A DNA stretch of 64,000 bases from Shewanella subflava (lineage in GTDB: Bacteria > Pseudomonadota > Gammaproteobacteria > Enterobacterales > Shewanellaceae), in assembly GCF_025971955.1 (NCBI RefSeq), contig NZ_JAPDMX010000024.1:159562-223561 (forward strand), given 5' to 3'. Each line of letters opens with the position of its first letter. Within the stretch, counting starts at the first letter, position 1. The position numbers and the translations under genes were made by a program. Below, one piece after another: positions 1 to 64,000 of the stretch. The notes below the pieces were generated by a model, which was not told where the DNA came from, did not search any database, and saw only the letters and a list, made by a program, of their open reading frames with translations.

Positions 1-538
<538 letters not shown>

Positions 539-636
539 TTAACATATTGAGATCGATGCCTAGGTAAAGCTAAAGCTTAAAATATAAACCGATGTGAGTA
601 ATATCGAGTATCATATTGCTAACTGAAGTAGAATTA

Positions 637-660
637 AGCGGACATCAGTCCGCTTTTTTA
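637..660 (+). terminator. Rho-independent terminator
   Basis: Perfect 7-bp stem (AGCGGAC/GTCCGCT) with a 4-nt loop, followed by a T-run. It lies about 100 bases after the Glu-Pro gene and upstream of the lipoprotein gene. Confidence 0.85.
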
Positions 661-737
661 TGCACTTTTTCTGTGCCTAGGTTGGATAAAGCTTGGCTGA
701 TACACAACCACTTCGATGTCACTTAAGGGATATTAAC

Positions 738-1067
738 ATGCTCGTCACCTCATTTAATCAATTCATGGGTCTTTTGCTTGTTGCGCTGTCATTGAGCGGC
801 TGTATTCGTACCCCCGAATGGACTTTATTCTACTTTGCTGATGCGACAGATAATACAGATCAACGTTTGCAACACGATGTCATAAAGGGTTATTACGATA
901 CGTTAGAGCAATGCCAGGCTAAAGGCTCAGGATTGGTGCGTATTCAAGGGATTACCGTCACAGAGCAAGTTGATTTCACATGTGGCCAAAAGTGCGAAAC
1001 CCTAGACAATAATCAAATAGACTGTCAGCAACTAATCAGTGATAAAGACTTTTTAAAGCAGCTATAA
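738..1067 (+). CDS. Small predicted lipoprotein of unknown function
   Basis: A 109-residue protein starting [10 protein letters not shown] hydrophobic signal segment leads to a lipobox (LSLSGC, Cys at residue 22), so the mature protein should be lipid-anchored. Four further cysteines lie in the C-terminal third and could form disulfides in the periplasm. The ATG at 738 is chosen over an earlier in-frame start at 693 because it follows an AAGGGA ribosome-binding site and places the signal peptide at the N terminus. It lies 13 bases before selO and may be co-transcribed. The family is not recognised. Confidence 0.6.
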
Positions 1068-1080
1068 AAGGATATTGCTA

Positions 1081-2565
1081 ATGCGCTTTAAGCAAGACTT
1101 TTTTGAACAGCTAACCGGGTTTTACAGTCAGGTTTACCCACAACCAATTTCAAATCCCCATTGGTTAGGTTGGAGCGATGATGCAGCGGCTTTGATTGGC
1201 TTGACTGCACCCAATGATGAGTTACTGATGCAACTTTCTGCTAATCATGCAGCAGAGGGAGCGAGCTATTATGCCCAAGTCTATAGTGGGCATCAATTTG
1301 GGGGGTATACGCCTAAACTTGGCGATGGTCGCTCAATCATTTTAGGTGAAGCGATTGGACCTGAGGATGCCTGGGATGTGGCATTAAAAGGAGGGGGGCC
1401 GACGCCTTATTCCCGTATGGGGGATGGTCGAGCCGTAATGCGATCAGCCGTGCGAGAGTTTTTGATTTCTGAAGCCCTAGCCGCTTTACATGTACCGACT
1501 ACTAGAGCATTAGCTGTGATAGGATCGGATTTACCCGTATGGCGTGAAGGTCAGGAAACCGCTGCCATCACGGTCAGGCTTGCAAAAAGCCACATTCGAT
1601 TTGGCCATTTTGAGTATTTTAGTTATACCGAAAAGGGCAGTAATGCCAAACTAAAACAGTTGGCGGACTTTACCATTAGGCAGCATTTTCCACATTTATC
1701 GACCGATAAAGCCGGCTATATTCAATGGTTCAATGAAGTGGTGGCTGCAACCGCTAAAATGATTGCCCATTGGCAAAGCATTGGTTTTGCCCACGGGGTA
1801 ATGAATACCGACAATATGTCGATTCTGGGGGACAGTTTTGATTTTGGTCCATTTGCGTTCTTAGACACCTTTAAACAAGACTTCATTTGTAATCACTCTG
1901 ACCATGAAGGTCGATATGCTTTTGGTCAACAACCTGGTGTTGGCTTTTGGAATTTGCAGCGACTCGCACAAGCCCTGACGCCGCTTATTGCATCGGATGA
2001 TTTAATCCAAGCCCTTAATCAATATCAAGGTCATCTAGTTGATCATTACTTAACGTTGATGGGACAAAAATTGGGTTTACCTGAGCTTGAATCCACTCAA
2101 GGTGCGTCATTAACCGCCACAGAGAAAGCTGAGCAGCAAAAGCAAGATTTACATTTAGTGGACGAGTTCACTACCTTGCTTGAAACCAATCAACTAGACT
2201 ACACCAACAGCTTACGTCGTATAGGTGAACTGGATATAAACAGCCAAACATCCAGTTTGCGAGATGACATGCTTGATGTAACTCAGTTTGATCATTGGTT
2301 TGCAAGATACCAGCAGCGCGTGGGGTGCGTGGATGATATTTCCGCATGGCAGCTGCAAAGACATGCCGTTAATCCCAAATATATTTTACGCAATTACTTA
2401 GCTCAAGAAGCGATTATCGCGATAGAAGAGCAAGGTGATAACAGCAAGTTATTACAATTACATCAGTTATTACGTCAACCTTTTAAAGAGCATCCTACCA
2501 TGGAAGATTTTGCCAAACGTCCACCCGAGTGGGGACAAGGTTTAATCATGTCCTGTAGTAGTTAA
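1081..2565 (+). CDS. selO: Protein adenylyltransferase SelO (YdiU/UPF0061 family)
   Basis: A 494-residue pseudokinase-fold enzyme. SelO proteins transfer AMP from ATP to Ser/Thr/Tyr of client proteins, including redox enzymes. Visible hallmarks are the glycine-rich [17 protein letters not shown] segment, the arginine-rich [14 protein letters not shown] that follows, and the metal and active-site region [20 protein letters not shown]. The protein ends in Cys-Ser-Ser. In the family this terminal Cys (Sec in some lineages) forms a regulatory disulfide. The ATG at 1081 has AAAGGA just upstream; an in-frame TTG lies two codons earlier. Confidence 0.93.
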
Positions 2566-2577
2566 TTGAGCATAAAA

Positions 2578-2877
2578 ATGAAGTTACTCTCTGCCAGTTT
2601 AGACAGCGACAATTTAAGTTTGTTAATCAGTGCCAAAATAGATTTTGAGCAATTTGCCGACTTTGCCCAGCCGTTAGCTAGCGCATTAGATTGTCAGGTA
2701 TGTGAACGTCAGTGGGGCGCCGATCGTCACCAATGGCTATTGGATTTCGAAGGCAGTCAGTTATGGCTGCATTATGAGTTCTACGGCGATATTTGCTGGA
2801 TCAGCACCGAACGCCAAGATGAATTCGACGTGCTAGTGTATCTACATAGCTTACTACAGCCTTATATTCAGTCTTAA
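2578..2877 (+). CDS. DUF3630 family small protein
   Basis: About 99 residues, acidic and aromatic-rich, with no signal peptide. The pattern (HQWLLDFEGSQLWLHYEFYGD, ISTERQDE) resembles DUF3630, a family I know from Shewanella and Vibrio with no assigned function. It follows selO directly: a TTG start at 2566 would abut the selO stop, but the ATG at 2578 is preferred. The spacing suggests co-transcription and translational coupling with selO. Confidence 0.6.
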   Translation: MKLLSASLDSDNLSLLISAKIDFEQFADFAQPLASALDCQVCERQWGADRHQWLLDFEGSQLWLHYEFYGDICWISTERQDEFDVLVYLHSLLQPYIQS

Positions 2878-2908
2878 TTATGACTCAATACCCTAACAAG
2901 CGGATAAT

Positions 2909-3898
2909 ATGATCGAACACGCAACGGAATTCCATTACCAGGCACTGACACCCGATTTGATATTAGATGCGATTGAAAGCATAGGTGTTTACCCTGAAAC
3001 AGGCTTACTGGCCTTAAACAGTTATGAAAATCGGGTATATCAGTTTCGCTGTGATGACGGCAAACGTTATGTCGTTAAATTTTATCGACCACACCGCTGG
3101 ACGGATGAACAGATCCAAGAAGAGCATGATTATTCGCTTGAGTTAGCCGAGAACGAAGTGCCCGTTGCCGCCCCGCTACTGATTGATGGTAAAACATTGC
3201 ATCATTACAAAGGCTTTCGAATGGCGTTATTTGCCTCTATTGGCGGGCGAGCGTTTGAAGTTGATAATCTTGATCAGCTTGAAGCGGTGGGGCGCTTTAT
3301 TGGACGTATTCATCAATATGCCGCCAAGCAACCCTTTGTGCACCGTGAAGCATTAAACCCACAAGTCTTGGGTGTCGAGCCGCTAAATTACTTACGTCAA
3401 AGTGGTATGGTCGCCCCTTCAATGGCGCATGCTTTTTTTACCGTTGTCGAACAAGTGTTACAAAAAGCCACGGCCATTTGGCAAGGACAAGCATTTAAAT
3501 CAATTCGCTTACATGGTGACTTGCATCCAGGGAATATTTTGTGGACTCCTGATGGACCTGGTTTTGTCGATTTAGATGATGCTAAGCAAGGGCCTGCGGT
3601 GCAGGATATTTGGATGATGTTAACCGGTGATCGCCAACAACAAATATTGCAACTCGATACCTTACTCGAGGGCTATCAAGAGTTTGCGGACTTTGATCCG
3701 CGTCAATTGGTATTAATTGAACCTTTGCGCGCATTAAGAATGGTGCATTACAATGCGTGGTTGGCAAAACGTTGGCAAGATCCTGCATTTCCAATGAACT
3801 TTCCATGGTTTGGTGATCTCAAATATTGGGAACAACAAACTCTGGCATTCAAGGAGCAGTTAGCGGCACTCGATGAAGCTCCGTTAAGTCTGTTTTAA
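2909..3898 (+). CDS. srkA: Stress response kinase A (YihE family Ser/Thr kinase)
   Basis: A 329-residue protein with the APH/choline-kinase fold. SrkA phosphorylates proteins and counters MazF-mediated and other stress death in E. coli. The catalytic loop HGDLHPGNILW begins at residue 202 (Asp204), and the metal-binding DLDDA lies near 221, matching the spacing of the E. coli enzyme. Lys in YVVKFYRP is the likely ATP-binding lysine. It is followed by dsbA, the same order as yihE-dsbA in enterobacteria, where the pair answers to Cpx envelope stress. Confidence 0.93.
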   Translation: MIEHATEFHYQALTPDLILDAIESIGVYPETGLLALNSYENRVYQFRCDDGKRYVVKFYRPHRWTDEQIQEEHDYSLELAENEVPVAAPLLIDGKTLHHYKGFRMALFASIGGRAFEVDNLDQLEAVGRFIGRIHQYAAKQPFVHREALNPQVLGVEPLNYLRQSGMVAPSMAHAFFTVVEQVLQKATAIWQGQAFKSIRLHGDLHPGNILWTPDGPGFVDLDDAKQGPAVQDIWMMLTGDRQQQILQLDTLLEGYQEFADFDPRQLVLIEPLRALRMVHYNAWLAKRWQDPAFPMNFPWFGDLKYWEQQTLAFKEQLAALDEAPLSLF

Positions 3899-4072
3899 CG
3901 ACAGCACTGAGCGAAGGTTAATTAAACTTAATTTTTACTGGTTGGTGTAAATTGTTACAAATACAATCAGTTTAAGGTTGTGATTTTATTCAATGCTAAA
4001 GGTAAGATAGCTGCATTGGTTGATAGCGCATTTAAAACATTACGAATAAAGCGATAGATAAAAGGAACTCAA

Positions 4073-4690
4073 ATGAAAAAAGCATTATTAATGGCGGCAG
4101 CGTTACTATTTACTCCATTAGCGGCAACCGCTGCAGATTATAAAGAAGGTGTGCACTACACAGTGATCAATGATGGCCCAGGTTCTGCCAAGCCTGAAAT
4201 CACTGAGTTTTTCTCCTTTTTCTGTGGCCACTGTTTTAACTTCTCAAAAACAGTTATTCCAACAATTAAAAAGACCTTGCCAGAAGGCGTGACGTTTAAT
4301 CAATCCCATGTTGAGTTTATTGGTCGTGAAATGGGGGTAGAAATGTCGCGTGCCTTTGCTATCGCGCACCAGTTGAAAGTAGAAGAAAAAATTGAAGCGG
4401 CATTATTTTCTGCCATTCACGAGAAAAAGCAAAGCTTCACTAACCAAAATGACATTCGTTTGTTATTTATTGCTAATGGCGTAGAAGGCAAAGATTTTGA
4501 TGCCGCAGCCAATTCATTTATGGTAAATGCCCAGATGTCTAAAATGGCACGTGATGCTAAAAATGCAAAAATTTCAGGCGTACCGTCTTTAGTGGTTAAT
4601 GGTAAGTACCGTGTTGAAACGGGTTCAATCAAGTCTTATCAAGAATTGCTTGATATTGCTTACTATTTAGCCGAGATGAATAAGCAGTAA
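4073..4690 (+). CDS. dsbA: Thiol:disulfide interchange protein DsbA
   Basis: A 205-residue periplasmic oxidase that introduces disulfide bonds into exported proteins and is reoxidised by DsbB. Residues 1-21 form a signal peptide ending ATA-A. The active site CGHC is at 51-54 in a thioredoxin fold with a helical insert, and the cis-proline loop (SGVPSLVVNGKY) is near the C terminus. The start has an AAAGGAACTC ribosome site. It lies 174 bases after srkA, a gap that could hold its own promoter, and is closed by a strong terminator. Confidence 0.96.
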   Translation: MKKALLMAAALLFTPLAATAADYKEGVHYTVINDGPGSAKPEITEFFSFFCGHCFNFSKTVIPTIKKTLPEGVTFNQSHVEFIGREMGVEMSRAFAIAHQLKVEEKIEAALFSAIHEKKQSFTNQNDIRLLFIANGVEGKDFDAAANSFMVNAQMSKMARDAKNAKISGVPSLVVNGKYRVETGSIKSYQELLDIAYYLAEMNKQ

Positions 4691-4716
4691 TTGATGCTGT
4701 AACCGCATTGTCAATA

Positions 4717-4740
4717 AAAGGAGCTTAGGCTCCTTTTTTG
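4717..4740 (+). terminator. Rho-independent terminator of dsbA
   Basis: Stem AAAGGAGC/GCTCCTTT with a TTAG loop running into a T-tract, 26 bases after the dsbA stop. Confidence 0.9.
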
Positions 4741-4744
4741 TTTT

Positions 4745-5106
4745 TAGCCCCTAAACCACCTACTCCAATAGGTGGTTATCATCAATTAGGCTTTGCCTGA
4801 AGTACGTTCAATGGTATTGAGGAGTCAGGTAATGTTTAACGACTTATAAACATGCCGAGATTGCTTCCATGGCAGCTCGCTTACGTATCCATGCGATACA
4901 CGGCTTATCAGTTCATTTGAACATAGCTGATTAACTCAAGTGATCGGTGAGCTGTGCTAATGGTGCGGTACAAGCTTCTAAATCAGGGATGATTTAGTCG
5001 AGCCTATAGGGATATATTTACGGCGTCTTGTTAACGCATGTTTAGGAAAGCTCCTTTTTAGTGAGTGATATCAAAGCCACCTTCTTCAGAAGCTGGATTC
5101 TTTACT
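4745..5106. repeat. Dispersed palindrome-ended repeat, copy 1 (long form)
   Basis: This non-coding 362-bp segment matches 53628-53874 along its length, apart from about 111 bp (roughly 4812-4922) that is present only here. Each end carries a hairpin: CCACCTA/TAGGTGG at the left and CCACCTTC near the right. Matches include the block CTAAATCAGGGATGATTT and the closing GGATTCTTTAC. There is no reading frame. The terminal palindromes and lack of target duplication resemble non-autonomous IS200/IS605-type elements, but this is inference. Confidence 0.75.
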
Positions 5107-5269
5107 GGCTCAAATTGTTTGCCGTTGAGTCGTACTGACTGGTTCGAGAGACTCACTCAGGTGCATAGCTTAATATCGCTGCAGTTGGATCTGGTCACTC
5201 GTGTGTTCTGAAAAGAAGGGCTGGAATGACTGACTATTTATTATTAAGTCATGGGCATAAATAATAGGC

Positions 5270-5303
5270 AAAAAAAAACCGTATGCTTATAAAGCGATAC
5301 GGT
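5270..5303 (-). terminator. Orphan minus-strand terminator in a gene-free region
   Basis: On the minus strand, CCGTAT with inner GCTT pairs across a short loop (one bulge), and the transcript then runs into nine T residues (the A-run at 5270-5278). No minus-strand gene lies upstream of it between here and ytfK, which runs the other way. The rest of 5107-5628 holds no gene that I can see. The hairpin may end a small RNA transcribed from about 5350-5600. Confidence 0.6.
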
Positions 5304-5628
5304 GTCGAGCTAAATAGCTCTTTATACCCTGAGTAACGTATAAGATAATATCAGTGCGTCAAAATATTGGCAAGTGGCATTTTTTTGTCGCTTTGCTTTT
5401 TGAATATTCGCATCTAAGGTTAAATATTATTTAACTAAAAAACACTGTCCATCATGCAACTTATTGGATGTTTTATAGTCAAATATTTTGTGTATAGACA
5501 GCGCACCATCAACATGTATCAAGATAGCTTGTCAGAGATGTTGTCGAACATGAATACAGTACAACTGGGCTGTTGAGGTGAGATGTATAGCGACTTATCA
5601 AAAAATAAATAATTAAACAGGAGGCTTT

Positions 5629-5835
5629 ATGAGAATGTTCCCCGTTTATGCTCCTAAATTGATAGTGAAGCACGCAAGAATATTTTTCTGTGGGGTGGTT
5701 TGGGTAAAAGACTTAGGCCGATTAGAATTTAATCGAGGGCGTTTTTTGTTGCCGAAAAAAAGCCTGCCGAAAGTAAAGCAGGCTGTTTTAGAATTGAATG
5801 CGCTAATAGAATCACAGCATCATCAAGCCGTGTAG
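5629..5835 (+). CDS. ytfK: YtfK / DUF1107 family protein
   Basis: A 68-residue protein, the same length as E. coli YtfK and alignable along its whole length: the N-terminal KHARIFFCG, the central VKDLGRLEFNRGRFLLPKK and a helical tail. In E. coli YtfK activates SpoT-dependent (p)ppGpp synthesis during phosphate or fatty-acid starvation. A strong AGGAGG site precedes the ATG. It converges with zapB, with 15 bases between the stops. Confidence 0.88.
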   Translation: MRMFPVYAPKLIVKHARIFFCGVVWVKDLGRLEFNRGRFLLPKKSLPKVKQAVLELNALIESQHHQAV

Positions 5836-5850
5836 CGAAGCCAATTTAGA

Positions 5851-6051
5851 TTAGATTTCGCTATTCAATAAACCAACAAGGCCGTTGACCTTATCACTCC
5901 ATGAGTTTAGGTCTTGCTCTAATTGTTGGTTTTTTTCTGTCAGTGCAGCGCTTTTTTGCCTCTCTTCTTCAAGCTCCATTTTTAGTAGCTCAATATTTTC
6001 AAGAGTTGCCTGGATTTTGGTTTCCAGTTGGGACAATAATTCAAGGCTCAT
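5851..6051 (-). CDS. zapB: Cell division protein ZapB
   Basis: A 66-residue all-coiled-coil protein starting [14 protein letters not shown], which matches the start of E. coli ZapB (MSLEVFEKLEAKVQ). ZapB dimers link ZapA-coated FtsZ to the terminus via MatP. Heptads run through [20 protein letters not shown]. It is about 15 residues shorter than the E. coli protein. An upstream in-frame start at 6099 would add 16 residues absent from the family, so the ATG at 6051 is chosen. Confidence 0.82.
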
Positions 6052-6286
6052 GGGGAGTCCTATGGTTTCTGGATGGAACCCCGATTCTAGCAGTGACAAG
6101 GCCTTGTAGAATAGTCTTTATCGCTAAGTGGGCAAAAAATAAACCAAATTTAATACTATTTTGCTGTTTGTCGTTCTGTTTTATCAATCACCCTCAGATC
6201 ACGCAATAAAATCAACTTAGATTCACCTATCCTCTATAGCGAAAAAGCCGATGTTCGTGATACTTTTTAAGTCCGAAAAATTAATA

Positions 6287-6658
6287 ATGATGGCGACGAC
6301 AGAGAAGATGATCACCCGAATAGATGTAAATCAACGCATGAGTAGTATCGTTATTCACAATAACACTGTGTATTTATGCGGCCAAGTGGCGACGGATAAG
6401 TTTGCTGATATCACCACCCAAACCCAAACGATGCTTGACGAAGTTGATACCTTGCTTGCACAAGCTGGCAGTGACCGCAATCATATCTTATCGGCGACGA
6501 TTTACCTTAAAGACATGCAAGATTATGATGCGATGAACGCGGTATGGGATAATTGGTTAGTCTCGGGTCATGCTCCAGCAAGAGCGTGTGTTCAAGCGGC
6601 AATAGCTGAACCTGAATATTTAGTGGAAGTGTCGGTGATTGCCGCCGTTATCGAATAA
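6287..6658 (+). CDS. RidA (YjgF/UK114) family enamine/imine deaminase
   Basis: About 123 residues. RidA proteins hydrolyse reactive 2-aminoacrylate and related enamines released by PLP enzymes such as IlvA. Family features seen are [10 protein letters not shown], the [16 protein letters not shown] helix-strand, and [18 protein letters not shown] with the conserved catalytic arginine. Tandem ATGs at 6287/6290 are taken as the start; a longer in-frame start at 6251 adds residues that the family lacks. It lies 215 bases upstream of ilvE, which fits a shared link to branched-chain amino acid metabolism. This is a RidA paralogue and may not be the main ridA of the genome. Confidence 0.85.
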
Positions 6659-6771
6659 CTCTCCACAAAATTTACGCTCACTTTAGTCGTGATGCTGTTT
6701 TTTGTTGGATGACTTTCTTGTTCAGTGTCAGTGGTTGCATTGACGAAATTGAAAAAAAATACTGATGCTTG

Positions 6772-6790
6772 TTACGTTCAATTGACGTAA
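6772..6790. promoter_or_regulatory. Inverted repeat upstream of ilvE
   Basis: TTACGT and ACGTAA arms separated by 7 bases, about 85 bases before the ilvE start. It could be an operator or a short leader hairpin. No leader peptide rich in Ile/Val/Leu was seen. Confidence 0.3.
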
Positions 6791-6873
6791 TCTTCGCAAC
6801 TAACGAGACAGTAAACTTGACTTTATTTACTGCTCTCCATAGTCTTCAAGCTCAGTTTTTAAGGTGGTATGCA

Positions 6874-7965
6874 ATGGATATAAAATATAATTTAAAACCC
6901 GCGTCAGAGCGCCGCACTGAGCAGTTCACTCCCGAAGGTAATGTTGGTTTTGGTAAATTACGTACCGACCATATGTTTTTGATGGATTATCGTGACGGCC
7001 AATGGTGTGATCCGCGCATTGTGCCTTATGGTCCTTTTGAAATGGCGCCAGGGGCAATGACCCTACACTATGGTCAATCCATTTTTGAAGGGGCGAAAGC
7101 CTTTATGCATGAAGATGGTGAGATTTATACTTTCCGTCTGAACAAAAATGCCGAGCGTATGAATCGTTCAGCCGATATCGTCTGTATCCCGAATATTGAT
7201 GAGCAAATTCAGTTAAAGGCGATTAATAGCCTAATCGATGTTGATAGAAAATGGTTTCCGATGCAAGAGGGGGCGTGTTTATACATTCGTCCGTTTATTT
7301 TTGCTACCGAAGACCGCTTGTCTGTTAGCCCTAGCCAGCAATACACTTTTTGCGTGATTCTAAGCCCTTCTGGTGCTTATTATGCGGCGGGTGTGAATGA
7401 TGGTATTCGCTTGCTTATTACCACCCAATTCCACCGTGCTGTGTCTGGTGGAACAGGCGCCTCAAAAGCATCGGGTAATTATGCAGCATCACTTCGTGCG
7501 GGTAAAGCAGCAGCGGAATATGGTGCAGCCCAGGTGTTGTATCTTGATGCGAACAATAAGCAAATTGAGGAAGTGGGGGCAATGAACCACTTCCATATTT
7601 TAAAAGATGGCACCGTTATTATTCCTAAATTTACTGACACCATTTTAAAATCTATTACCTCGCAATCGATTCTTGAGTTAGGCGAGTTATTGGGTTGTGA
7701 AGTGCGCCAAGAAACCGTCATGCTAGATCAATTTATTGCTGATATTGAGTCAGGTGAGATTGTTGAAGCGGGTGGTTTTGGCACGGCAGCTGTGGTTTCT
7801 CCAGTGACATCATATATTTTTGAAGATCACCGTGTCTTAACCGTTGGCGATGGTAAAGTTGGCCCGAATATCAAAAAAATCTACAAGGTGTTTACCGATA
7901 TTCAAAAAGGGAATCTGCAAGGTCCTGATGGCTGGGTAAAACGTGTTGAGAAAGTCGCCCCCTAG
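6874..7965 (+). CDS. ilvE: Branched-chain amino acid aminotransferase (group II type)
   Basis: A 363-residue PLP enzyme that makes the last transamination step to Ile, Leu and Val (and the first step in their breakdown), with glutamate/2-oxoglutarate as partner. The length and sequence fit the larger eukaryote-like BCAT class, not the ~309-residue E. coli IlvE. The PLP lysine is Lys198 in GTGASKASGNYAAS. Other motifs are LHYGQSIFEGAKAF and the phosphate-binding EAGGFGTAA near the C terminus. The ATG at 6874 follows AAGGTGG; a longer in-frame start at 6769 is rejected because it adds a non-family hydrophobic stretch. Confidence 0.93.
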   Translation: MDIKYNLKPASERRTEQFTPEGNVGFGKLRTDHMFLMDYRDGQWCDPRIVPYGPFEMAPGAMTLHYGQSIFEGAKAFMHEDGEIYTFRLNKNAERMNRSADIVCIPNIDEQIQLKAINSLIDVDRKWFPMQEGACLYIRPFIFATEDRLSVSPSQQYTFCVILSPSGAYYAAGVNDGIRLLITTQFHRAVSGGTGASKASGNYAASLRAGKAAAEYGAAQVLYLDANNKQIEEVGAMNHFHILKDGTVIIPKFTDTILKSITSQSILELGELLGCEVRQETVMLDQFIADIESGEIVEAGGFGTAAVVSPVTSYIFEDHRVLTVGDGKVGPNIKKIYKVFTDIQKGNLQGPDGWVKRVEKVAP

Positions 7966-7996
7966 CGATGCTTAGGCAATATTTCAGTTAGCCATT

Positions 7997-8030
7997 AAAA
8001 TCCGATGTCAGAGATGATGTCGGATTTTTT
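7997..8030 (+). terminator. Rho-independent terminator of ilvE
   Basis: Nine-bp stem AAAATCCGA/TCGGATTTT with a 14-nt loop, ending in a T-run 31 bases after the ilvE stop. Confidence 0.85.
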
Positions 8031-8182
8031 ATTGACCTCTCACTTTGATGTTAGCTGATTGCGCCTAAACTCAGTTGCTAGTGTTTGCGGGTCAATTCAA
8101 TTAGGCTGGCTGTTAGGTAAGCGTTTATTATCCTGATCTGAGGTTAACTACACGCATTTTGGGTTTGCTTTAAGAGGCTATT

Positions 8183-8875
8183 ATGATTTTGATTACCGGT
8201 GCAAGCAGTGGTTTAGGGGCGGCATTAGCCAAATGTTACCATAACGATAATCAACAGGTGATTATTTCAGGGCGTAATACCACCCGTTTAGATGCCATAA
8301 GGCAAGGGCTGGGAGCAAACATTTGCGCGATTACTGCCGACTTAACCTCGGCAGCTAGTGTGTCTGCCCTTTTTGACCAAGTTGAGCTGGTGCAACAAAC
8401 ACAACAAGCACAATTGAGATTACATACAGTGATTCATTGTGCGGGCAGTGGTTATTTTGGTGCGATAGAAACTCAGCGGCCCGAAGCTATCTCTGAGTTA
8501 TTGCAAAACAACATTATGTCAGCCATTTTGCTGGTACGTGAGACGGTCAAACGTTATAAAGATCAAGCGGTGAATGTGGTGGTAGTGATGTCAACAGCAG
8601 CCTTGTCAGCAAAAGCCGGAGAGTCTACCTATTGCGCAGCTAAATGGGCTGTAAGAGGATTTATTGAGTCTGTGCGCCTTGAACTAAAAGGTAGCCCAAT
8701 GAAAATTATCGCAGTGTATCCAGGTGGAATGGATACAGGTTTTTGGCCAACCAGTGGTAAAGCCTTAGATACCTCTAGCTTTATGGAGGCAGATGAAGCC
8801 GCCAATATGCTTAAACAGGCATTAGTGAGCAGCCAGCATGGTTATATTGCCGATATTACGATTAACCGAGGTTAG
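8183..8875 (+). CDS. Short-chain dehydrogenase/reductase
   Basis: A 230-residue classical SDR. The cofactor motif GASSGLG is at residues 6-12. The catalytic Ser is near 137 (VVVMSTAA), with Tyr150 and Lys154 in YCAAK. CAGSG replaces the usual NNAG. An Arg after the second strand (SGRNTTR) suggests NADP(H) preference. The substrate cannot be inferred. It stands alone between the ilvE terminator and a convergent RHH gene. Confidence 0.88.
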   Translation: MILITGASSGLGAALAKCYHNDNQQVIISGRNTTRLDAIRQGLGANICAITADLTSAASVSALFDQVELVQQTQQAQLRLHTVIHCAGSGYFGAIETQRPEAISELLQNNIMSAILLVRETVKRYKDQAVNVVVVMSTAALSAKAGESTYCAAKWAVRGFIESVRLELKGSPMKIIAVYPGGMDTGFWPTSGKALDTSSFMEADEAANMLKQALVSSQHGYIADITINRG

Positions 8876-8887
8876 CCTGCGTTATCG

Positions 8888-9205
8888 TTAGCTTTTTTGT
8901 GACCAAAAATCGTTTTTAGCCAGAGAGGGTGTTAGCGCGATTCGGGTGCCCTGATTTAAGTAAGTGGTGCAGGCCACGCGCAAAAGAGAGCTGAAATTAT
9001 TAATTTCGCCGCGTTTAATGATAACTTCACGATAAATGCGAGTGAGAAACTCCGCGATAGATAAATCGGCGTCATCAGCGATTTGTTGAATAATTTGCCA
9101 AAACACTGCTTCAAGTCGAATGCTGGTCACCACACCGTCAATGCGAATAGATCGGGTTTGTGATGCAAAGAGTTCTGGCTCAGCTCCAGAATAAATTTCA
9201 CACAT
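8888..9205 (-). CDS. Ribbon-helix-helix domain protein (RHH_4 type)
   Basis: 105 residues starting MCEIYSGAEPELFASQTRS. This start and the following RSIRIDGVVTSIRLEAVFWQII are typical of the RHH_4 family (PF13467), which has a predicted Arc/MetJ-like DNA-binding fold. The target is unknown. GGAG six bases before the ATG at 9205 supports this start over an in-frame GTG five codons upstream. Confidence 0.75.
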   Translation of the reverse strand: MCEIYSGAEPELFASQTRSIRIDGVVTSIRLEAVFWQIIQQIADDADLSIAEFLTRIYREVIIKRGEINNFSSLLRVACTTYLNQGTRIALTPSLAKNDFWSQKS

Positions 9206-9299
9206 ATCATGCTCCGTCACGTTGGCTTATTAAGGCCTGTCCATCGTGACGGATTATATATGTTGATGCAATCCAAACTTGAAACTTTTAGTTTGATAA

Positions 9300-9863
9300 T
9301 TAGCGGCTTAGCAATTGATTAAATTGTGCTAACCAATCTGGATGTGCAGGCCATGCAGGTGCGGTGACAAAATTGCCATCCGTAATGGCCTCGGTGACGG
9401 CTATCTCACAATATTCCCCTCCTGCCTGAGTCACTTCAGGGGCGCAAGCTGGGTAGGCTGATATCTTTTTACCTTGTACTACATTTGCCGCCGTTAATAA
9501 CTGCGCACCATGACACACTGCCGCAATCGGTTTATGACTGGCAGCAAAAGCTTGTACTAAAGCAATGACTTTTTTATCAAGACGAAGGTATTCAGGCGCG
9601 CGGCCTCCGGGGATCAGTAAGGCATCGAATTGAGATTCGACAATAGTATCGAAATTGCCATTTAATGCGAACAAATGTCCAGGTTTTTCGGTGTAGGTTT
9701 GATCGCCTTCAAAATCATGGATAGCGGTTTTTATAGTGTCTCCAGTCGATTTGTTGGGGCACACAACCGTAACTTGATGTCCCACCATTTGTAATGCTTG
9801 AAACGGCACCATCAGTTCATAATCTTCGACAAAATCGCCCGCAATAATTAATACATTAGCCAT
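9300..9863 (-). CDS. DJ-1/PfpI family protein
   Basis: A 187-residue single-domain protein with the class-I glutamine amidotransferase-like fold. The nucleophile-elbow cysteine is Cys117 in AAVCHGAQLL, with a conserved acidic residue near 13-16 (FVEDYE) and the loop LIPGGRAPEYLR. Members act as protein or nucleotide deglycases, glyoxalases, chaperones or peptidases, and the activity cannot be chosen from sequence. The ATG at 9863 gives the family-typical MANVLII start; an in-frame start four codons earlier is also possible. Confidence 0.88.
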   Translation of the reverse strand: MANVLIIAGDFVEDYELMVPFQALQMVGHQVTVVCPNKSTGDTIKTAIHDFEGDQTYTEKPGHLFALNGNFDTIVESQFDALLIPGGRAPEYLRLDKKVIALVQAFAASHKPIAAVCHGAQLLTAANVVQGKKISAYPACAPEVTQAGGEYCEIAVTEAITDGNFVTAPAWPAHPDWLAQFNQLLSR

Positions 9864-10019
9864 GATTAACTCCATTGATATTCAAATGACTTCCTTACTG
9901 TAATAGCTCAAGAAATACAGTGGTAGTAATCAGATACTACAAACGAAGGCTAATAAACACTGGTGATGGGGGCGAGATTAAAACGAAAGCCCAAAATGCT
10001 TTCGTTTTATGGGGCGCAG

Positions 10020-10388
10020 TTAATGGCCTAAATATTGTTTAATTGTGCTTTCAATCTCATCAGGCAAGATAGGTTTGGTAAGGTAATGGTCTGCACCGAT
10101 GCGCAGGCCAAACTCTTTGTCTGAATCTTCCGCTAGGCCACTGAGAATAATGATGGGGATATGCTCTGTCAGCGGATTATTTTTTACCAGTTTTATAACT
10201 TGATAGCCGTTTATGTTGGGCATATTGATATCAAGTAAAATGAGATCGGGTTTGAATGTGGTGATAATTTCTAACGCGCTAGAACCTGAGTTAGCAGATA
10301 TTACTTGATGTTCATCACCAATAATTGCCAATAACACGCCTGAGCAAATGGGGTCGTCATCGATTACTAATATTTTTTTAGCTGTCAT
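10020..10388 (-). CDS. Single-domain response regulator (CheY-like)
   Basis: A 122-residue receiver with no output domain. The acidic pocket is Asp10-12 (VIDDD), the phosphoacceptor Asp53 (LLDINMP), the switch Ser in IILSG, and Lys in HYLTKP. It probably takes phosphate from a hybrid kinase and passes it on or binds a partner. No kinase lies next to it; the nearest are the two hybrid kinases from 18180 onward. Confidence 0.9.
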   Translation of the reverse strand: MTAKKILVIDDDPICSGVLLAIIGDEHQVISANSGSSALEIITTFKPDLILLDINMPNINGYQVIKLVKNNPLTEHIPIIILSGLAEDSDKEFGLRIGADHYLTKPILPDEIESTIKQYLGH

Positions 10389-10569
10389 ACCTGTCCCGTT
10401 TAATTAATCATCATTGATGACAGTGTATGTAATTTCAGCTAAAAATCCAGTGTGTTATGTTGGCGAGTTTATAGCGATGAAGACAAAAATATTAGGGCTG
10501 AATGACTTCAGCCCTGTGTACTGGACAACCGCATAGTGCGATTACCGCGAGTAGCAGTCACTTATTTGA

Positions 10570-12090
10570 TCAGAAAAATCCCAATGGATTAACATCATAG
10601 CTAACCAGCAAGTTTTTAGTTTGTTGGTAATGGTTTAATGCCACTTTATGGGTTTCACGCCCGACACCCGATTTTTTATAACCTCCAAATGCTGCGTGGG
10701 CAGGGTACATGTGGTAACAGTTAGTCCATACTCTTCCGGCTTCAATTTTTCGCCCCATACGATAAGCTAAATTCATGTCGCGGGTCCAAACCCCTGCACC
10801 TAAACCAAATTCAGAGTTATTGGCCATGGCCAGTGCTTCAGCTTCATCTTTAAAGGTGGTGACCGAAATCACTGGGCCAAAAATCTCTTCCTGAAACACG
10901 CGCATGTTATTGGTGCCTTTTAATAACGTCGGCTGAATATAAAACCCCTTTTGATAGGCGCTACTGAGGTTTTCAACACCTCCCCCAAGCAATACTTCAG
11001 CGCCTTCTTCTTTGCCGATAGCGATATAGCTCATGATTTTATCGAATTGTTCTTCAGAGGCTTGCGCGCCCACCATGGTGTCGGTGTCCAGTGGGTTACC
11101 ACGCTTAATGGCTTTAGAGCGCTCAATGATTTTTGCAATGAACTGCGGGTAAATATCTTCCTGTACCAGCAACCTTGACGGACAAGTGCATACCTCGCCT
11201 TGATTGAAAAATGCCAACACCGCACCCTCAATACATTTACTGAGATATTCATCTTCAAAATTGAAAACATCATTGAAGAAAATATTGGGTGATTTCCCCC
11301 CCAACTCTACGGTAGACGGAATAATGTTTTCAGCGGCACATTTCATAATATGTGAGCCCACAGGTGTTGAGCCGGTAAAGGCAATTTTGGCTATACGTTT
11401 GCTGGTGGCTAAGGCTTGGCCAGCTTCGGCGCCATAACCGTTGACTATGTTCAGCACGCCTGCGGGCAATAAATCGCCAATGATTTCCATTAGCACTAAA
11501 ATCGATGCTGGGGTTTGTTCTGCCGGTTTTAATACCACGCAGTTACCCGCCGCTAATGCTGGACCGAGTTTCCAAGCGGCCATCAGGATAGGAAAGTTCC
11601 AAGGAATAATTTGGCCGACCACGCCTAAAGGCTCATGGATATGGTAAGACAACGTATTGGCATCAATTTCAGCCGCAGTGCCTTCTTGCGCGCGCAAGCA
11701 ACCCGCAAAATATCGAAAATGATCTACAGCCAATGGAATATCCGCATTTAATGTTTCACGTACGGCTTTACCATTATCCCAGGTTTCTGCTACTGCAAGT
11801 TGGGTTAAATTAGCCTCAATGCGGTCGGCTATTTTGAGTAAAATATTTGACCGCTCAGTTGCCGAGGTCGAGCCCCAAGCCGCCTTGGCGTTATGGGCTG
11901 CATCTAATGCTAAATCGATGTCATGCTGGTCTGAACGTGGAATTTTGCAAAAAACTTGGCCATTGACTGGGCTGATGTTATCAAAGTATTTGCCATTAAC
12001 CGGTTCGACCCATTGACCCCCGATGTAGTTTTGATAGACAGCTTTGAATGTGATGACAGATCCTGTTTCGCCGGGTGCTGCATAAATCAT
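10570..12090 (-). CDS. aldB: NAD(P)-dependent acetaldehyde dehydrogenase (AldB/ExaC type)
   Basis: A 506-residue aldehyde dehydrogenase, close to E. coli AldB and Pseudomonas ExaC from end to end, including the C-terminal KNLLVSY...PLGFF. It oxidises acetaldehyde and related short aldehydes to acids. The catalytic Cys301 is in NQGEVCTC, the general base Glu262 in ELGGKSPN, and the cofactor loop FTGSTPVG near 239. The start at 12090 follows AGAGGA; an in-frame start at 12192 would add an unrelated leader. It is divergent from an AraC-type regulator that probably controls it. Confidence 0.92.
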
Positions 12091-12291
12091 ATACTTTCCT
12101 CTAATTGTATTTTTGGGATGACTAATTAACCTAGAACAAATATTGACAAGGGCGCTATTCTGAAAATCCACAGCTGTTGACTCACAGTACATATTGATAA
12201 TGTAACCTGTGTTTTATGTTGTCGCCGATAGCAAGGATTGTTGTACAGGATTGTTATATTCCAGAGGTATAACCCTGCTATAGGTGAAACG
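12091..12291. promoter_or_regulatory. Divergent aldB/araC-type promoter region
   Basis: About 200 bases separate the two divergent starts. Both promoters and the regulator's binding sites should lie here by position. I see no clear long palindrome, as expected for AraC-type direct-repeat sites. Confidence 0.45.
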
Positions 12292-13200
12292 ATGATAAAA
12301 GGATGTTTACAACAAAAGCGCGCAGCACCTCAGGTGTTGGTAGAAAATAAAATGACTTTTTCGGCCCCTGAGGCAGAGCTGAGTATTTACGATACTTTTG
12401 AGCAAGCGTCCCGGGTGGCGTTGAAGTCAGATCAATTATTATTTTGTGGCATGGTGACAGGTAAAAAAGTCATGCACTCGGCAGATGATTATGAGGCGGC
12501 TTTTTACCCGCACGAATCGTTTATCATGGCACCCAATCAGGCGGTAGAAATTGATTTTCCAGAGGCGAAAATTCATCAGCCAACGACCTGTTTAGCCATT
12601 GAAATCGCGACCGATAAAGTGACGCAGGTGGCAGAACAACTGCAAATGTGTTCCCCACTTGATAAAGCCTACGGTGTTTGGCAGCATCAACAATCCATCA
12701 TTCACACCCATCATAATCAACAAACCCAAGCACTGCTTGAGCGGATGGTGCATATCTTTACTGAAAACGACCAAGACAGACGTTGCTTGATCGATTTAGC
12801 CATTTCAGAATTAGTGATTCGACTATTGCGTTTTCAAACGCGCGATTTTTTATTGTTTCATAGTGAGCAAAATCCTGAATTTAATGGTCTGAACTCAGTG
12901 TTGCACCATATGAAAACCCATTTGCATGAAGGATTAGATATTGATGGGTTATGCCGCTTAGCGTGCATGAGTCGCAGCAAGTTTTTTAGCCAATTTAAAC
13001 ATCATTTTGGTTGTACGCCGATGGCTTTTCAGCAACAACTTAGGCTTAAGCAGGCGGCAAAATTTATTGCCCAAGGTCAGCAAATTACTCAGGTTTGCTT
13101 TTCGCTGGGTTACCACAGTACTAGCCATTTTAGCCGCTTGTTTAAACAATGTTATGGCATGAGCCCCACTGACTATAAACTGCGTCACTTAAACAGTTAA
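12292..13200 (+). CDS. AraC-family transcriptional regulator, likely of aldB
   Basis: About 302 residues. The N-terminal ~190 residues form a cupin-like effector domain. The C-terminal ~100 hold two helix-turn-helix motifs: LARCMSRSKFFSQFKHHFG, and ITQVCFSLGYHSTSHFSRLFK followed by the family signature YGMSPTDY. It diverges from the aldehyde dehydrogenase gene, so activation of that gene by an aldehyde or alcohol signal is the simplest reading. The ATG at 12292 follows GGTGAA; an upstream in-frame TTG at 12238 is less likely. Confidence 0.88.
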   Translation: MIKGCLQQKRAAPQVLVENKMTFSAPEAELSIYDTFEQASRVALKSDQLLFCGMVTGKKVMHSADDYEAAFYPHESFIMAPNQAVEIDFPEAKIHQPTTCLAIEIATDKVTQVAEQLQMCSPLDKAYGVWQHQQSIIHTHHNQQTQALLERMVHIFTENDQDRRCLIDLAISELVIRLLRFQTRDFLLFHSEQNPEFNGLNSVLHHMKTHLHEGLDIDGLCRLACMSRSKFFSQFKHHFGCTPMAFQQQLRLKQAAKFIAQGQQITQVCFSLGYHSTSHFSRLFKQCYGMSPTDYKLRHLNS

Positions 13201-13209
13201 TGAGGTCAT

Positions 13210-14223
13210 CTATTGCTTAGCTGTGTCACTGTTTTCAGCAGCTAATTGTGCCAATGCTGTTAAGGTTAACGTTTCAGAGTAGGCATTTATTTTAGGATGC
13301 TCAGGGCTCCAGCCTTTGATAAAACGATGAAAATCAGCCCAAGCAATAGCGTATAGCGGACGCCATGTTTTTTCGAGTTGTACTAAATCGATAGTGGGAT
13401 GGTAGTAGTTTGTGCTAAGGGCTAATTGTTCGAAGTAAAAATCAATATACAGCTGTACGGCTTGTTCGATACTCGCAGTGGGTTGGTTAAAGGCCATCAC
13501 ACTACTGAGAAAATAGACCACATCTTTCATACCACAGCCTTTGCCAATGTATTGAAAATCGACCGCTGCGGCCTGAGCTAAATCGGGGGTGAAACAAAAG
13601 TTGGCCAGCTTGGCATCGCCGTGTATTACCGTTTGAAATGGACAATTGTTAAGTAGATTGTCCAAGGGGATTGCTGCGTTTTTTAACTTAATATCTTGCA
13701 AAGCGGCCAGTTCATCAGGCCTTGTTGCTAAGTGCCAGTAACTGCCAATAGGCCATAATCCCTCGCCAGTGTGTTGCATAAATTGGCCATGAAAATGCGC
13801 CAACCAGGTAAAACCGGCTTGAATAACCGCTTGCGTGGGTTGAGGGTTAACACGATTGAAACCCAGTACCGCCAAATCTTCTAAAATAAGCAGTGTCTCG
13901 TGTTCAGAGGTTTCAATCCACAGGCATTTGGGCACACAAGAGTCAGCCTTACAGAGATGGGCATAATGCTGATACCAATAACTTTCTATTTGATAAGATT
14001 TAAGTTTTCGCTGGTGGGATAAGTCCGTTGCCCAGCCTCTAGGGTGAGTTTTGGGCTGTGGAAATTGAATATGTTTCACAATGACCGATGTACAGTGATG
14101 CCCTGTTAAATACACTCTCACAAGCTCACCGTAACCGCCCCAAAGTGATTGAAGCGTGTCTACATGGGAAACACTATGAGCCTCAATGGCTTGAATGATT
14201 TTTGCTAAATGTTGTGATTGCAT
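13210..14223 (-). CDS. APH/CHK-like small-molecule kinase family protein
   Basis: A 337-residue protein with the aminoglycoside phosphotransferase-like kinase fold. It has the catalytic loop VIHGDAKLANFCF and the metal-binding VDFQYIGKGCGMKDV, a form typical of the EcKL/CHK-like branch (phosphotransferases of unknown or diverse small substrates). There are no resistance-gene neighbours, so drug resistance should not be assumed. It lies one base downstream of the flavin reductase gene on the same strand, so the two are probably co-transcribed. Confidence 0.72.
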   Translation of the reverse strand: MQSQHLAKIIQAIEAHSVSHVDTLQSLWGGYGELVRVYLTGHHCTSVIVKHIQFPQPKTHPRGWATDLSHQRKLKSYQIESYWYQHYAHLCKADSCVPKCLWIETSEHETLLILEDLAVLGFNRVNPQPTQAVIQAGFTWLAHFHGQFMQHTGEGLWPIGSYWHLATRPDELAALQDIKLKNAAIPLDNLLNNCPFQTVIHGDAKLANFCFTPDLAQAAAVDFQYIGKGCGMKDVVYFLSSVMAFNQPTASIEQAVQLYIDFYFEQLALSTNYYHPTIDLVQLEKTWRPLYAIAWADFHRFIKGWSPEHPKINAYSETLTLTALAQLAAENSDTAKQ

Positions 14224-14224
14224 A

Positions 14225-14857
14225 TTACTTTGGCATTACCGGACGAAATAAATCAAACCGATTGTTTTCACTCACTGTGTAATAAGCGCTTGGGCCGCCC
14301 GCTCTGAGCACAGGTTCGGCAAGTGTTGTTTGATAAATACCCTCAGCAATCAGATAATTAGCAATATGCACTGCAATCACTTCACCTAGCACTAGCCAAG
14401 TATCAATATCTTGACCATTGGCATCTTTTAATTGAATGCATTGGGTGAGTTTACACTCAAAGTGTACTGGGCTTTCGGCAACTCTATCCGCCCCTATCAA
14501 TTCACTCGGTAACGGGGTTAATCCTGCAAAAGCAAATTCATCTTCCCCACGGGGTAAAGCTGCAGAGGTTTGATTCATTTTTTCAGCTAATGCTCGGGTG
14601 GTTAAGTTCCACACAAATTCACCTGTTTCAACAATATTGGCGACGCTGTCTTTTTTACCGATACTGGCAAAACCAATAATAGGTGGGGTGTAATTAAAAC
14701 AATTAAAAAAGCTATAAGGCGCTAAATTACGTTGCCCTTGAGCATTTTTTGATGATATCCAGCCAATTGGGCGCGGGCTGATAATGGCATTTAGCGGATC
14801 GTGAGCTAAGCCATGCCCCTGACTTGGTTGATAAAAATAGCGATCGTTTTGAGCCAT
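14225..14857 (-). CDS. Flavin reductase-like domain protein
   Basis: A 210-residue FMN-binding split-barrel protein. Family features are NAIISPRPIGWISS near the N terminus, the central LAPYSFFNCFNYTPPIIGFA, and TGEFVWNL. Members use NAD(P)H to reduce flavin for a partner monooxygenase or act as FMN oxidoreductases of unknown substrate. No monooxygenase is adjacent. The start at 14857 has GGAACTGA upstream. Confidence 0.85.
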   Translation of the reverse strand: MAQNDRYFYQPSQGHGLAHDPLNAIISPRPIGWISSKNAQGQRNLAPYSFFNCFNYTPPIIGFASIGKKDSVANIVETGEFVWNLTTRALAEKMNQTSAALPRGEDEFAFAGLTPLPSELIGADRVAESPVHFECKLTQCIQLKDANGQDIDTWLVLGEVIAVHIANYLIAEGIYQTTLAEPVLRAGGPSAYYTVSENNRFDLFRPVMPK

Positions 14858-14983
14858 AAGTCAGTTCCTTATCGTAGCCAATGTGTGTTTTTTGAACATT
14901 TATGATCCAGCTCCCGCCTTTTTGCCCTGAACAGCCTACTATTAAATAATAGAGGGTATCTGGCACATAAACTGGAGGTTGGC

Positions 14984-16423
14984 ATGCAAATGACATTGCG
15001 ATTTTTAGGCGCAACACAAGAGGTTACTGGATCTTGCCACCTAATTACAGTTAACCAGCAATCTATATTACTTGATTGTGGATTAATTCAAGGGAGTAAG
15101 GCGGACGAGCTACGTAACCATGAGCCGTTTGATTTTCAGCCTGAATTGATGAGTGCCGTGGTACTAAGTCATGCCCATATTGACCATTCGGGTCGATTAC
15201 CACTATTAGTAAAGCAAGGGTTTACAGGGCCAATTTATACCCATAAAGCCTCGGCAGAGCTATGCGCTATTATGTTAAAAGATGCCGCTATGCTGCAAGA
15301 GCGAGATACAGAGCGGCAAAATAAAAAGCGTGCTAAAAATGACTTAGCACCGCTTGACCCCTTATTTACCCAAGACGATGTTGATCAGGTTTTAACCCAA
15401 TTTGTCGCTTTAGAATATGGCCACCGTATTGCGATGACAGATGATATTGAGGTAACGCTCTCCGATGCAGGGCATATTTTAGGATCTGCAGTGGTTGAGT
15501 TGTGGCTGGGTCAGCCGCCCGAACAAAAAAAGTTAGTATTCAGCGGCGATCTTGGCCGAGAGGGAATGCCGATTTTGTCAGATCCCACCATGATAGAACA
15601 TGCTGATTTAGTCATGATGGAAAGCACCTATGGCAACCGTCAGCATCGCAGTTGGCAAGAGACTCTGACTGAGCTTAAAGGCATCTTTGCCACCACCATT
15701 CATAAAAGCCGTGGCAATATTTTACTGCCTGCTTTTTCTGTGGGGCGTGCGCAAGAGTTACTGTATTTATTCCATATTTATGCCAAAGAATGGGATTTAT
15801 CGCGCTGGCGAATTTGTCTTGATAGCCCGATGGCGATTAAAGCAACTCAGGTGTATGTCAATAATTACCCATTAATGGATGATGACTTTAAGCGTTTTAC
15901 TCGCTTATCACCAGGCCAACATCCCTTGTTATCAACCGCTGAATTTACCAGCAGTACAGAAGAGTCAATCGAGCTGAATGATATACATGAAGGGCTGATT
16001 ATTATTGCGGGTAGTGGCATGTGTAATGGCGGACGTATTCGTAATCATTTAGCCCATAATCTTGCGCGTAAGGGCACAGATATCATTATTTGTGGTTATC
16101 AAGCGCAGGGGACACCAGGGCGTTTATTGGTTGACGGGGCCGAAACGCTTACGATTCACGGTCAGAGTATTAAGGTGGCGGCCAGCATCCATACTATTGG
16201 GGGGTTATCTGCCCATGCGGATCAAGTGGAGCTATTGAATTGGTATCGTCATTTTGTCAATCAACCGCCAGTAGTGCTAGTGCATGGCGAACCTGAATCA
16301 CAGCAAATCTTAATTGATAAGTTAACAGCCGACCCCGCTCTAGCTCCGCAGCATGCGGTAATCGCTGAAAAGGGCAATTGTTTAGATTTATCGGCTTTGC
16401 CTGAGCTGGTTTGGGTGCCTTAA
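14984..16423 (+). CDS. Metallo-beta-lactamase/beta-CASP ribonuclease-like protein
   Basis: A 479-residue enzyme of the CPSF73-like group. Zn ligands are H63-A-H65-I-D67-H68 in SHAHIDHSG, His in DAGHILGSA, Asp in FSGDLGREG, and the terminal GLSAHADQ histidine. The beta-CASP domain sits between, and the C-terminal RMMBL segment ends with LVHGEPES. Relatives such as TTHA0252 cleave RNA, so an RNase role is likely but unproven here. A second in-frame ATG lies two codons inside. It is divergent from the flavin reductase gene. Confidence 0.9.
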   Translation: MQMTLRFLGATQEVTGSCHLITVNQQSILLDCGLIQGSKADELRNHEPFDFQPELMSAVVLSHAHIDHSGRLPLLVKQGFTGPIYTHKASAELCAIMLKDAAMLQERDTERQNKKRAKNDLAPLDPLFTQDDVDQVLTQFVALEYGHRIAMTDDIEVTLSDAGHILGSAVVELWLGQPPEQKKLVFSGDLGREGMPILSDPTMIEHADLVMMESTYGNRQHRSWQETLTELKGIFATTIHKSRGNILLPAFSVGRAQELLYLFHIYAKEWDLSRWRICLDSPMAIKATQVYVNNYPLMDDDFKRFTRLSPGQHPLLSTAEFTSSTEESIELNDIHEGLIIIAGSGMCNGGRIRNHLAHNLARKGTDIIICGYQAQGTPGRLLVDGAETLTIHGQSIKVAASIHTIGGLSAHADQVELLNWYRHFVNQPPVVLVHGEPESQQILIDKLTADPALAPQHAVIAEKGNCLDLSALPELVWVP

Positions 16424-16647
16424 ATATGCAAAGAGGCAGGCGTTGTTGATGGGGCTGGCGCATTGTTGCGCTGAGTTGGTTAAGTGGCCTCGAGTTCAGA
16501 TTTACAAGAGTCAGATTAAAATTGATGTATGTTTAATACACAAGTACCGCAGACATCAGTGCTACTTTCGTTGCTGGTGTTCTTTAGCCACCTCGTTTAG
16601 AGTGAATGAACAGCCAAAAAAACCAGAATATGATCAGGAAGATATAG

Positions 16648-17973
16648 ATGAAATTAACCCAACTTGCTTTAGCGGTTTCGATATCAATCAGTCCATTGAT
16701 AGCAGCAAATGTGATGGCATCATCGTTAGATGCACCTGTAGCGAAGGCGCTACCGCAGTTAGAAAAGTTATATCTGCATCTTCATCAAAATCCTGAGTTG
16801 TCATATCAAGAAAAAAACAGCAGTGAGCGTATGGCAAAAGAACTGACGGCATTAGGGTTTACCGTCACCAAAAATTTTGGCGGTTACGGTGTTGTGGGCA
16901 TTTTTGAAAATGGATCGGGACCAACCATAATGATCCGCGCCGATACCGACGGTTTACCGATTGTTGAACAAACGGGCAAACCCTATGCATCAACTGTGAC
17001 CACTGTAGATGCCAACAATAATACCGTTGGCATCATGCATGGCTGTGGCCATGATATTCACATGACCAGTTTAATTGGCACGGCACAACAGTTAATGCAA
17101 CATAAAGCGGAATGGCAAGGCACGCTTATGATGGTCGCTCAACCCGCTGAAGAAGTCGGTGGCGGGGCTAAAGCGATGTTAAAGCAAGGCTTATTTAGTC
17201 AGTTTCCAACGCCAAATGCAGTGTTAGGTTTGCATGTTAGCGCCAGTATTCCCGCTGGCAAAGTCGGTGTGATTAGCGGTTATGCACTTGCCAATGTTGA
17301 TTCTGTTGATATAAAAATCAAAGGCAAAGGCGGCCATGGTGCTTACCCCCATACCACCATCGATCCCGTGGTATTGGCGGCGAGAACGGTACTTGCTTTG
17401 CAAACGATCCCTAGTCGCGAGATTTCGCCGCTGGAGCCAAATGTGGTTACCGTGGGCTCAATTCATGGTGGCGCGAAACATAATATTATTTCAAATGAAG
17501 TCATGTTGCAGTTAACCCTACGCTCCTACAATCCAGAGGTGAGAACCCAACAAATTGAAGCGATTAAGCGTATTACTCGGGGAATTGCACTCAGTGCGGG
17601 TCTACCGGATGATTTAATGCCTGAAGTGAAGGTGCATGACGATGAAACCATCCCTTCTACCTACAACGATCCAGCATTAGCGGCAACAGTGAAAGCCAGT
17701 ATCGAAGCTGAGCTTGGTGTTGACAATGTGCAAGTTGCGCCGCCTGTAATGGCCGGCGAAGATTTTGGCTTATATGGAAGAACCGCAGAAAAAGTGCCCA
17801 TTACACTGTTTTGGTTAGGGGCGGTGGAACCCACATTGTATGCTGACAGTGTCGCAAAGGGGACAAGCTTACCATCATTGCATTCAAGCCAGTTTGCCCC
17901 AGACTACCCAGCCACTATCGCAACGGGGGTGAAAGCCATGACCCGCACAGCGATGGACTTGTTTAATCAATAA
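16648..17973 (+). CDS. Exported M20D amidohydrolase (carboxypeptidase-like)
   Basis: A 441-residue metal hydrolase with an N-terminal signal peptide (cleavage near VMASS, residues 22-26). Metal ligands are visible at H131-G-C133-G-H135-D, in AQPAEEVGGG and in MAGEDFG; the dimerisation domain contains GKGGHGAYPH. The family removes acyl groups from amino acids (hippurate or IAA-amino acid hydrolase, N-acyl amidohydrolase), and the exact substrate is unclear. Secretion suggests scavenging of acylated amino acids. AGGAAG precedes the start. An overlapping frame at 16443-16796 is a shadow. Confidence 0.88.
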   Translation: MKLTQLALAVSISISPLIAANVMASSLDAPVAKALPQLEKLYLHLHQNPELSYQEKNSSERMAKELTALGFTVTKNFGGYGVVGIFENGSGPTIMIRADTDGLPIVEQTGKPYASTVTTVDANNNTVGIMHGCGHDIHMTSLIGTAQQLMQHKAEWQGTLMMVAQPAEEVGGGAKAMLKQGLFSQFPTPNAVLGLHVSASIPAGKVGVISGYALANVDSVDIKIKGKGGHGAYPHTTIDPVVLAARTVLALQTIPSREISPLEPNVVTVGSIHGGAKHNIISNEVMLQLTLRSYNPEVRTQQIEAIKRITRGIALSAGLPDDLMPEVKVHDDETIPSTYNDPALAATVKASIEAELGVDNVQVAPPVMAGEDFGLYGRTAEKVPITLFWLGAVEPTLYADSVAKGTSLPSLHSSQFAPDYPATIATGVKAMTRTAMDLFNQ

Positions 17974-17982
17974 TGATAACCG

Positions 17983-18051
17983 TGCCTGTATGCTTGATAC
18001 AGGCATTAAATAACCAGATGTGCAAAGGGGCATTGCGTCAATCATGACGCA
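17983..18051. other. Two perfect hairpins between convergent genes
   Basis: TGCCTGTAT/ATACAGGCA (17983-18005) and TGCGTCA/TGACGCA (18034-18051), both between the M20 hydrolase and the convergent kinase gene. Neither has a clear T-run, so they may be weak or Rho-aided terminators. Confidence 0.4.
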
Positions 18052-18179
18052 TTCATTCGCCTAGATATCAGTCTAAATTCTATTTTTGTTTTAAGTCGTT
18101 GAATTATCGATTTTTAAAGTTTGTTTTGTTTGTGTCTTAGCCTAAGTTGAGGTTGAATAGGGTATTCAGGTTAACCATT

Positions 18180-19727
18180 TCAGTTTTTTGCCACAGGCAA
18201 AGATACCGTGATACTGGTTAAGTTTTGTAAGTCATCAATGGATAATTCGATGGTGCCGCCTTGAGCTTGGGTGAGTATTTTAGCTGAATATGTCCCCAGC
18301 CCAGAGCCTTTAGATTTACCTGATGATACGTATTTATCCCAAAAAGTATCACGTATCTCTTCGGGTACTACGCCAGTATTTTCAATCTTAACATTGACCA
18401 TTTTGTCATCCGATTCAAAATGAATGGCTACTTTTGTGCTGATTTTGGCGGCTTCAAAGGCATTTTTTATCAAGTTTAGTAGCAATGAATAAGTTAAAAT
18501 TGGATCACCCGTAACAAAAAATTCTTGATTAGGGTCTTCATCAGGGATCTGATATGCCACCAGTTTTTTGTGGTGAAAAGTAACATGCATCACGTTCAAA
18601 ATACGCTTAATTATATTGTGGATCGAAAAGCGCTCTGGCGATAATTGGAATCGACCTGATTCAATTTTATATAACACTGAAAATAAGCTGATAGTGTTAA
18701 TTGATTGCTGTGCCATCTCTTCAATTTGGCTGATTTTGGTTTGTAACTCTTTTGGGTAGCTTTTGTCTTGCGCAATACGCTGTGCCATGGCACTTATCGA
18801 CACTAATGGGCCTTTTAAGTCGTGATGAACGATATCTTCAACACTGTCTTTAAGCTTGGCCATAGCCAGCATATTGTCATAATTAGCTTGTAGGCCGCGT
18901 TGTAAATTGACCGTGGCCAGCAAGTTTTTAACCCGTAACTTTAAAATTTCTGGCTGAATGGGCTTGGTAAGATAATCGATTGCACCGCCTTTTAGTCCAG
19001 CCACTTGATGCTCAATCTCTGTGAGTGCTGTAACAAATACCACTGGGATTTGATCAGACTGTGGATGTTCGCGCATGGATTTTAACACTTGGTAGCCATC
19101 CATATCTGGCATCATGATATCAAGTAACACTAAATCCGGTGGTGTGGCTGATTGGCAAATTTTTAAGGCTGCTGCACCATTTTTGGCAAATCGAATTTTA
19201 TAATCATCTTTTAATAAACCCACCAAATATGCCAAATTGTCAGGTACGTCATCAACAATTAAAATGCTATTAGTCTCATCCGCGAGTGATTGCGTTGTCA
19301 CTTCATCAGGCTCTTTTGGGGTCAGTTGTTCGAATAGATTTTTGCGTTCAGCTTTTAAGGCTTGTAACACCCTGGTTTGCAATGCTTTTGCCGTAAAGGG
19401 TTTGGCGATAATGTTAGACACATTATATTTTATGGCTTGTGTCACCATGTCTCGGTTGGTGTGAGCGGTAACGAGAATGACCGGAATCGAGTGCCATAGA
19501 GGGTTGGCACGCATCATTTTTAATACTTCAATGCCGTTGCCACCGGGCATAATCCAATCAAGCAGTACTATGTCTACGTTATTATTTTCGAGAATTTCTA
19601 ATGCGCGTCGGCTATTTTCAACGGGTAGTACGCGTCCAAAACCATGTTGGCGTAGTTGTTCAACCATGATATTACGCATTGCATCCATGTCTTCGATAAT
19701 CATTGCTGTCATCTGGTTCAATTGCAT
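18180..19727 (-). CDS. Hybrid protein: two receivers followed by a histidine kinase
   Basis: About 515 residues, cytoplasmic, no transmembrane segment. Receiver 1 (6-125, phosphoacceptor Asp57 in LLDWIMP) is followed by receiver 2 (153-270, Asp203 in LLDIMMPD). The kinase core has His301/302 in VHHDLKGPL, which departs from the usual SHELR-type box, then the N box LLNLIKNAFEA and G box KGSGLGTYSAK. The order receiver-receiver-kinase means that phosphate or signal arrives from another kinase. It starts 4 bases after the stop of the giant hybrid kinase gene (SD AAGGA; a GTG one codon upstream is possible), so the two are coupled and probably one relay. Confidence 0.88.
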   Translation of the reverse strand: MQLNQMTAMIIEDMDAMRNIMVEQLRQHGFGRVLPVENSRRALEILENNNVDIVLLDWIMPGGNGIEVLKMMRANPLWHSIPVILVTAHTNRDMVTQAIKYNVSNIIAKPFTAKALQTRVLQALKAERKNLFEQLTPKEPDEVTTQSLADETNSILIVDDVPDNLAYLVGLLKDDYKIRFAKNGAAALKICQSATPPDLVLLDIMMPDMDGYQVLKSMREHPQSDQIPVVFVTALTEIEHQVAGLKGGAIDYLTKPIQPEILKLRVKNLLATVNLQRGLQANYDNMLAMAKLKDSVEDIVHHDLKGPLVSISAMAQRIAQDKSYPKELQTKISQIEEMAQQSINTISLFSVLYKIESGRFQLSPERFSIHNIIKRILNVMHVTFHHKKLVAYQIPDEDPNQEFFVTGDPILTYSLLLNLIKNAFEAAKISTKVAIHFESDDKMVNVKIENTGVVPEEIRDTFWDKYVSSGKSKGSGLGTYSAKILTQAQGGTIELSIDDLQNLTSITVSLPVAKN

Positions 19728-19731
19728 CACG

Positions 19732-22700
19732 TTATTCCTTCACTACATTTAATGAGGTGGTTAATTGGATCAGTTTTTCGATAGCCGAATCAAATTCAAA
19801 TTGCTCTACATCATGTTTTAATGACTTGAGTAAGGTTTTATGTGGTATTAACTGCGCTATACCTTCTAGCTGACTCACCCATTCTAATGCTTCAGTATTA
19901 TATTGTTCTAAACAGATATTAAGCTGTGTAAGCATTTCAATTATCCCCTCATCATTTACCTCGCGTGTAATGGAGGATGGTTGATTCTTATGATGCCATT
20001 TATCGAGTTCGGTGAGTAATACAGTAAGGTGTTGATGCAACTGATGCGTATTTTGCTCAATCAAGTGCCAGTCAGGGCCATCAATGTTGTTCAGTAGCAC
20101 CTCAATATTAGCCGCAAGATGGCTGGCCTCGTTAGCGCCGATATTGGCGCTAACGCCTTTTAAGGTATGACTACTGAGTTGCATTTCAGCGAGGTCTTTC
20201 ATGGCAATTGCTTGCTTTTGTTGTTTAATCAGCGATTCACCAGTTTGAATGAAAGTGCGCAGCAATTTGCTATATAAGGTTGCATTATGGTTGCAATGCA
20301 TCAACCCTCGATGAGTTTCTAACCCATTGATTTTAGGCAGTGAGACGGCGGCTTGTGTCTGTTTTTGGGCAGTAATGATTGACTGTTTTTTAGGTGAAAT
20401 CCAGCGCGCCATAATGTTGTAAAGGTCTTTGACATGCACTGGCTTATTGATTTGATCGTTCATTCCCGATGCAATACCTTTATCGACATCTTCTTTCATC
20501 GCATTAGCCGTCATCGCAATAATGGGTAAATCCGCAAATTGTTCATTGGCTCGAATTCGCCTTGTGGCCTCGTATCCATCCATCAGTGGCATTTGACCAT
20601 CCATGAGTACGCCATCAAATCGCTGGTTTTGGACTAATTCAACGGCTTCAATGCCGTTATTGGCCACAGTAACTTTCATTCCTGCTTGCCTTAACAGTTC
20701 TATGGCTAACTCTTGATTTAATAAATTATCCTCGACTAATAATATTTCGGCCCCGGCTAACTTAGATTTAAGCTCAAACATGGATTGCTGAGCATGTAAT
20801 TCACTTGCTGTAGGTGCCTCACCCGTTATTAGCTTAACCGCAGCATCACCCATGCTTGCCGGTGTGAGTGGTTTAGTGATAGAGAAAATTTGATCGCTTT
20901 CACCAATCAATGCATTGACGTCATCTTGTTCAGAAAGCTTATTGACTATGACCAGTTTTGATGCTGAATTTTGCCTCAACGCATCCAATAAAGTCGTGTT
21001 GCAACATTCAAAATCACAAATAACATAAAACGGGTCGCCAGATCCTGGCTCGAATGCTCCATGCTGTGCAAGCGCTGTACTCGTTTCATCAGCCACAATC
21101 ATATTTATGCCTAAAAAATCAGCATGCTTTATCAAATTATTGGTAATGATTGTGGGGAGCCCAATAAAGGTAAAGGTTTTACCTTTGGCAGCTTCATAGC
21201 GAATCATTGGGTCATGACCTCTACCTTTGGGTAAGGTTAGGGTTAAATAAAATCGACTGCCTTTACCTTCTTCGCTTTCTAGGTAAACCTGTCCACCCAT
21301 TAAGTGTGCAAGACGTTTACTGATTGCTAATCCAAGGCCTGTTCCGCCATATTCTCTTGATGTAGAGGCGTCAACCTGCTCAAATGACCCGAATAACTTG
21401 CCTTGCTTATGCTTTGGTATACCGATACCAAAGTCTTCGACGCAGAAAGTGAGATCAATATTGTTACCATTGGGTGTGGCTGTTCCCCTGATAATAATAT
21501 TGCTATTGGGGTGAGAAAACTTGATCGCATTATTACAATAGTTGATCAAAATTTGACCTAGTCGCATGCTGTCACCCATATAAAATCTTGGGTAATCAGA
21601 CGGGAAATCGAATAAAACAGTGATGTTTTTTTCTTCAATTTTGAAGCTGATGATGTTGGCGAGATTGGAAAATACATCGAAAATATCAAATTCTGCCGAT
21701 TCGATATCCATTTTATCGGCTTCAATTTTTGAAAAGTCTAAAATATCATTCAAAATACCCAGTAAAGAGCTTGCTGCGCGGTGAACATTATCAACATAGT
21801 CACGTTGTTTACCCGAGAGGTCTGTTTGCAGTGCTAGATAAGACATACCGAGAATCGCGTTCATCGGAGTGCGTATTTCATGTGACATATTCGCTAAAAA
21901 ATTAGACTTGGTTTGATTGGCAGATTCAGCCGCTTCTTTGGCACTGGCTAATTCCGTTTGAATCAGTTTGTCATCTGTAATATCTAACGCCCAACACAAA
22001 TTAGCATTTTGCCCCCCGTGAATGGTTGGGTAGGCGGTGATGAAGATATCCCTGGTACCATCGGGGGTGTTAAATTGGGTTTCAAGTTGTAATTCTTCAT
22101 TGCCACTGAGTTGCAAAATAGCATTGAAATCATTAGGGTTGGTGAAGATATCTGCAACGGTATGACCGATATTCAGGCCGGTCATTTCGGTGATGCGTTT
22201 ATTGGTATATCGGCAGGTATTCTGCACGCAAACCCATACACCAATTGGACTTTTACCTAAGATATTTTGCAGCACATCGCGCTCTTGTATCAGCAGTTTA
22301 TTAATGCGTAATCTTTCGCTGATGTCATGGTAGGAGCCTAAAATACATTGTAGCCCTTCTAATTCGACAACTTTAAGGGTTGCTTCAATCGGGATGCGTT
22401 GCCCTGTTGAGCTCAACATTTCCGCTTCGTACGTATACATGCCTTGTTGCAGTGTTTGTGCTAGGCGGCTTTTGAATAAGGCCTGGCGTTGGGTGGCGTC
22501 GGCGGCATAAAATAATGTGGGTTGCATACCTAACACATCATTTTTGGTGTTGTATGCAACCAGGTCTAATAGCGCCTGGTTGCAATCGAGTATGGTGCCA
22601 TTGGTGTCTGATAGCATACAAGCTTCAATAGAGACATCAAAGAGAGATTGGAACCTTGCTCTACTGAGATTAAGCTGCTCTTCAGTTTGTTTGCGTTGGG

Positions 22701-24732
22701 CAATTTCTTTATTTAAGCGTCGATTCCAATAGATGAAAATCCCAAAAGTAACGGTCAGAATAAAGGCTAAATTGATAATCCAATTGATCACTTGTTGTCT
22801 CTTGATGCCAAAATCGTAGCGAACATTAATCCAGCGATCTTTGATATTTTGTTTTCGTGTATCAGGAATATAAGCAAAGGCTTTATTTAAAATGCTTTTA
22901 AGTTCAGGCCAGTCTTTTCTGATACCAATGGATACCCCGAACCGATAATCTGATAAATCAACAATATTTAAATGACGATGTCCAAAAGCCTCTAACATGT
23001 TGGAGGCTAATGGATAATGAATAAAAGCAGCAAAGGCTTGGTGTTGATTAACGGCATTAAGCACATCTTCTAGGGTGTTGTAGGGCACAACAATCAGCTC
23101 TGGATGTTCTGATTTTAATTGCAGTTCGGTGATATCTTCTGCCACCACAGCCACTTTTTTTCCGGCTAAGTCATCAAGGCCGTTAATATTATCGGTATCG
23201 TTTCTCGTCACAATAACAGCAGGGAAGTAGGCCAGCGCATCAGTGAACAACATGTCTTTGTCGCGCGAGTGATGATCCGACACGGGCGAAAGCACATCAA
23301 TTTTTTGTTGTTTAAAATCATTTACCAGCAGTTGCCAATTTTTGGCGGAGCTGATGTTAAATTCTAACGGAAGTAGTGGGCTGATTTCGGCTAAATAGTC
23401 GGCAATAATACCCTGTTGCTCACCGTTGTCGGTAATAAAATCTAAAGGGGCGGCATCGGGATCAACTCCTAAATGAATAATAGGATGTTGCTTAATAAAT
23501 GCCCTTTCTTCTTCGGTTAAATTATTTAAAAATTGCTGTGTATCATAGCTGTTAATTAAATCAGCTACTTTAAAGTCCAATAACAGCATATTGGGATTGA
23601 ACGTGAGCGATATTTTTTTAAAATCAATATTCGATTCGTTAAGGTTTAACAGTGGCAGGTAACTTTTATAATTATGTGAAGTCACTACTACGGGCGGGAT
23701 CACAAAATCAAAACCTTGGCGCTTGATGTGATTATCATTTAGATAATCAAACATGAGTACGGTTGCAAACCCTCCCATCATGTCAGCACCTATTGATGCG
23801 GCGTTAATATTATCATTTGGAATATCAGAGACTAATTCAGGAAGCCAACTTAATGCACCAATGAGGGGCTTAGAAGAAGGGTGTTGCTCCGCTTCTAAGG
23901 CGACAGCTTTGGCGATTGAAGCATTCATTGCAACAACTAAGTTTATGTTGTTTTCAGATAGGGCGAGGGCATATTGTTCTCGTGCCGCTTGAGGATCCCA
24001 GTTGGTGTATTTAACCGTGATAACCGCATTTTTCCAACGAGCAGAAATATACTCGACCATGTCATTAACTCTGCTGATCACCGAAGCATCATCTGGATTA
24101 CCGCCTAAAATTAAAATGTTCGGTTGCCAATCCGCGGCCTTATTTTTATTGACTAAGTTCTTGATCAGGGTTTGACCTGAGTCTACATCTCGGCCAAAAC
24201 GGGCAATCCAATTTAAGCTGTCTGCTTTGAGTGACAGTTTTGATTCTTTTAAGTTTGAATTAATCGTGATGACGGGAACACCATGTTCATCGGCTTCTTT
24301 TAGCAGTGTGGGTAAAATATCGGTACTTTCAGAAATAATCAGGCCGTCGGTCTGTTCATGAATTACTTTTCGACTTAAATTTAACAGCATTGCACTGGTA
24401 TTATTACTATAAATAATATCGAGATTGATATTGAGATCATTGGCTGCAAATTGAGAATAAGCTGCAATTTCACGCCAGAACGGTCTATCCGCTTCTAGGA
24501 TCATGGTGATGTTCTTTTTGGGATGCTCTTGTCGGGCACTTTGTGGTGCTTCTAAACGCTCAGATGAAGCTGTTTCAATACTCGATAACGCGGTTAATTG
24601 AGTTGTCACCTGTGCACTGTTTCCATTGATGGAAAAAAATATCAGCAAGAGTAAGAAACACGGTGCATTAAATCGAATGTATGCAGCGGCCATTGGAATT
24701 GTGTGTATGAGGTTGATTACATTTTTTAGCAT
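19732..24732 (-). CDS. Giant hybrid sensor kinase with two periplasmic sensor modules
   Basis: 1666 residues. An N-terminal signal/anchor is followed by a sugar-binding-protein-like module (~75-390), a solute-binding module of the SBP_bac_3 type (~405-640, [26 protein letters not shown]), a membrane segment (649-669), two PAS domains (~692-810 and ~818-925), HisKA with His951 (SHEIRTPMN), and HATPase (N box [13 protein letters not shown] box [12 protein letters not shown]). A degenerate receiver (~1184-1300) and a true receiver with Asp1378 ([11 protein letters not shown]) follow, then HPt with His1522 ([13 protein letters not shown]). All phosphorelay stations are therefore present. The ligands are unknown. 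Two ligand-binding folds in one sensor allow dual input, as in BvgS- and LuxQ/LuxP-like sensors. Confidence 0.9.
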
Positions 24733-25244
24733 TATTCATTCCAAAAGCGTTATGTGGTTTTGCAACAAGCCATCTAAGTTTAAGCTGTTATTTGCACTAG
24801 TAGAGTGTCCATTGCAGCGGCATTCTTTTCTGCGTTGACAACAATATAACGTAGCTCATCGATCAAAATATGATTGATATGGTCTATTTTTACACTAACC
24901 TTATCGCATTGTGTAAATAATATAATCGAATTATTACTTAATGAAACGCTCATAAACTACACATTCAGTATAAGTCGGTAGCACCTTGTTGCATTTGTTT
25001 TTTGTAATAACAGTTATGATTCGTTATGTTAATTTTTGCGGCTTTATTTGTTGCGTTTGGTTTGCTGTTTGTTGTTATTTGGAGCTTGTGAGTGGTGCTT
25101 TACCAATTGTTGTAGGTTATTTATTAGGCTTCAGTTATATTCCCACCCCCGAAAAAGTTGATTAAAAAACAGTCTAAATAGTTAGAGGGTCATAATGGGT
25201 TTTATAACAGTGCTGTTGGGTATTTTTGAGAGTAAGGTGGAAAT
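24733..25244. promoter_or_regulatory. Divergent promoter region of the signalling cluster
   Basis: A 512-base gap between the giant kinase (leftward) and the HD-GYP regulator (rightward). Both promoters should be here by position. No strong hairpin was seen. It contains a 21-codon hydrophobic reading frame at 25026-25091 (see findings) with no clear ribosome site. Confidence 0.4.
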
Positions 25245-26297
25245 ATGACAGTGAGTGAAATGACATTGAAACCGACTATTTTAGTTGTCGATGATATGCC
25301 GGATAATATTCGAATTATTCACGGTATTTTAGCCGATAAATTTACCATAAGAGCCGCGACTTCAGGCAAAAAAGCCCTTGAGCTGGCTCGTATTGAACCC
25401 ATCCCAGAACTGATCTTATTAGATGTTATGATGCCCACTATGAGTGGTTTTGAAGTGTGTCAGCAGCTAAAGCTTGATCCAAACACAAGCCGTATTCCGG
25501 TTATTTTTGTGACAGCTAAAACAGAAGAAATGGATGAACAAACGGGTTTGGAATTAGGTGCCGTCGATTATATTTGTAAACCCATTAGCCCTGCGGTGTT
25601 AAATGTCAGAGTGAAAAACCAACTGGCGTTAGCTAATCAAGCTAGGCAGCTTGAAGACCTAGTGAAACTTCGTACTAAGGAGTTAGAGCAAACGCGGCAT
25701 AAAATTATTCTAAAATTAGGCCGAGCGGCTGAATTTAGGGATAATGAAACCGGCTTACATATTGTTAGAATTGGCCATTTAAGTCAGATGTTGGCACAAC
25801 ATATTGGTGCCACAGCGACGTGGTGTGAGCATATACTGCATGCTTCACCTATGCATGACATTGGCAAAATTGGTATTCCAGATGTGATTTTATTAAAACC
25901 TGGTCGGTTAACGGATGACGAACGCATCATCATGCAGCAACATCCCGCGCTGGGAGCTGAAATTCTAGGTGATGATGACAATGCCCCATTACTGGTGATG
26001 GCAAAAGAAATCGCGTTGTATCACCATGAACATTGGAATGGAAATGGTTACCCCACAGGCATAAGTGGTAAAGATATTCCTTTAAGTGCCAGAATCGTTG
26101 CCATAGTTGATGTGTTTGATGCGTTAACCTCTGCGCGACCTTACAAAAAACCGTGGTCGACACAAGCTGCGCTAGATTATATTGTTGAAGGCGCAGGTAA
26201 ACAATTTGATCCAGATTTAGTGACCGCCTTCTTAGCATGTCGCGATAAAGTCGAGCAGATAAAATTACAATTTTTGGAGCCAGAATCGTCAGAATAA
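25245..26297 (+). CDS. Response regulator with HD-GYP c-di-GMP phosphodiesterase domain (RpfG type)
   Basis: A 350-residue protein. The receiver has Asp60 (LLDVMMP) and Lys in ICKPIS. A short coiled linker (LEDLVKLRTKELEQTRHK) leads to the HD-GYP domain with His204-Asp205 in MHDIGKIG and HHEHWNGNGYP at 260-270, the complete signature for c-di-GMP hydrolysis. Divergent from the giant hybrid kinase, it is the likely output of that relay, lowering c-di-GMP and so biofilm or motility choice. AAGGTGG precedes the ATG. Confidence 0.92.
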   Translation: MTVSEMTLKPTILVVDDMPDNIRIIHGILADKFTIRAATSGKKALELARIEPIPELILLDVMMPTMSGFEVCQQLKLDPNTSRIPVIFVTAKTEEMDEQTGLELGAVDYICKPISPAVLNVRVKNQLALANQARQLEDLVKLRTKELEQTRHKIILKLGRAAEFRDNETGLHIVRIGHLSQMLAQHIGATATWCEHILHASPMHDIGKIGIPDVILLKPGRLTDDERIIMQQHPALGAEILGDDDNAPLLVMAKEIALYHHEHWNGNGYPTGISGKDIPLSARIVAIVDVFDALTSARPYKKPWSTQAALDYIVEGAGKQFDPDLVTAFLACRDKVEQIKLQFLEPESSE

Positions 26298-26336
26298 CAG
26301 ATGAGTCAGCCCTTTCGATAAAATTAACGAGCTATT

Positions 26337-26834
26337 ATGACCATTATTTTTACCACTAACCTGGGCGATATTCACATTGAACTTGATTTAGAAAAAGCGC
26401 CTGTGAGCTCAAAAAACTTTTTAAGATATTGCCAAGAAGGCTTTTACGAGCAGACTATTTTTCATCGTGTTATTAAAGGCTTTATGATTCAAGGTGGTGG
26501 CTTTACCGCCCAAATGGCAGAAAAGCCGACCCATGCGCCGATTGTCAATGAGGCGAATCGTGGTTTAAGTAATGTATTAGGCACCATTGCAATGGCGCGC
26601 ACTGATGCACCGCATTCTGCCACTGGGCAATTTTTTATTAATACCGCAAATAATCGCTTTCTCGATCACACTGCGACGACTAACAATGGCTGGGGCTATG
26701 CCGTATTTGGCAAGGTTACTGAGGGTATTGAGGTAATAAAGCAGATTGAAAAAGTCAAAACAGCAACGGTTGCAGGACATGATGATGTGCCTAAAACGCC
26801 GATTATGATTGAGCGCGTTACTATTGTTGAATAG
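26337..26834 (+). CDS. ppiB: Peptidyl-prolyl cis-trans isomerase B (cyclophilin)
   Basis: A 165-residue cytoplasmic cyclophilin without signal peptide, the usual size of PpiB. Active-site stretches are [15 protein letters not shown] (catalytic Arg) and [17 protein letters not shown], plus [11 protein letters not shown]. It speeds proline isomerisation in folding. It lies 39 bases after the HD-GYP gene with no terminator seen, so some read-through is possible. Confidence 0.94.
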
Positions 26835-26877
26835 TCGATAGCTCACTTAACCCTTGACACAAAAGTCGATAAATATG

Positions 26878-26915
26878 AAATGGACTGACACCGCTGGTTG
26901 TTAGTCCATTTTTTA
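26878..26915 (+). terminator. Rho-independent terminator of ppiB
   Basis: Stem AAATGGACT/AGTCCATTT with a 16-nt loop, then T-run. From here to the EcsC gene (about 455 bases) I see nothing else that I can name. Confidence 0.75.
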
Positions 26916-27372
26916 TGGCATTAATTTTTGCCTTGATACTCAAATGGCAATCTACTAGTACCCTTAGCTCGGGATTATAAACGCTTAGTAAACAGCCCTT
27001 TGCTTTGCTAACTGTGTCTCAATAATGTGCAATGGGCCATACGTCAACATTATCCCATGCAGTATAAAGTCATTTTAGTTTCCACCCGAGGGGCGGTGGC
27101 TATTCCCCTGCCATTGTGCTCGCAAATTCACTTATTTGGCAGGCTGAATGGTGTTTATTTGTGATTGCCTGACAGAAATATAGCCTAGGGCATAATTTAT
27201 CAACAAAGATAAACACGCCCTAATAAGGATATGTAATCTATCGTTTTTCACTGTTTGTTTCATTTCAGTTTAATCATATACCGCTAGCATCTTCATTCTG
27301 TTGGGCATTAATGTTAAAACTATCAATGCCGCTTTAATTACTCACACTTGTGTTCACTCGATTAAGGATACT

Positions 27373-28155
27373 ATGCAGCTTACTGATATCGATTTTCAGC
27401 GTTTAAAGCAAGCAAAGCAGTTGCTAGAAAATCCGGGGCTGGCCGCCAAAATTACTGATGCAATAGGTAAGCCGATTGAACAAGGTTTTGCGTTATTGCC
27501 CAAAACCGTAAGCAATGGCATTGGTAAGGTCACGCAAATGGCATTAACTAAGGCTGTTGATGCGGCACTGTTTACCTTAAAAGATGGCGCGAACCTGCAT
27601 TCTTCTGATAAATGGCACAAGTTTGGTGTGGCTTTGAGTGGCGGTGTCGGCGGCTTTTTTGGCTTAAGCGCCTTAGCCATTGAGTTACCTATTTCAACCA
27701 CCATCATGTTACGTTCGATAGCAGACATCGCTCGCAGTGAAGGTGAGCAGTTGAGTGATTTAGCAACCAAAATGGCTTGCCTTGAAGTGTTTGCGTTTGG
27801 AGGGCAAAGCCTTGATGATGATCAAGCTGAAACGGGCTATTTTGCGGTTCGCACCGTATTGGCTAATTCAATTGCCGAATCGGCACAATATGTAGCAACC
27901 AAAGGGTTCACTAAAGAAGCTGCGCCCATGATGGTAAAAATTGTCACCATTGTAGCGGAACGATTTGGCGTACAAGTGACTCAAAAAGTAGCGGCACAAG
28001 CTGTGCCTGCTATTGGTGCCGCAGGCGGTGCCATTATCAATACATTATTTATCGACCATTTTCAGGATATGGCAAGAGGGCATTTTGTAGTTCGTGGGCT
28101 AGAACGAAAATATGGCCAGCAACAGATAAGGGCGTTATACGAGGCTATTGAGTAA
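27373..28155 (+). CDS. EcsC family protein
   Basis: A 260-residue protein of the EcsC family (named after a protein encoded with a Bacillus ABC exporter; its biochemical role is unknown). Visible are a glycine-rich membrane-active stretch GVALSGGVGGFFGLSALAIELP, an alanine-rich AAQAVPAIGAAGGAIIN and the C-terminal HFVVRGLERKYG, all typical. The ATG at 27373 (MQLTDIDF) is preferred over 27301, which adds a non-family leader. An FG-GAP protein gene follows within 47 bases, so they are probably co-transcribed. Confidence 0.85.
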   Translation: MQLTDIDFQRLKQAKQLLENPGLAAKITDAIGKPIEQGFALLPKTVSNGIGKVTQMALTKAVDAALFTLKDGANLHSSDKWHKFGVALSGGVGGFFGLSALAIELPISTTIMLRSIADIARSEGEQLSDLATKMACLEVFAFGGQSLDDDQAETGYFAVRTVLANSIAESAQYVATKGFTKEAAPMMVKIVTIVAERFGVQVTQKVAAQAVPAIGAAGGAIINTLFIDHFQDMARGHFVVRGLERKYGQQQIRALYEAIE

Positions 28156-28201
28156 TACAAGCTATATTGACTACTTCATCAACATCAAGGACAGAATAAC
28201 A

Positions 28202-29779
28202 ATGGGATTATCCACCAAGGTTAAAGGGATTATCGGCACAATAGGCATGTTATCAGCATTGAGTGCTGGTGCTGCATTAGCCAATGAAAAACTGACGTTT
28301 TTAGAATATACCCTTGAAGCCGACATTGAACTGGTTCAACCCGTTATATCAGCCAATATTATGGACAATGAAGGCAATGAGTTAATTGTGGTTGGCATTG
28401 ATGAAGCATTTCAGCGCTGGTTATATGTGTATGGTTTTAAAGAGGACAAACTGAGTTTACTTGATAAGCAGCCAGTTGACCCCTCATGGTTTCGTTATGA
28501 TGTGTATCAACCAGAAGAGGAAGGTGAAAAAGTTCAATTACAAAAACTGTACTTTTTGAGCGCAGAAAGTGTGTGGCAATATCAGCCAGGCCACCCTGTA
28601 CTGGCAACCGTCTCAGAGGCGTCAACGCAAGGCCAAATAAGCCAAGTCGCCGCGATCAGTTCCATTACGTTAACCCCAAAAGCCGATTACATTTCGCGGG
28701 GGAATTTTGTTAAAGATATTAATAATGATGGTATTGCTGATATCTTCTTAAGCGACTTCAAAAGCCTACACTTATTGCTGGCCAATAATCATGCCGTTAG
28801 CGAATTACAGACGTTTACCGTGCAGTCACTACCACTCTTACCCAATATTGAATTAACAGATACAGGGGCGGAATACAGTCAGCCAGAATTGTATTTTACC
28901 GATGCAAATTTTGATAACCGTGATGACATTATTAAAGTAGGTGAAGGTTTATTAGAGGTGTATTTTCAAAAAGATAATGGTCAGTTTATGCCGAGTGCGA
29001 CATTTATTCCCGTTAGCCAGCCCATCAGTGGCGTGGACTGGTGGAAAAAGCGTGATGCCTATGGCCGTCAATTAGATCAAAGTGATCTGATGTATCGAAA
29101 AGTGGAAAAAATTGCTGATATTAATGCCGATGGCATAACCGATTTAGTGCTGAGATATACCAAAAGCAGTGGCGTATTTGACAGAAGTAACGACTATGAA
29201 GTGTATCTTGGTAGTAACAAAGACAACGCCCTCAGTTTTGGTCGCAAACCTAGCAGCGTGATCCGAGCTGATGGCACCTTAACCGGGCTGAACTTTGTTG
29301 ATTTAGACAAAAATGGTCGCTTAGACGCAGTCGTGTCAGGCTTTGATATTGGTGTGTCACAAATTGTTGGTGCCTTATTGTCAGGCAGTATTGATCAAGA
29401 TGTGTACGTGTTCAAAATGGACAATGCATTTCAATTTCCAAAACAGGCCAATGTGACCAAAGAGGTCGAGTTAAGTTTTAGCCTCACCTCAGGCCAAACG
29501 GGTGAGCCTGTGATTACCTTGGGCGATTTAAACGGCGATGGCTATAAAGAGTTATTGTTATCTGATACCGAAAAGCGCCTAAAAATATTTCAAGGCCAAA
29601 GTGGTCAATCCCCCTTTGCTAAAAGCAGTGATGAGTTAGCCTTCACGTTGCCGACAGAAGGGTCAATGGTGTCAGTCACCGATATCAATCACGACGGTAA
29701 AGATGATTTAGTGGTGCATTATGGCCGTCAGGATGCCAAAGACTTGCAGCGCAAAGTGATTGTGTTTGTTGCTCAATAA
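28202..29779 (+). CDS. Exported FG-GAP/VCBS repeat protein
   Basis: A 525-residue protein with a signal peptide ending AALAN. It carries at least six Ca-binding-like loops of the D-x-N-x-D-G-x-x-D type: DINNDGIADIF, DANFDNRDDII, DINADGITDLV, DLDKNGRLDAV, DLNGDGYKELL and DINHDGKDDLV, spaced to suggest a beta-propeller. Such proteins are extracytoplasmic binding or scaffold modules. The specific role is unknown. AAGGA lies upstream of the chosen ATG. Confidence 0.8.
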   Translation: MGLSTKVKGIIGTIGMLSALSAGAALANEKLTFLEYTLEADIELVQPVISANIMDNEGNELIVVGIDEAFQRWLYVYGFKEDKLSLLDKQPVDPSWFRYDVYQPEEEGEKVQLQKLYFLSAESVWQYQPGHPVLATVSEASTQGQISQVAAISSITLTPKADYISRGNFVKDINNDGIADIFLSDFKSLHLLLANNHAVSELQTFTVQSLPLLPNIELTDTGAEYSQPELYFTDANFDNRDDIIKVGEGLLEVYFQKDNGQFMPSATFIPVSQPISGVDWWKKRDAYGRQLDQSDLMYRKVEKIADINADGITDLVLRYTKSSGVFDRSNDYEVYLGSNKDNALSFGRKPSSVIRADGTLTGLNFVDLDKNGRLDAVVSGFDIGVSQIVGALLSGSIDQDVYVFKMDNAFQFPKQANVTKEVELSFSLTSGQTGEPVITLGDLNGDGYKELLLSDTEKRLKIFQGQSGQSPFAKSSDELAFTLPTEGSMVSVTDINHDGKDDLVVHYGRQDAKDLQRKVIVFVAQ

Positions 29780-29868
29780 TGCTGAAGGCTGTGATGAACT
29801 GACCGCAGTTATACATGACACTCTAGGTTTAAACTCTGTGGCTAAGTGGTAGGTTTTATTATCAGGTA

Positions 29869-30480
29869 TCAGCCGTATCGACACAGGATTCATTATATCT
29901 CTTCGATTTAGCTTTATTAGGTATTCATTAAGCTTTAAAAGCTAACTTGATTTTGCCCCAAAATGAGTTTCCCAAACTCCGTTTGGATTAACATCGCAGG
30001 ATTCCATCCTGCACCGGCCAAAAGGGTATTAACAGCAATACCCTCTTTACTTTTGATTCAAGAATTAGGCCCTGCCGCCCCTAACGAAAAATGCTGAAAG
30101 CGCATATTTTCGATGGGGTTTGATCCAGCTTTAAACTTCATTTGTAGCTTGCTTCGGCCATTGTCAGCTAATACAAAATCTCCCTAACGCTTCCAATAGG
30201 CGACTGAAGTAAATGGATTTGAAAATGTCACGGTGGCAGGGATGCCAAAGAGTGACCATGGCCTAACGGAAGCTAGCTTGGCATTCATGCCAAGCTCACG
30301 GGTTCACGAAATAAAGAGTCTCGATGACCTCAATTTTAATCTATCAGGTAATAATCCCTTTGTAGATAATGCTTCGGAACGCTGTACGCCATCCATGGCC
30401 GCTTAACGAAAACGTCCTGTTTTCGATCCCCTCAGCAGTATCTACACAGAGACATTCATCTCTTCGATTTGGCTTTATTC
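29869..30480. repeat. Hairpin-rich intergenic repeat with flanking direct repeats
   Basis: Two related ~48-bp segments (29869-29918 and 30434-30480, sharing ATCTCTTCGATTT and GCTTTATT) flank about 515 bases packed with short perfect hairpins: GCAGGA/TCCTGC at 29996-30012, AGGGTATT/AATACCCT near 30023-30044, AGCTTGGCA/TGCCAAGCT at 30275-30296 and GAAAAC/GTTTTC near 30408. There is no reading frame. It looks like an accreted or decaying repeat array. The function is unknown. Confidence 0.6.
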
Positions 30481-30506
30481 GAACCCAAAATTAAAAGCGA
30501 AAGTGA

Positions 30507-30743
30507 TACTTTGAATTAAATTTTGATGTTTTTTCTATTGATTATAAACATGGTCAAATCGAAGAAGCGAAAATTTCAGGTGTAATCGCGGCGGTGACCG
30601 TCCATGACATGGACGTCATGGCCGAGCTTTCAGGGACGAACTCGCAGCGTGTCACGGTCGTGCTTGCACATAAGGTCGCTCTTTCACATCCATGTGATCG
30701 CGACATTCCGTTCATCCTGAACATCCCAGCGGCAGGCAATTGA
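30507..30743 (+). pseudogene. Gene remnant, 3' part of an unidentified reading frame
   Basis: An open frame of 78 codons with no plausible start. Its second half reads like protein (TVHDMDVMAELSGTNS, then VLAHKVALSHPCDRD and ILNIPAAGN before TGA). Base composition from about 30580 to 30743 is clearly more GC-rich than the AT-rich flanks, so it looks like a leftover of an acquired gene. The family is not recognised. From 30744 to 31018 there is nothing convincing; a 61-codon TTG-initiated frame at 30815 is not supported. Confidence 0.4.
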
Positions 30744-31018
30744 TTAGATTGAAGCTATGAACTACAGAAAAAACCAATATAAATAAACTATACAAATCGT
30801 GGTCTAAAACGTTTTTGTTCAAGAACGGTTTAGAACGATCACTCGTAACGCATTTATGCCCTCTAAACGAGTTCAAAATGGGTATAGTTAGAGGTAAAGT
30901 CGGTAGCTTCCCCCTCAGCAAAGTAATATCACCGCCAATAAATGGTCAGATTCACGCCACTACAGTACTAATTGGTCTGCTGTTGTTGGGTGATTTTTAA
31001 CCATCTTTATCCAAATAC

Positions 31019-31034
31019 TTAAGCATTTGCTTAA
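31019..31034. promoter_or_regulatory. Perfect inverted repeat upstream of hcp
   Basis: TTAAGCA/TGCTTAA with a 2-base spacer, 127 bases before the hcp start. The size and symmetry suit a dimeric regulator. The regulator was not identified. Confidence 0.4.
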
Positions 31035-31110
31035 AGTGACAGCGATCATAAAAACACACATTAACCTGAAAAGAGGCTTTAGCTTTACGCTGTAAAGAGT
31101 AAACTGCATT

Positions 31111-31139
31111 AAAACATGTAAAAATTATACATGATTAAA
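31111..31139. promoter_or_regulatory. Palindrome at the hcp promoter (NsrR-like candidate)
   Basis: CATGTA (31115-31120) and TACATG (31128-31133) form a perfect 6-bp inverted repeat with a 7-base spacer inside AT-rich sequence, 28 bases before the hcp start. hcp-hcr is a known target of the NO-sensing repressor NsrR in other gammaproteobacteria, whose sites are AT-rich palindromes with ATG-like cores. Assignment to NsrR is inference from gene function. Confidence 0.45.
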
Positions 31140-31160
31140 TAAGTAAAGCAGGAGTGTGTT

Positions 31161-32819
31161 ATGTTTTGTGTGCAATGTGAGCAAACGATTAAAACCCCAG
31201 CGGGCAATGGCTGTAGTTATTCTCAAGGTATGTGTGGCAAATTAGCGTCAACATCCGATCTACAAGACCTGCTTATTTATATGCTGCAGGGCGTATCAGC
31301 TTATGCAGTTAAAGCCCGTGAAATGGGAATTGTTGATAGCAATATTGATACCTTTGTGCCTAAAGCATTCTTCTCAACATTGACTAACGTGAACTTTGAT
31401 GATGACCGTTTAATCGGTTACGCCCAACAAGCTCAAACTTACCGTGAGCAATTAAAAACGGCTTATGAAACCGCCTGCCAAGAAAAGGGCATTGATGCCG
31501 TAGTGATCCCTGCACAGGGCACCTTAAATCTTGCCGCAAGTAAACTTGAAATGCTTGAACAAGCACCCGTAGCGTTGCTGAATCGCGGTGAGGTACATGA
31601 AGATATTTTAGGTTTACGTTTGTTATGTCTTTATGGTTTGAAAGGGGCAGCCGCTTATATGGAACATGCCCGTGTGCTTGATCAAACCGATGCCGATATC
31701 GCCGCCGAATTCCACCAAATCATGGCCTTTTTAGGTGAAGACTCGGTTGATGTGGATAAGTTATTTAACACCGCAATGCAAATTGGTCAGCTTAACTATC
31801 GTGTGATGGCGATGTTAGATGCGGGCGAAACGACAGCATTCGGCCATCCAGAGCCTACTGAAGTTAATACCAAAATTGTCAAAGGTAAGGCGATTTTAGT
31901 CTCTGGTCACGATATGAAAGATTTAGAGCTTATCTTGCAACAAACCGAAGGCAAAGGGATCAACGTTTTTACCCACGGTGAAATGTTGCCTGCATTAGCG
32001 TATCCTGCATTTAAAAAGTATTCACATTTAGTGGGTAACTTTGGCAGTGCTTGGCAAAACCAGCAAAAAGAATTCGCAAACTTCCCTGGTGCGGTAGTGA
32101 TGACGTCAAACTGTATTATTGACCCTAACGTGGGCGATTACTCTGACCGAATTTTTACCCGTAGTATTGTGGGTTGGCCGGGCGTGAGTCACATTGAAGG
32201 CGACGATTTCAGCGCAGTGATCGACAAAGCTTTATCGCTTGAGGGCTTTAAATACGATGAAATCCCGCACATCATCACCATTGGTTTTGCGCGTAACGCA
32301 CTGATGGCTGCTGCGCCAACTGTGGTTGAAAATGTCAAAAATGGTGCTATTAAGCACTTCTTCTTAATCGGTGGTTGTGACGGTGATAAAGCTGAACGCA
32401 GTTACTTTACTGACTTAGCTAAATCGGTACCTGACGATTCACTTATTCTGACATTGGGTTGTGGTAAGTTTAAGTTTAATAAACTGGAATTTGGTGACAT
32501 CAATGGTATCCCACGTTTACTCGATGTGGGCCAATGTAATGATGCCTACTCAGCAATTCAATTAGCGTTAGCGCTAAAAGATGTGTTTGAGTGTGACATT
32601 AATGAATTGCCATTAAGTTTAGTGTTGTCGTGGTTTGAGCAAAAAGCGATTGTGGTTTTACTCACCTTGTTATCCTTAGGGGTGAAAAACATTCGTACAG
32701 GTCCAAGTGCACCTGGTTTCTTGACTGAAAACTTAGCCAACATCTTAGAGCAGCAGTTTGGGTTACGCACCACAACGGATGTAGCAACCGATTTAAAAGC
32801 CATGATGACCGCGGCGTAA
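31161..32819 (+). CDS. hcp: Hybrid cluster protein (hydroxylamine / NO reductase)
   Basis: A 552-residue enzyme with N-terminal cluster cysteines C3, C6, C18 and C25 in the CxxC-x11-C-x6-C spacing, and later Cys/Glu motifs for the Fe-S-O hybrid cluster ([35 protein letters not shown]). Hcp reduces NO to N2O and hydroxylamine to ammonia under anaerobic nitrosative stress and can S-nitrosylate proteins. It is followed by its reductase gene hcr. GGAG precedes the ATG. Confidence 0.96.
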
Positions 32820-32830
32820 AGAGGTTTAGC

Positions 32831-32866
32831 GGCGATGAAAGCGTTAGGCTTTATCGCCGTTTTTTA
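32831..32866 (+). terminator. Terminator-like hairpin between hcp and hcr
   Basis: GGCGAT-AAAGC paired with GCTTTATCGCC (one bulged base) around a short loop, followed by six T residues, 12 bases after the hcp stop. It should reduce, not necessarily block, transcription into hcr and so set an unequal Hcp:Hcr ratio. Confidence 0.8.
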
Positions 32867-32894
32867 TTGTGATTTGTTCAGTTAAAGGTGTTTT

Positions 32895-34241
32895 ATGACA
32901 GCCTCAGGATTTTCATTTTCAGCCGCATTAGCCTCCGCTCAAACCGAGAAAACCTCGTCATTATCGACAACCGAACCTCAGCCCGCAGTGCCTAAAGCGG
33001 GTGGTTTTTCGTTTGCAAAAGTCTTGGCTACTGCTCAAACTGACAAGCCATTAAATGCCACATCAACCACAGCTAAATCCACTGGGTTTTCAATGGCAGG
33101 CGCATTATCCTCTTTAGGGGCGAAAGCTAACGCTTTAGAAACCAAGTCCGTTAATGCGGCTAAATTACTGGCTGCAGATAATTGGCTACGCGGGGAAGTC
33201 ATATTACGCTGCGTTGAAAAATGGCATGAAACCCATGATGTTGTCAGCTTTCGATTTCAAGGAATTGAACCGGTAAAGTTTAACTACAAACCAGGGCAAT
33301 TTATCACCTTCAAACTTGAAATAGACGGGAAACCCGTGTATCGCAGTTACACCATCGCCTCATCACCTTCACGGCCGTATTCATTGATTGTGACCATCAA
33401 AAAAATAGACGGTGGCTTAGTGTCTAATTATCTTGCAGATCAATTAAATGTAGATGATGAAGTAACCGTAGTGGGGCCTGATGGTGCCTTTAATCTTATT
33501 GATATTCAGGCAGATAAATATCTATTTTTAAGTGCGGGGAGTGGCGTCACGCCAATGTATTCCATGTCGCGTTGGTTATGTGACACCACGGTGGGCAGTG
33601 ATATTGCTTTTGTGCACAGCGCCCGCAGTGCCGAGGATATTATTTTTGCTGAAACGATGGCGACGATGGCTGCTCGTTGCAACAGTTTGGCATTAAGTTA
33701 TGTGTTAGAAGATGATAGCGCCAAACAGCAAGTGGTCGATCGTCACCCGAATATACAATGTGAGTCAGGACGATTAGACATTGCTAAGTTAACCGCCCTA
33801 GTACCTGATTTTCAAACACGGACGGTGTTTATTTGTGGGCCAGAACCTTACATGGCAGCAGTAAAATCCATGTTGCAACAGGCGCAGTTTAATATGGCTA
33901 ATTTTTATCAAGAAAGCTTCGCAACAGCTCCTAAAACAGCCTCAAATAAACGATCACTTAGCCCGAGTGAACATGTTGCCTCGGGTGGTTTTATGTTAAA
34001 AATCGCCGGTAAAGATTTTCCCATTGGCAGTGACCAAACCTTACTTGAGGGGATTGAGTCAGAAGGTTTGCCCATTATTGCTGCCTGTAGAAATGGGGTG
34101 TGCGGTGCCTGTAAATGCCAGGTGACCGAAGGCAGTGTTACTACCAGCAGTACGGCAACATTAACCGCAGATGAGATTGCCGCAGGCTTTGTGTTAGCTT
34201 GCTCAACGGTGATCACTTCCGATGTAAGCCTTACCTTGTAG
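32895..34241 (+). CDS. hcr: NADH oxidoreductase Hcr with N-terminal repeat extension
   Basis: A 448-residue electron donor to Hcp. A ferredoxin-reductase module starts near residue 100 (FAD-binding VYRSYTIASSPS, NAD-binding LFLSAGSGVTPMYS), and the C-terminal [2Fe-2S] domain has CRNGVCGACKCQV plus a later Cys. E. coli Hcr has about 322 residues; here about 100 extra N-terminal residues, rich in Ala, Ser and Thr, carry three imperfect repeats of the form GFSFxxALAxAQTxK. The extension has no signal-peptide character and its role is unknown. It is in the hcp operon. Confidence 0.93.
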   Translation: MTASGFSFSAALASAQTEKTSSLSTTEPQPAVPKAGGFSFAKVLATAQTDKPLNATSTTAKSTGFSMAGALSSLGAKANALETKSVNAAKLLAADNWLRGEVILRCVEKWHETHDVVSFRFQGIEPVKFNYKPGQFITFKLEIDGKPVYRSYTIASSPSRPYSLIVTIKKIDGGLVSNYLADQLNVDDEVTVVGPDGAFNLIDIQADKYLFLSAGSGVTPMYSMSRWLCDTTVGSDIAFVHSARSAEDIIFAETMATMAARCNSLALSYVLEDDSAKQQVVDRHPNIQCESGRLDIAKLTALVPDFQTRTVFICGPEPYMAAVKSMLQQAQFNMANFYQESFATAPKTASNKRSLSPSEHVASGGFMLKIAGKDFPIGSDQTLLEGIESEGLPIIAACRNGVCGACKCQVTEGSVTTSSTATLTADEIAAGFVLACSTVITSDVSLTL

Positions 34242-34263
34242 GCGTTATTTGCTTCTCATTTAT

Positions 34264-34288
34264 TAGCCTGCCTTTTGCAGGCTTTTTT
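34264..34288 (+). terminator. Rho-independent terminator of hcr
   Basis: AGCCTGC/GCAGGCT stem with a CTTT loop and T-run, 22 bases after the stop. Confidence 0.9.
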
Positions 34289-34423
34289 CATTTTAACCAC
34301 TACACTTAACAAGGTTATATTTATGTTAAATATTTAATGACATCGCTGTCATTTTTATGGTGTAGTAGAGAGGTTAAGTCTAAAAATAATAACTCTGCAT
34401 GCCAACTGAAGTAAGGTTGTTCT

Positions 34424-36043
34424 ATGACATTGAAAACAAAAATAATATTCTTTGCTACCCTGTTATTTGTTTCTACTCTTGGTATCGCATTTGGTGGTTT
34501 ACATGCGTTATCCGACTCCAGTCACAGCGACAATATAGCCCGCATTAATCAATTAATGCGCAGTACGGCTAATATTGTGACTCAATTCGAACAATTTCAA
34601 CTATCAGGTGAGCTTAGTGAAACTCAGGCCAAAGCGTTAGCAATACAAGTGCTGCGTGAAAACAAATACCATGATTCTGAGTATGTTTATGTTGTTGATA
34701 ATAATATGGACTTTGTGGCTACCCCCCATGATCCACAATTACATGGCACAAGCTTTAATGACTTTGTCGATGCCAATGGCAGCAGTATTGGCCGTAAGGT
34801 GCAGCAACTTGTGGGTAGTCAAACGGGTAAAATATTAACCTATGAATGGACTTCAGAACGTGAAGGTAAAGTGGTTGCCTTAACCTCTGTGGTGCAGCAA
34901 TCTGACTTATGGCACTGGTATGTGGGAACGGGGATCAGTTATGCTGAAGCCGATGCTCGGTATTGGTCGGTTGCCAGTGGCCTGCTGACTTTTGCGATTA
35001 TTATCGCCATTGTGTTATCGATCAGTTTAGCGCGGTTTGGTTTTAAATTGCGTCACTCTTTAGGCGCTGAAATTGAACAGGTTCATCAATTTGTATTAAG
35101 CGTGTCCCGCGGTAATTTGCGCCAGCAAGCCAGTTTTGCCCATGCCCAAGAAGACAGTGTGGTAGGCGCAATGAATTACATGCAAGTGGGCTTGCAAGGT
35201 GTGGTACAAGGCATTAAAAATGTGACTGACATTTTACACCATCAGGCCGATGGCTCAGCAAAACGTTCAAATGAATTAGACCAACTCACTCGAGCAATGC
35301 ACGATGAAACGCAAATGGTTGCCTCAGCGATTACCGAATTAACCGCATCGTCGGCTAATGTGGTTGAGCATGCCAAGCAAGCGGCAGAATCAGTCAATGC
35401 TGCCGAGCAGCAAGGCATTAATGCACATCGGCTGACTCAGGAGTCAGCAACCACGATAGCATTGCTCGAAAATCAAATTGAAAGTGCGGGGACAAATATT
35501 CAGGTTTTAGACGATGAAGTTAATAACATCGCCAGCGTATTATTGGTGATTCAAGGCATTGCCGAACAAACTAATTTATTGGCCTTAAATGCGGCGATTG
35601 AAGCCGCTAGAGCGGGCGAGCAAGGTCGTGGTTTTGCTGTGGTTGCCGATGAGGTCAGGCAGTTGGCGCAACGAACCCAAACCAGCACAGAGCAAATTAA
35701 ACAAATGATCGACAAGCTGCAAAAAGCCACCAAAGACGCCAAAGCATCTGTGGTGAAAAGCATTGTAACCAGTGAAGAAACCGTGACTAAATCAGCTCGC
35801 GTGACCGATGAACTTAAAAATATTGCTCAATCGTTATCCGACATCGCCCATATGAGTCAGCAGATTTCAGAAGCGGCCACAGAGCAGCTTGCTGCAGGTG
35901 AAGATTCCGCCCAGCGTATCGTGGTGATTGCCGATACGGCCGCTAAAACGAATAATGTCTCAGCGCAAGCCCATAGCGTGAGTGAAGAGGTGAAGCAATT
36001 AACTTACAAACTTGAAGTTGAAATTAAAAAGTTTGAAATTTAA
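34424..36043 (+). CDS. Methyl-accepting chemotaxis protein with Cache-type sensor
   Basis: A 539-residue chemoreceptor: TM1 (~7-28), periplasmic Cache_2-like domain (~30-185, with [18 protein letters not shown] and [15 protein letters not shown]), TM2 (~187-208), a poorly conserved HAMP-like link, and a signalling coiled coil. The hairpin tip ends in [18 protein letters not shown] and [14 protein letters not shown] and contacts CheA/CheW. There is no C-terminal CheR-tethering pentapeptide (it ends KFEI). Cache_2 receptors often bind small carboxylates, but the ligand here is unknown. It is a single gene with its own terminator. Confidence 0.92.
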
Positions 36044-36070
36044 TCTTTATTCTTCGTTATCTCTCCCAAT

Positions 36071-36100
36071 AATAAAGGCAGCGAATAAGCTGCCTTTATT
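36071..36100. terminator. Terminator after the chemoreceptor gene
   Basis: Perfect 12-bp stem AATAAAGGCAGC/GCTGCCTTTATT with a short loop. A/T tracts on both sides allow use from either strand. The 263 bases from here to gltS show nothing else. Confidence 0.8.
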
Positions 36101-36363
36101 ATTGCTCAAAGATAAATGGGCGTGTGGTTTATCAGACCAATCAACATTCACGGTTGAGCTGACGTTGAATGAGCGACTAACACGGCCTTAAGTATGTGAT
36201 TGCGTAGTTTGCTATAGCGCGTGGGTCTTTAGGCTTTTGAGCCGATTAAAACGGGTTAACTTAAACGACTATGCAACAAAATGTCTCAACATGCTTAATT
36301 TCCTATGCAAGGCCATGTATGGCATGGGGATATTGACTCACTTTTTGAACGTGGGATCAATGC

Positions 36364-37587
36364 TTAACTGATAAAGCTTAAATATCCCTGTAGGATGATT
36401 GCATTAACAATATCAATAAAGAACGCCCCTACAATCGGCACAACCATAAAAGCTTGCGGCGAAGGGCCTGTACGAGAGACTAACGCGCCCATATTCATTA
36501 CCGCGGTAGGTGTAGCACCCATGCCAAATCCACAATGACCGCCAGCCATTACCGCTGAATCATAGTTAGATCCCATCACTTTAAAAGTCACAAAGTATGC
36601 AAACAGCCCTAAAATAATGGTTTGTGCAATTAAAATGACGATAAGTGGAATGGCTAAATCAAAAATTTCCCATAGCTTTAAATTCATCAATGCCATCGAT
36701 AAAAACAGTGACAGTGAGACAGTGCCTATCACATCTACTGATTCACGATTAATTTTGAAGCCGCGAGAAACTTCTGTGATATTGGTGATCACAACACCAA
36801 AAAATAAAGCATAAACAAAGTCAGGCATTTTTAACCATGTAAGATGGTATGTTGCCACTAGATGGCTAGTCCATTGTGATCCCGCCACACAGAGCAACAT
36901 AATAAACAGCACTTCTAAAATGCTTTTAGCGGTCACTCGGTCTTCTTCAAGTTGGTCGTAAGTGATTAGATCTGGATGTGCTTTGTGATGTTTTTTTCCT
37001 AATCCAAATGAAGATGTCAGTTGGTTTTTATTAATCAGCCTTTGTGCAACAGGGCCACCTATAATCCCGCCCATCACCAATCCAAAGGTTGCCGCTGCCA
37101 TGGCAAACTCAAATGTTTGAATACCGTAATCTTGCTCAAAGGTTTGTGCCCAGGCTGCGCCTGTACCGTGGCCGCCCGATAAGGTAATCGAACCGGCAAT
37201 TAACCCCATAATAGGCTCTAGGCCGAGTGCTGAAGCAAGACTCACACCGACGGCGTTTTGAATCACAATGTAAACAGAAGCAACCCCTAAAAAAAGGAAC
37301 ACTTTTGCCCCTCCTTTCATCAGTAGTTTGTAACTGGCTGCTAATCCGACCGAGCTGAAAAACATCAACATTAGGGTATTTTGCATCGATAGTGAAAACT
37401 GTAAATGTATGTTTTGGAAGTGAAGGATTGTGATAATAGTGGCAATGATTAATCCGCCGACTATCGGTTCTGGGATGTTGTATTTGCGTAAAAAAAGAAC
37501 ATGACGGTTAACCGAGTGACCGATAAATAATACCAATAAGGCAATGAGAAATGATTCGATCTCGCCAATAGTGAAAGTGGTATCCAT
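36364..37587 (-). CDS. gltS: Sodium/glutamate symporter
   Basis: A 407-residue inner-membrane carrier of the ESS family with about ten membrane segments in two repeats. Pore-loop signatures are seen in both halves: SGGHGTGAAWA and GGHCGFGMGATPTA. It imports glutamate with Na+, which fits a marine organism. It is a single gene. The upstream gap 37588-38030 contains its promoter and the terminator of the next gene. Confidence 0.94.
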   Translation of the reverse strand: MDTTFTIGEIESFLIALLVLFIGHSVNRHVLFLRKYNIPEPIVGGLIIATIITILHFQNIHLQFSLSMQNTLMLMFFSSVGLAASYKLLMKGGAKVFLFLGVASVYIVIQNAVGVSLASALGLEPIMGLIAGSITLSGGHGTGAAWAQTFEQDYGIQTFEFAMAAATFGLVMGGIIGGPVAQRLINKNQLTSSFGLGKKHHKAHPDLITYDQLEEDRVTAKSILEVLFIMLLCVAGSQWTSHLVATYHLTWLKMPDFVYALFFGVVITNITEVSRGFKINRESVDVIGTVSLSLFLSMALMNLKLWEIFDLAIPLIVILIAQTIILGLFAYFVTFKVMGSNYDSAVMAGGHCGFGMGATPTAVMNMGALVSRTGPSPQAFMVVPIVGAFFIDIVNAIILQGYLSFIS

Positions 37588-37978
37588 AAGACTCCTAGTC
37601 AGTAGATTGGCCTAATATGCTTAGCTATAAAAGCGTAAAGGCTAATAAAATAAGTCACTTGTATTATGGGGCACACAAGCAGAATGGAATGACCTATTCT
37701 GACATAAGATCCTGAAAAAGTCTTGTTTACTAGTGTTTTAAACTGATTTAAGTTGTTGATTGGTATGTGAGATGTTGTTTTTGGTAATCAGGATAAGTAA
37801 ATTCTATTTGTTGTGGTTGTTTGTTAACAGATGTTAAGTTCTTTTTTACCGGAAATGTTGACCAATAATTCGATAATATGGCCTAGCTATCAATGAGAAC
37901 ATCGGTTATTAGCATATTCATACCGTATCAGTCTTTGTTATATAACCTCAACTTGGGGAAAGAGGTTAAATAACACCT

Positions 37979-38008
37979 CGGTGGTCAATGGATGTGAATT
38001 GACCACCG
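37979..38008 (-). terminator. Hairpin downstream of the VOC gene
   Basis: A perfect 11-bp stem (CGGTGGTCAAT/ATTGACCACCG) 23 bases beyond the VOC stop, followed on the minus strand by a weak T-rich stretch. The remaining 37588-37978 shows no gene. Confidence 0.6.
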
Positions 38009-38030
38009 ATTGTGCTGCATGCAGACTTAA

Positions 38031-38516
38031 TTATTCGTATTCAGAAGAATAAGTTTCAGAATATGAATGAGAGTAAAGTTCAAACAGATTACCAAATGGG
38101 TCTTCTAAATAAACCATTTTGTATGGTTTGCTATCATCTTCAGGGTGATAGCGCATAATATCCATGCGTGTCTTACCACCGTACTGTTGAACTCTTTCAA
38201 TCACGCCTTCAAAGTCATCCGTTTCTAAACAGTAATGAAAGATGCCAATGCGGCTGAAGTCGACATTATGCTTTTCTTGTCTTTCTTTCATTTCAAACAG
38301 TTCAAAGCCGATACCATCTGATGTAACTAGGTGGGCGATATTAAAGCCTTTAAAGCCTTCACCAAAAACGGCGATACACATTCTACCTATGGCTGATTGT
38401 TTTTCCTCTGTGACGGCTGATTTGCCCATCACAATTTCAAGCCCTAATGCTTTGGTATAAAACTCAACGGCTTTGTCCATGTCGCCAACCATAATACCTA
38501 CATGACTCATCTTCAT
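38031..38516 (-). CDS. VOC (glyoxalase/bleomycin resistance) family protein
   Basis: A 161-residue protein with two beta-alpha-beta-beta-beta modules. Likely metal ligands are His5 (MSHVGIMVGDM), Glu in IGFELFEM, His in GIFHYCLETDD and Glu in FGNLFELYSH. The family covers lyases, isomerases and dioxygenases. Similarity is general and does not fix a substrate. It is a single gene on the fis-downstream side of the integrated element. Confidence 0.82.
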   Translation of the reverse strand: MKMSHVGIMVGDMDKAVEFYTKALGLEIVMGKSAVTEEKQSAIGRMCIAVFGEGFKGFNIAHLVTSDGIGFELFEMKERQEKHNVDFSRIGIFHYCLETDDFEGVIERVQQYGGKTRMDIMRYHPEDDSKPYKMVYLEDPFGNLFELYSHSYSETYSSEYE

Positions 38517-38776
38517 ATCAATTTACCTTTTGTGTGATTGGTGAATTTGTTGCTTGTTCGTGTTGATGAGTGAAGTATAGGTGGAATTACCACGTTATAA
38601 AAATTATCAAAAATTCTTATTTTAATAATATAAATTTATCGTTTTGCTTGGGTATCAAAGAATTAATGATTACATCTTCTAAGTGTCAATCTTAAGTTTT
38701 TGAAAAATAATATTATATATTCAATATGGATTAGCATGCATTTGTAGAGGAACAGGAAGGCAGAAAAAACAACGAG

Positions 38777-38797
38777 GGTACATATTGAGGTACATAT
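38777..38797. repeat. Paired GGTACATAT repeat just outside the element
   Basis: Two exact copies of GGTACATAT at 12-bp period (38777-38785 and 38789-38797), ending one base before the left 78-bp repeat. They sit in the same place relative to the attachment repeat as the integrase-arm-like pair at 42580-42598 does at the other end. They may be the right arm of an earlier integrated element. Confidence 0.55.
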
Positions 38798-38798
38798 A

Positions 38799-38876
38799 AG
38801 CAAAAACGGGCTTCCCATTACTGGGAAGCCCGTTTTGTTACAATCACTTAGACGGTAAGTCTTAGTTCATGCCATA
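38799..38876. repeat. Left attachment repeat (attL) with fis-type terminator
   Basis: A 78-bp segment matching 42604-42681 with no length change. It contains a perfect hairpin (AAAACGGGCTTCCCA with its complement) and then TTACAATCACTTAGACG and the last codons and stop of fis. The mismatches against the right copy fall mainly in the hairpin stem and are compensated, so both copies fold. Confidence 0.9.
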
Positions 38877-38897
38877 CAATCAATTTTAGTGTTTTTC

Positions 38898-38982
38898 GTT
38901 GTTTATCTTATTTTGCCTTAGTTTAGCTAATTCATTTTAAAACATAGTGTTAACTCAATATTGTGTTGTATGTTGTTTATCT
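38898..38982. repeat. Direct repeat GTTGTTTATCT in the integrase leader
   Basis: Exact 11-bp copies at 38898-38908 and 38972-38982, between attL and the integrase gene. They may be binding sites for AlpA or integrase. Function is inferred from position only. Confidence 0.4.
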
Positions 38983-39008
38983 ATGTTTAGGGTTAGACTA
39001 TCAAGTGT

Positions 39009-39027
39009 GTGTAACCATGCGTGTAAC
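39009..39027. repeat. Left subterminal repeat (integrase-arm-like)
   Basis: GTGTAACCATGCGTGTAAC, a 19-bp sequence repeated exactly at 42580-42598. Internally it is two GTGTAAC units at 12-bp period. It ends 11 bases before the integrase start, so integrase binding here could also repress its own gene. Confidence 0.7.
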
Positions 39028-39038
39028 CAGAGGCGACT

Positions 39039-40337
39039 ATGGCGGGTAAGGATAAGTTAAACAATACGGCTTTAGATAAGCTGTTAAAGGAGTCTATAAC
39101 AAAGGCGGTTACTCATAGTGATGGCTTAGGTTTAAGTGTGCGTGTGCGCCCCTCAAAGACCGACAAGCAAAACAATATGAATTGGCTGTATCGATACCGT
39201 ATAGGCGACCGCACTACAAGCCCACAGACCATAGTGTTAGGTAACTATCCTGACTTGTCATTAGCAAAGGCGAGAAAGAAAAGGGATGAGTGCCGAGCTT
39301 GGTTAGCTGACAACAAAGATCCTAAATTTGAAATAGCGTTAGCAATTGATAAAACCATTAAGCCAATTACGGTCGCTGATGCGCTTAACTTCTGGATTGA
39401 TGAATACGCCATAGGCAAACGTACTAATGCGCTCAAGCATAGGCAGCAATTTAATAAATGGTTAGTGCCAGCTCTAGGGCATTTGCCCTTATCCAGTATT
39501 AAAAAATCACATTGGATAAAAACAATCCGCAAACGCTCAAAACAATATCCTGTAGCGGCTGGTTATGTACTTAGAAATTTGCAGCAAGCACTCAAGTATT
39601 GCTCAAAGAAAGGCTATGAAATTGACCGTAGCGTGTTTGATATTGATTTAGATGACATAGACGCTAAGAAGCAAAATAAACGCTCACAAAGGCTTGTGGA
39701 GGATGATAGCTGGCAAAGATTAGAGGATTTAGTTAAATGGCTTGATACAGGCAATATGATGCCTTATTACCGCAACTTAACTTTGCTGCTAATTTCATTT
39801 GGTTGCCGTACTCAAGAAGTCAGGCTGGCTGAAAGCAAAGAGTTTAATTTTGATACTCAAGTGTGGACAGTTCCCGCAGCACACAATAAAACCCGCGATA
39901 AAGACCAAGCGAAAGGCCAAAGTGGTGAGATAAAACGGCCAATCCCACAAGCATTAATCCCCATGCTAAAAAGCTTGTGTGAACAGCATAAAGACGGTTA
40001 TTTACTGGGTGAATTAAAAAACTCAGAAGCGGTTAGTGGTTGGGGTGGCAAAGTGTATAAATTACTCGGCCATGAAGATGCTTGGAGTTTACACGATTTA
40101 AGGCGCACTGTGGCGACAGGGCTAAATGATATGGGCATAGCGCCACATGTTGTTGAGGCTTTACTCGGCCATTCGATACAGGGCGTGGCGGGCATATATA
40201 ACCGAAGCCAGTATTTACCTGAAAAGCTTGATGCGCTTAACAAGTGGCAGGATAGATTAGCGCTATTGCGCGGTGATACAAACAATGTGGTAATGCTAGG
40301 GAGGGTAAGTGGTGAAGCAAAAAAAGGTAGATCCTAA
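39039..40337 (+). CDS. int: Tyrosine integrase (DUF4102 arm-binding type)
   Basis: A 432-residue site-specific recombinase. It has an N-terminal DUF4102-like arm-binding domain (GLSVRVRPSKT, VLGNYPDLSLAKARKKRDE), a core-binding domain (~115-215) and a catalytic domain with all residues present: Arg in GCRTQEVR, Lys in HNKTRDK, His-x-x-Arg in HDLRRTVAT, His in LLGHSIQG and the nucleophile Tyr in GIYNRSQY. It should catalyse insertion at fis and excision. AGAGG precedes the ATG. The next gene overlaps its 3' end by about 26 bases, so expression is coupled. Confidence 0.95.
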   Translation: MAGKDKLNNTALDKLLKESITKAVTHSDGLGLSVRVRPSKTDKQNNMNWLYRYRIGDRTTSPQTIVLGNYPDLSLAKARKKRDECRAWLADNKDPKFEIALAIDKTIKPITVADALNFWIDEYAIGKRTNALKHRQQFNKWLVPALGHLPLSSIKKSHWIKTIRKRSKQYPVAAGYVLRNLQQALKYCSKKGYEIDRSVFDIDLDDIDAKKQNKRSQRLVEDDSWQRLEDLVKWLDTGNMMPYYRNLTLLLISFGCRTQEVRLAESKEFNFDTQVWTVPAAHNKTRDKDQAKGQSGEIKRPIPQALIPMLKSLCEQHKDGYLLGELKNSEAVSGWGGKVYKLLGHEDAWSLHDLRRTVATGLNDMGIAPHVVEALLGHSIQGVAGIYNRSQYLPEKLDALNKWQDRLALLRGDTNNVVMLGRVSGEAKKGRS

Positions 40338-40806
40338 TATTAGAATTATGCGTTTAATTGATATTCAGAATACGCTCGCACAAGGTAAGGTTTTGAATGA
40401 TGAGTGGCTTCAATGGCTTCTGAATGGGCTACATACATTGACAATGAATTATCAAAATAATGAAGCAAAAGAGCCATTTCCAATAGTATCTCCCAAAGTG
40501 CCATTACCGTTGAAGCAGTGTGTTTATTTATTATCAGAGGTTTTTACGCAGGAAGCGTTAGCTGAAATGTCAGTTAATAATCAGCGTTTTACTGCGCCTT
40601 TAGATGTCAGAACAATTGGAAGATACAGGCGAGAAATAAACGAGATTTTAGGTAGAAAGGATGTATGGTTTACTCAAATAAACAATCAACTAATCGAGCT
40701 TAAAAAAGCTTGTGAAAATGAAAGTGAATACTTTTTTTTCCCAAACTCTCTTATTAATTCAATAGATTTTAGTGATCAAAGAGTTAAAAAATATTTAAAA
40801 AAATAG
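40312..40806 (+). CDS. Unknown element-borne protein
   Basis: About 164 residues, probably started by GTG at 40312 (GGAGG just upstream; an adjacent GTG at 40309 is the alternative), overlapping the integrase stop. It is soluble and mixed charge, with a helical middle and a lysine-rich end (QRVKKYLKK). The stretch FTAPLDVRTIGRYRREINEILG resembles a helix-turn-helix or DNA-contact segment, but I do not recognise a family. Position inside a satellite-like element makes a role in copy control, helper interference or defence possible. None is shown. Confidence 0.7.
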   Translation: MKQKKVDPNIRIMRLIDIQNTLAQGKVLNDEWLQWLLNGLHTLTMNYQNNEAKEPFPIVSPKVPLPLKQCVYLLSEVFTQEALAEMSVNNQRFTAPLDVRTIGRYRREINEILGRKDVWFTQINNQLIELKKACENESEYFFFPNSLINSIDFSDQRVKKYLKK

Positions 40807-40899
40807 GTGGACACCAAAAAGCTCCATTTTGGTGTCATGGGCAAAATAAACAAGTTTAAGCATTATTTGTTATAGGCAAACAACAATGGTGATTAAACG

Positions 40900-41088
40900 A
40901 TGACATATCCAGAAAAATTAGTAGACATAAATTATATCAAAATGGCGACCTCATTCAGTCGTACGCGTATTTGGCAGCTTGAAAAGGCTGGTCAATTTCC
41001 TCAAGGTCGAAGATTAACTAAACGATGTGTTCGTTGGTTAGAGTCTGACATCCAGTCGTGGGTTCGTGGCGAGTGGGAGGCTGCATAA
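40900..41088 (+). CDS. AlpA-family regulator / excisionase-like protein
   Basis: A 62-residue winged-helix protein: VDINYIKMATSFSRTRIWQLEKAG, QFPQGRRLTKRCVRW and LESDIQSWVRG are typical of the AlpA/Xis family (MerR-like HTH). AlpA-type proteins switch integrative elements on by activating or bending DNA for excision. Its stop overlaps the next start in a TAATG, so the two are translationally coupled. It follows a 93-base gap that could hold its own promoter. Confidence 0.88.
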   Translation: MTYPEKLVDINYIKMATSFSRTRIWQLEKAGQFPQGRRLTKRCVRWLESDIQSWVRGEWEAA

Positions 41089-41417
41089 TGTCGATGATTT
41101 ATAGTGACGAATGCTTAGAGCTTGGGCTGCCTTTACCTCTTACTGGTGAAAAACAAATTGATTACGTAAAGCGTTTACTGGCCAGTGGGCGCTCTATTAA
41201 TACACGTATTGCTCGTTATATCGGCATTGGTAATTTACATTCGATAGTTTCCACTATGCAGAAACAGAGGTTTCCTTACGCTATAAAACATAGTGCGGTA
41301 TTTTGTCCAAAAACTAAACGTGTTCCGCCTCAACTTGTTGATGTGGTGTGGATGAATGAGGAACAGCTAAAAGAATATTGGGAAATGAAAGGAGCTAAAG
41401 AAAACGCCCCTAACTAA
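41088..41417 (+). CDS. Unknown element-borne protein, predicted HTH
   Basis: A 109-residue protein coupled to alpA by TAATG. The middle (SGRSINTRIARYIGIGNLHSIVSTMQKQRFPY) reads like a winged-helix segment of the type seen in small phage and satellite regulators. The remainder (PPQLVDVVWMNEEQLKEYWEMKG) is helical. No enzymatic motif. It is probably a DNA-binding partner of AlpA or the replication protein. Confidence 0.72.
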   Translation: MSMIYSDECLELGLPLPLTGEKQIDYVKRLLASGRSINTRIARYIGIGNLHSIVSTMQKQRFPYAIKHSAVFCPKTKRVPPQLVDVVWMNEEQLKEYWEMKGAKENAPN

Positions 41418-41504
41418 CTAGCTAAGGGCATCATTCAAAGTTTGCTGGTGGTGTGAAGTTTGGCGACCTAGCGCCACCAGCTTTTAAAGAGTACACCAAG
41501 CACG

Positions 41505-41747
41505 ATGAATTTCACAATTTATTCAGAGCATTTTTTTTATAACATAAAGTTAGTAATTGCTATCGTTGAAATCTACGTATACCAATGGGTTAACAAACTT
41601 AAACATTACTTCCGCATTTACTACCCCTCAAATGTTAGTTATTACTATCAGGCTAAAGCCTTAACTGGCCAGATAACTAAACTCGATTTACCGCCATTTT
41701 CGCCTAGGTTACTTAATAATATCTATGGTGTTCGCTTTGTATCTTAG
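41505..41747 (+). CDS. Small ORF overlapping the replication gene, possible frameshifted N-terminus
   Basis: 80 codons, aromatic- and hydrophobic-rich (YSEHFFYNIKLVIAIVEIYVYQW), ending LPPFSPRLLNNIYGVRFVS. Its last 23 bases overlap the next gene in the +1 frame. No good ribosome site was found at 41505. It may be a separate small protein, or the true N-terminal part of the replication protein split by a one-base insertion or by programmed +1 frameshifting near 41725-41747. Confidence 0.4.
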   Translation: MNFTIYSEHFFYNIKLVIAIVEIYVYQWVNKLKHYFRIYYPSNVSYYYQAKALTGQITKLDLPPFSPRLLNNIYGVRFVS

Positions 41748-42396
41748 CTATCAAGATTACATAGAACATGATGGGCTAATTTGGCGAATTAACACCAAGA
41801 AAAGCGGTATGCACACTAAGCCTTTTAAGCGCTTCTTAGAACAGCTTAATGCCATGTTTGAAGCGCATTCTAAAGTATTCGCTTATCGATTTGATTTGAG
41901 CTTTCCTGCTGACAGCTTGAGAGGCATTAATGATCATACTCAATTTGAAAAGTTTTTGACTCGCTTCAAGAAGCAAATAAAAAACCATTATCAACTAAGC
42001 AAAATAGGGTATTCATGGTCAGGCGAGACAGAGACAAGTAAAAACCAACATTATCATGTGGTGTTAATGCTGAATGGTCACGAAGTACAAAGCCCTAAAT
42101 GGTTACAGTCTCGCATTAGCCGCATTTGGATGGATGTTGGCGGTTCAACTCCCACATGGGTAAGGTTTTATAGATTAGAGCGTAAAGAGTTGGTGAATAG
42201 CCATGACGTTATTTTGATGACTGAGCATAGACTAAAAGAGTCTGGCTGTGTGATTGGATTTGTTTATCATGTCAGTTATCTATTTAAAGGGCGTGGTAAA
42301 GGTTATCTCCAAACTGGTTCGCATAACTATGGCCATAGTCGATTGAGGCGAAAGCGCCAAAGCTCACCTAAAGCTACCACAAAAAATATTACCTAA
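41725..42396 (+). CDS. Inovirus Gp2 / YfjJ-YagK-like replication protein
   Basis: 223 residues with the features of the PF11726 family: SKVFAYRFDLSFPAD, the motif NQHYHVVLMLNGH (His-x-His followed by hydrophobics and Asn), RISRIWMD, and a basic C-terminal tail SRLRRKRQ. The family is found in filamentous phages and in CP4-type and satellite islands and is thought to act in replication initiation. The start is uncertain because the preceding frame may belong to the same protein. Confidence 0.75.
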   Translation: MVFALYLSYQDYIEHDGLIWRINTKKSGMHTKPFKRFLEQLNAMFEAHSKVFAYRFDLSFPADSLRGINDHTQFEKFLTRFKKQIKNHYQLSKIGYSWSGETETSKNQHYHVVLMLNGHEVQSPKWLQSRISRIWMDVGGSTPTWVRFYRLERKELVNSHDVILMTEHRLKESGCVIGFVYHVSYLFKGRGKGYLQTGSHNYGHSRLRRKRQSSPKATTKNIT

Positions 42397-42410
42397 GATT
42401 TACCTAAGAT
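42389..42410. repeat. Tandem 11-bp repeat at the end of the replication gene
   Basis: TTACCTAAGAT occurs twice in succession (42389-42399 and 42400-42410), spanning the stop codon of the replication gene. A period near one helical turn beside an initiator gene suggests iterons, though two copies are few. Confidence 0.4.
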
Positions 42411-42492
42411 TTTCATTTTTCCAGCATAACTTAATAGTTATTAGAGTCCTTAAAAAAGGTTTCTGACTAATTTGTATAGGTGAGGTTTTGGG

Positions 42493-42529
42493 GAGGTTTT
42501 AAGACTTGATTGAAGCTTCTTAAAACTTC
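42493..42529. other. Long hairpin near the right end of the element
   Basis: A 12-bp stem (GAGGTTTTAAGA with TCTTAAAACTTC, one G:T pair) and 13-nt loop in non-coding DNA between the replication gene and attR. It may be a terminator, origin or packaging structure. There is no strong T-run on the plus strand. Confidence 0.45.
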
Positions 42530-42579
42530 ATTTTACTATGATATTTTCTAATGAAAAAAATTGAGTGACTCTAGTGTGC

Positions 42580-42598
42580 GTGTAACCATGCGTGTAAC
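42580..42598. repeat. Right subterminal repeat (integrase-arm-like)
   Basis: An exact copy of the 19-bp sequence at 39009-39027, 5 bases left of attR. Together the two copies are placed as integrase arm sites would be. Confidence 0.7.
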
Positions 42599-42603
42599 TT
42601 AAT

Positions 42604-43958
<1,355 letters not shown>

Positions 43959-44234
43959 TTGCTTTATTCACCTTGCTCTTCAAAGGGGCGCTATAGTAGC
44001 CCTTTTTTACGGGCTTGAAAAGGTCAATAAATGACCTAAATAAAACTTTTTTACTTGACTTTTGTGCTTAGGCTACGATTTGTGACAATTGTACGGTTTT
44101 TAGACAGTAAATTTGACTTTTTGAGCACTGGTGCGTGTTACAGCGAGGTAATTGTTGGGTTAAATGAAGCAATAGACGTGTGTATGAGGGATGTAAATTT
44201 TGTCATAAACACGTCTATGGGGTTAAAAATATCT

Positions 44235-45116
44235 TTATTTGCGCGTACCGTTTAAGCGTGTCCAGTCTTCTTTATGGCAAGCGGGTTCCATATCAAACCA
44301 TTGGCTGTAAAAATCAGCGACTTCTTGGGCTTGTTCCCGCAATAAACCTGATAGTGCTAATTTGCCACCGGTTTTGACTTTTTCTGCAATCAGCGGGGCG
44401 AGTTCTTTAAGTGGACCAGCAAGAATGTTAGCCACTAACACATCTGCCTGCAGATTGGCAGGTTGATCTTCTGGCAAATACAGCGACAGTTTATCGGCTA
44501 CGTCGTTACGCTCTGCATTAGCCGTTGATGCCTCAATGGCTTGGTAATCAATATCCACACCTGTGACTTTTTTGGCGCCAAGCTTAATTGCCGCGATGGC
44601 CAAAATGCCTGAGCCGCAGCCAAAATCAATCACTTCTTGATCTGATAAATCTAAGCTATCTAACCATTCTAGGCATAATGCTGTGGTTGGGTGAGTGCCC
44701 GTACCAAAAGCTAAGCCAGGATCAAGGATAACGTTAACCGCTTGAGGGTCGGGGATTTCACGCCAGCTTGGGCAAATCCATAAACGCTGTCCAAATTGAA
44801 TGGGGTGGAAGCTGTCCATCCATTCACGAACCCAATCTTTATCTTCTACCTGTTCTATTTTGTGGGTAAACCCTTTACCTAAAAATGGCATAGATTCTAA
44901 AAATTCAATCGTCGGCGCTAAGTCGGTTCCTGCATCAAATAAGGCAATTAATACGGTATCTTGCCAAAGCGGCGTTTCACCCAGTTTAGGTTCAAAAATC
45001 GGCTCATCTTGACCATCTTCATAGGTAATGGAAACTGAACCCTGATCCATTAATAAGTCGCCTAACATGTCGGCATTGTCACGGTGAGTGTGAATGCGTA
45101 ATTGGATCCAAGCCAT
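44235..45116 (-). CDS. prmA: Ribosomal protein L11 methyltransferase
   Basis: A 293-residue SAM-dependent enzyme that trimethylates ribosomal protein L11. N-terminal substrate-recognition domain [10 protein letters not shown], linker, then Rossmann core with [17 protein letters not shown] and the NPPF-like ANILAGPL. It lies upstream of dusB-fis in the same orientation, an order common in gammaproteobacteria. Confidence 0.95.
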
Positions 45117-45476
45117 GGGGTGTTCCTAATCTTTGATAAAATGGGGGAGATGACGACTATTATACCCAAACCAATTAATAGATGCGCATCTTAGTGCTAA
45201 TTTTATCTATTAGCGTCCGCTTTGCGTGCCAGTAGTGTGACTCATTTGGCTGAAATTTTGAGGGATTGATCCGCTGTATTGTTTTCAATATAGGATGCTG
45301 GTTTGAGTTATTGACCAAGTTGTTATTCTTGTTTGAAATTATATTGTTAACCTAATGTGATCTGCCTCTAACTCCCACGTGTTAGTAGGTGAGCATGGTC
45401 ACGATTTGTTTTGTGTTCAGTGATGTTGTTTGAAAAGACTTGCTAAGGTCAATGTCTCTAATTATATCAGGACAGG
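45117..45476. promoter_or_regulatory. Divergent prmA/frdC control region
   Basis: 360 bases between divergent genes. One good CRP half-site, TGTGA, is at 45356-45360, about 120 bases before frdC, with a weak second half. CRP is known to drive anaerobic respiration genes in Shewanella, so it is a candidate. No other strong signal. Confidence 0.35.
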
Positions 45477-46232
45477 ATGCGACAATTTATGGCTAACAAT
45501 CCCTTGCCCGCAAAAGTCGATTTAGGTGCCAGCGCTGCTAAAGGGTTTTCTCATCCCATTTGGGCAGCAAGAGCCGATAGATTACAAAGTGCATCAGGCG
45601 TGTTACTTGGGCTTTTTATCATTATGCATTTACATTTTGAGTCCAGTATTTTGCTGGGTAAAGAAGCATTCTATTATGTGGTGCAATTTTTAGAAGGTGG
45701 CATTTTTAGTGAGACGGGTCATGGCTACCCGATCCTGACTCAAGTCTTTTCTGCATTCATGCTGGTTGTCGTCATGATCCATGCCGTGTTTGCATTACGT
45801 CGCTTCCCTACCCAAATTGGCCAATGGCGGGCTTTACGGCAGCAATTGCACTTTTTACCCCACGAGGATACCAAAATCTGGTTTTGGCAGATGGTGACGG
45901 GATTTTTGTTATTTTTTCTAGCGCCAGTGCATTTATTTACCATGATAATGAATCCTGAAATTGGCCCGCACCTTTCAGCTGAGCGGGTGTATCACGACAA
46001 CGCTTGGATCTTATATGTCTTTTTACTACCTGCTGTGGTGGTTCATGCGATATTTGGTTTATATCGTGTGTGTGTCAAATGGGGATTAGTGCAACAACGC
46101 TTTGCCTTATTGAAGTTTGCCAAAGTGTTAGTGGTGTATTTGATGATCATCGGTATTGCCAGTTTAGTCACTTATATTGTTATTGGGCGGACGCTTGAAC
46201 TGCCTATTATTCCCTTTGTGCCAACTTTATAA
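45477..46232 (+). CDS. frdC: Fumarate reductase cytochrome b subunit (Wolinella type)
   Basis: About 251 residues with five membrane segments and several membrane His residues (IMHLHFES, MIHAVFALRR, APVHLFTMI, VVHAIFGLYR) fit to bind two b hemes, as in the epsilonproteobacterial quinol:fumarate reductase. It anchors FrdAB and takes electrons from menaquinol. The start may be ATG 45477 or 45489 (MANNPLP); the ribosome-site spacing does not decide. It is the first gene of frdCAB. Confidence 0.9.
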   Translation: MRQFMANNPLPAKVDLGASAAKGFSHPIWAARADRLQSASGVLLGLFIIMHLHFESSILLGKEAFYYVVQFLEGGIFSETGHGYPILTQVFSAFMLVVVMIHAVFALRRFPTQIGQWRALRQQLHFLPHEDTKIWFWQMVTGFLLFFLAPVHLFTMIMNPEIGPHLSAERVYHDNAWILYVFLLPAVVVHAIFGLYRVCVKWGLVQQRFALLKFAKVLVVYLMIIGIASLVTYIVIGRTLELPIIPFVPTL

Positions 46233-46241
46233 GGAATAAAG

Positions 46242-48251
46242 ATGCAGATAATTTATACCGATACATTAGTCGTTGGCGCAGGATTAGCCGGATTACGGGT
46301 TGCGATTGCCTCAAAAGAACGTGGCCTTGATACCTTAGTTTTATCCCTGATCCCCGCTAAGCGTTCACATTCCGCAGCTGCCCAAGGAGGCATGCAGGCA
46401 AGCCTTGGCAATACAGTAAAAGGCATGGGCGATGATGAAGATGTGCATTTTCAAGATACCGTAAAAGGGTCTGACTGGGGCTGCGATCAAACCGTTGCCC
46501 GAATGTTCGCCCATTGTGCCCCTAAAGCGGTGCGTGAGTTAGCAAACTGGGGAGTGCCTTGGACACGGGTAACAAAGGGTGACCGCGAGGTGATAGTCAA
46601 TGCCGAAAAGGTCACGATTCATGAAGCTGCCGCCGCCCATGGGCTGATTAATGCGCGCGATTTTGGCGGCACTAAGAAATGGCGCACCTGCTACACCGCC
46701 GATGGTACCGGACATTCACTGCTGTATGCGGTGGACAATAAAGCGATTTCGTTAGGTATTCCGGTACACGAGCGTATGGAAGCCTTAAAGATTATTCATG
46801 ATGGCAAGCGCTGCCATGGGGTGATCGCACGTTGCTTAATTACGGGTGAGCTGAGGGCATATATTGCTAAATCCACCACCATTGCGACCGGCGGCTATGG
46901 CCGTATTTATGAAGTGTCTACCAACGCCATTATCTGTGAGGGTATTGGCCAGGCGTTAGCCTTAGAAACGGGTGTGGCAACACTGGGTAATATGGAAGCA
47001 GTACAATTTCATCCCACAGCGATTGTGCCCGTGGGCATTTTAACTACCGAAGGTTGTCGTGGTGACGGTGGCTTGTTGCGAGATAAAGACGGTTATCGCT
47101 TTATGCCCGATTATGAGCCAGAAAAGAAAGAACTCGCATCACGGGATGTGGTCTCTAGACGAATGACCGAACACATGCGCAAAGGTAAGGGGGTAGAGAG
47201 CCCTTACGGCCCACATTTATGGTTAGATATCACCTTATTAGGCCGAAAGCATATTGAAACCAACTTGCGTGAAGTCAAAGAAATATGTGAAAACTTCCTC
47301 GGGATTGATCCGGCTAAAGATTGGATCCCTGTTAGGCCAACACAGCATTATTCTATGGGCGGCATACGCACCACGCCAACCGGTGAAAGTCCGCAATTAT
47401 CGGGACTATTTAGTGTCGGTGAAGCGGCATGTTGGGATATGCATGGCTTTAATCGCTTAGGAGGTAACTCCCTTGCTGAAACCGTGGTTGGCGGCATGAT
47501 TATTGGCAAGTATGTGGCAGATTTTGGTGAGCAGCATGATTTGGTTGTCGATACGGCATTGATCAATCGTTTTGGTAAGGATTTAAGCGATGAAATTGAT
47601 CAACTCGTTGACGGCAATGGCAGTGAAAATGCGTTTGAGCTAAAGCTTACGATGCAAAGAATTATGATGGATTACGTAGGGATTTTCCGAAATGGGGTTG
47701 AATTGCAGCAAGCGATAGATGAATTAAGCGCGTTGCTCAAACGCGCTAGCAATATCGGCTTGAAGTGCAAAAAACGCCATGCAAATCCAGAGCTGGTTGA
47801 GGCTTTACGCATTAGACGAATGCTCAAGGTTGCGTTAACGGTAGCCTGCGGTGCCAATGCGCGTACTGAAAGTCGCGGTGCACACTCACGTGAAGATTTC
47901 CCGCAGCGTAATGATAAAGATTGGCTAAACCGTACGTTATCAAGCTGGCCAGATGCCAATGCCTTAATCCCCACGCTCAGCTACGAACCGCTTGATGTGA
48001 TGGCGATGGAGTTACCACCAGGTTATCGAGGCTATGGCGTGAACAATGCGATTGCTCACCCTGATACAGAAAAGCGTGAGCAACAAATAGCTGACATACT
48101 TGCCCAGCTAGACGCCGATGCCGACAGATATGTAAAGCAAGCTGCCATTATGCCGTTTGAATTACCCGATGCTTTATTGCCAAATAATGAAAGACTATCC
48201 GACACCTTATCGTCGCTAGTAAAAACCGCAAACGTGGCGGGAGACAAATAA
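46242..48251 (+). CDS. frdA: Fumarate reductase flavoprotein subunit
   Basis: A 669-residue protein with the FAD dinucleotide motif [19 protein letters not shown], the [14 protein letters not shown] covalent-FAD histidine region, the active-site [21 protein letters not shown] and [14 protein letters not shown], and [18 protein letters not shown]. It reduces fumarate to succinate at the cytoplasmic face. Length and order CAB match Wolinella, in contrast to the soluble periplasmic flavocytochrome FccA also used by Shewanella. AAGGAAT precedes the start. Confidence 0.95.
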
Positions 48252-48252
48252 C

Positions 48253-48996
48253 ATGAGCCAAGCAAGAACTATCCGTTTTTCAATTTTTCGGTTTGATCCC
48301 CAAGACCCTCACGACAAACCTAAAATGGTTAACTATGAAGTGACCGAAGCGCCGGGTATGACAGTGTTTATTGCGCTGAACATGTTACGTGAGCAGCAGG
48401 ATCCCTCATTACAGTTTGATTTTGTTTGCCGAGCAGGTATTTGCGGCAGTTGCGCCATGGTCATTAACGGCAAGCCAACATTAGCATGCCGCACACTAAC
48501 CGCCAATTACCCCAAAGGTGACATTGTATTAATGCCGTTACCGGGGTTTGAATTAATCGGTGATTTGTCTGTTAACACAGGTAAGTTTATGCGCGAGTTG
48601 TCAGAGCGCTTACAGTTATGGTTGCAACCCAATAGCCTTGATAGTGATATCCATCGCATGGAGCAACCTATGGACCCTGAAGAGGCCGCCAAACTGTATG
48701 AACTTGAGCGCTGCGTAGAATGTGGTGTCTGTGTCTCCGCCTGTGCCACCAAACAAATGCGCGAGACGTTTGTGGGCGCAGTCGGCATGATGAAAATTGC
48801 CCGTTTTGAATTAGACAGTCGAGATACCCGTACCGCTGATGATTTTTATCATGTTATTGGGAATCAAGATGGGGTGTTTGGTTGTATGACTTTACTGGGT
48901 TGCCAGGATGCTTGCCCTAAGGATTTACCTCATATGACCCAAATTGCCTATTTACGCAGAAAAATGGCAATGACTAACCCAAATCGGATTTTGTAG
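48253..48996 (+). CDS. frdB: Fumarate reductase iron-sulfur subunit
   Basis: A 247-residue protein with the [2Fe-2S] motif CRAGICGSC, then CVECGVCVSACATK, and CMTLLGCQDACPKD for the [4Fe-4S] and [3Fe-4S] centres. It carries electrons from FrdC heme to FrdA flavin. It starts one base after the frdA stop, so it is tightly coupled. Confidence 0.95.
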   Translation: MSQARTIRFSIFRFDPQDPHDKPKMVNYEVTEAPGMTVFIALNMLREQQDPSLQFDFVCRAGICGSCAMVINGKPTLACRTLTANYPKGDIVLMPLPGFELIGDLSVNTGKFMRELSERLQLWLQPNSLDSDIHRMEQPMDPEEAAKLYELERCVECGVCVSACATKQMRETFVGAVGMMKIARFELDSRDTRTADDFYHVIGNQDGVFGCMTLLGCQDACPKDLPHMTQIAYLRRKMAMTNPNRIL

Positions 48997-49032
48997 TCAA
49001 ATACCTTGAACGTGAGTGACGTCATTCAATAT

Positions 49033-49069
49033 AAAAATGCCGCTAACTCGATTGAGTAGCGGCATTTTT
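49033..49069. terminator. Bidirectional terminator between frdB and rho
   Basis: A 12-bp stem AAAAATGCCGCT/AGCGGCATTTTT with an A-run on one side and T-run on the other, midway between convergent frdB and rho. Confidence 0.92.
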
Positions 49070-49121
49070 TATCTTTCTAAAACGGTAGACTCAACTAACA
49101 AGGAGTGAGTAAACAACTTAG

Positions 49122-50387
49122 TTAAGATTTAGCGCGTTTCATCGCGGTGAAGAAGTCTTCATTGGTTTTGGTCATGGCCAATTTATCAATTAAGAATTCC
49201 ATGCCTGAAACTTCATCCATTGGGTGAAGAATTTTACGCAGGATCCACATTTTTTGTAGTTCGTCTGGCGTAGTCAGTTTTTCTTCACGACGTGTACCTG
49301 AGCGGTTGAAGTCAATCGCTGGGAATACCCGTTTTTCAGCCGCTTTACGAGAAAGGTGCAACTCTTGGTTACCTGTACCTTTAAATTCTTCGTAAATCAC
49401 TTCGTCCATCTTAGAACCCGTATCAACCAGTGCCGTTGCAATGATAGTTAAGCTGCCACCGTGTTCAATGTTACGAGCTGCACCAAAGAAACGCTTTGGA
49501 CGGTGAAGGGCGTTAGCATCAACACCACCCGTCAGCACTTTACCTGATGATGGGATGACAGTGTTATAAGCACGGGCTAGACGCGTGATAGAGTCTAACA
49601 AAATCACCACGTCTTTTTTGTGTTCAACTAAACGTTTGGCTTTTTCAATTACCATTTCAGCAACTTGGACATGACGGCTGGCTGGCTCATCGAAAGTAGA
49701 AGCAATAACTTCACCTTTAACCATGCGCTGCATTTCAGTCACTTCTTCAGGACGTTCGTCAATTAGCAATACCATCAACACCACATCTGGGTTGTTGTAA
49801 GTAATGCTTTGGGCGATGTTCTGCAGCAACAGTGTTTTACCCGCTTTGGGCGGAGCAACAATCAAACCACGTTGACCTTTACCGATAGGAGAACATAGGT
49901 CAAGAATACGTGAAGTGATGTCTTCTGTTGAGCCGTTACCACGTTCCATGCGCAAACGCTCTTCAGCATGTAGTGGGGTTAAATTTTCAAACAGAATTTT
50001 GTTGCGTGAGCTTTCTGGCTTGTCGAAGTTAACCTCAGATACTTTTAATAACGCAAAGTATCTTTCACCTTCTTTCGGTGGGCGAATTTTACCAAAAATG
50101 GTGTCGCCAGTACGCATGTTGAAACGACGAATTTGGCTAGGGGAAACATAGATGTCATCCGGACCCGCAAGGTATGAACCGTCTGAACTTCTTAAAAATC
50201 CAAATCCATCTTGGAGGATTTCTAATACACCGCCACCGAAGATGTCTTCTCCGCTTTTTGCATGTGCTTTTAAAATTGAGAAGATAATATCTTGTTTACG
50301 AGTACGAGCCATGTTTTCGAGTTTCATGCTTTCAGCAAGTGAAACGAGATCCGATATAGGCGTGTCTTTTAATTCTGTTAAATTCAT
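49122..50387 (-). CDS. rho: Transcription termination factor Rho
   Basis: A 421-residue hexameric RNA helicase. N-terminal RNA-binding (cold-shock-like) domain [16 protein letters not shown], Walker [13 protein letters not shown], Walker [17 protein letters not shown], and the Q and R loops. Length is the usual 419-421. It is separated from trxA by a terminator, so it has its own promoter in 50388-50541, where autogenous control usually occurs. Confidence 0.97.
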
Positions 50388-50541
50388 GTATGGGAGTCTT
50401 GTGTTACGCGACGAAGCTTACCGCAATCAATCAGTAAGGGTATTGAACATTGTTATGATTGATAAGCGAGAAAAGGTTTATTGAAAAAATCTGTGGATAA
50501 AGTTATCACTATATGGCGCTGGCGTCCAGAATTTTAGGTAC

Positions 50542-50578
50542 AAAAATGGCACAAATTGTATAAAACTTGTGCCATTTT
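50542..50578 (-). terminator. Rho-independent terminator of trxA
   Basis: AAAATGGCACAA pairs with TTGTGCCATTTT. On the minus strand it ends in a T-tract, 22 bases after the trxA stop. Confidence 0.88.
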
Positions 50579-50599
50579 ATGATCCGACTCAAAGTCGGT

Positions 50600-50926
50600 T
50601 TAGATTTGGGCGTCAATAAACTCTTTTAATTGCGTTTTAGACAGTGCGCCAACTTTAGTTGCAACTAACTCACCAGCTTTGAACATAAGCAATGTAGGAA
50701 TACCACGAACACCGTATTTAGCCGGAGTGGTGTTATTTTGGTCAACGTTTAGTTTTGCAACAGTGACTTTGCCAGCATACTCTTGTGCAACATCATCTAA
50801 GATTGGGGCAATCATTTTACAAGGACCGCACCACTCAGCCCAAAAATCGACTAACACAGGCGTGTCAGACTTTAATACGTCGTTTTCGAAGCTGTCGTCG
50901 CTTAGGTATACTATTTTATCGCTCAT
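50600..50926 (-). CDS. trxA: Thioredoxin 1
   Basis: A 108-residue cytoplasmic disulfide reductase with the canonical [14 protein letters not shown] active site and the cis-Pro loop [10 protein letters not shown]. The ATG giving [11 protein letters not shown] is chosen (AGAAC region upstream); an in-frame start eight codons earlier is not family-like. It is divergent from rhlB. The pair trxA-rhlB with rho nearby is conserved in gammaproteobacteria. Confidence 0.95.
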
Positions 50927-50950
50927 GTTGTTCTCCAGATTTGGTTCCAT

Positions 50951-51259
50951 TGCTAGTTTATTAATGGCTTACCATGTATATTGGGTTCGTTGAAAAGCTT
51001 TTCAAGTGAACGTGTAAATATCCGCAAATTTTATATTTGCCATTATACGCAGAGCCTCACCTGTTGTTAAACAACAGTAATGACTTTTTTTGAGCTTCTC
51101 AGTGCCCAGTCTTTTTTTGATAACTCATTGTTTACCAACAAAGAAGCCTGGGCAGTGAGGTGCTCTGAAACTTTGCATATACAATATGAACGGATAAACA
51201 ATGCAGCTATTTCAAACTATCGTATCTTTTTTTGCAACCCCAACTAGTATGCTGGTGCC
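50951..51259. promoter_or_regulatory. Divergent trxA/rhlB intergenic region with inverted repeats
   Basis: It contains a short hairpin CTGTTG/CAACAG (51061-51077) and a long imperfect inverted repeat (about 51092-51108 with 51150-51166; 14 of 17 positions pair), each followed by T7. This may be a leader or attenuator of rhlB. Confidence 0.4.
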
Positions 51260-52570
51260 ATGAGCCAAACACATTTATCGACCAAAAAGTTCGCTGACTT
51301 TCCACTGCAAGATGCAGTTTTATCAGCCTTAAACGAGAACGGCTTTGAGTTTTGTACCCCAATTCAGGCCTTATCATTACCTATTTTATTACAAGCGAAA
51401 GACATTGCCGGCCAAGCGCAAACAGGTACAGGCAAAACCATGGCTTTTTTAGTGGCCACGTTTAATCATTTATTAACGGTTGCCGAACCCGAAGACCGAA
51501 AAAATACTGAACCTCGTGCCATTATCATGGCGCCAACGCGTGAGTTAGCGATTCAAATTGCCAAAGATGCTAACTTACTGGCAAAACATACCGGTTTAAA
51601 AGTGGGTATTGTTTATGGCGGTGAAAGCTACGAGACCCAACGTGAAGTATTAGATAAAGGCGTTGATATTCTTATCGGCACCACTGGCCGGATTATTGAT
51701 TATGTTCGCCAAGGTGTTATTAGCTTAAATCACATTCAAGCCGTGGTGTTAGATGAAGCAGATCGGATGTTCGATTTAGGCTTTATCAAAGACATTCGCT
51801 TTTTATTTCGTCGTATGCCAGACGCCAAAGCGCGTTTGAATATGCTGTTTTCTGCGACACTTTCAATGAAAGTGCAGGAATTGGCCTATGATCATATGAA
51901 TGATCCTGAAAAAGTTGAAATTGAGCCATTGGAAAAAACCTCGAAAAATATTAAAGAGGAAATCTTCTATCCTTCAATGGAAGATAAAATGCGCTTGTTG
52001 CTCACTTTGATTGAAGAAGATTGGCCAGATAAAGCCATTGTGTTCTCCAATACAAAGCACAGCTGTGAAAAATTGTGGTCGTATTTAGAAGGTGATGGTC
52101 ATCGTGTTGGATTATTAACTGGTGACGTTCCACAGAAGAAACGTATTCGTATTCTTGAGCAATTTACTAGCGGTCAGCTAGATATTCTGGTGGCGACAGA
52201 TGTTGCTGCGCGTGGTTTACACATTTCCGATGTGTCACACGTCTATAATTACGACTTACCAGATGACTGTGAAGATTATGTTCACCGTATTGGTCGTACA
52301 GGCCGTGCGGGTCAAAAAGGGATTTCAATCAGCTTTGCCTGTGAAGAATATGCCCTAAATTTACCCGCTATTGAAACCTACATCACTCACTCTATCCCCG
52401 TGTCAGATTATGATCGTGAAGCATTATTAGATGATATTCCGCCTCCAGTGCGCATTCATCGTAAGCACCCGACAAGTCGTACTCGTGATGGTGCAAGTAA
52501 AGGTGCACACCGAAGTGGTAGTAATAGCAATAGCCGAGCTCCACGTCATAGGACTCGTAGACCTTCGTAA
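51260..52570 (+). CDS. rhlB: ATP-dependent RNA helicase RhlB
   Basis: A 436-residue DEAD-box helicase of the RNA degradosome. Motifs are the Q motif [43 protein letters not shown], and [12 protein letters not shown] with [10 protein letters not shown]. The C-terminal tail is basic ([12 protein letters not shown]) for RNA contact. It works with RNase E and PNPase. The stop is immediately followed by the gppA start. Confidence 0.95.
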
Positions 52571-53512
52571 ATGCCAACCTTATCGACCTTAACGCCTTAT
52601 GCTGCAATTACATTAGGCTCTAACAGTTTTAATATGCTGGTAGCCACCACGGTTGCTGGCAAGCCACAGATTATCGCTAAATACAAACGCAAGGTTCGCC
52701 TTGCGGAAGGTATTAGAGACGATGGTTATTTGTCGGATGAGGTGATGCAACGGGGCTTAGATTGTTTAGGTCTGTTTGCGGCTATGCTTAAAAAACATCA
52801 AGTTTTCCATGATGATGTTGCCGTTATCGCTACCGCGACTTTACGCCTGATCGCCAATGCCGACACCTTCCAACAAAAAGCATTGCCTATATTGGGTCAC
52901 CCGATTGAGATTATTTCAGGCTTACGCGAAGCTGAACTAATCTATCAAGGTATGGTGGCGACAACTGCGGGGGAAGGAAAACGCCTAGTCATTGATATTG
53001 GCGGCGCCAGTACTGAGTTTATTGTTGGTAAAGGTCGAAAGGTGTTATTTAAAACCAGTTTATCTATGGGCGGCGTGGTATTTAACCAGCGTTTTTTCCA
53101 TACTACTCCTTTTCAAATACTCGACTTTTCCCAAGCTAAAGACGCCGTGAAAGCCACATTACTCCCGCATATGTCAGCGCTGACAGACTTAGGTTGGGAT
53201 ACTGTAGTAGGGGCTTCGGGGGTGATTCAATCTGTGGTGTCGGTTTTGCAGCATAGACAAGTTTCAGAAGTCATTACCCTTAATGTATTGCAGGCATTTA
53301 GAGATGAAATTTTAGCGCAAGCAGATTTGGCATTATCTGATATTAGAGGGTTAACGCCAGAGCAAGCACCGACTTTTGCATCCGGTGTTGCCATTCTTCT
53401 GGCTTTGTTTGAGTTGCTGTCAATTAAGCAGTTACATCTGGCTGGCGGGGCATTGCGTGAAGGCGTGCTTCAAGATTTAGCCGAGGCACAAACTCAACGC
53501 TTGAATACATGA
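52571..53512 (+). CDS. gppA: Ppx/GppA-family phosphatase, short form
   Basis: 313 residues that align with the first two-thirds of E. coli GppA (IKRKVRLAAG-like segment, VIDIGGASTEFIVG, VGASGVIQS, LAGGALREGVLQD), but the C-terminal ~180-residue domain is absent. Two active-site positions differ: ITLGSNSF has Thr where the family has Asp in DLGSNS, and ISGLREAELIYQG lacks the first Glu of the EEA motif. It could be a pentaphosphate or polyphosphate phosphatase with altered activity, or a binding protein. It abuts rhlB, the same order as in E. coli. Confidence 0.85.
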   Translation: MPTLSTLTPYAAITLGSNSFNMLVATTVAGKPQIIAKYKRKVRLAEGIRDDGYLSDEVMQRGLDCLGLFAAMLKKHQVFHDDVAVIATATLRLIANADTFQQKALPILGHPIEIISGLREAELIYQGMVATTAGEGKRLVIDIGGASTEFIVGKGRKVLFKTSLSMGGVVFNQRFFHTTPFQILDFSQAKDAVKATLLPHMSALTDLGWDTVVGASGVIQSVVSVLQHRQVSEVITLNVLQAFRDEILAQADLALSDIRGLTPEQAPTFASGVAILLALFELLSIKQLHLAGGALREGVLQDLAEAQTQRLNT

Positions 53513-53536
53513 CCCTACGCGGCGTATGGCCTTAAA

Positions 53537-53572
53537 AAACAAAACGCCCGATCAAGTTCATCGAGCGTTTTA
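53537..53572 (+). terminator. Terminator of rhlB-gppA
   Basis: An imperfect stem (AAAACGC...GAT with ATCGAGCGTTTT) and T-run, 25 bases after the gppA stop. Confidence 0.7.
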
Positions 53573-53627
53573 AACTGCAAAAAGTGTCAACTTATTTCAG
53601 GACAAGTCATAGCTGAATTTGATTTTC

Positions 53628-53874
53628 AGCCCATAAACTACCTACTCAGTAGGTGGTTATCATCAATTAGGCTTTGCCTGAAGTATGTTCAATAGCTGAT
53701 TAACTCAAGTGATAGGTGAGCTGCGCTAATGGTGCGGTACAAGCTTCTAAATCAGGGATGATTTGGTCGAGCCTATAGGGATATATTTACGGCGTCTTGT
53801 TAATGCACGATAGGAAAGCGCCCTTTTAGGGCGTGATATCAAAGCCACCTTCTTCAGAAGGTGGATTCTTTACT
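53628..53874. repeat. Dispersed palindrome-ended repeat, copy 2 (short form)
   Basis: A 247-bp relative of 4745-5106 lacking about 111 internal bases. End hairpins are better preserved here: CTACCTAC/GTAGGTGG at the left and CCACCTTC/GAAGGTGG at the right, plus an internal GCGCCC/GGGCGT hairpin before GATATCAA. No coding capacity. Confidence 0.8.
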
Positions 53875-53902
53875 ATACCCATCACAATCATTCTGATGGG
53901 TA

Positions 53903-54454
53903 TTATTGTAAAATGTTGACTAAATCAGCTTCCAGTGTCACTTGTGGACGCTCAACAATACGGCCAATCTCTTTACCTTTTTGCTCGACAATAAAGGTCG
54001 GAATACGTGAAAACTCATATTGTGCAGCTAATCCCTGTGGATCAAGTTTGCTTCTATCAACCCCAATATAGGTGACCGTCAGATTTGGGTTTGCAGCAGC
54101 TTCGATTAAGCGCATAAAACGGGGCGTTTCACGGTGGCAATCTGGACACCAAGTACCAATGATTACCACTATGTTGGTTGGCTCAGAAATGGTTTTTAAT
54201 ATATCAATTTGAGCCGCATCAGTTGCATAGTTTTGGTACTCATCACTGTAGCCAGGTAAATCTTTTGCAAGGGTTTCGGTCGTTACAATACCAGTAATAA
54301 TCACTTCTTTTTTCTCCTCACTGCAGGTTGCTATAAAGCCTTGTGATGCCTCATCAAAACTGCAACCGCTGTTGGCGAAAGCATTAGGTGTGATCATTTG
54401 GCTGCTAAAGAATAATGCCGTAGTGGCTAATAATGTTTTAACGTTATTGTGCAT
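53903..54454 (-). CDS. Exported thioredoxin-fold protein
   Basis: A 183-residue protein with a signal peptide (cleavage near AFANS, residue 28) and a thioredoxin-like domain with active site WCPDC (VVIIGTWCPDCHRETPRF) and a cis-Pro loop (FSRIPTFIV). Two extra cysteines near the mature N terminus (GCSFDEASQGFIATC) could form a second disulfide. It is likely a periplasmic thiol-disulfide enzyme; the partner is unknown. It is a single gene next to the dispersed repeat. Confidence 0.85.
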   Translation of the reverse strand: MHNNVKTLLATTALFFSSQMITPNAFANSGCSFDEASQGFIATCSEEKKEVIITGIVTTETLAKDLPGYSDEYQNYATDAAQIDILKTISEPTNIVVIIGTWCPDCHRETPRFMRLIEAAANPNLTVTYIGVDRSKLDPQGLAAQYEFSRIPTFIVEQKGKEIGRIVERPQVTLEADLVNILQ

Positions 54455-54607
54455 GATAAAGCCTCAATGAAGAAGAGAAAGAGTGCATTCGTCATTCAAA
54501 CACGGCTTGTATTAACTGTTAAGTATTAACCATTGCTGATGTTATCCTGATCACGGATATGGCGTTATTTAGGTATTTTTTGCGAGTTGATGCAGCGAAC
54601 TATACAT

Positions 54608-54635
54608 AAAAAAAGGAAGCATTATGCTTCCTTTT
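54608..54635 (-). terminator. Rho-independent terminator of hemB
   Basis: An AAAAGGAAGC/GCTTCCTTTT stem with a 5-nt loop. On the minus strand it runs into eight T residues, 21 bases after the hemB stop. Confidence 0.92.
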
Positions 54636-54655
54636 GGTATCTCACCATCAATGGG

Positions 54656-55669
<1,014 letters not shown>

Positions 55670-55680
55670 CTACTCCAGGG

Positions 55681-57603
55681 TTAAGATGTCTCTGATTCAG
55701 CCGAGTAAAGGCAGACTTTATTTCTACCATTGCGCTTAGCTTGGTATAGCGCTTTATCAGCTTGGTCTAATAAAATTGTTGGGTGATCATCGCTGTCGAC
55801 AATCGCCACTGAAATTCCGATACTGACGGTAAGCGGAATATCATGGCTATCCCACTTAATACTCAATACTTCAATGGCTTTACGTATCATTTCGGCAACT
55901 TGTATTGCACCATCTTCATCAGTGTTAGGCAAGATGATAGCAAATTCTTCACCGCCAAAACGTGACACCAGATCGGTTGGACGCTTTAAATTTTCAGATA
56001 AAGATTGAGCTATAATTTGTAAGGTATGATCCCCAGCCAAATGACCATATTGATCATTGATGTTTTTAAACTTATCAATATCAAGCATGAGTAATGCCAT
56101 CGGGGTTTGTTGGCGTCGACTAATACGACCTTCGGCTATCAGGCGTCTGTCAAAAACGCTGCGATTTTTTACTCCGGTTAAACTATCAATGGTGTTTTGT
56201 TCAGTCAGCTTTTGGTTCACTTCGTTCAATTCGCGCAAAGTGATCTCTAACTCTAAGGTTCGCTCTTGCACCATTTGTTCTAAACGCTCATTCGATTCAG
56301 CTTCTGCTTTAAGAGACTCTTCTCGAGTTATCCTCAGGCGTTCGGCTTGTTCTAAGGCTTGTTGCTGGATATTAAGTTTCGCTTTGCGTTCATCGTTATA
56401 ACGAATGGCAAGTACTGCTGCCATGGTGATCACTTCAAGTGTTACCCCCAGCATCATGGGTGTTTGCAATGGGATATCGATGTCAAATAGGCCAATATAG
56501 ATCCCGCCAGACACAATACAGCTAATCAATAAGGTCACTCTACCCAAGCCATACAGCCGTGCATTGCGCTGGCCGGCCCACACTTGCATAGCAGCAAAAA
56601 GGGTTAAAATAGTGCACACCAAGCTGACGAAATAAATCAAAATTTGGATGGCGATATTGTATGAAATGAACGGCAGTATAAAGGCCAAGGCAAAAGAAAT
56701 GGCAGCGAGTACACGACATGACCGCAGCATTTGTAGGTTGTGGTACTTCAGCAATAATACTTTTTCGGTGAACATTAAATTGAATCCCATCACCATAGGA
56801 ATGATGAAGGGAATAATGACATTTTGAATCTCAGGCCAGTCAGGCCATAAATATCGAAAGGATACACCGTAAATTGTCGCCATCAATAAAGCTAAACTGA
56901 GCACATAACCACTGTAGTAACTAAAACTGAATGAGCCAGATGCGAGGGCGATAAACAGACTGAACACACCAATTGCGAGCAGAAAACCTATTTGTAATCC
57001 ATGATTGAGGTTCTTGGTTTCGATTACCTGAGTTAAGTCATTCGGTGACCACAGCACCAGCGGTAAATTTAAGCTGCCATTAGTATTAATTTTGAGAAGA
57101 AATTGATGCGTTTCGCCGGGTTTAAGCGCAAAAGGAAACAAAAACGTGTTGCTTTGCAGCGGCCGATGTTTAAAAGCTAAGGAGTCACCCATTTGAGTGC
57201 TGGTGATTAAAGTGTCATTCACTTTATGGTATAAAACAATGCTATCCAATAAAGGATTATCTAAAGCCAGTATGCGAGTTTGATAATCATCTGGTGAATA
57301 TATACTGAAACGCAGCCACATATCTTTGACACCGATTATTTGGGTGTCATCTCGGGTGATCTTTCGCCATGTCGATGCCGGCTGCAGCTCTAACGTATGT
57401 AAATCTTTTATGTCATTTTGAGTTTGAATAAACAGCCAATCGGTCAATTTAATTTGCGTAATTGAACTATTACTTAAGCGCACAGCAGGTTGGTTTTGAT
57501 TATTTGCTGCATTTGCTGGGCAAATCAATACCAAGTTTAATATGACGAATATTAATCCAAACAACCATTCTGGTTTATAAATCGCAGGGCCAATTAAGTG
57601 CAT
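55681..57603 (-). CDS. Membrane diguanylate cyclase with 7TMR-DISM sensor
   Basis: 640 residues. Signal/anchor, periplasmic DISMED2-like domain (~40-185), seven membrane segments (~205-400), coiled coil (~405-470) and a C-terminal GGDEF domain with an active RFGGEEF. The inhibitory I-site RPTD lies five residues before GGEEF, so product feedback is expected. It makes c-di-GMP. The start overlaps the tatD stop in TAATG, so it is translationally coupled. It could oppose the HD-GYP enzyme at 25245. Confidence 0.92.
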   Translation of the reverse strand: MHLIGPAIYKPEWLFGLIFVILNLVLICPANAANNQNQPAVRLSNSSITQIKLTDWLFIQTQNDIKDLHTLELQPASTWRKITRDDTQIIGVKDMWLRFSIYSPDDYQTRILALDNPLLDSIVLYHKVNDTLITSTQMGDSLAFKHRPLQSNTFLFPFALKPGETHQFLLKINTNGSLNLPLVLWSPNDLTQVIETKNLNHGLQIGFLLAIGVFSLFIALASGSFSFSYYSGYVLSLALLMATIYGVSFRYLWPDWPEIQNVIIPFIIPMVMGFNLMFTEKVLLLKYHNLQMLRSCRVLAAISFALAFILPFISYNIAIQILIYFVSLVCTILTLFAAMQVWAGQRNARLYGLGRVTLLISCIVSGGIYIGLFDIDIPLQTPMMLGVTLEVITMAAVLAIRYNDERKAKLNIQQQALEQAERLRITREESLKAEAESNERLEQMVQERTLELEITLRELNEVNQKLTEQNTIDSLTGVKNRSVFDRRLIAEGRISRRQQTPMALLMLDIDKFKNINDQYGHLAGDHTLQIIAQSLSENLKRPTDLVSRFGGEEFAIILPNTDEDGAIQVAEMIRKAIEVLSIKWDSHDIPLTVSIGISVAIVDSDDHPTILLDQADKALYQAKRNGRNKVCLYSAESETS

Positions 57604-58415
57604 TATTGCTTGCCTGAAATGGTCGAGGATAAATTAAAAAATGCGCGGCTATTGTGATAACAGTGTTGAGCCAGCTCTGCATAATCTTGGCTTCGAAGTT
57701 TTGCCATTTCCTCGACAATAAAGGGGAGATATTGAGGTAAGTTTTTACTGGATTTGGGCTTAGGTCGCATACTTCTAGGTAATAGGTAAGGCGCATCGGT
57801 TTCGGCCATAATGCGGTTATTCGGAATGAACTTAACCAGATCAGCTAACCCTTGTCCTCGGCGTTCATCACAAATCCAACCCGTAATACCAATATATAAA
57901 TTCGCCGCTAAACAAGCATCTAACTCAGTCTTAGTTCCTGTAAAACAATGCAAAAGAGCATTGGGCAAATCAGCTCTGTACTGGTTAACGATTTCGATAA
58001 AATCATCGTGAGCATCACGACAATGCATATAAACTGGCATGTTAAGCTCGCAGGCTAGTTCCAGTTGGGCACTAAATGCGCGTCGTTGTTGATCTCGGGG
58101 AGAAAAGTCTCGATTGTAATCTAAGCCACACTCACCAATCGCAACCACGGAGGATTGTTTGGCAAGTTGCGTTAACTCATCCGCACTGGCATTAGTCCAT
58201 TGACTGGCGTAGTGAGGGTGAACCCCAACAGTACAAAATAACTGCGAAGGATATTGATCGCATAGATTGAGCGCTTGACGGCTTTCGTCAAGTTCACTGC
58301 CAATCACGATCAAAGGCGAAACATGTTGTTTCGCCGCTTGTTCGATAATGTCGCCGCATTTATCTACCAAACTTGGGTTAAGTAGATTAACGGCAATATC
58401 AATGTGCTGGGTCAT
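57603..58415 (-). CDS. tatD: TatD-family metal-dependent deoxyribonuclease
   Basis: A 270-residue TIM-barrel hydrolase. Metal ligands: HIDIAVNL near the start (His-x-Asp, with Ile as x), VAIGECGLDYNRD (Glu), MHCRD, LHCFTGT and AETDAPYLLPRS. TatD acts as a 3'-5' exonuclease in DNA repair and is not needed for Tat export. It lies downstream of tatC and is coupled to the diguanylate cyclase gene. Confidence 0.93.
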   Translation of the reverse strand: MTQHIDIAVNLLNPSLVDKCGDIIEQAAKQHVSPLIVIGSELDESRQALNLCDQYPSQLFCTVGVHPHYASQWTNASADELTQLAKQSSVVAIGECGLDYNRDFSPRDQQRRAFSAQLELACELNMPVYMHCRDAHDDFIEIVNQYRADLPNALLHCFTGTKTELDACLAANLYIGITGWICDERRGQGLADLVKFIPNNRIMAETDAPYLLPRSMRPKPKSSKNLPQYLPFIVEEMAKLRSQDYAELAQHCYHNSRAFFNLSSTISGKQ

Positions 58416-58422
58416 TGATAAC

Positions 58423-58989
58423 TTATTTTAAGCGCTTTACTCGAGTGGTCGAATTACGATCATCAGTGCCGAGTAAGAATGAACTTAATGCGCCTTTTTC
58501 AATATAAATTGTTTGGCCCTTATTGATTTTAAAGCGATCGCTTTCAGTTTGTTTCCATACCTGACCGTTGTTTAACGTGATGATAAAAGCGCCGTAGGGA
58601 TCTTTACTCACTTCTGCGACTTCAAAGTATAGCTTACCGACTTCCTCTTCGATGGTTTTTTGTAAACCAAAAGCTGCAGCAGGATCTTGCGCAGTATTGC
58701 TTACTACAGGAGTTGTGTTGTTTACAACGGGTGTTGGGGCAACTGCTGGAGTTGCGACAGTAGGAGTTGCGGCCGTTGATTGCACTGCAACCGCGGGTAA
58801 TGTTACGGCTACAGCGTGGCCATTTTGATTAGCTTGCTGTACTTTTTCAGCTAAAGCATCATAACAAATTAGGCGGTCAAGCTTATCGCTTTTAACCGCA
58901 CAAATTGAAAGTTGTTGTTCTAATCCAGTATTTGCTTGAGCAGTCGTCGATGCCAGTATAAGGGCTGTAGCAATCCAAGTTAAGCGCAT
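58423..58989 (-). CDS. Exported protein of unknown function in the tat cluster
   Basis: 188 residues with a signal peptide (cleavage near AQANT, residue 19). A short N-terminal cysteine motif ICAVKSDKLDRLICYDALA recalls secreted or T6SS-associated small domains. A low-complexity Thr/Pro/Val/Ala linker (~60-105) precedes a beta-rich C-terminal domain (AFIITLNNGQVWKQTESDRF, ending TTRVKRLK). It sits between tatC and tatD on the same strand; the link to Tat is positional only. Confidence 0.75.
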   Translation of the reverse strand: MRLTWIATALILASTTAQANTGLEQQLSICAVKSDKLDRLICYDALAEKVQQANQNGHAVAVTLPAVAVQSTAATPTVATPAVAPTPVVNNTTPVVSNTAQDPAAAFGLQKTIEEEVGKLYFEVAEVSKDPYGAFIITLNNGQVWKQTESDRFKINKGQTIYIEKGALSSFLLGTDDRNSTTRVKRLK

Positions 58990-59034
58990 GATTTATTCCT
59001 TGTTATTATTAACTAATCACTGATGCATTAAGGA

Positions 59035-59790
59035 TTAGTTATGGGTGTGCTCGTTGTCCGGCACATCTTCTTCGTCATCTTTGGGTGTATACAATTTAGC
59101 CGCTAACAAACCACCTTCAAACAGCAGTAGCATAGGGATGGCTAGCATAGTTTGGGAGATGATATCAGGAGGAGTAAGCAACATGCCAATAACAAATGCA
59201 CCTACAACAATATATGGACGTTTTTCTTTCAATTCAGCTGGTGTAGTTACCCCTGCCCAACACAGTAATACTACAGCGACTGGGATTTCAAATGCTAAAC
59301 CAAAGGCGAAAAACAGTTTTAAAATAAAACTTAAATAACTGCTGATATCGGTTGCGACTTGCACGCCTTCAGGCGCAACGCTGGTAAAAAAGCCAAATAC
59401 CACAGGAAACACAACGTAATAAGCAAACGCGATACCTAAGTAAAACAAAAAGGTACTACTGGCTAATAACGGCAAAACTAAGCGTTTTTCATGCTTGTAT
59501 AAGCCGGGGGCCACAAAAGACCAAATTTGAAACAGCACATAAGGTATTGCGACAAAAAATGATAGCACTAATGTGAGTTTAAACGGCGCAAAAAACGGGG
59601 CAGCAACATCGGTTGCAATCATGCTACCCGTTTCAGGCAAAGACTGCATTAGCGGTAGCGCGATGTAATGATAGATATCGTTAGCCCAATATACTGTGGC
59701 AATAAAAACCAGTAAAACACTGCCGATTGCTTTAAGTAATTTGGTGCGTAATTCTAGCAAATGGCTAATAAGCGGTTGCTGCTGCGACAT
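59035..59790 (-). CDS. tatC: Sec-independent protein translocase TatC
   Basis: A 251-residue inner-membrane protein with six membrane segments. TatC holds the twin-arginine signal receptor. Conserved features are the N-terminal [12 protein letters not shown] (with the key Glu-Leu-Arg) and the loop [11 protein letters not shown]. It begins 3 bases after the tatB stop. The acidic C-terminal tail is as usual. Confidence 0.96.
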
Positions 59791-59793
59791 GAA

Positions 59794-60213
59794 TTATCCG
59801 TTGGATTTAGTTGAACTAGAGTTGCTAGTATCTGATAAAGATTTAGCGGCCTCATCGGCAGGTGTGTCTACTGCTGGTGCAGTGGGTGCAGATGATTGCG
59901 TCGGGTTATTGTCTTCAACCTGATAAGGGCGATTAACCGACTGGGCTGCTTGTTTTAGCTCATCGATGGACTGCTGTAATTCAGGTGATAAATTTGATAA
60001 ACCTTTGCTTTCGGCTTTTTTCAAGTCGGCATGCAATTGTTCAATCTTAAGCTCTTGCTCAAGTTCATCTTTCACTGAATTTGCCATGCGTTTTATGGCA
60101 CGGATCCATCCTGTAATTGAACGTACTGCAACAGGTAGACGTTCAGGGCCGAGAACAACCAGCCCTAAAATACCTATTAGCAGCAGCTCCATAAAGCCGA
60201 TACCGTCAAACAT
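59794..60213 (-). CDS. tatB: Sec-independent protein translocase TatB
   Basis: 139 residues: one N-terminal membrane helix ([27 protein letters not shown], with the conserved Glu and GPxRLP hinge), an amphipathic helix and a long hydrophilic tail rich in Ser, Thr and Ala. TatB partners TatC in binding Tat substrates. It starts 6 bases after tatA. Confidence 0.94.
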
Positions 60214-60219
60214 AATAAA

Positions 60220-60459
60220 TTACGCCTGTTCTTTGTCCTTAGACTCAGGTTTCTTTTCAGTCGCCTGCTGTGAGGTTTGTGCTGTTTGCACAGTGGTATC
60301 TTCTAATGATTTCTTTTCATCTTCAGATGACATGGCATTTTTAAACCCTTTTACCGCACCGCCTAAATCACCACCTAATGAACGGAGCTTTTTAGTACCG
60401 AATAATAGAATAACGATAAGCGCTATGATTAAAAGCTGCCAAATACTGATGCCGCCCAT
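60220..60459 (-). CDS. tatA: Sec-independent protein translocase TatA
   Basis: 79 residues: a short membrane helix ([24 protein letters not shown]) with the FGTKKLR hinge, amphipathic helix [16 protein letters not shown] and charged tail. It oligomerises to form the Tat pore. GAGGAAA precedes the start. First of tatABC; a 106-base gap separates it from ubiB. Confidence 0.95.
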
Positions 60460-60565
60460 GGGATTTCCTCTTTAATATAAATGGTGTTTTGTTGCACAAA
60501 ACTTAAAAAACCATAATAAGGTCAATTTATTTAAGTATTATGAACTTCTAATAAATTAGTGCTAG

Positions 60566-62215
60566 CTAAAATTTACGATTTTTTGGCCTAGATCGCCATC
60601 CTGCTATCCATAAAATACTGCCAGCACAGATACAAGTGTAAGCGGGCCATAGTGTAGCGCTTTGATTGAATAATATTGTGCCACAGATCAACAAAACGGC
60701 AGAAGTGATAAGCAAGTAGTTACTTTTGTGAGATTTTTGTTGGTAACGCAAGTACTTATCAAGCATTTGTTGTTGAGTGCCTAATAATTTACGACCAATT
60801 TTAAGGTTGTCATAAATTAATTCAGGCAATTCAGGTAGCATATCAGCCCAGTAGGGGGCATTAGTTTTAACTTTATTAAACATAGCCTTATGGCCAACCT
60901 GTTCTGCCATCCAGTTTTCTAAAAATGGCTTAGCAGTTTGCCACAAATCAAGTTGGGGGTATAACTGTCTGCCTAAGCCTTCAATATACAATAAGGTTTT
61001 TTCAAGCAATACCAGTTGAGGTTGCACCACTATGTCAAAGTGACGGGCGGTTCTAAACAGTTCTAATAACACATGGCCAAATGAGATTTCATCAAGGGGT
61101 TTATTGAACATAGGCTCACAAACCACTTTTACAGCTTGTTCAAATGCCAATACGTCAGTGTGTTCAGATACCCACCCCGATTCAATGTAAAGCTGGGCAA
61201 TTTTATGGTAATCGCGATTAAAAAATGCCAAAAAGTTTTCAGCAAGATAGCGTTTATCTATCTCGGTTAAGGTGCCCATAATGCCGCAGTCTAAACCAAT
61301 GTAATAAGGGTTTTCTGGGTGTTCAGTGCTAATAAAAATATTGCCAGGGTGCATGTCAGCATGGAAAAAGTTATCCCTGAACACCTGAGTAAAAAATAGC
61401 TCAACTCCGCGTTCGGCAAGTAATTTAAAGTTAGTGCCTTGGGCACGAAGCGCTGCCGTGTCGGAGACGGGAATACCATATACACGTTCCATCACCATGA
61501 GGCGTTGATAACAATGTTCTTCATATACATAAGGAACATAAAGTGCATCTGAATCTAAAAAGTTGTTTCTTAGTTTTGTGGCGTTTAACGCTTCTAGTTT
61601 AAGGTTAAGCTCACCCAAAATCGTGGTGCGATAATCATCAATCACTTCGGCAGGGCGCAGGCGGTTACCTTCACCGAGTAAGCGCTCCAATAGATTGGCG
61701 GTTTGTACCATAAGCTGTAAATCGGCATTGATGTTGGCTTCAACATTGGGGCGTAACACTTTTAACACCACTTCTTTGCCGTTTGATTTTAAAATAGCGG
61801 TATGCACCTGAGAAATTGAGGCGCTTGCAAGAGGCGTATCTTCAAAATCATCAAAGAGGTTTTCTATGGGTTCGCCCAGGGCGGTTTCAATTGCTTCTCG
61901 AGCCAAGGCTGAGTCAAATGGCGGCACGCGATCTTGCAGCATTGCCAGTTGATATGCCCACTCGTCATCTAATAAATCTCGTCGAGTGGACAGCATCTGG
62001 CCTAATTTAATATAAACAGGCCCTAGCTCTTGCATGGCCAGCTTTAGGCGTTCAGCGGGCTTTTTGTCTTTATGGTGGTTGCGTAACCAGAAAAAACACA
62101 TCCGCAATAATTTGAAGTACCAAGGCGTTTTGTGTCGTGGTAATAAATCATCTAGGCCGAAGAGAAGTACGGTTTTAATGACATGGTAACCACGCCTGAT
62201 ACTAGCAACTGTCAT
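60566..62215 (-). CDS. ubiB: Ubiquinone biosynthesis protein UbiB (atypical kinase/ATPase)
   Basis: A 549-residue ABC1/ADCK protein. The KxGQ motif ([15 protein letters not shown]), the A-rich loop ([10 protein letters not shown]), the [11 protein letters not shown] catalytic loop and IGLDCGIMG metal site are all present; two membrane helices lie at the C terminus (~500-545). It supports coenzyme Q biosynthesis through ATPase activity. Its ATG overlaps the ubiJ stop in ATGA, so the two are coupled. Confidence 0.95.
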
Positions 62216-62832
62216 GAGGGGAATTTTTCTCTTAATTTGGCAATTCGCGCAGCGATATTATCGGTTTGCGAAACAAGTTGTTCAAGGTTATCACGAAAAT
62301 GCAGATAATCTATTTTATGCGGCGCTAGTCGATATTCTTCTGTGGTGAGTTGACCAATATGTGAACGGGTTTTTAACCATACTGATTTTATATCCTGCCC
62401 CAATTGTTGGGTAGTGGTCAGTAATTTATGGGTTGGAGCATCGCCAATATAGCGAGATAAAGGTTCAGCAAAATCAAACTCAATATGCTGAATAAAATGG
62501 CTAAAGGTTTGGAGTAGCTGAATGTCACCATCAATACTGAGCTTATCCTGTTTGATAAGTTCAGTCAGGTTTGCGCCTTCGCGCAGTTTATTGAGGGTCG
62601 ATGCATCGGCATGCACGGTGACCGCAACGTCACCCTCAAATTGACTCATGACCTGAATGTTTTTAGCAAAAATAAAATACAGTGGCCAAGACAGTTGGGT
62701 GAGTTGAATACAGAACACTTTGCCGTGTAAATTTTTTAAACGGGCATAATTTTGTTGTGCTTGCGGCGGCAGTTTAGCGAATGCTGTTTCGATGGCTGCG
62801 CAGGTTAACAAGGCAAAGTGATTCACGCGCAT
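62212..62832 (-). CDS. ubiJ: Ubiquinone biosynthesis accessory factor UbiJ (SCP2 domain)
   Basis: A 206-residue lipid-binding protein. The N-terminal SCP2-like domain (~15-110, [34 protein letters not shown]) carries hydrophobic Q intermediates for the soluble Ubi complex; the C-terminal helix pairs with UbiK in known systems. It sits between ubiE and ubiB with overlaps on both sides, as in E. coli. Confidence 0.92.
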
Positions 62833-63587
62833 TAGAACTTATAACCTCTGTGTAGGGCGACAACACCGTCAGTCATGTTGGTGTAATCTACTTGTTCTAG
62901 CCCTGCATCGATCATCATTTGTTTCAGGGTTTCTTGATCAGGGTGCATACGAATAGATTCCGCTAAGTATTCATAACTGTCAGCATCTTGGGTGATTAAC
63001 GCGCCCATTTTGGGTAACACTTTAAAGCTATAAAGGTCATAGACTTTACGCATTATTTCATGCTGAGGTTTAGAAAACTCAAGCACTAATAACTTACCAC
63101 CTGGTTTCAATACGCGTTGCATTGAGCGCAATGCGGCATCTTTATCGGTAACGTTGCGTAAACCAAATGCGATGGTAATGATATCAAAGTGATTATCAGG
63201 AAACGGTAAGGCTTCGGCATTTGCTTGTACGTAACTTACGTTACTCACAATGCCTTTATCGCGCAGTTTAGTTCGACCGACTTTTAACATAGAGTCATTA
63301 ATGTCAGCTAAAATCACTTGGCCCGTTTCCCCAACGAGGTGAGAAAACTTAGCCGTTAAGTCACCAGTACCGCCGGCTAAATCTAACACTTTCATGCCGG
63401 GGCGTGCTGCGGCAACTTCAATCGTGTGACGTTTCCAGAAACGATGAACGCCAAACGACATCACGTCGTTCATAATGTCATATTTTGCAGCAACAGAATG
63501 AAATACATCCGCAACGAGATCGGCTTTCTTTTCAGCCTCTACGGTTTTGTAGCCAAAGTGGGTGTTTTTTGATTCGCCCTCAGACAT
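62832..63587 (-). CDS. ubiE: Demethylmenaquinone/2-octaprenyl-benzoquinol C-methyltransferase UbiE
   Basis: A 251-residue SAM methyltransferase used in both ubiquinone and menaquinone synthesis. Motifs: [42 protein letters not shown] and [15 protein letters not shown]. Both quinones matter here: menaquinone feeds FrdCAB. It is the first gene of the ubi-tat run; its promoter is in 63588-63857. Confidence 0.97.
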
Positions 63588-63756
63588 GGGTATATTCCTA
63601 TAATGTGCGATAATGAATTGCTAGTTTATGCCATTGTTGTAACTTGCAACATCACCTAAATGCGAGAGTGTGATAACAATCAAGCCGATAATATGTGATA
63701 CGTAGCATTAACTTAATAAGACCACAGTGAAATCGTGGTGCCTATTTCGGCAAAGT

Positions 63757-63794
63757 AGAGCATAATTTTGCTCCGCATTAGAGCATAATTTTGG
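63757..63794. repeat. Short direct repeat AGAGCATAATTTTG
   Basis: Two copies about 24 bases apart (63757 and 63781) in the upstream region of ubiE. Function is unknown. Confidence 0.4.
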
Positions 63795-63857
63795 CATGAA
63801 AATCTACTCTGCCATGGTGGTCAACCACATAAATTGACTGATAGAGTCAGGCTTAGG

Positions 63858-64000
63858 TTAACTCAGTTTTGCTTTTCTGCCTTGTATGTAACTGTAAATT
63901 AGTTCGCTTATGCCCTGTCCCACATCTCGATATCCCGCACTAATACCAGCCTCGTGACAGGACGGCGCAGCTTCAGCTAAATGTAAGTAAGCACAATCAC
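63858..64000 (-). CDS. 3' end of an unidentified reading frame (truncated by window)
   Basis: Forty-six sense codons run from the right edge to a TAA (complement of 63858-63860). The peptide reads DCAYLHLAEAAPSCHEAG, then AGYRDVGQGISELIYS and ends GRKAKLS. The start lies outside the window. Family not recognised. It is on the same strand as ubiE but 270 bases upstream of it. Confidence 0.4.
   Translation of the reverse strand, partial: DCAYLHLAEAAPSCHEAGISAGYRDVGQGISELIYSYIQGRKAKLS

Follow-up and report, generated by a model that had tools for sequence, protein, structure and literature searches.

What is the function of the gene that lies between the integrase gene (int) and alpA in a small island of Shewanella subflava: is it part of the island's own life cycle, or cargo directed against phages? 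The island is contained in a window of 64,000 nucleotides (contig NZ_JAPDMX010000024.1, positions 159,562 to 223,561; all coordinates below are those of the window unless a contig is named). A preliminary description of this DNA had singled out the open reading frame (ORF) as candidate cargo of a satellite, encoding an unrecognised protein and coupled to the integrase gene by overlap. The island was complete and satellite-like, with 3.8 kb between its repeats; int came first, followed by the ORF, alpA, a pair of small ORFs and a replication gene (rep):

38792-38876, no strand: attL, an 85-nt direct repeat comprising the fis terminator hairpin and the last fis codons, 91% identical to the other copy
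39009-39027, no strand: doubled motif GTGTAACCATGCGTGTAAC, 12-bp period, just 5' of int, putative arm-type site bound by Int or AlpA
39039-40337, plus strand: int, tyrosine recombinase (Pfam PF13356, 1e-15; PF00589, 1.2e-13)
40312-40806 (or from 40309), plus strand: the ORF in the int-alpA slot, an orphan gene in the position of iolg (overlap, periodicity, searches)
40810-40836, no strand: hairpin with a 10-bp stem, directly 3' of the ORF stop (z -2.0)
40900-41088, plus strand: alpA, excisionase/regulator (Pfam PF05930, 3.7e-11; PHROG 2790)
41088-41417, plus strand: small ORF in the alpA-rep interval, in the position of PICMI up1, with a weak HTH_7 match only
41505-41747, plus strand: putative small ORF overlapping the start of rep, with a periodicity not above that of a non-coding stretch
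41725-42396, plus strand: rep, replication protein with YagK/YfjJ C-terminal and REP_ORF2-G2P domains (Pfam PF11726, 2.9e-13; PF23343, 2.8e-08)
42580-42598, no strand: the doubled motif GTGTAACCATGCGTGTAAC again
42597-42681, no strand: attR, the other 85-nt repeat copy, which overlaps the fis 3' end
42667-42972, minus strand: fis, host gene with the island at its 3' end, present in every genome of the genus searched (128 of 128)

The att core TTAGTTCATGCC was located at 38862 within attL, and an empty site was found in a sister genome (G063, L091), in which the same flanking genes were joined and one repeat copy was present. PICI satellites, among them those of Shewanellaceae, are known to insert at the fis terminus (PMC10111431). 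With int, alpA and rep lying between 85-nt repeats at fis, a satellite-like setting of the ORF was borne out. The flanks were unequally similar to the empty-site genome (80.5% identity for the left flank, 37349-38876; 97.4% for the right, 42589-44000), and the DNA to the left of the fis site therefore has a different history from that to its right.

The doubled motif had the form GTGTAAC-N5-GTGTAAC, was present near each end of the element and absent elsewhere in the window, and flanked the att core on both sides at about 85 and 149 nt. Both doubled motifs were also present in Shewanella profunda (L026, 7971-7989 and 12486-12504). In helper-embedded PICIs, a doubled motif that also repeats every 12 bp stands at 81 and 132 nt, and none was detected in the fis PICIs of that work (PMC10111431); the Shewanella motif has the same period and a similar spacing to the att core, but a different sequence. 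Judged from sequence, the GTGTAAC motifs may be considered good candidates for the arm sites of Int or AlpA. Rep was of the YagK/G2P type, with an HYH motif, and stood in the place of a primase. A similar Rep was encoded together with alpA in S. profunda and in the genomes G223, G209, G055, G264, G161 and G053; satellites with a G2P-type Rep possibly form a subclass.

The ORF (40309-40806, plus strand) is a genuine gene. It comprised 165 codons from the GTG at 40309 or 164 from the GTG at 40312, and was directly preceded by a strong Shine-Dalgarno sequence (AGGGAGG, about 40299-40305) that fits the second start better; the coordinates first proposed (40312-40806) were accordingly retained, with GTG 40309 as an alternative. 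With the int stop at 40337, the overlap with the integrase gene was confirmed, at 26-29 nt. None of 2000 shuffles of the region contained an ORF of at least 164 aa, the codon-position periodicity was equalled by only 2 of 5000 shuffles, and G+C by codon position was coding-like (0.43/0.28/0.26). Overall G+C was 32.5%, as against 42.7% in int, and codon usage fitted host genes poorly, using statistics trained on the genes of the window; both features are expected of foreign DNA, and the low G+C suggests an origin separate from that of int. That this frame is no gene, but a chance or decayed frame between int and alpA, was considered highly improbable: its poor codon fit and the absence of relatives from all collections searched would agree with such an origin, but its length and periodicity exceeded chance, its Shine-Dalgarno sequence was strong and the int-ORF-alpA layout recurred in relatives. 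The hairpin 3' of the ORF might end the int-ORF transcript, a weak suggestion because its T tail lies in the minus-strand direction only.

The protein was, as the preliminary description had stated, unrecognisable: no family match was obtained in Pfam, PHROGs, PADLOC or NCBIfam, including the excisionase families of Pfam and PHROGs and the PADLOC-DB models for known anti-phage defence proteins. No relative was confirmed in PDB, phages, plasmids, viral contigs or genome contigs, nor in the related genomes searched (153 of the family, 395 of the order and 258 Vibrionaceae; more than 700 in total). Two of the weak matches, examined in context (L068, L071), were rejected as chromosomal frames with neither int nor alpA close by. 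A possible DNA-contact segment had also been proposed. By eye, residues about 79-112 (TQEALAEM...LDVRTIGRYRREI) do resemble a helix-turn-helix, and the ORF product may bind DNA, but the segment was supported neither by profile searches nor by AlphaFold2; the structure prediction that had been recommended was run on the ORF alone, without an alignment, and gave a pLDDT of 44 and no usable fold.

The slot was compared in 22 other int-alpA pairs, drawn from Shewanella and further genera of its order, from fis PICIs of Escherichia coli and from one IMG/VR viral contig; the E. coli pairs were close relatives of one another, so the 22 pairs do not represent 22 independent events. One ORF occupied the slot in 18 pairs, two candidates in one and none in three. 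Most slot genes overlapped the int stop or began within 25 nt of it, while four E. coli slot genes were uncoupled, beginning 91-92 nt past the stop. All-against-all and profile comparisons divided the slot proteins into several unrelated families, some of them conserved across genera, and singletons, and similarity of the ORF to the collected slot proteins was not found. The only Pfam family among the slot proteins scanned was DUF6387, in two E. coli elements, and none of the 10 scanned slot proteins other than the ORF product matched PADLOC. That the slot proteins all go back to one ancestor and have a C-terminal helix-turn-helix in common was an idea formed by eye and was abandoned, the comparisons giving separate families only. 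In G055 (L076, 4288-5102), the 813 nt between int and alpA held no ORF of 100 aa and perhaps contain a decayed slot gene. In E. coli S163-2 (L143, 4001-5275), an IS1 cuts the slot gene and everything up to the PICI capsid gene has been lost.

The int-alpA slot is swapped as an exchangeable cassette. Relative to S. profunda DSM 15900 (L026), int was 87%, alpA 77% and rep 46% identical, and the slot proteins were unrelated; DNA similarity ended at 40305, the ribosome site of the slot gene, and restarted within alpA at 40928. This boundary at the start of the slot gene bore out the cassette-like behaviour of the candidate cargo. Two E. coli elements (L138 and L141) encoded 100% identical integrases and 98% identical AlpA proteins, but unrelated slot proteins. 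Between E. coli integrase genes whose products were less than 99% identical, similarity broke off at nt 1160-1175 (of 1218), and different slot genes followed; an integrase version defined at 99% identity or more was found in 8 genomes and its slot gene in 7. The last 9-19 int codons were swapped along with the slot gene (around 5161-5227 in L136-L141; 40305-40337 in the window). At 41088-41417, between alpA and rep, the window and S. profunda (L026, 10136-10429) also have unrelated genes in the same place, and the 3.8-kb element therefore has at least two exchange slots.

Experimental evidence for a gene in this position comes from PICMI115 of Vibrio chagasii, in which iolg (integrase-overlapping gene) overlaps int and is followed by alpA. 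Deletion of iolg abolished phage-induced excision and transfer, and an excision complex of Int, IOLG and AlpA was proposed (PMC10803314). In the complementation experiments, the iolg deletion received int plus iolg and an int deletion was repaired by int alone (PMC10803314), so that a polar effect on int is possible in the iolg result. The PICMIs include 13 distinct iolg/icg families, the function of each being unknown, and three subfamilies without a slot gene (PMC10803314).

By position, the ORF belongs with the iolg/icg genes, overlapping int and preceding alpA. The explanation favoured here, to which an even chance is given, is that it is an IOLG-type control or excision gene in a minimal, satellite-like fis element. 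This was preferred because the slot held one gene or none, the ORF overlapped int, no recognised defence gene was found and the counterpart iolg was needed for excision; a role in excision would thus be carried over from iolg, the single positional counterpart tested. The ORF would be translated from the int message and its product would act in the satellite's own life cycle: Int would be constitutive, AlpA would be made on arrival of the helper phage, and the ORF product would be needed for, or would control, excision with both; it would be a DNA-binding accessory component of the excision complex or else a regulator letting AlpA act. Recurrence of the int-one gene-alpA layout in Shewanella, the order, the E. 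coli fis PICIs and the IMG/VR contig argues for this explanation, as do the joint occurrence of an E. coli slot gene (7 genomes) and its integrase version (8 genomes) and the presence of DUF6387, the E. coli slot family, beside alpA in the island ICEKp258.2 (PMC10763509). Against it stand the three elements lacking a slot gene, the failure to find similarity between the ORF and the collected slot proteins, the possibly confounded iolg deletion and the want of structural support (pLDDT 44). The unrelated proteins behind identical integrases in L138 and L141 are also hard to fit to a specific partner of Int; such free exchange speaks against a specific structural partner and would be compatible with a phage-specific sensor or with a defence cassette. 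One such possibility, considered unlikely, is that the slot is a swappable control module: slot genes would be independent and non-homologous, each serving as the sensor or switch for one helper phage, and the ORF would be a new, so far unique sensor; exchange of slot genes between satellites would then change which phage wakes them. Diverse Stl repressors play such a helper-specific role for SaPIs.

An exchangeable cassette against phages or other mobile elements, protecting the host or the satellite from competitors and coupled to int for expression only, was judged less probable than the IOLG-type gene, though a tentative case can be made for it. The extreme turnover, with unrelated genes behind identical integrases, the swap boundary exactly at the slot gene start and the low G+C and orphan sequence of the ORF would all suit cargo of this kind; moreover, PICIs are stated to hold immune systems at their 5' or 3' ends (PMC11364771), and complete PICMI115 protected beyond its UP2 gene alone (PMC10803314). 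Nevertheless, PADLOC matched neither the ORF nor the 10 other slot proteins, a slot with one gene or none is unlike a mixed multi-gene defence hotspot, the recognised PICMI defence genes are placed between prim and fis, and iolg was required for excision (PMC10803314). Interference with phages, as anticipated for the ORF in the preliminary description, was therefore unsupported by the PADLOC searches, the iolg phenotype and the location of the PICMI defence genes. Rather improbable is that the ORF matters mainly as translated sequence added to int: its overlap would keep the int mRNA stable and under translation, its product would be dispensable, and any open frame of fitting size would serve. 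Non-homologous fillers with a conserved overlap, and the complementation of iolg only together with int in PICMI115 (PMC10803314), are consistent with this, but several slot families were conserved across genera, and their products are therefore under selection; the four E. coli slot genes lying 91-92 nt past the int stop are, in addition, uncoupled from it. Overall, the ORF is more likely to be a part of the satellite's life cycle than a proven anti-phage weapon.

The interaction between AlpA, the integrase and probably IOLG was named as an open question in the PICMI work (PMC10803314). The E. coli elements L138 and L141, with the same Int, nearly the same AlpA and different slot genes, make the role of the slot testable in terms of excision, helper specificity and phage protection. 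The Shewanella element is among the smallest complete sets, with a G2P-type Rep replacing the primase.

Among known systems, the fis element of S. profunda DSM 15900 shares the site and the doubled motif and carries an unrelated 202-aa protein in the slot. The fis PICIs, known from Enterobacteriaceae and further families such as Shewanellaceae (PMC10111431), are alike in their insertion at the fis terminus, att core and int-one gene-alpA order, but those examined have a primase, often packaging genes and a larger size (16.5 kb in one case), with slot genes unrelated to the ORF; DUF6387 proteins (PF19924) occupy the same slot in E. coli fis PICIs and have no sequence similarity to it. The element agrees with PICMIs in having an integrase and AlpA, adjoining fis, being small (3.8 kb) and carrying no capsid-remodelling or packaging genes. 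Its Rep (PF11726/PF23343) differs from the PICMI primase (DUF3987/DUF5906), and the element is therefore PICMI-like but falls outside the published PICMI model; PICMIs are further defined by mobilisation by a helper phage and packaging as a concatemer. The likeness of the ORF to iolg is one of position, and the two differ in host and in the length of the overlap (26-29 nt vs. 1, 4 or 13 in PICMIs). The ORF resembles iolg of PICMI115 in reaching into the 3' end of int, in lying before alpA as the sole gene of its slot and in encoding a protein of unrecognised family in a small fis satellite.
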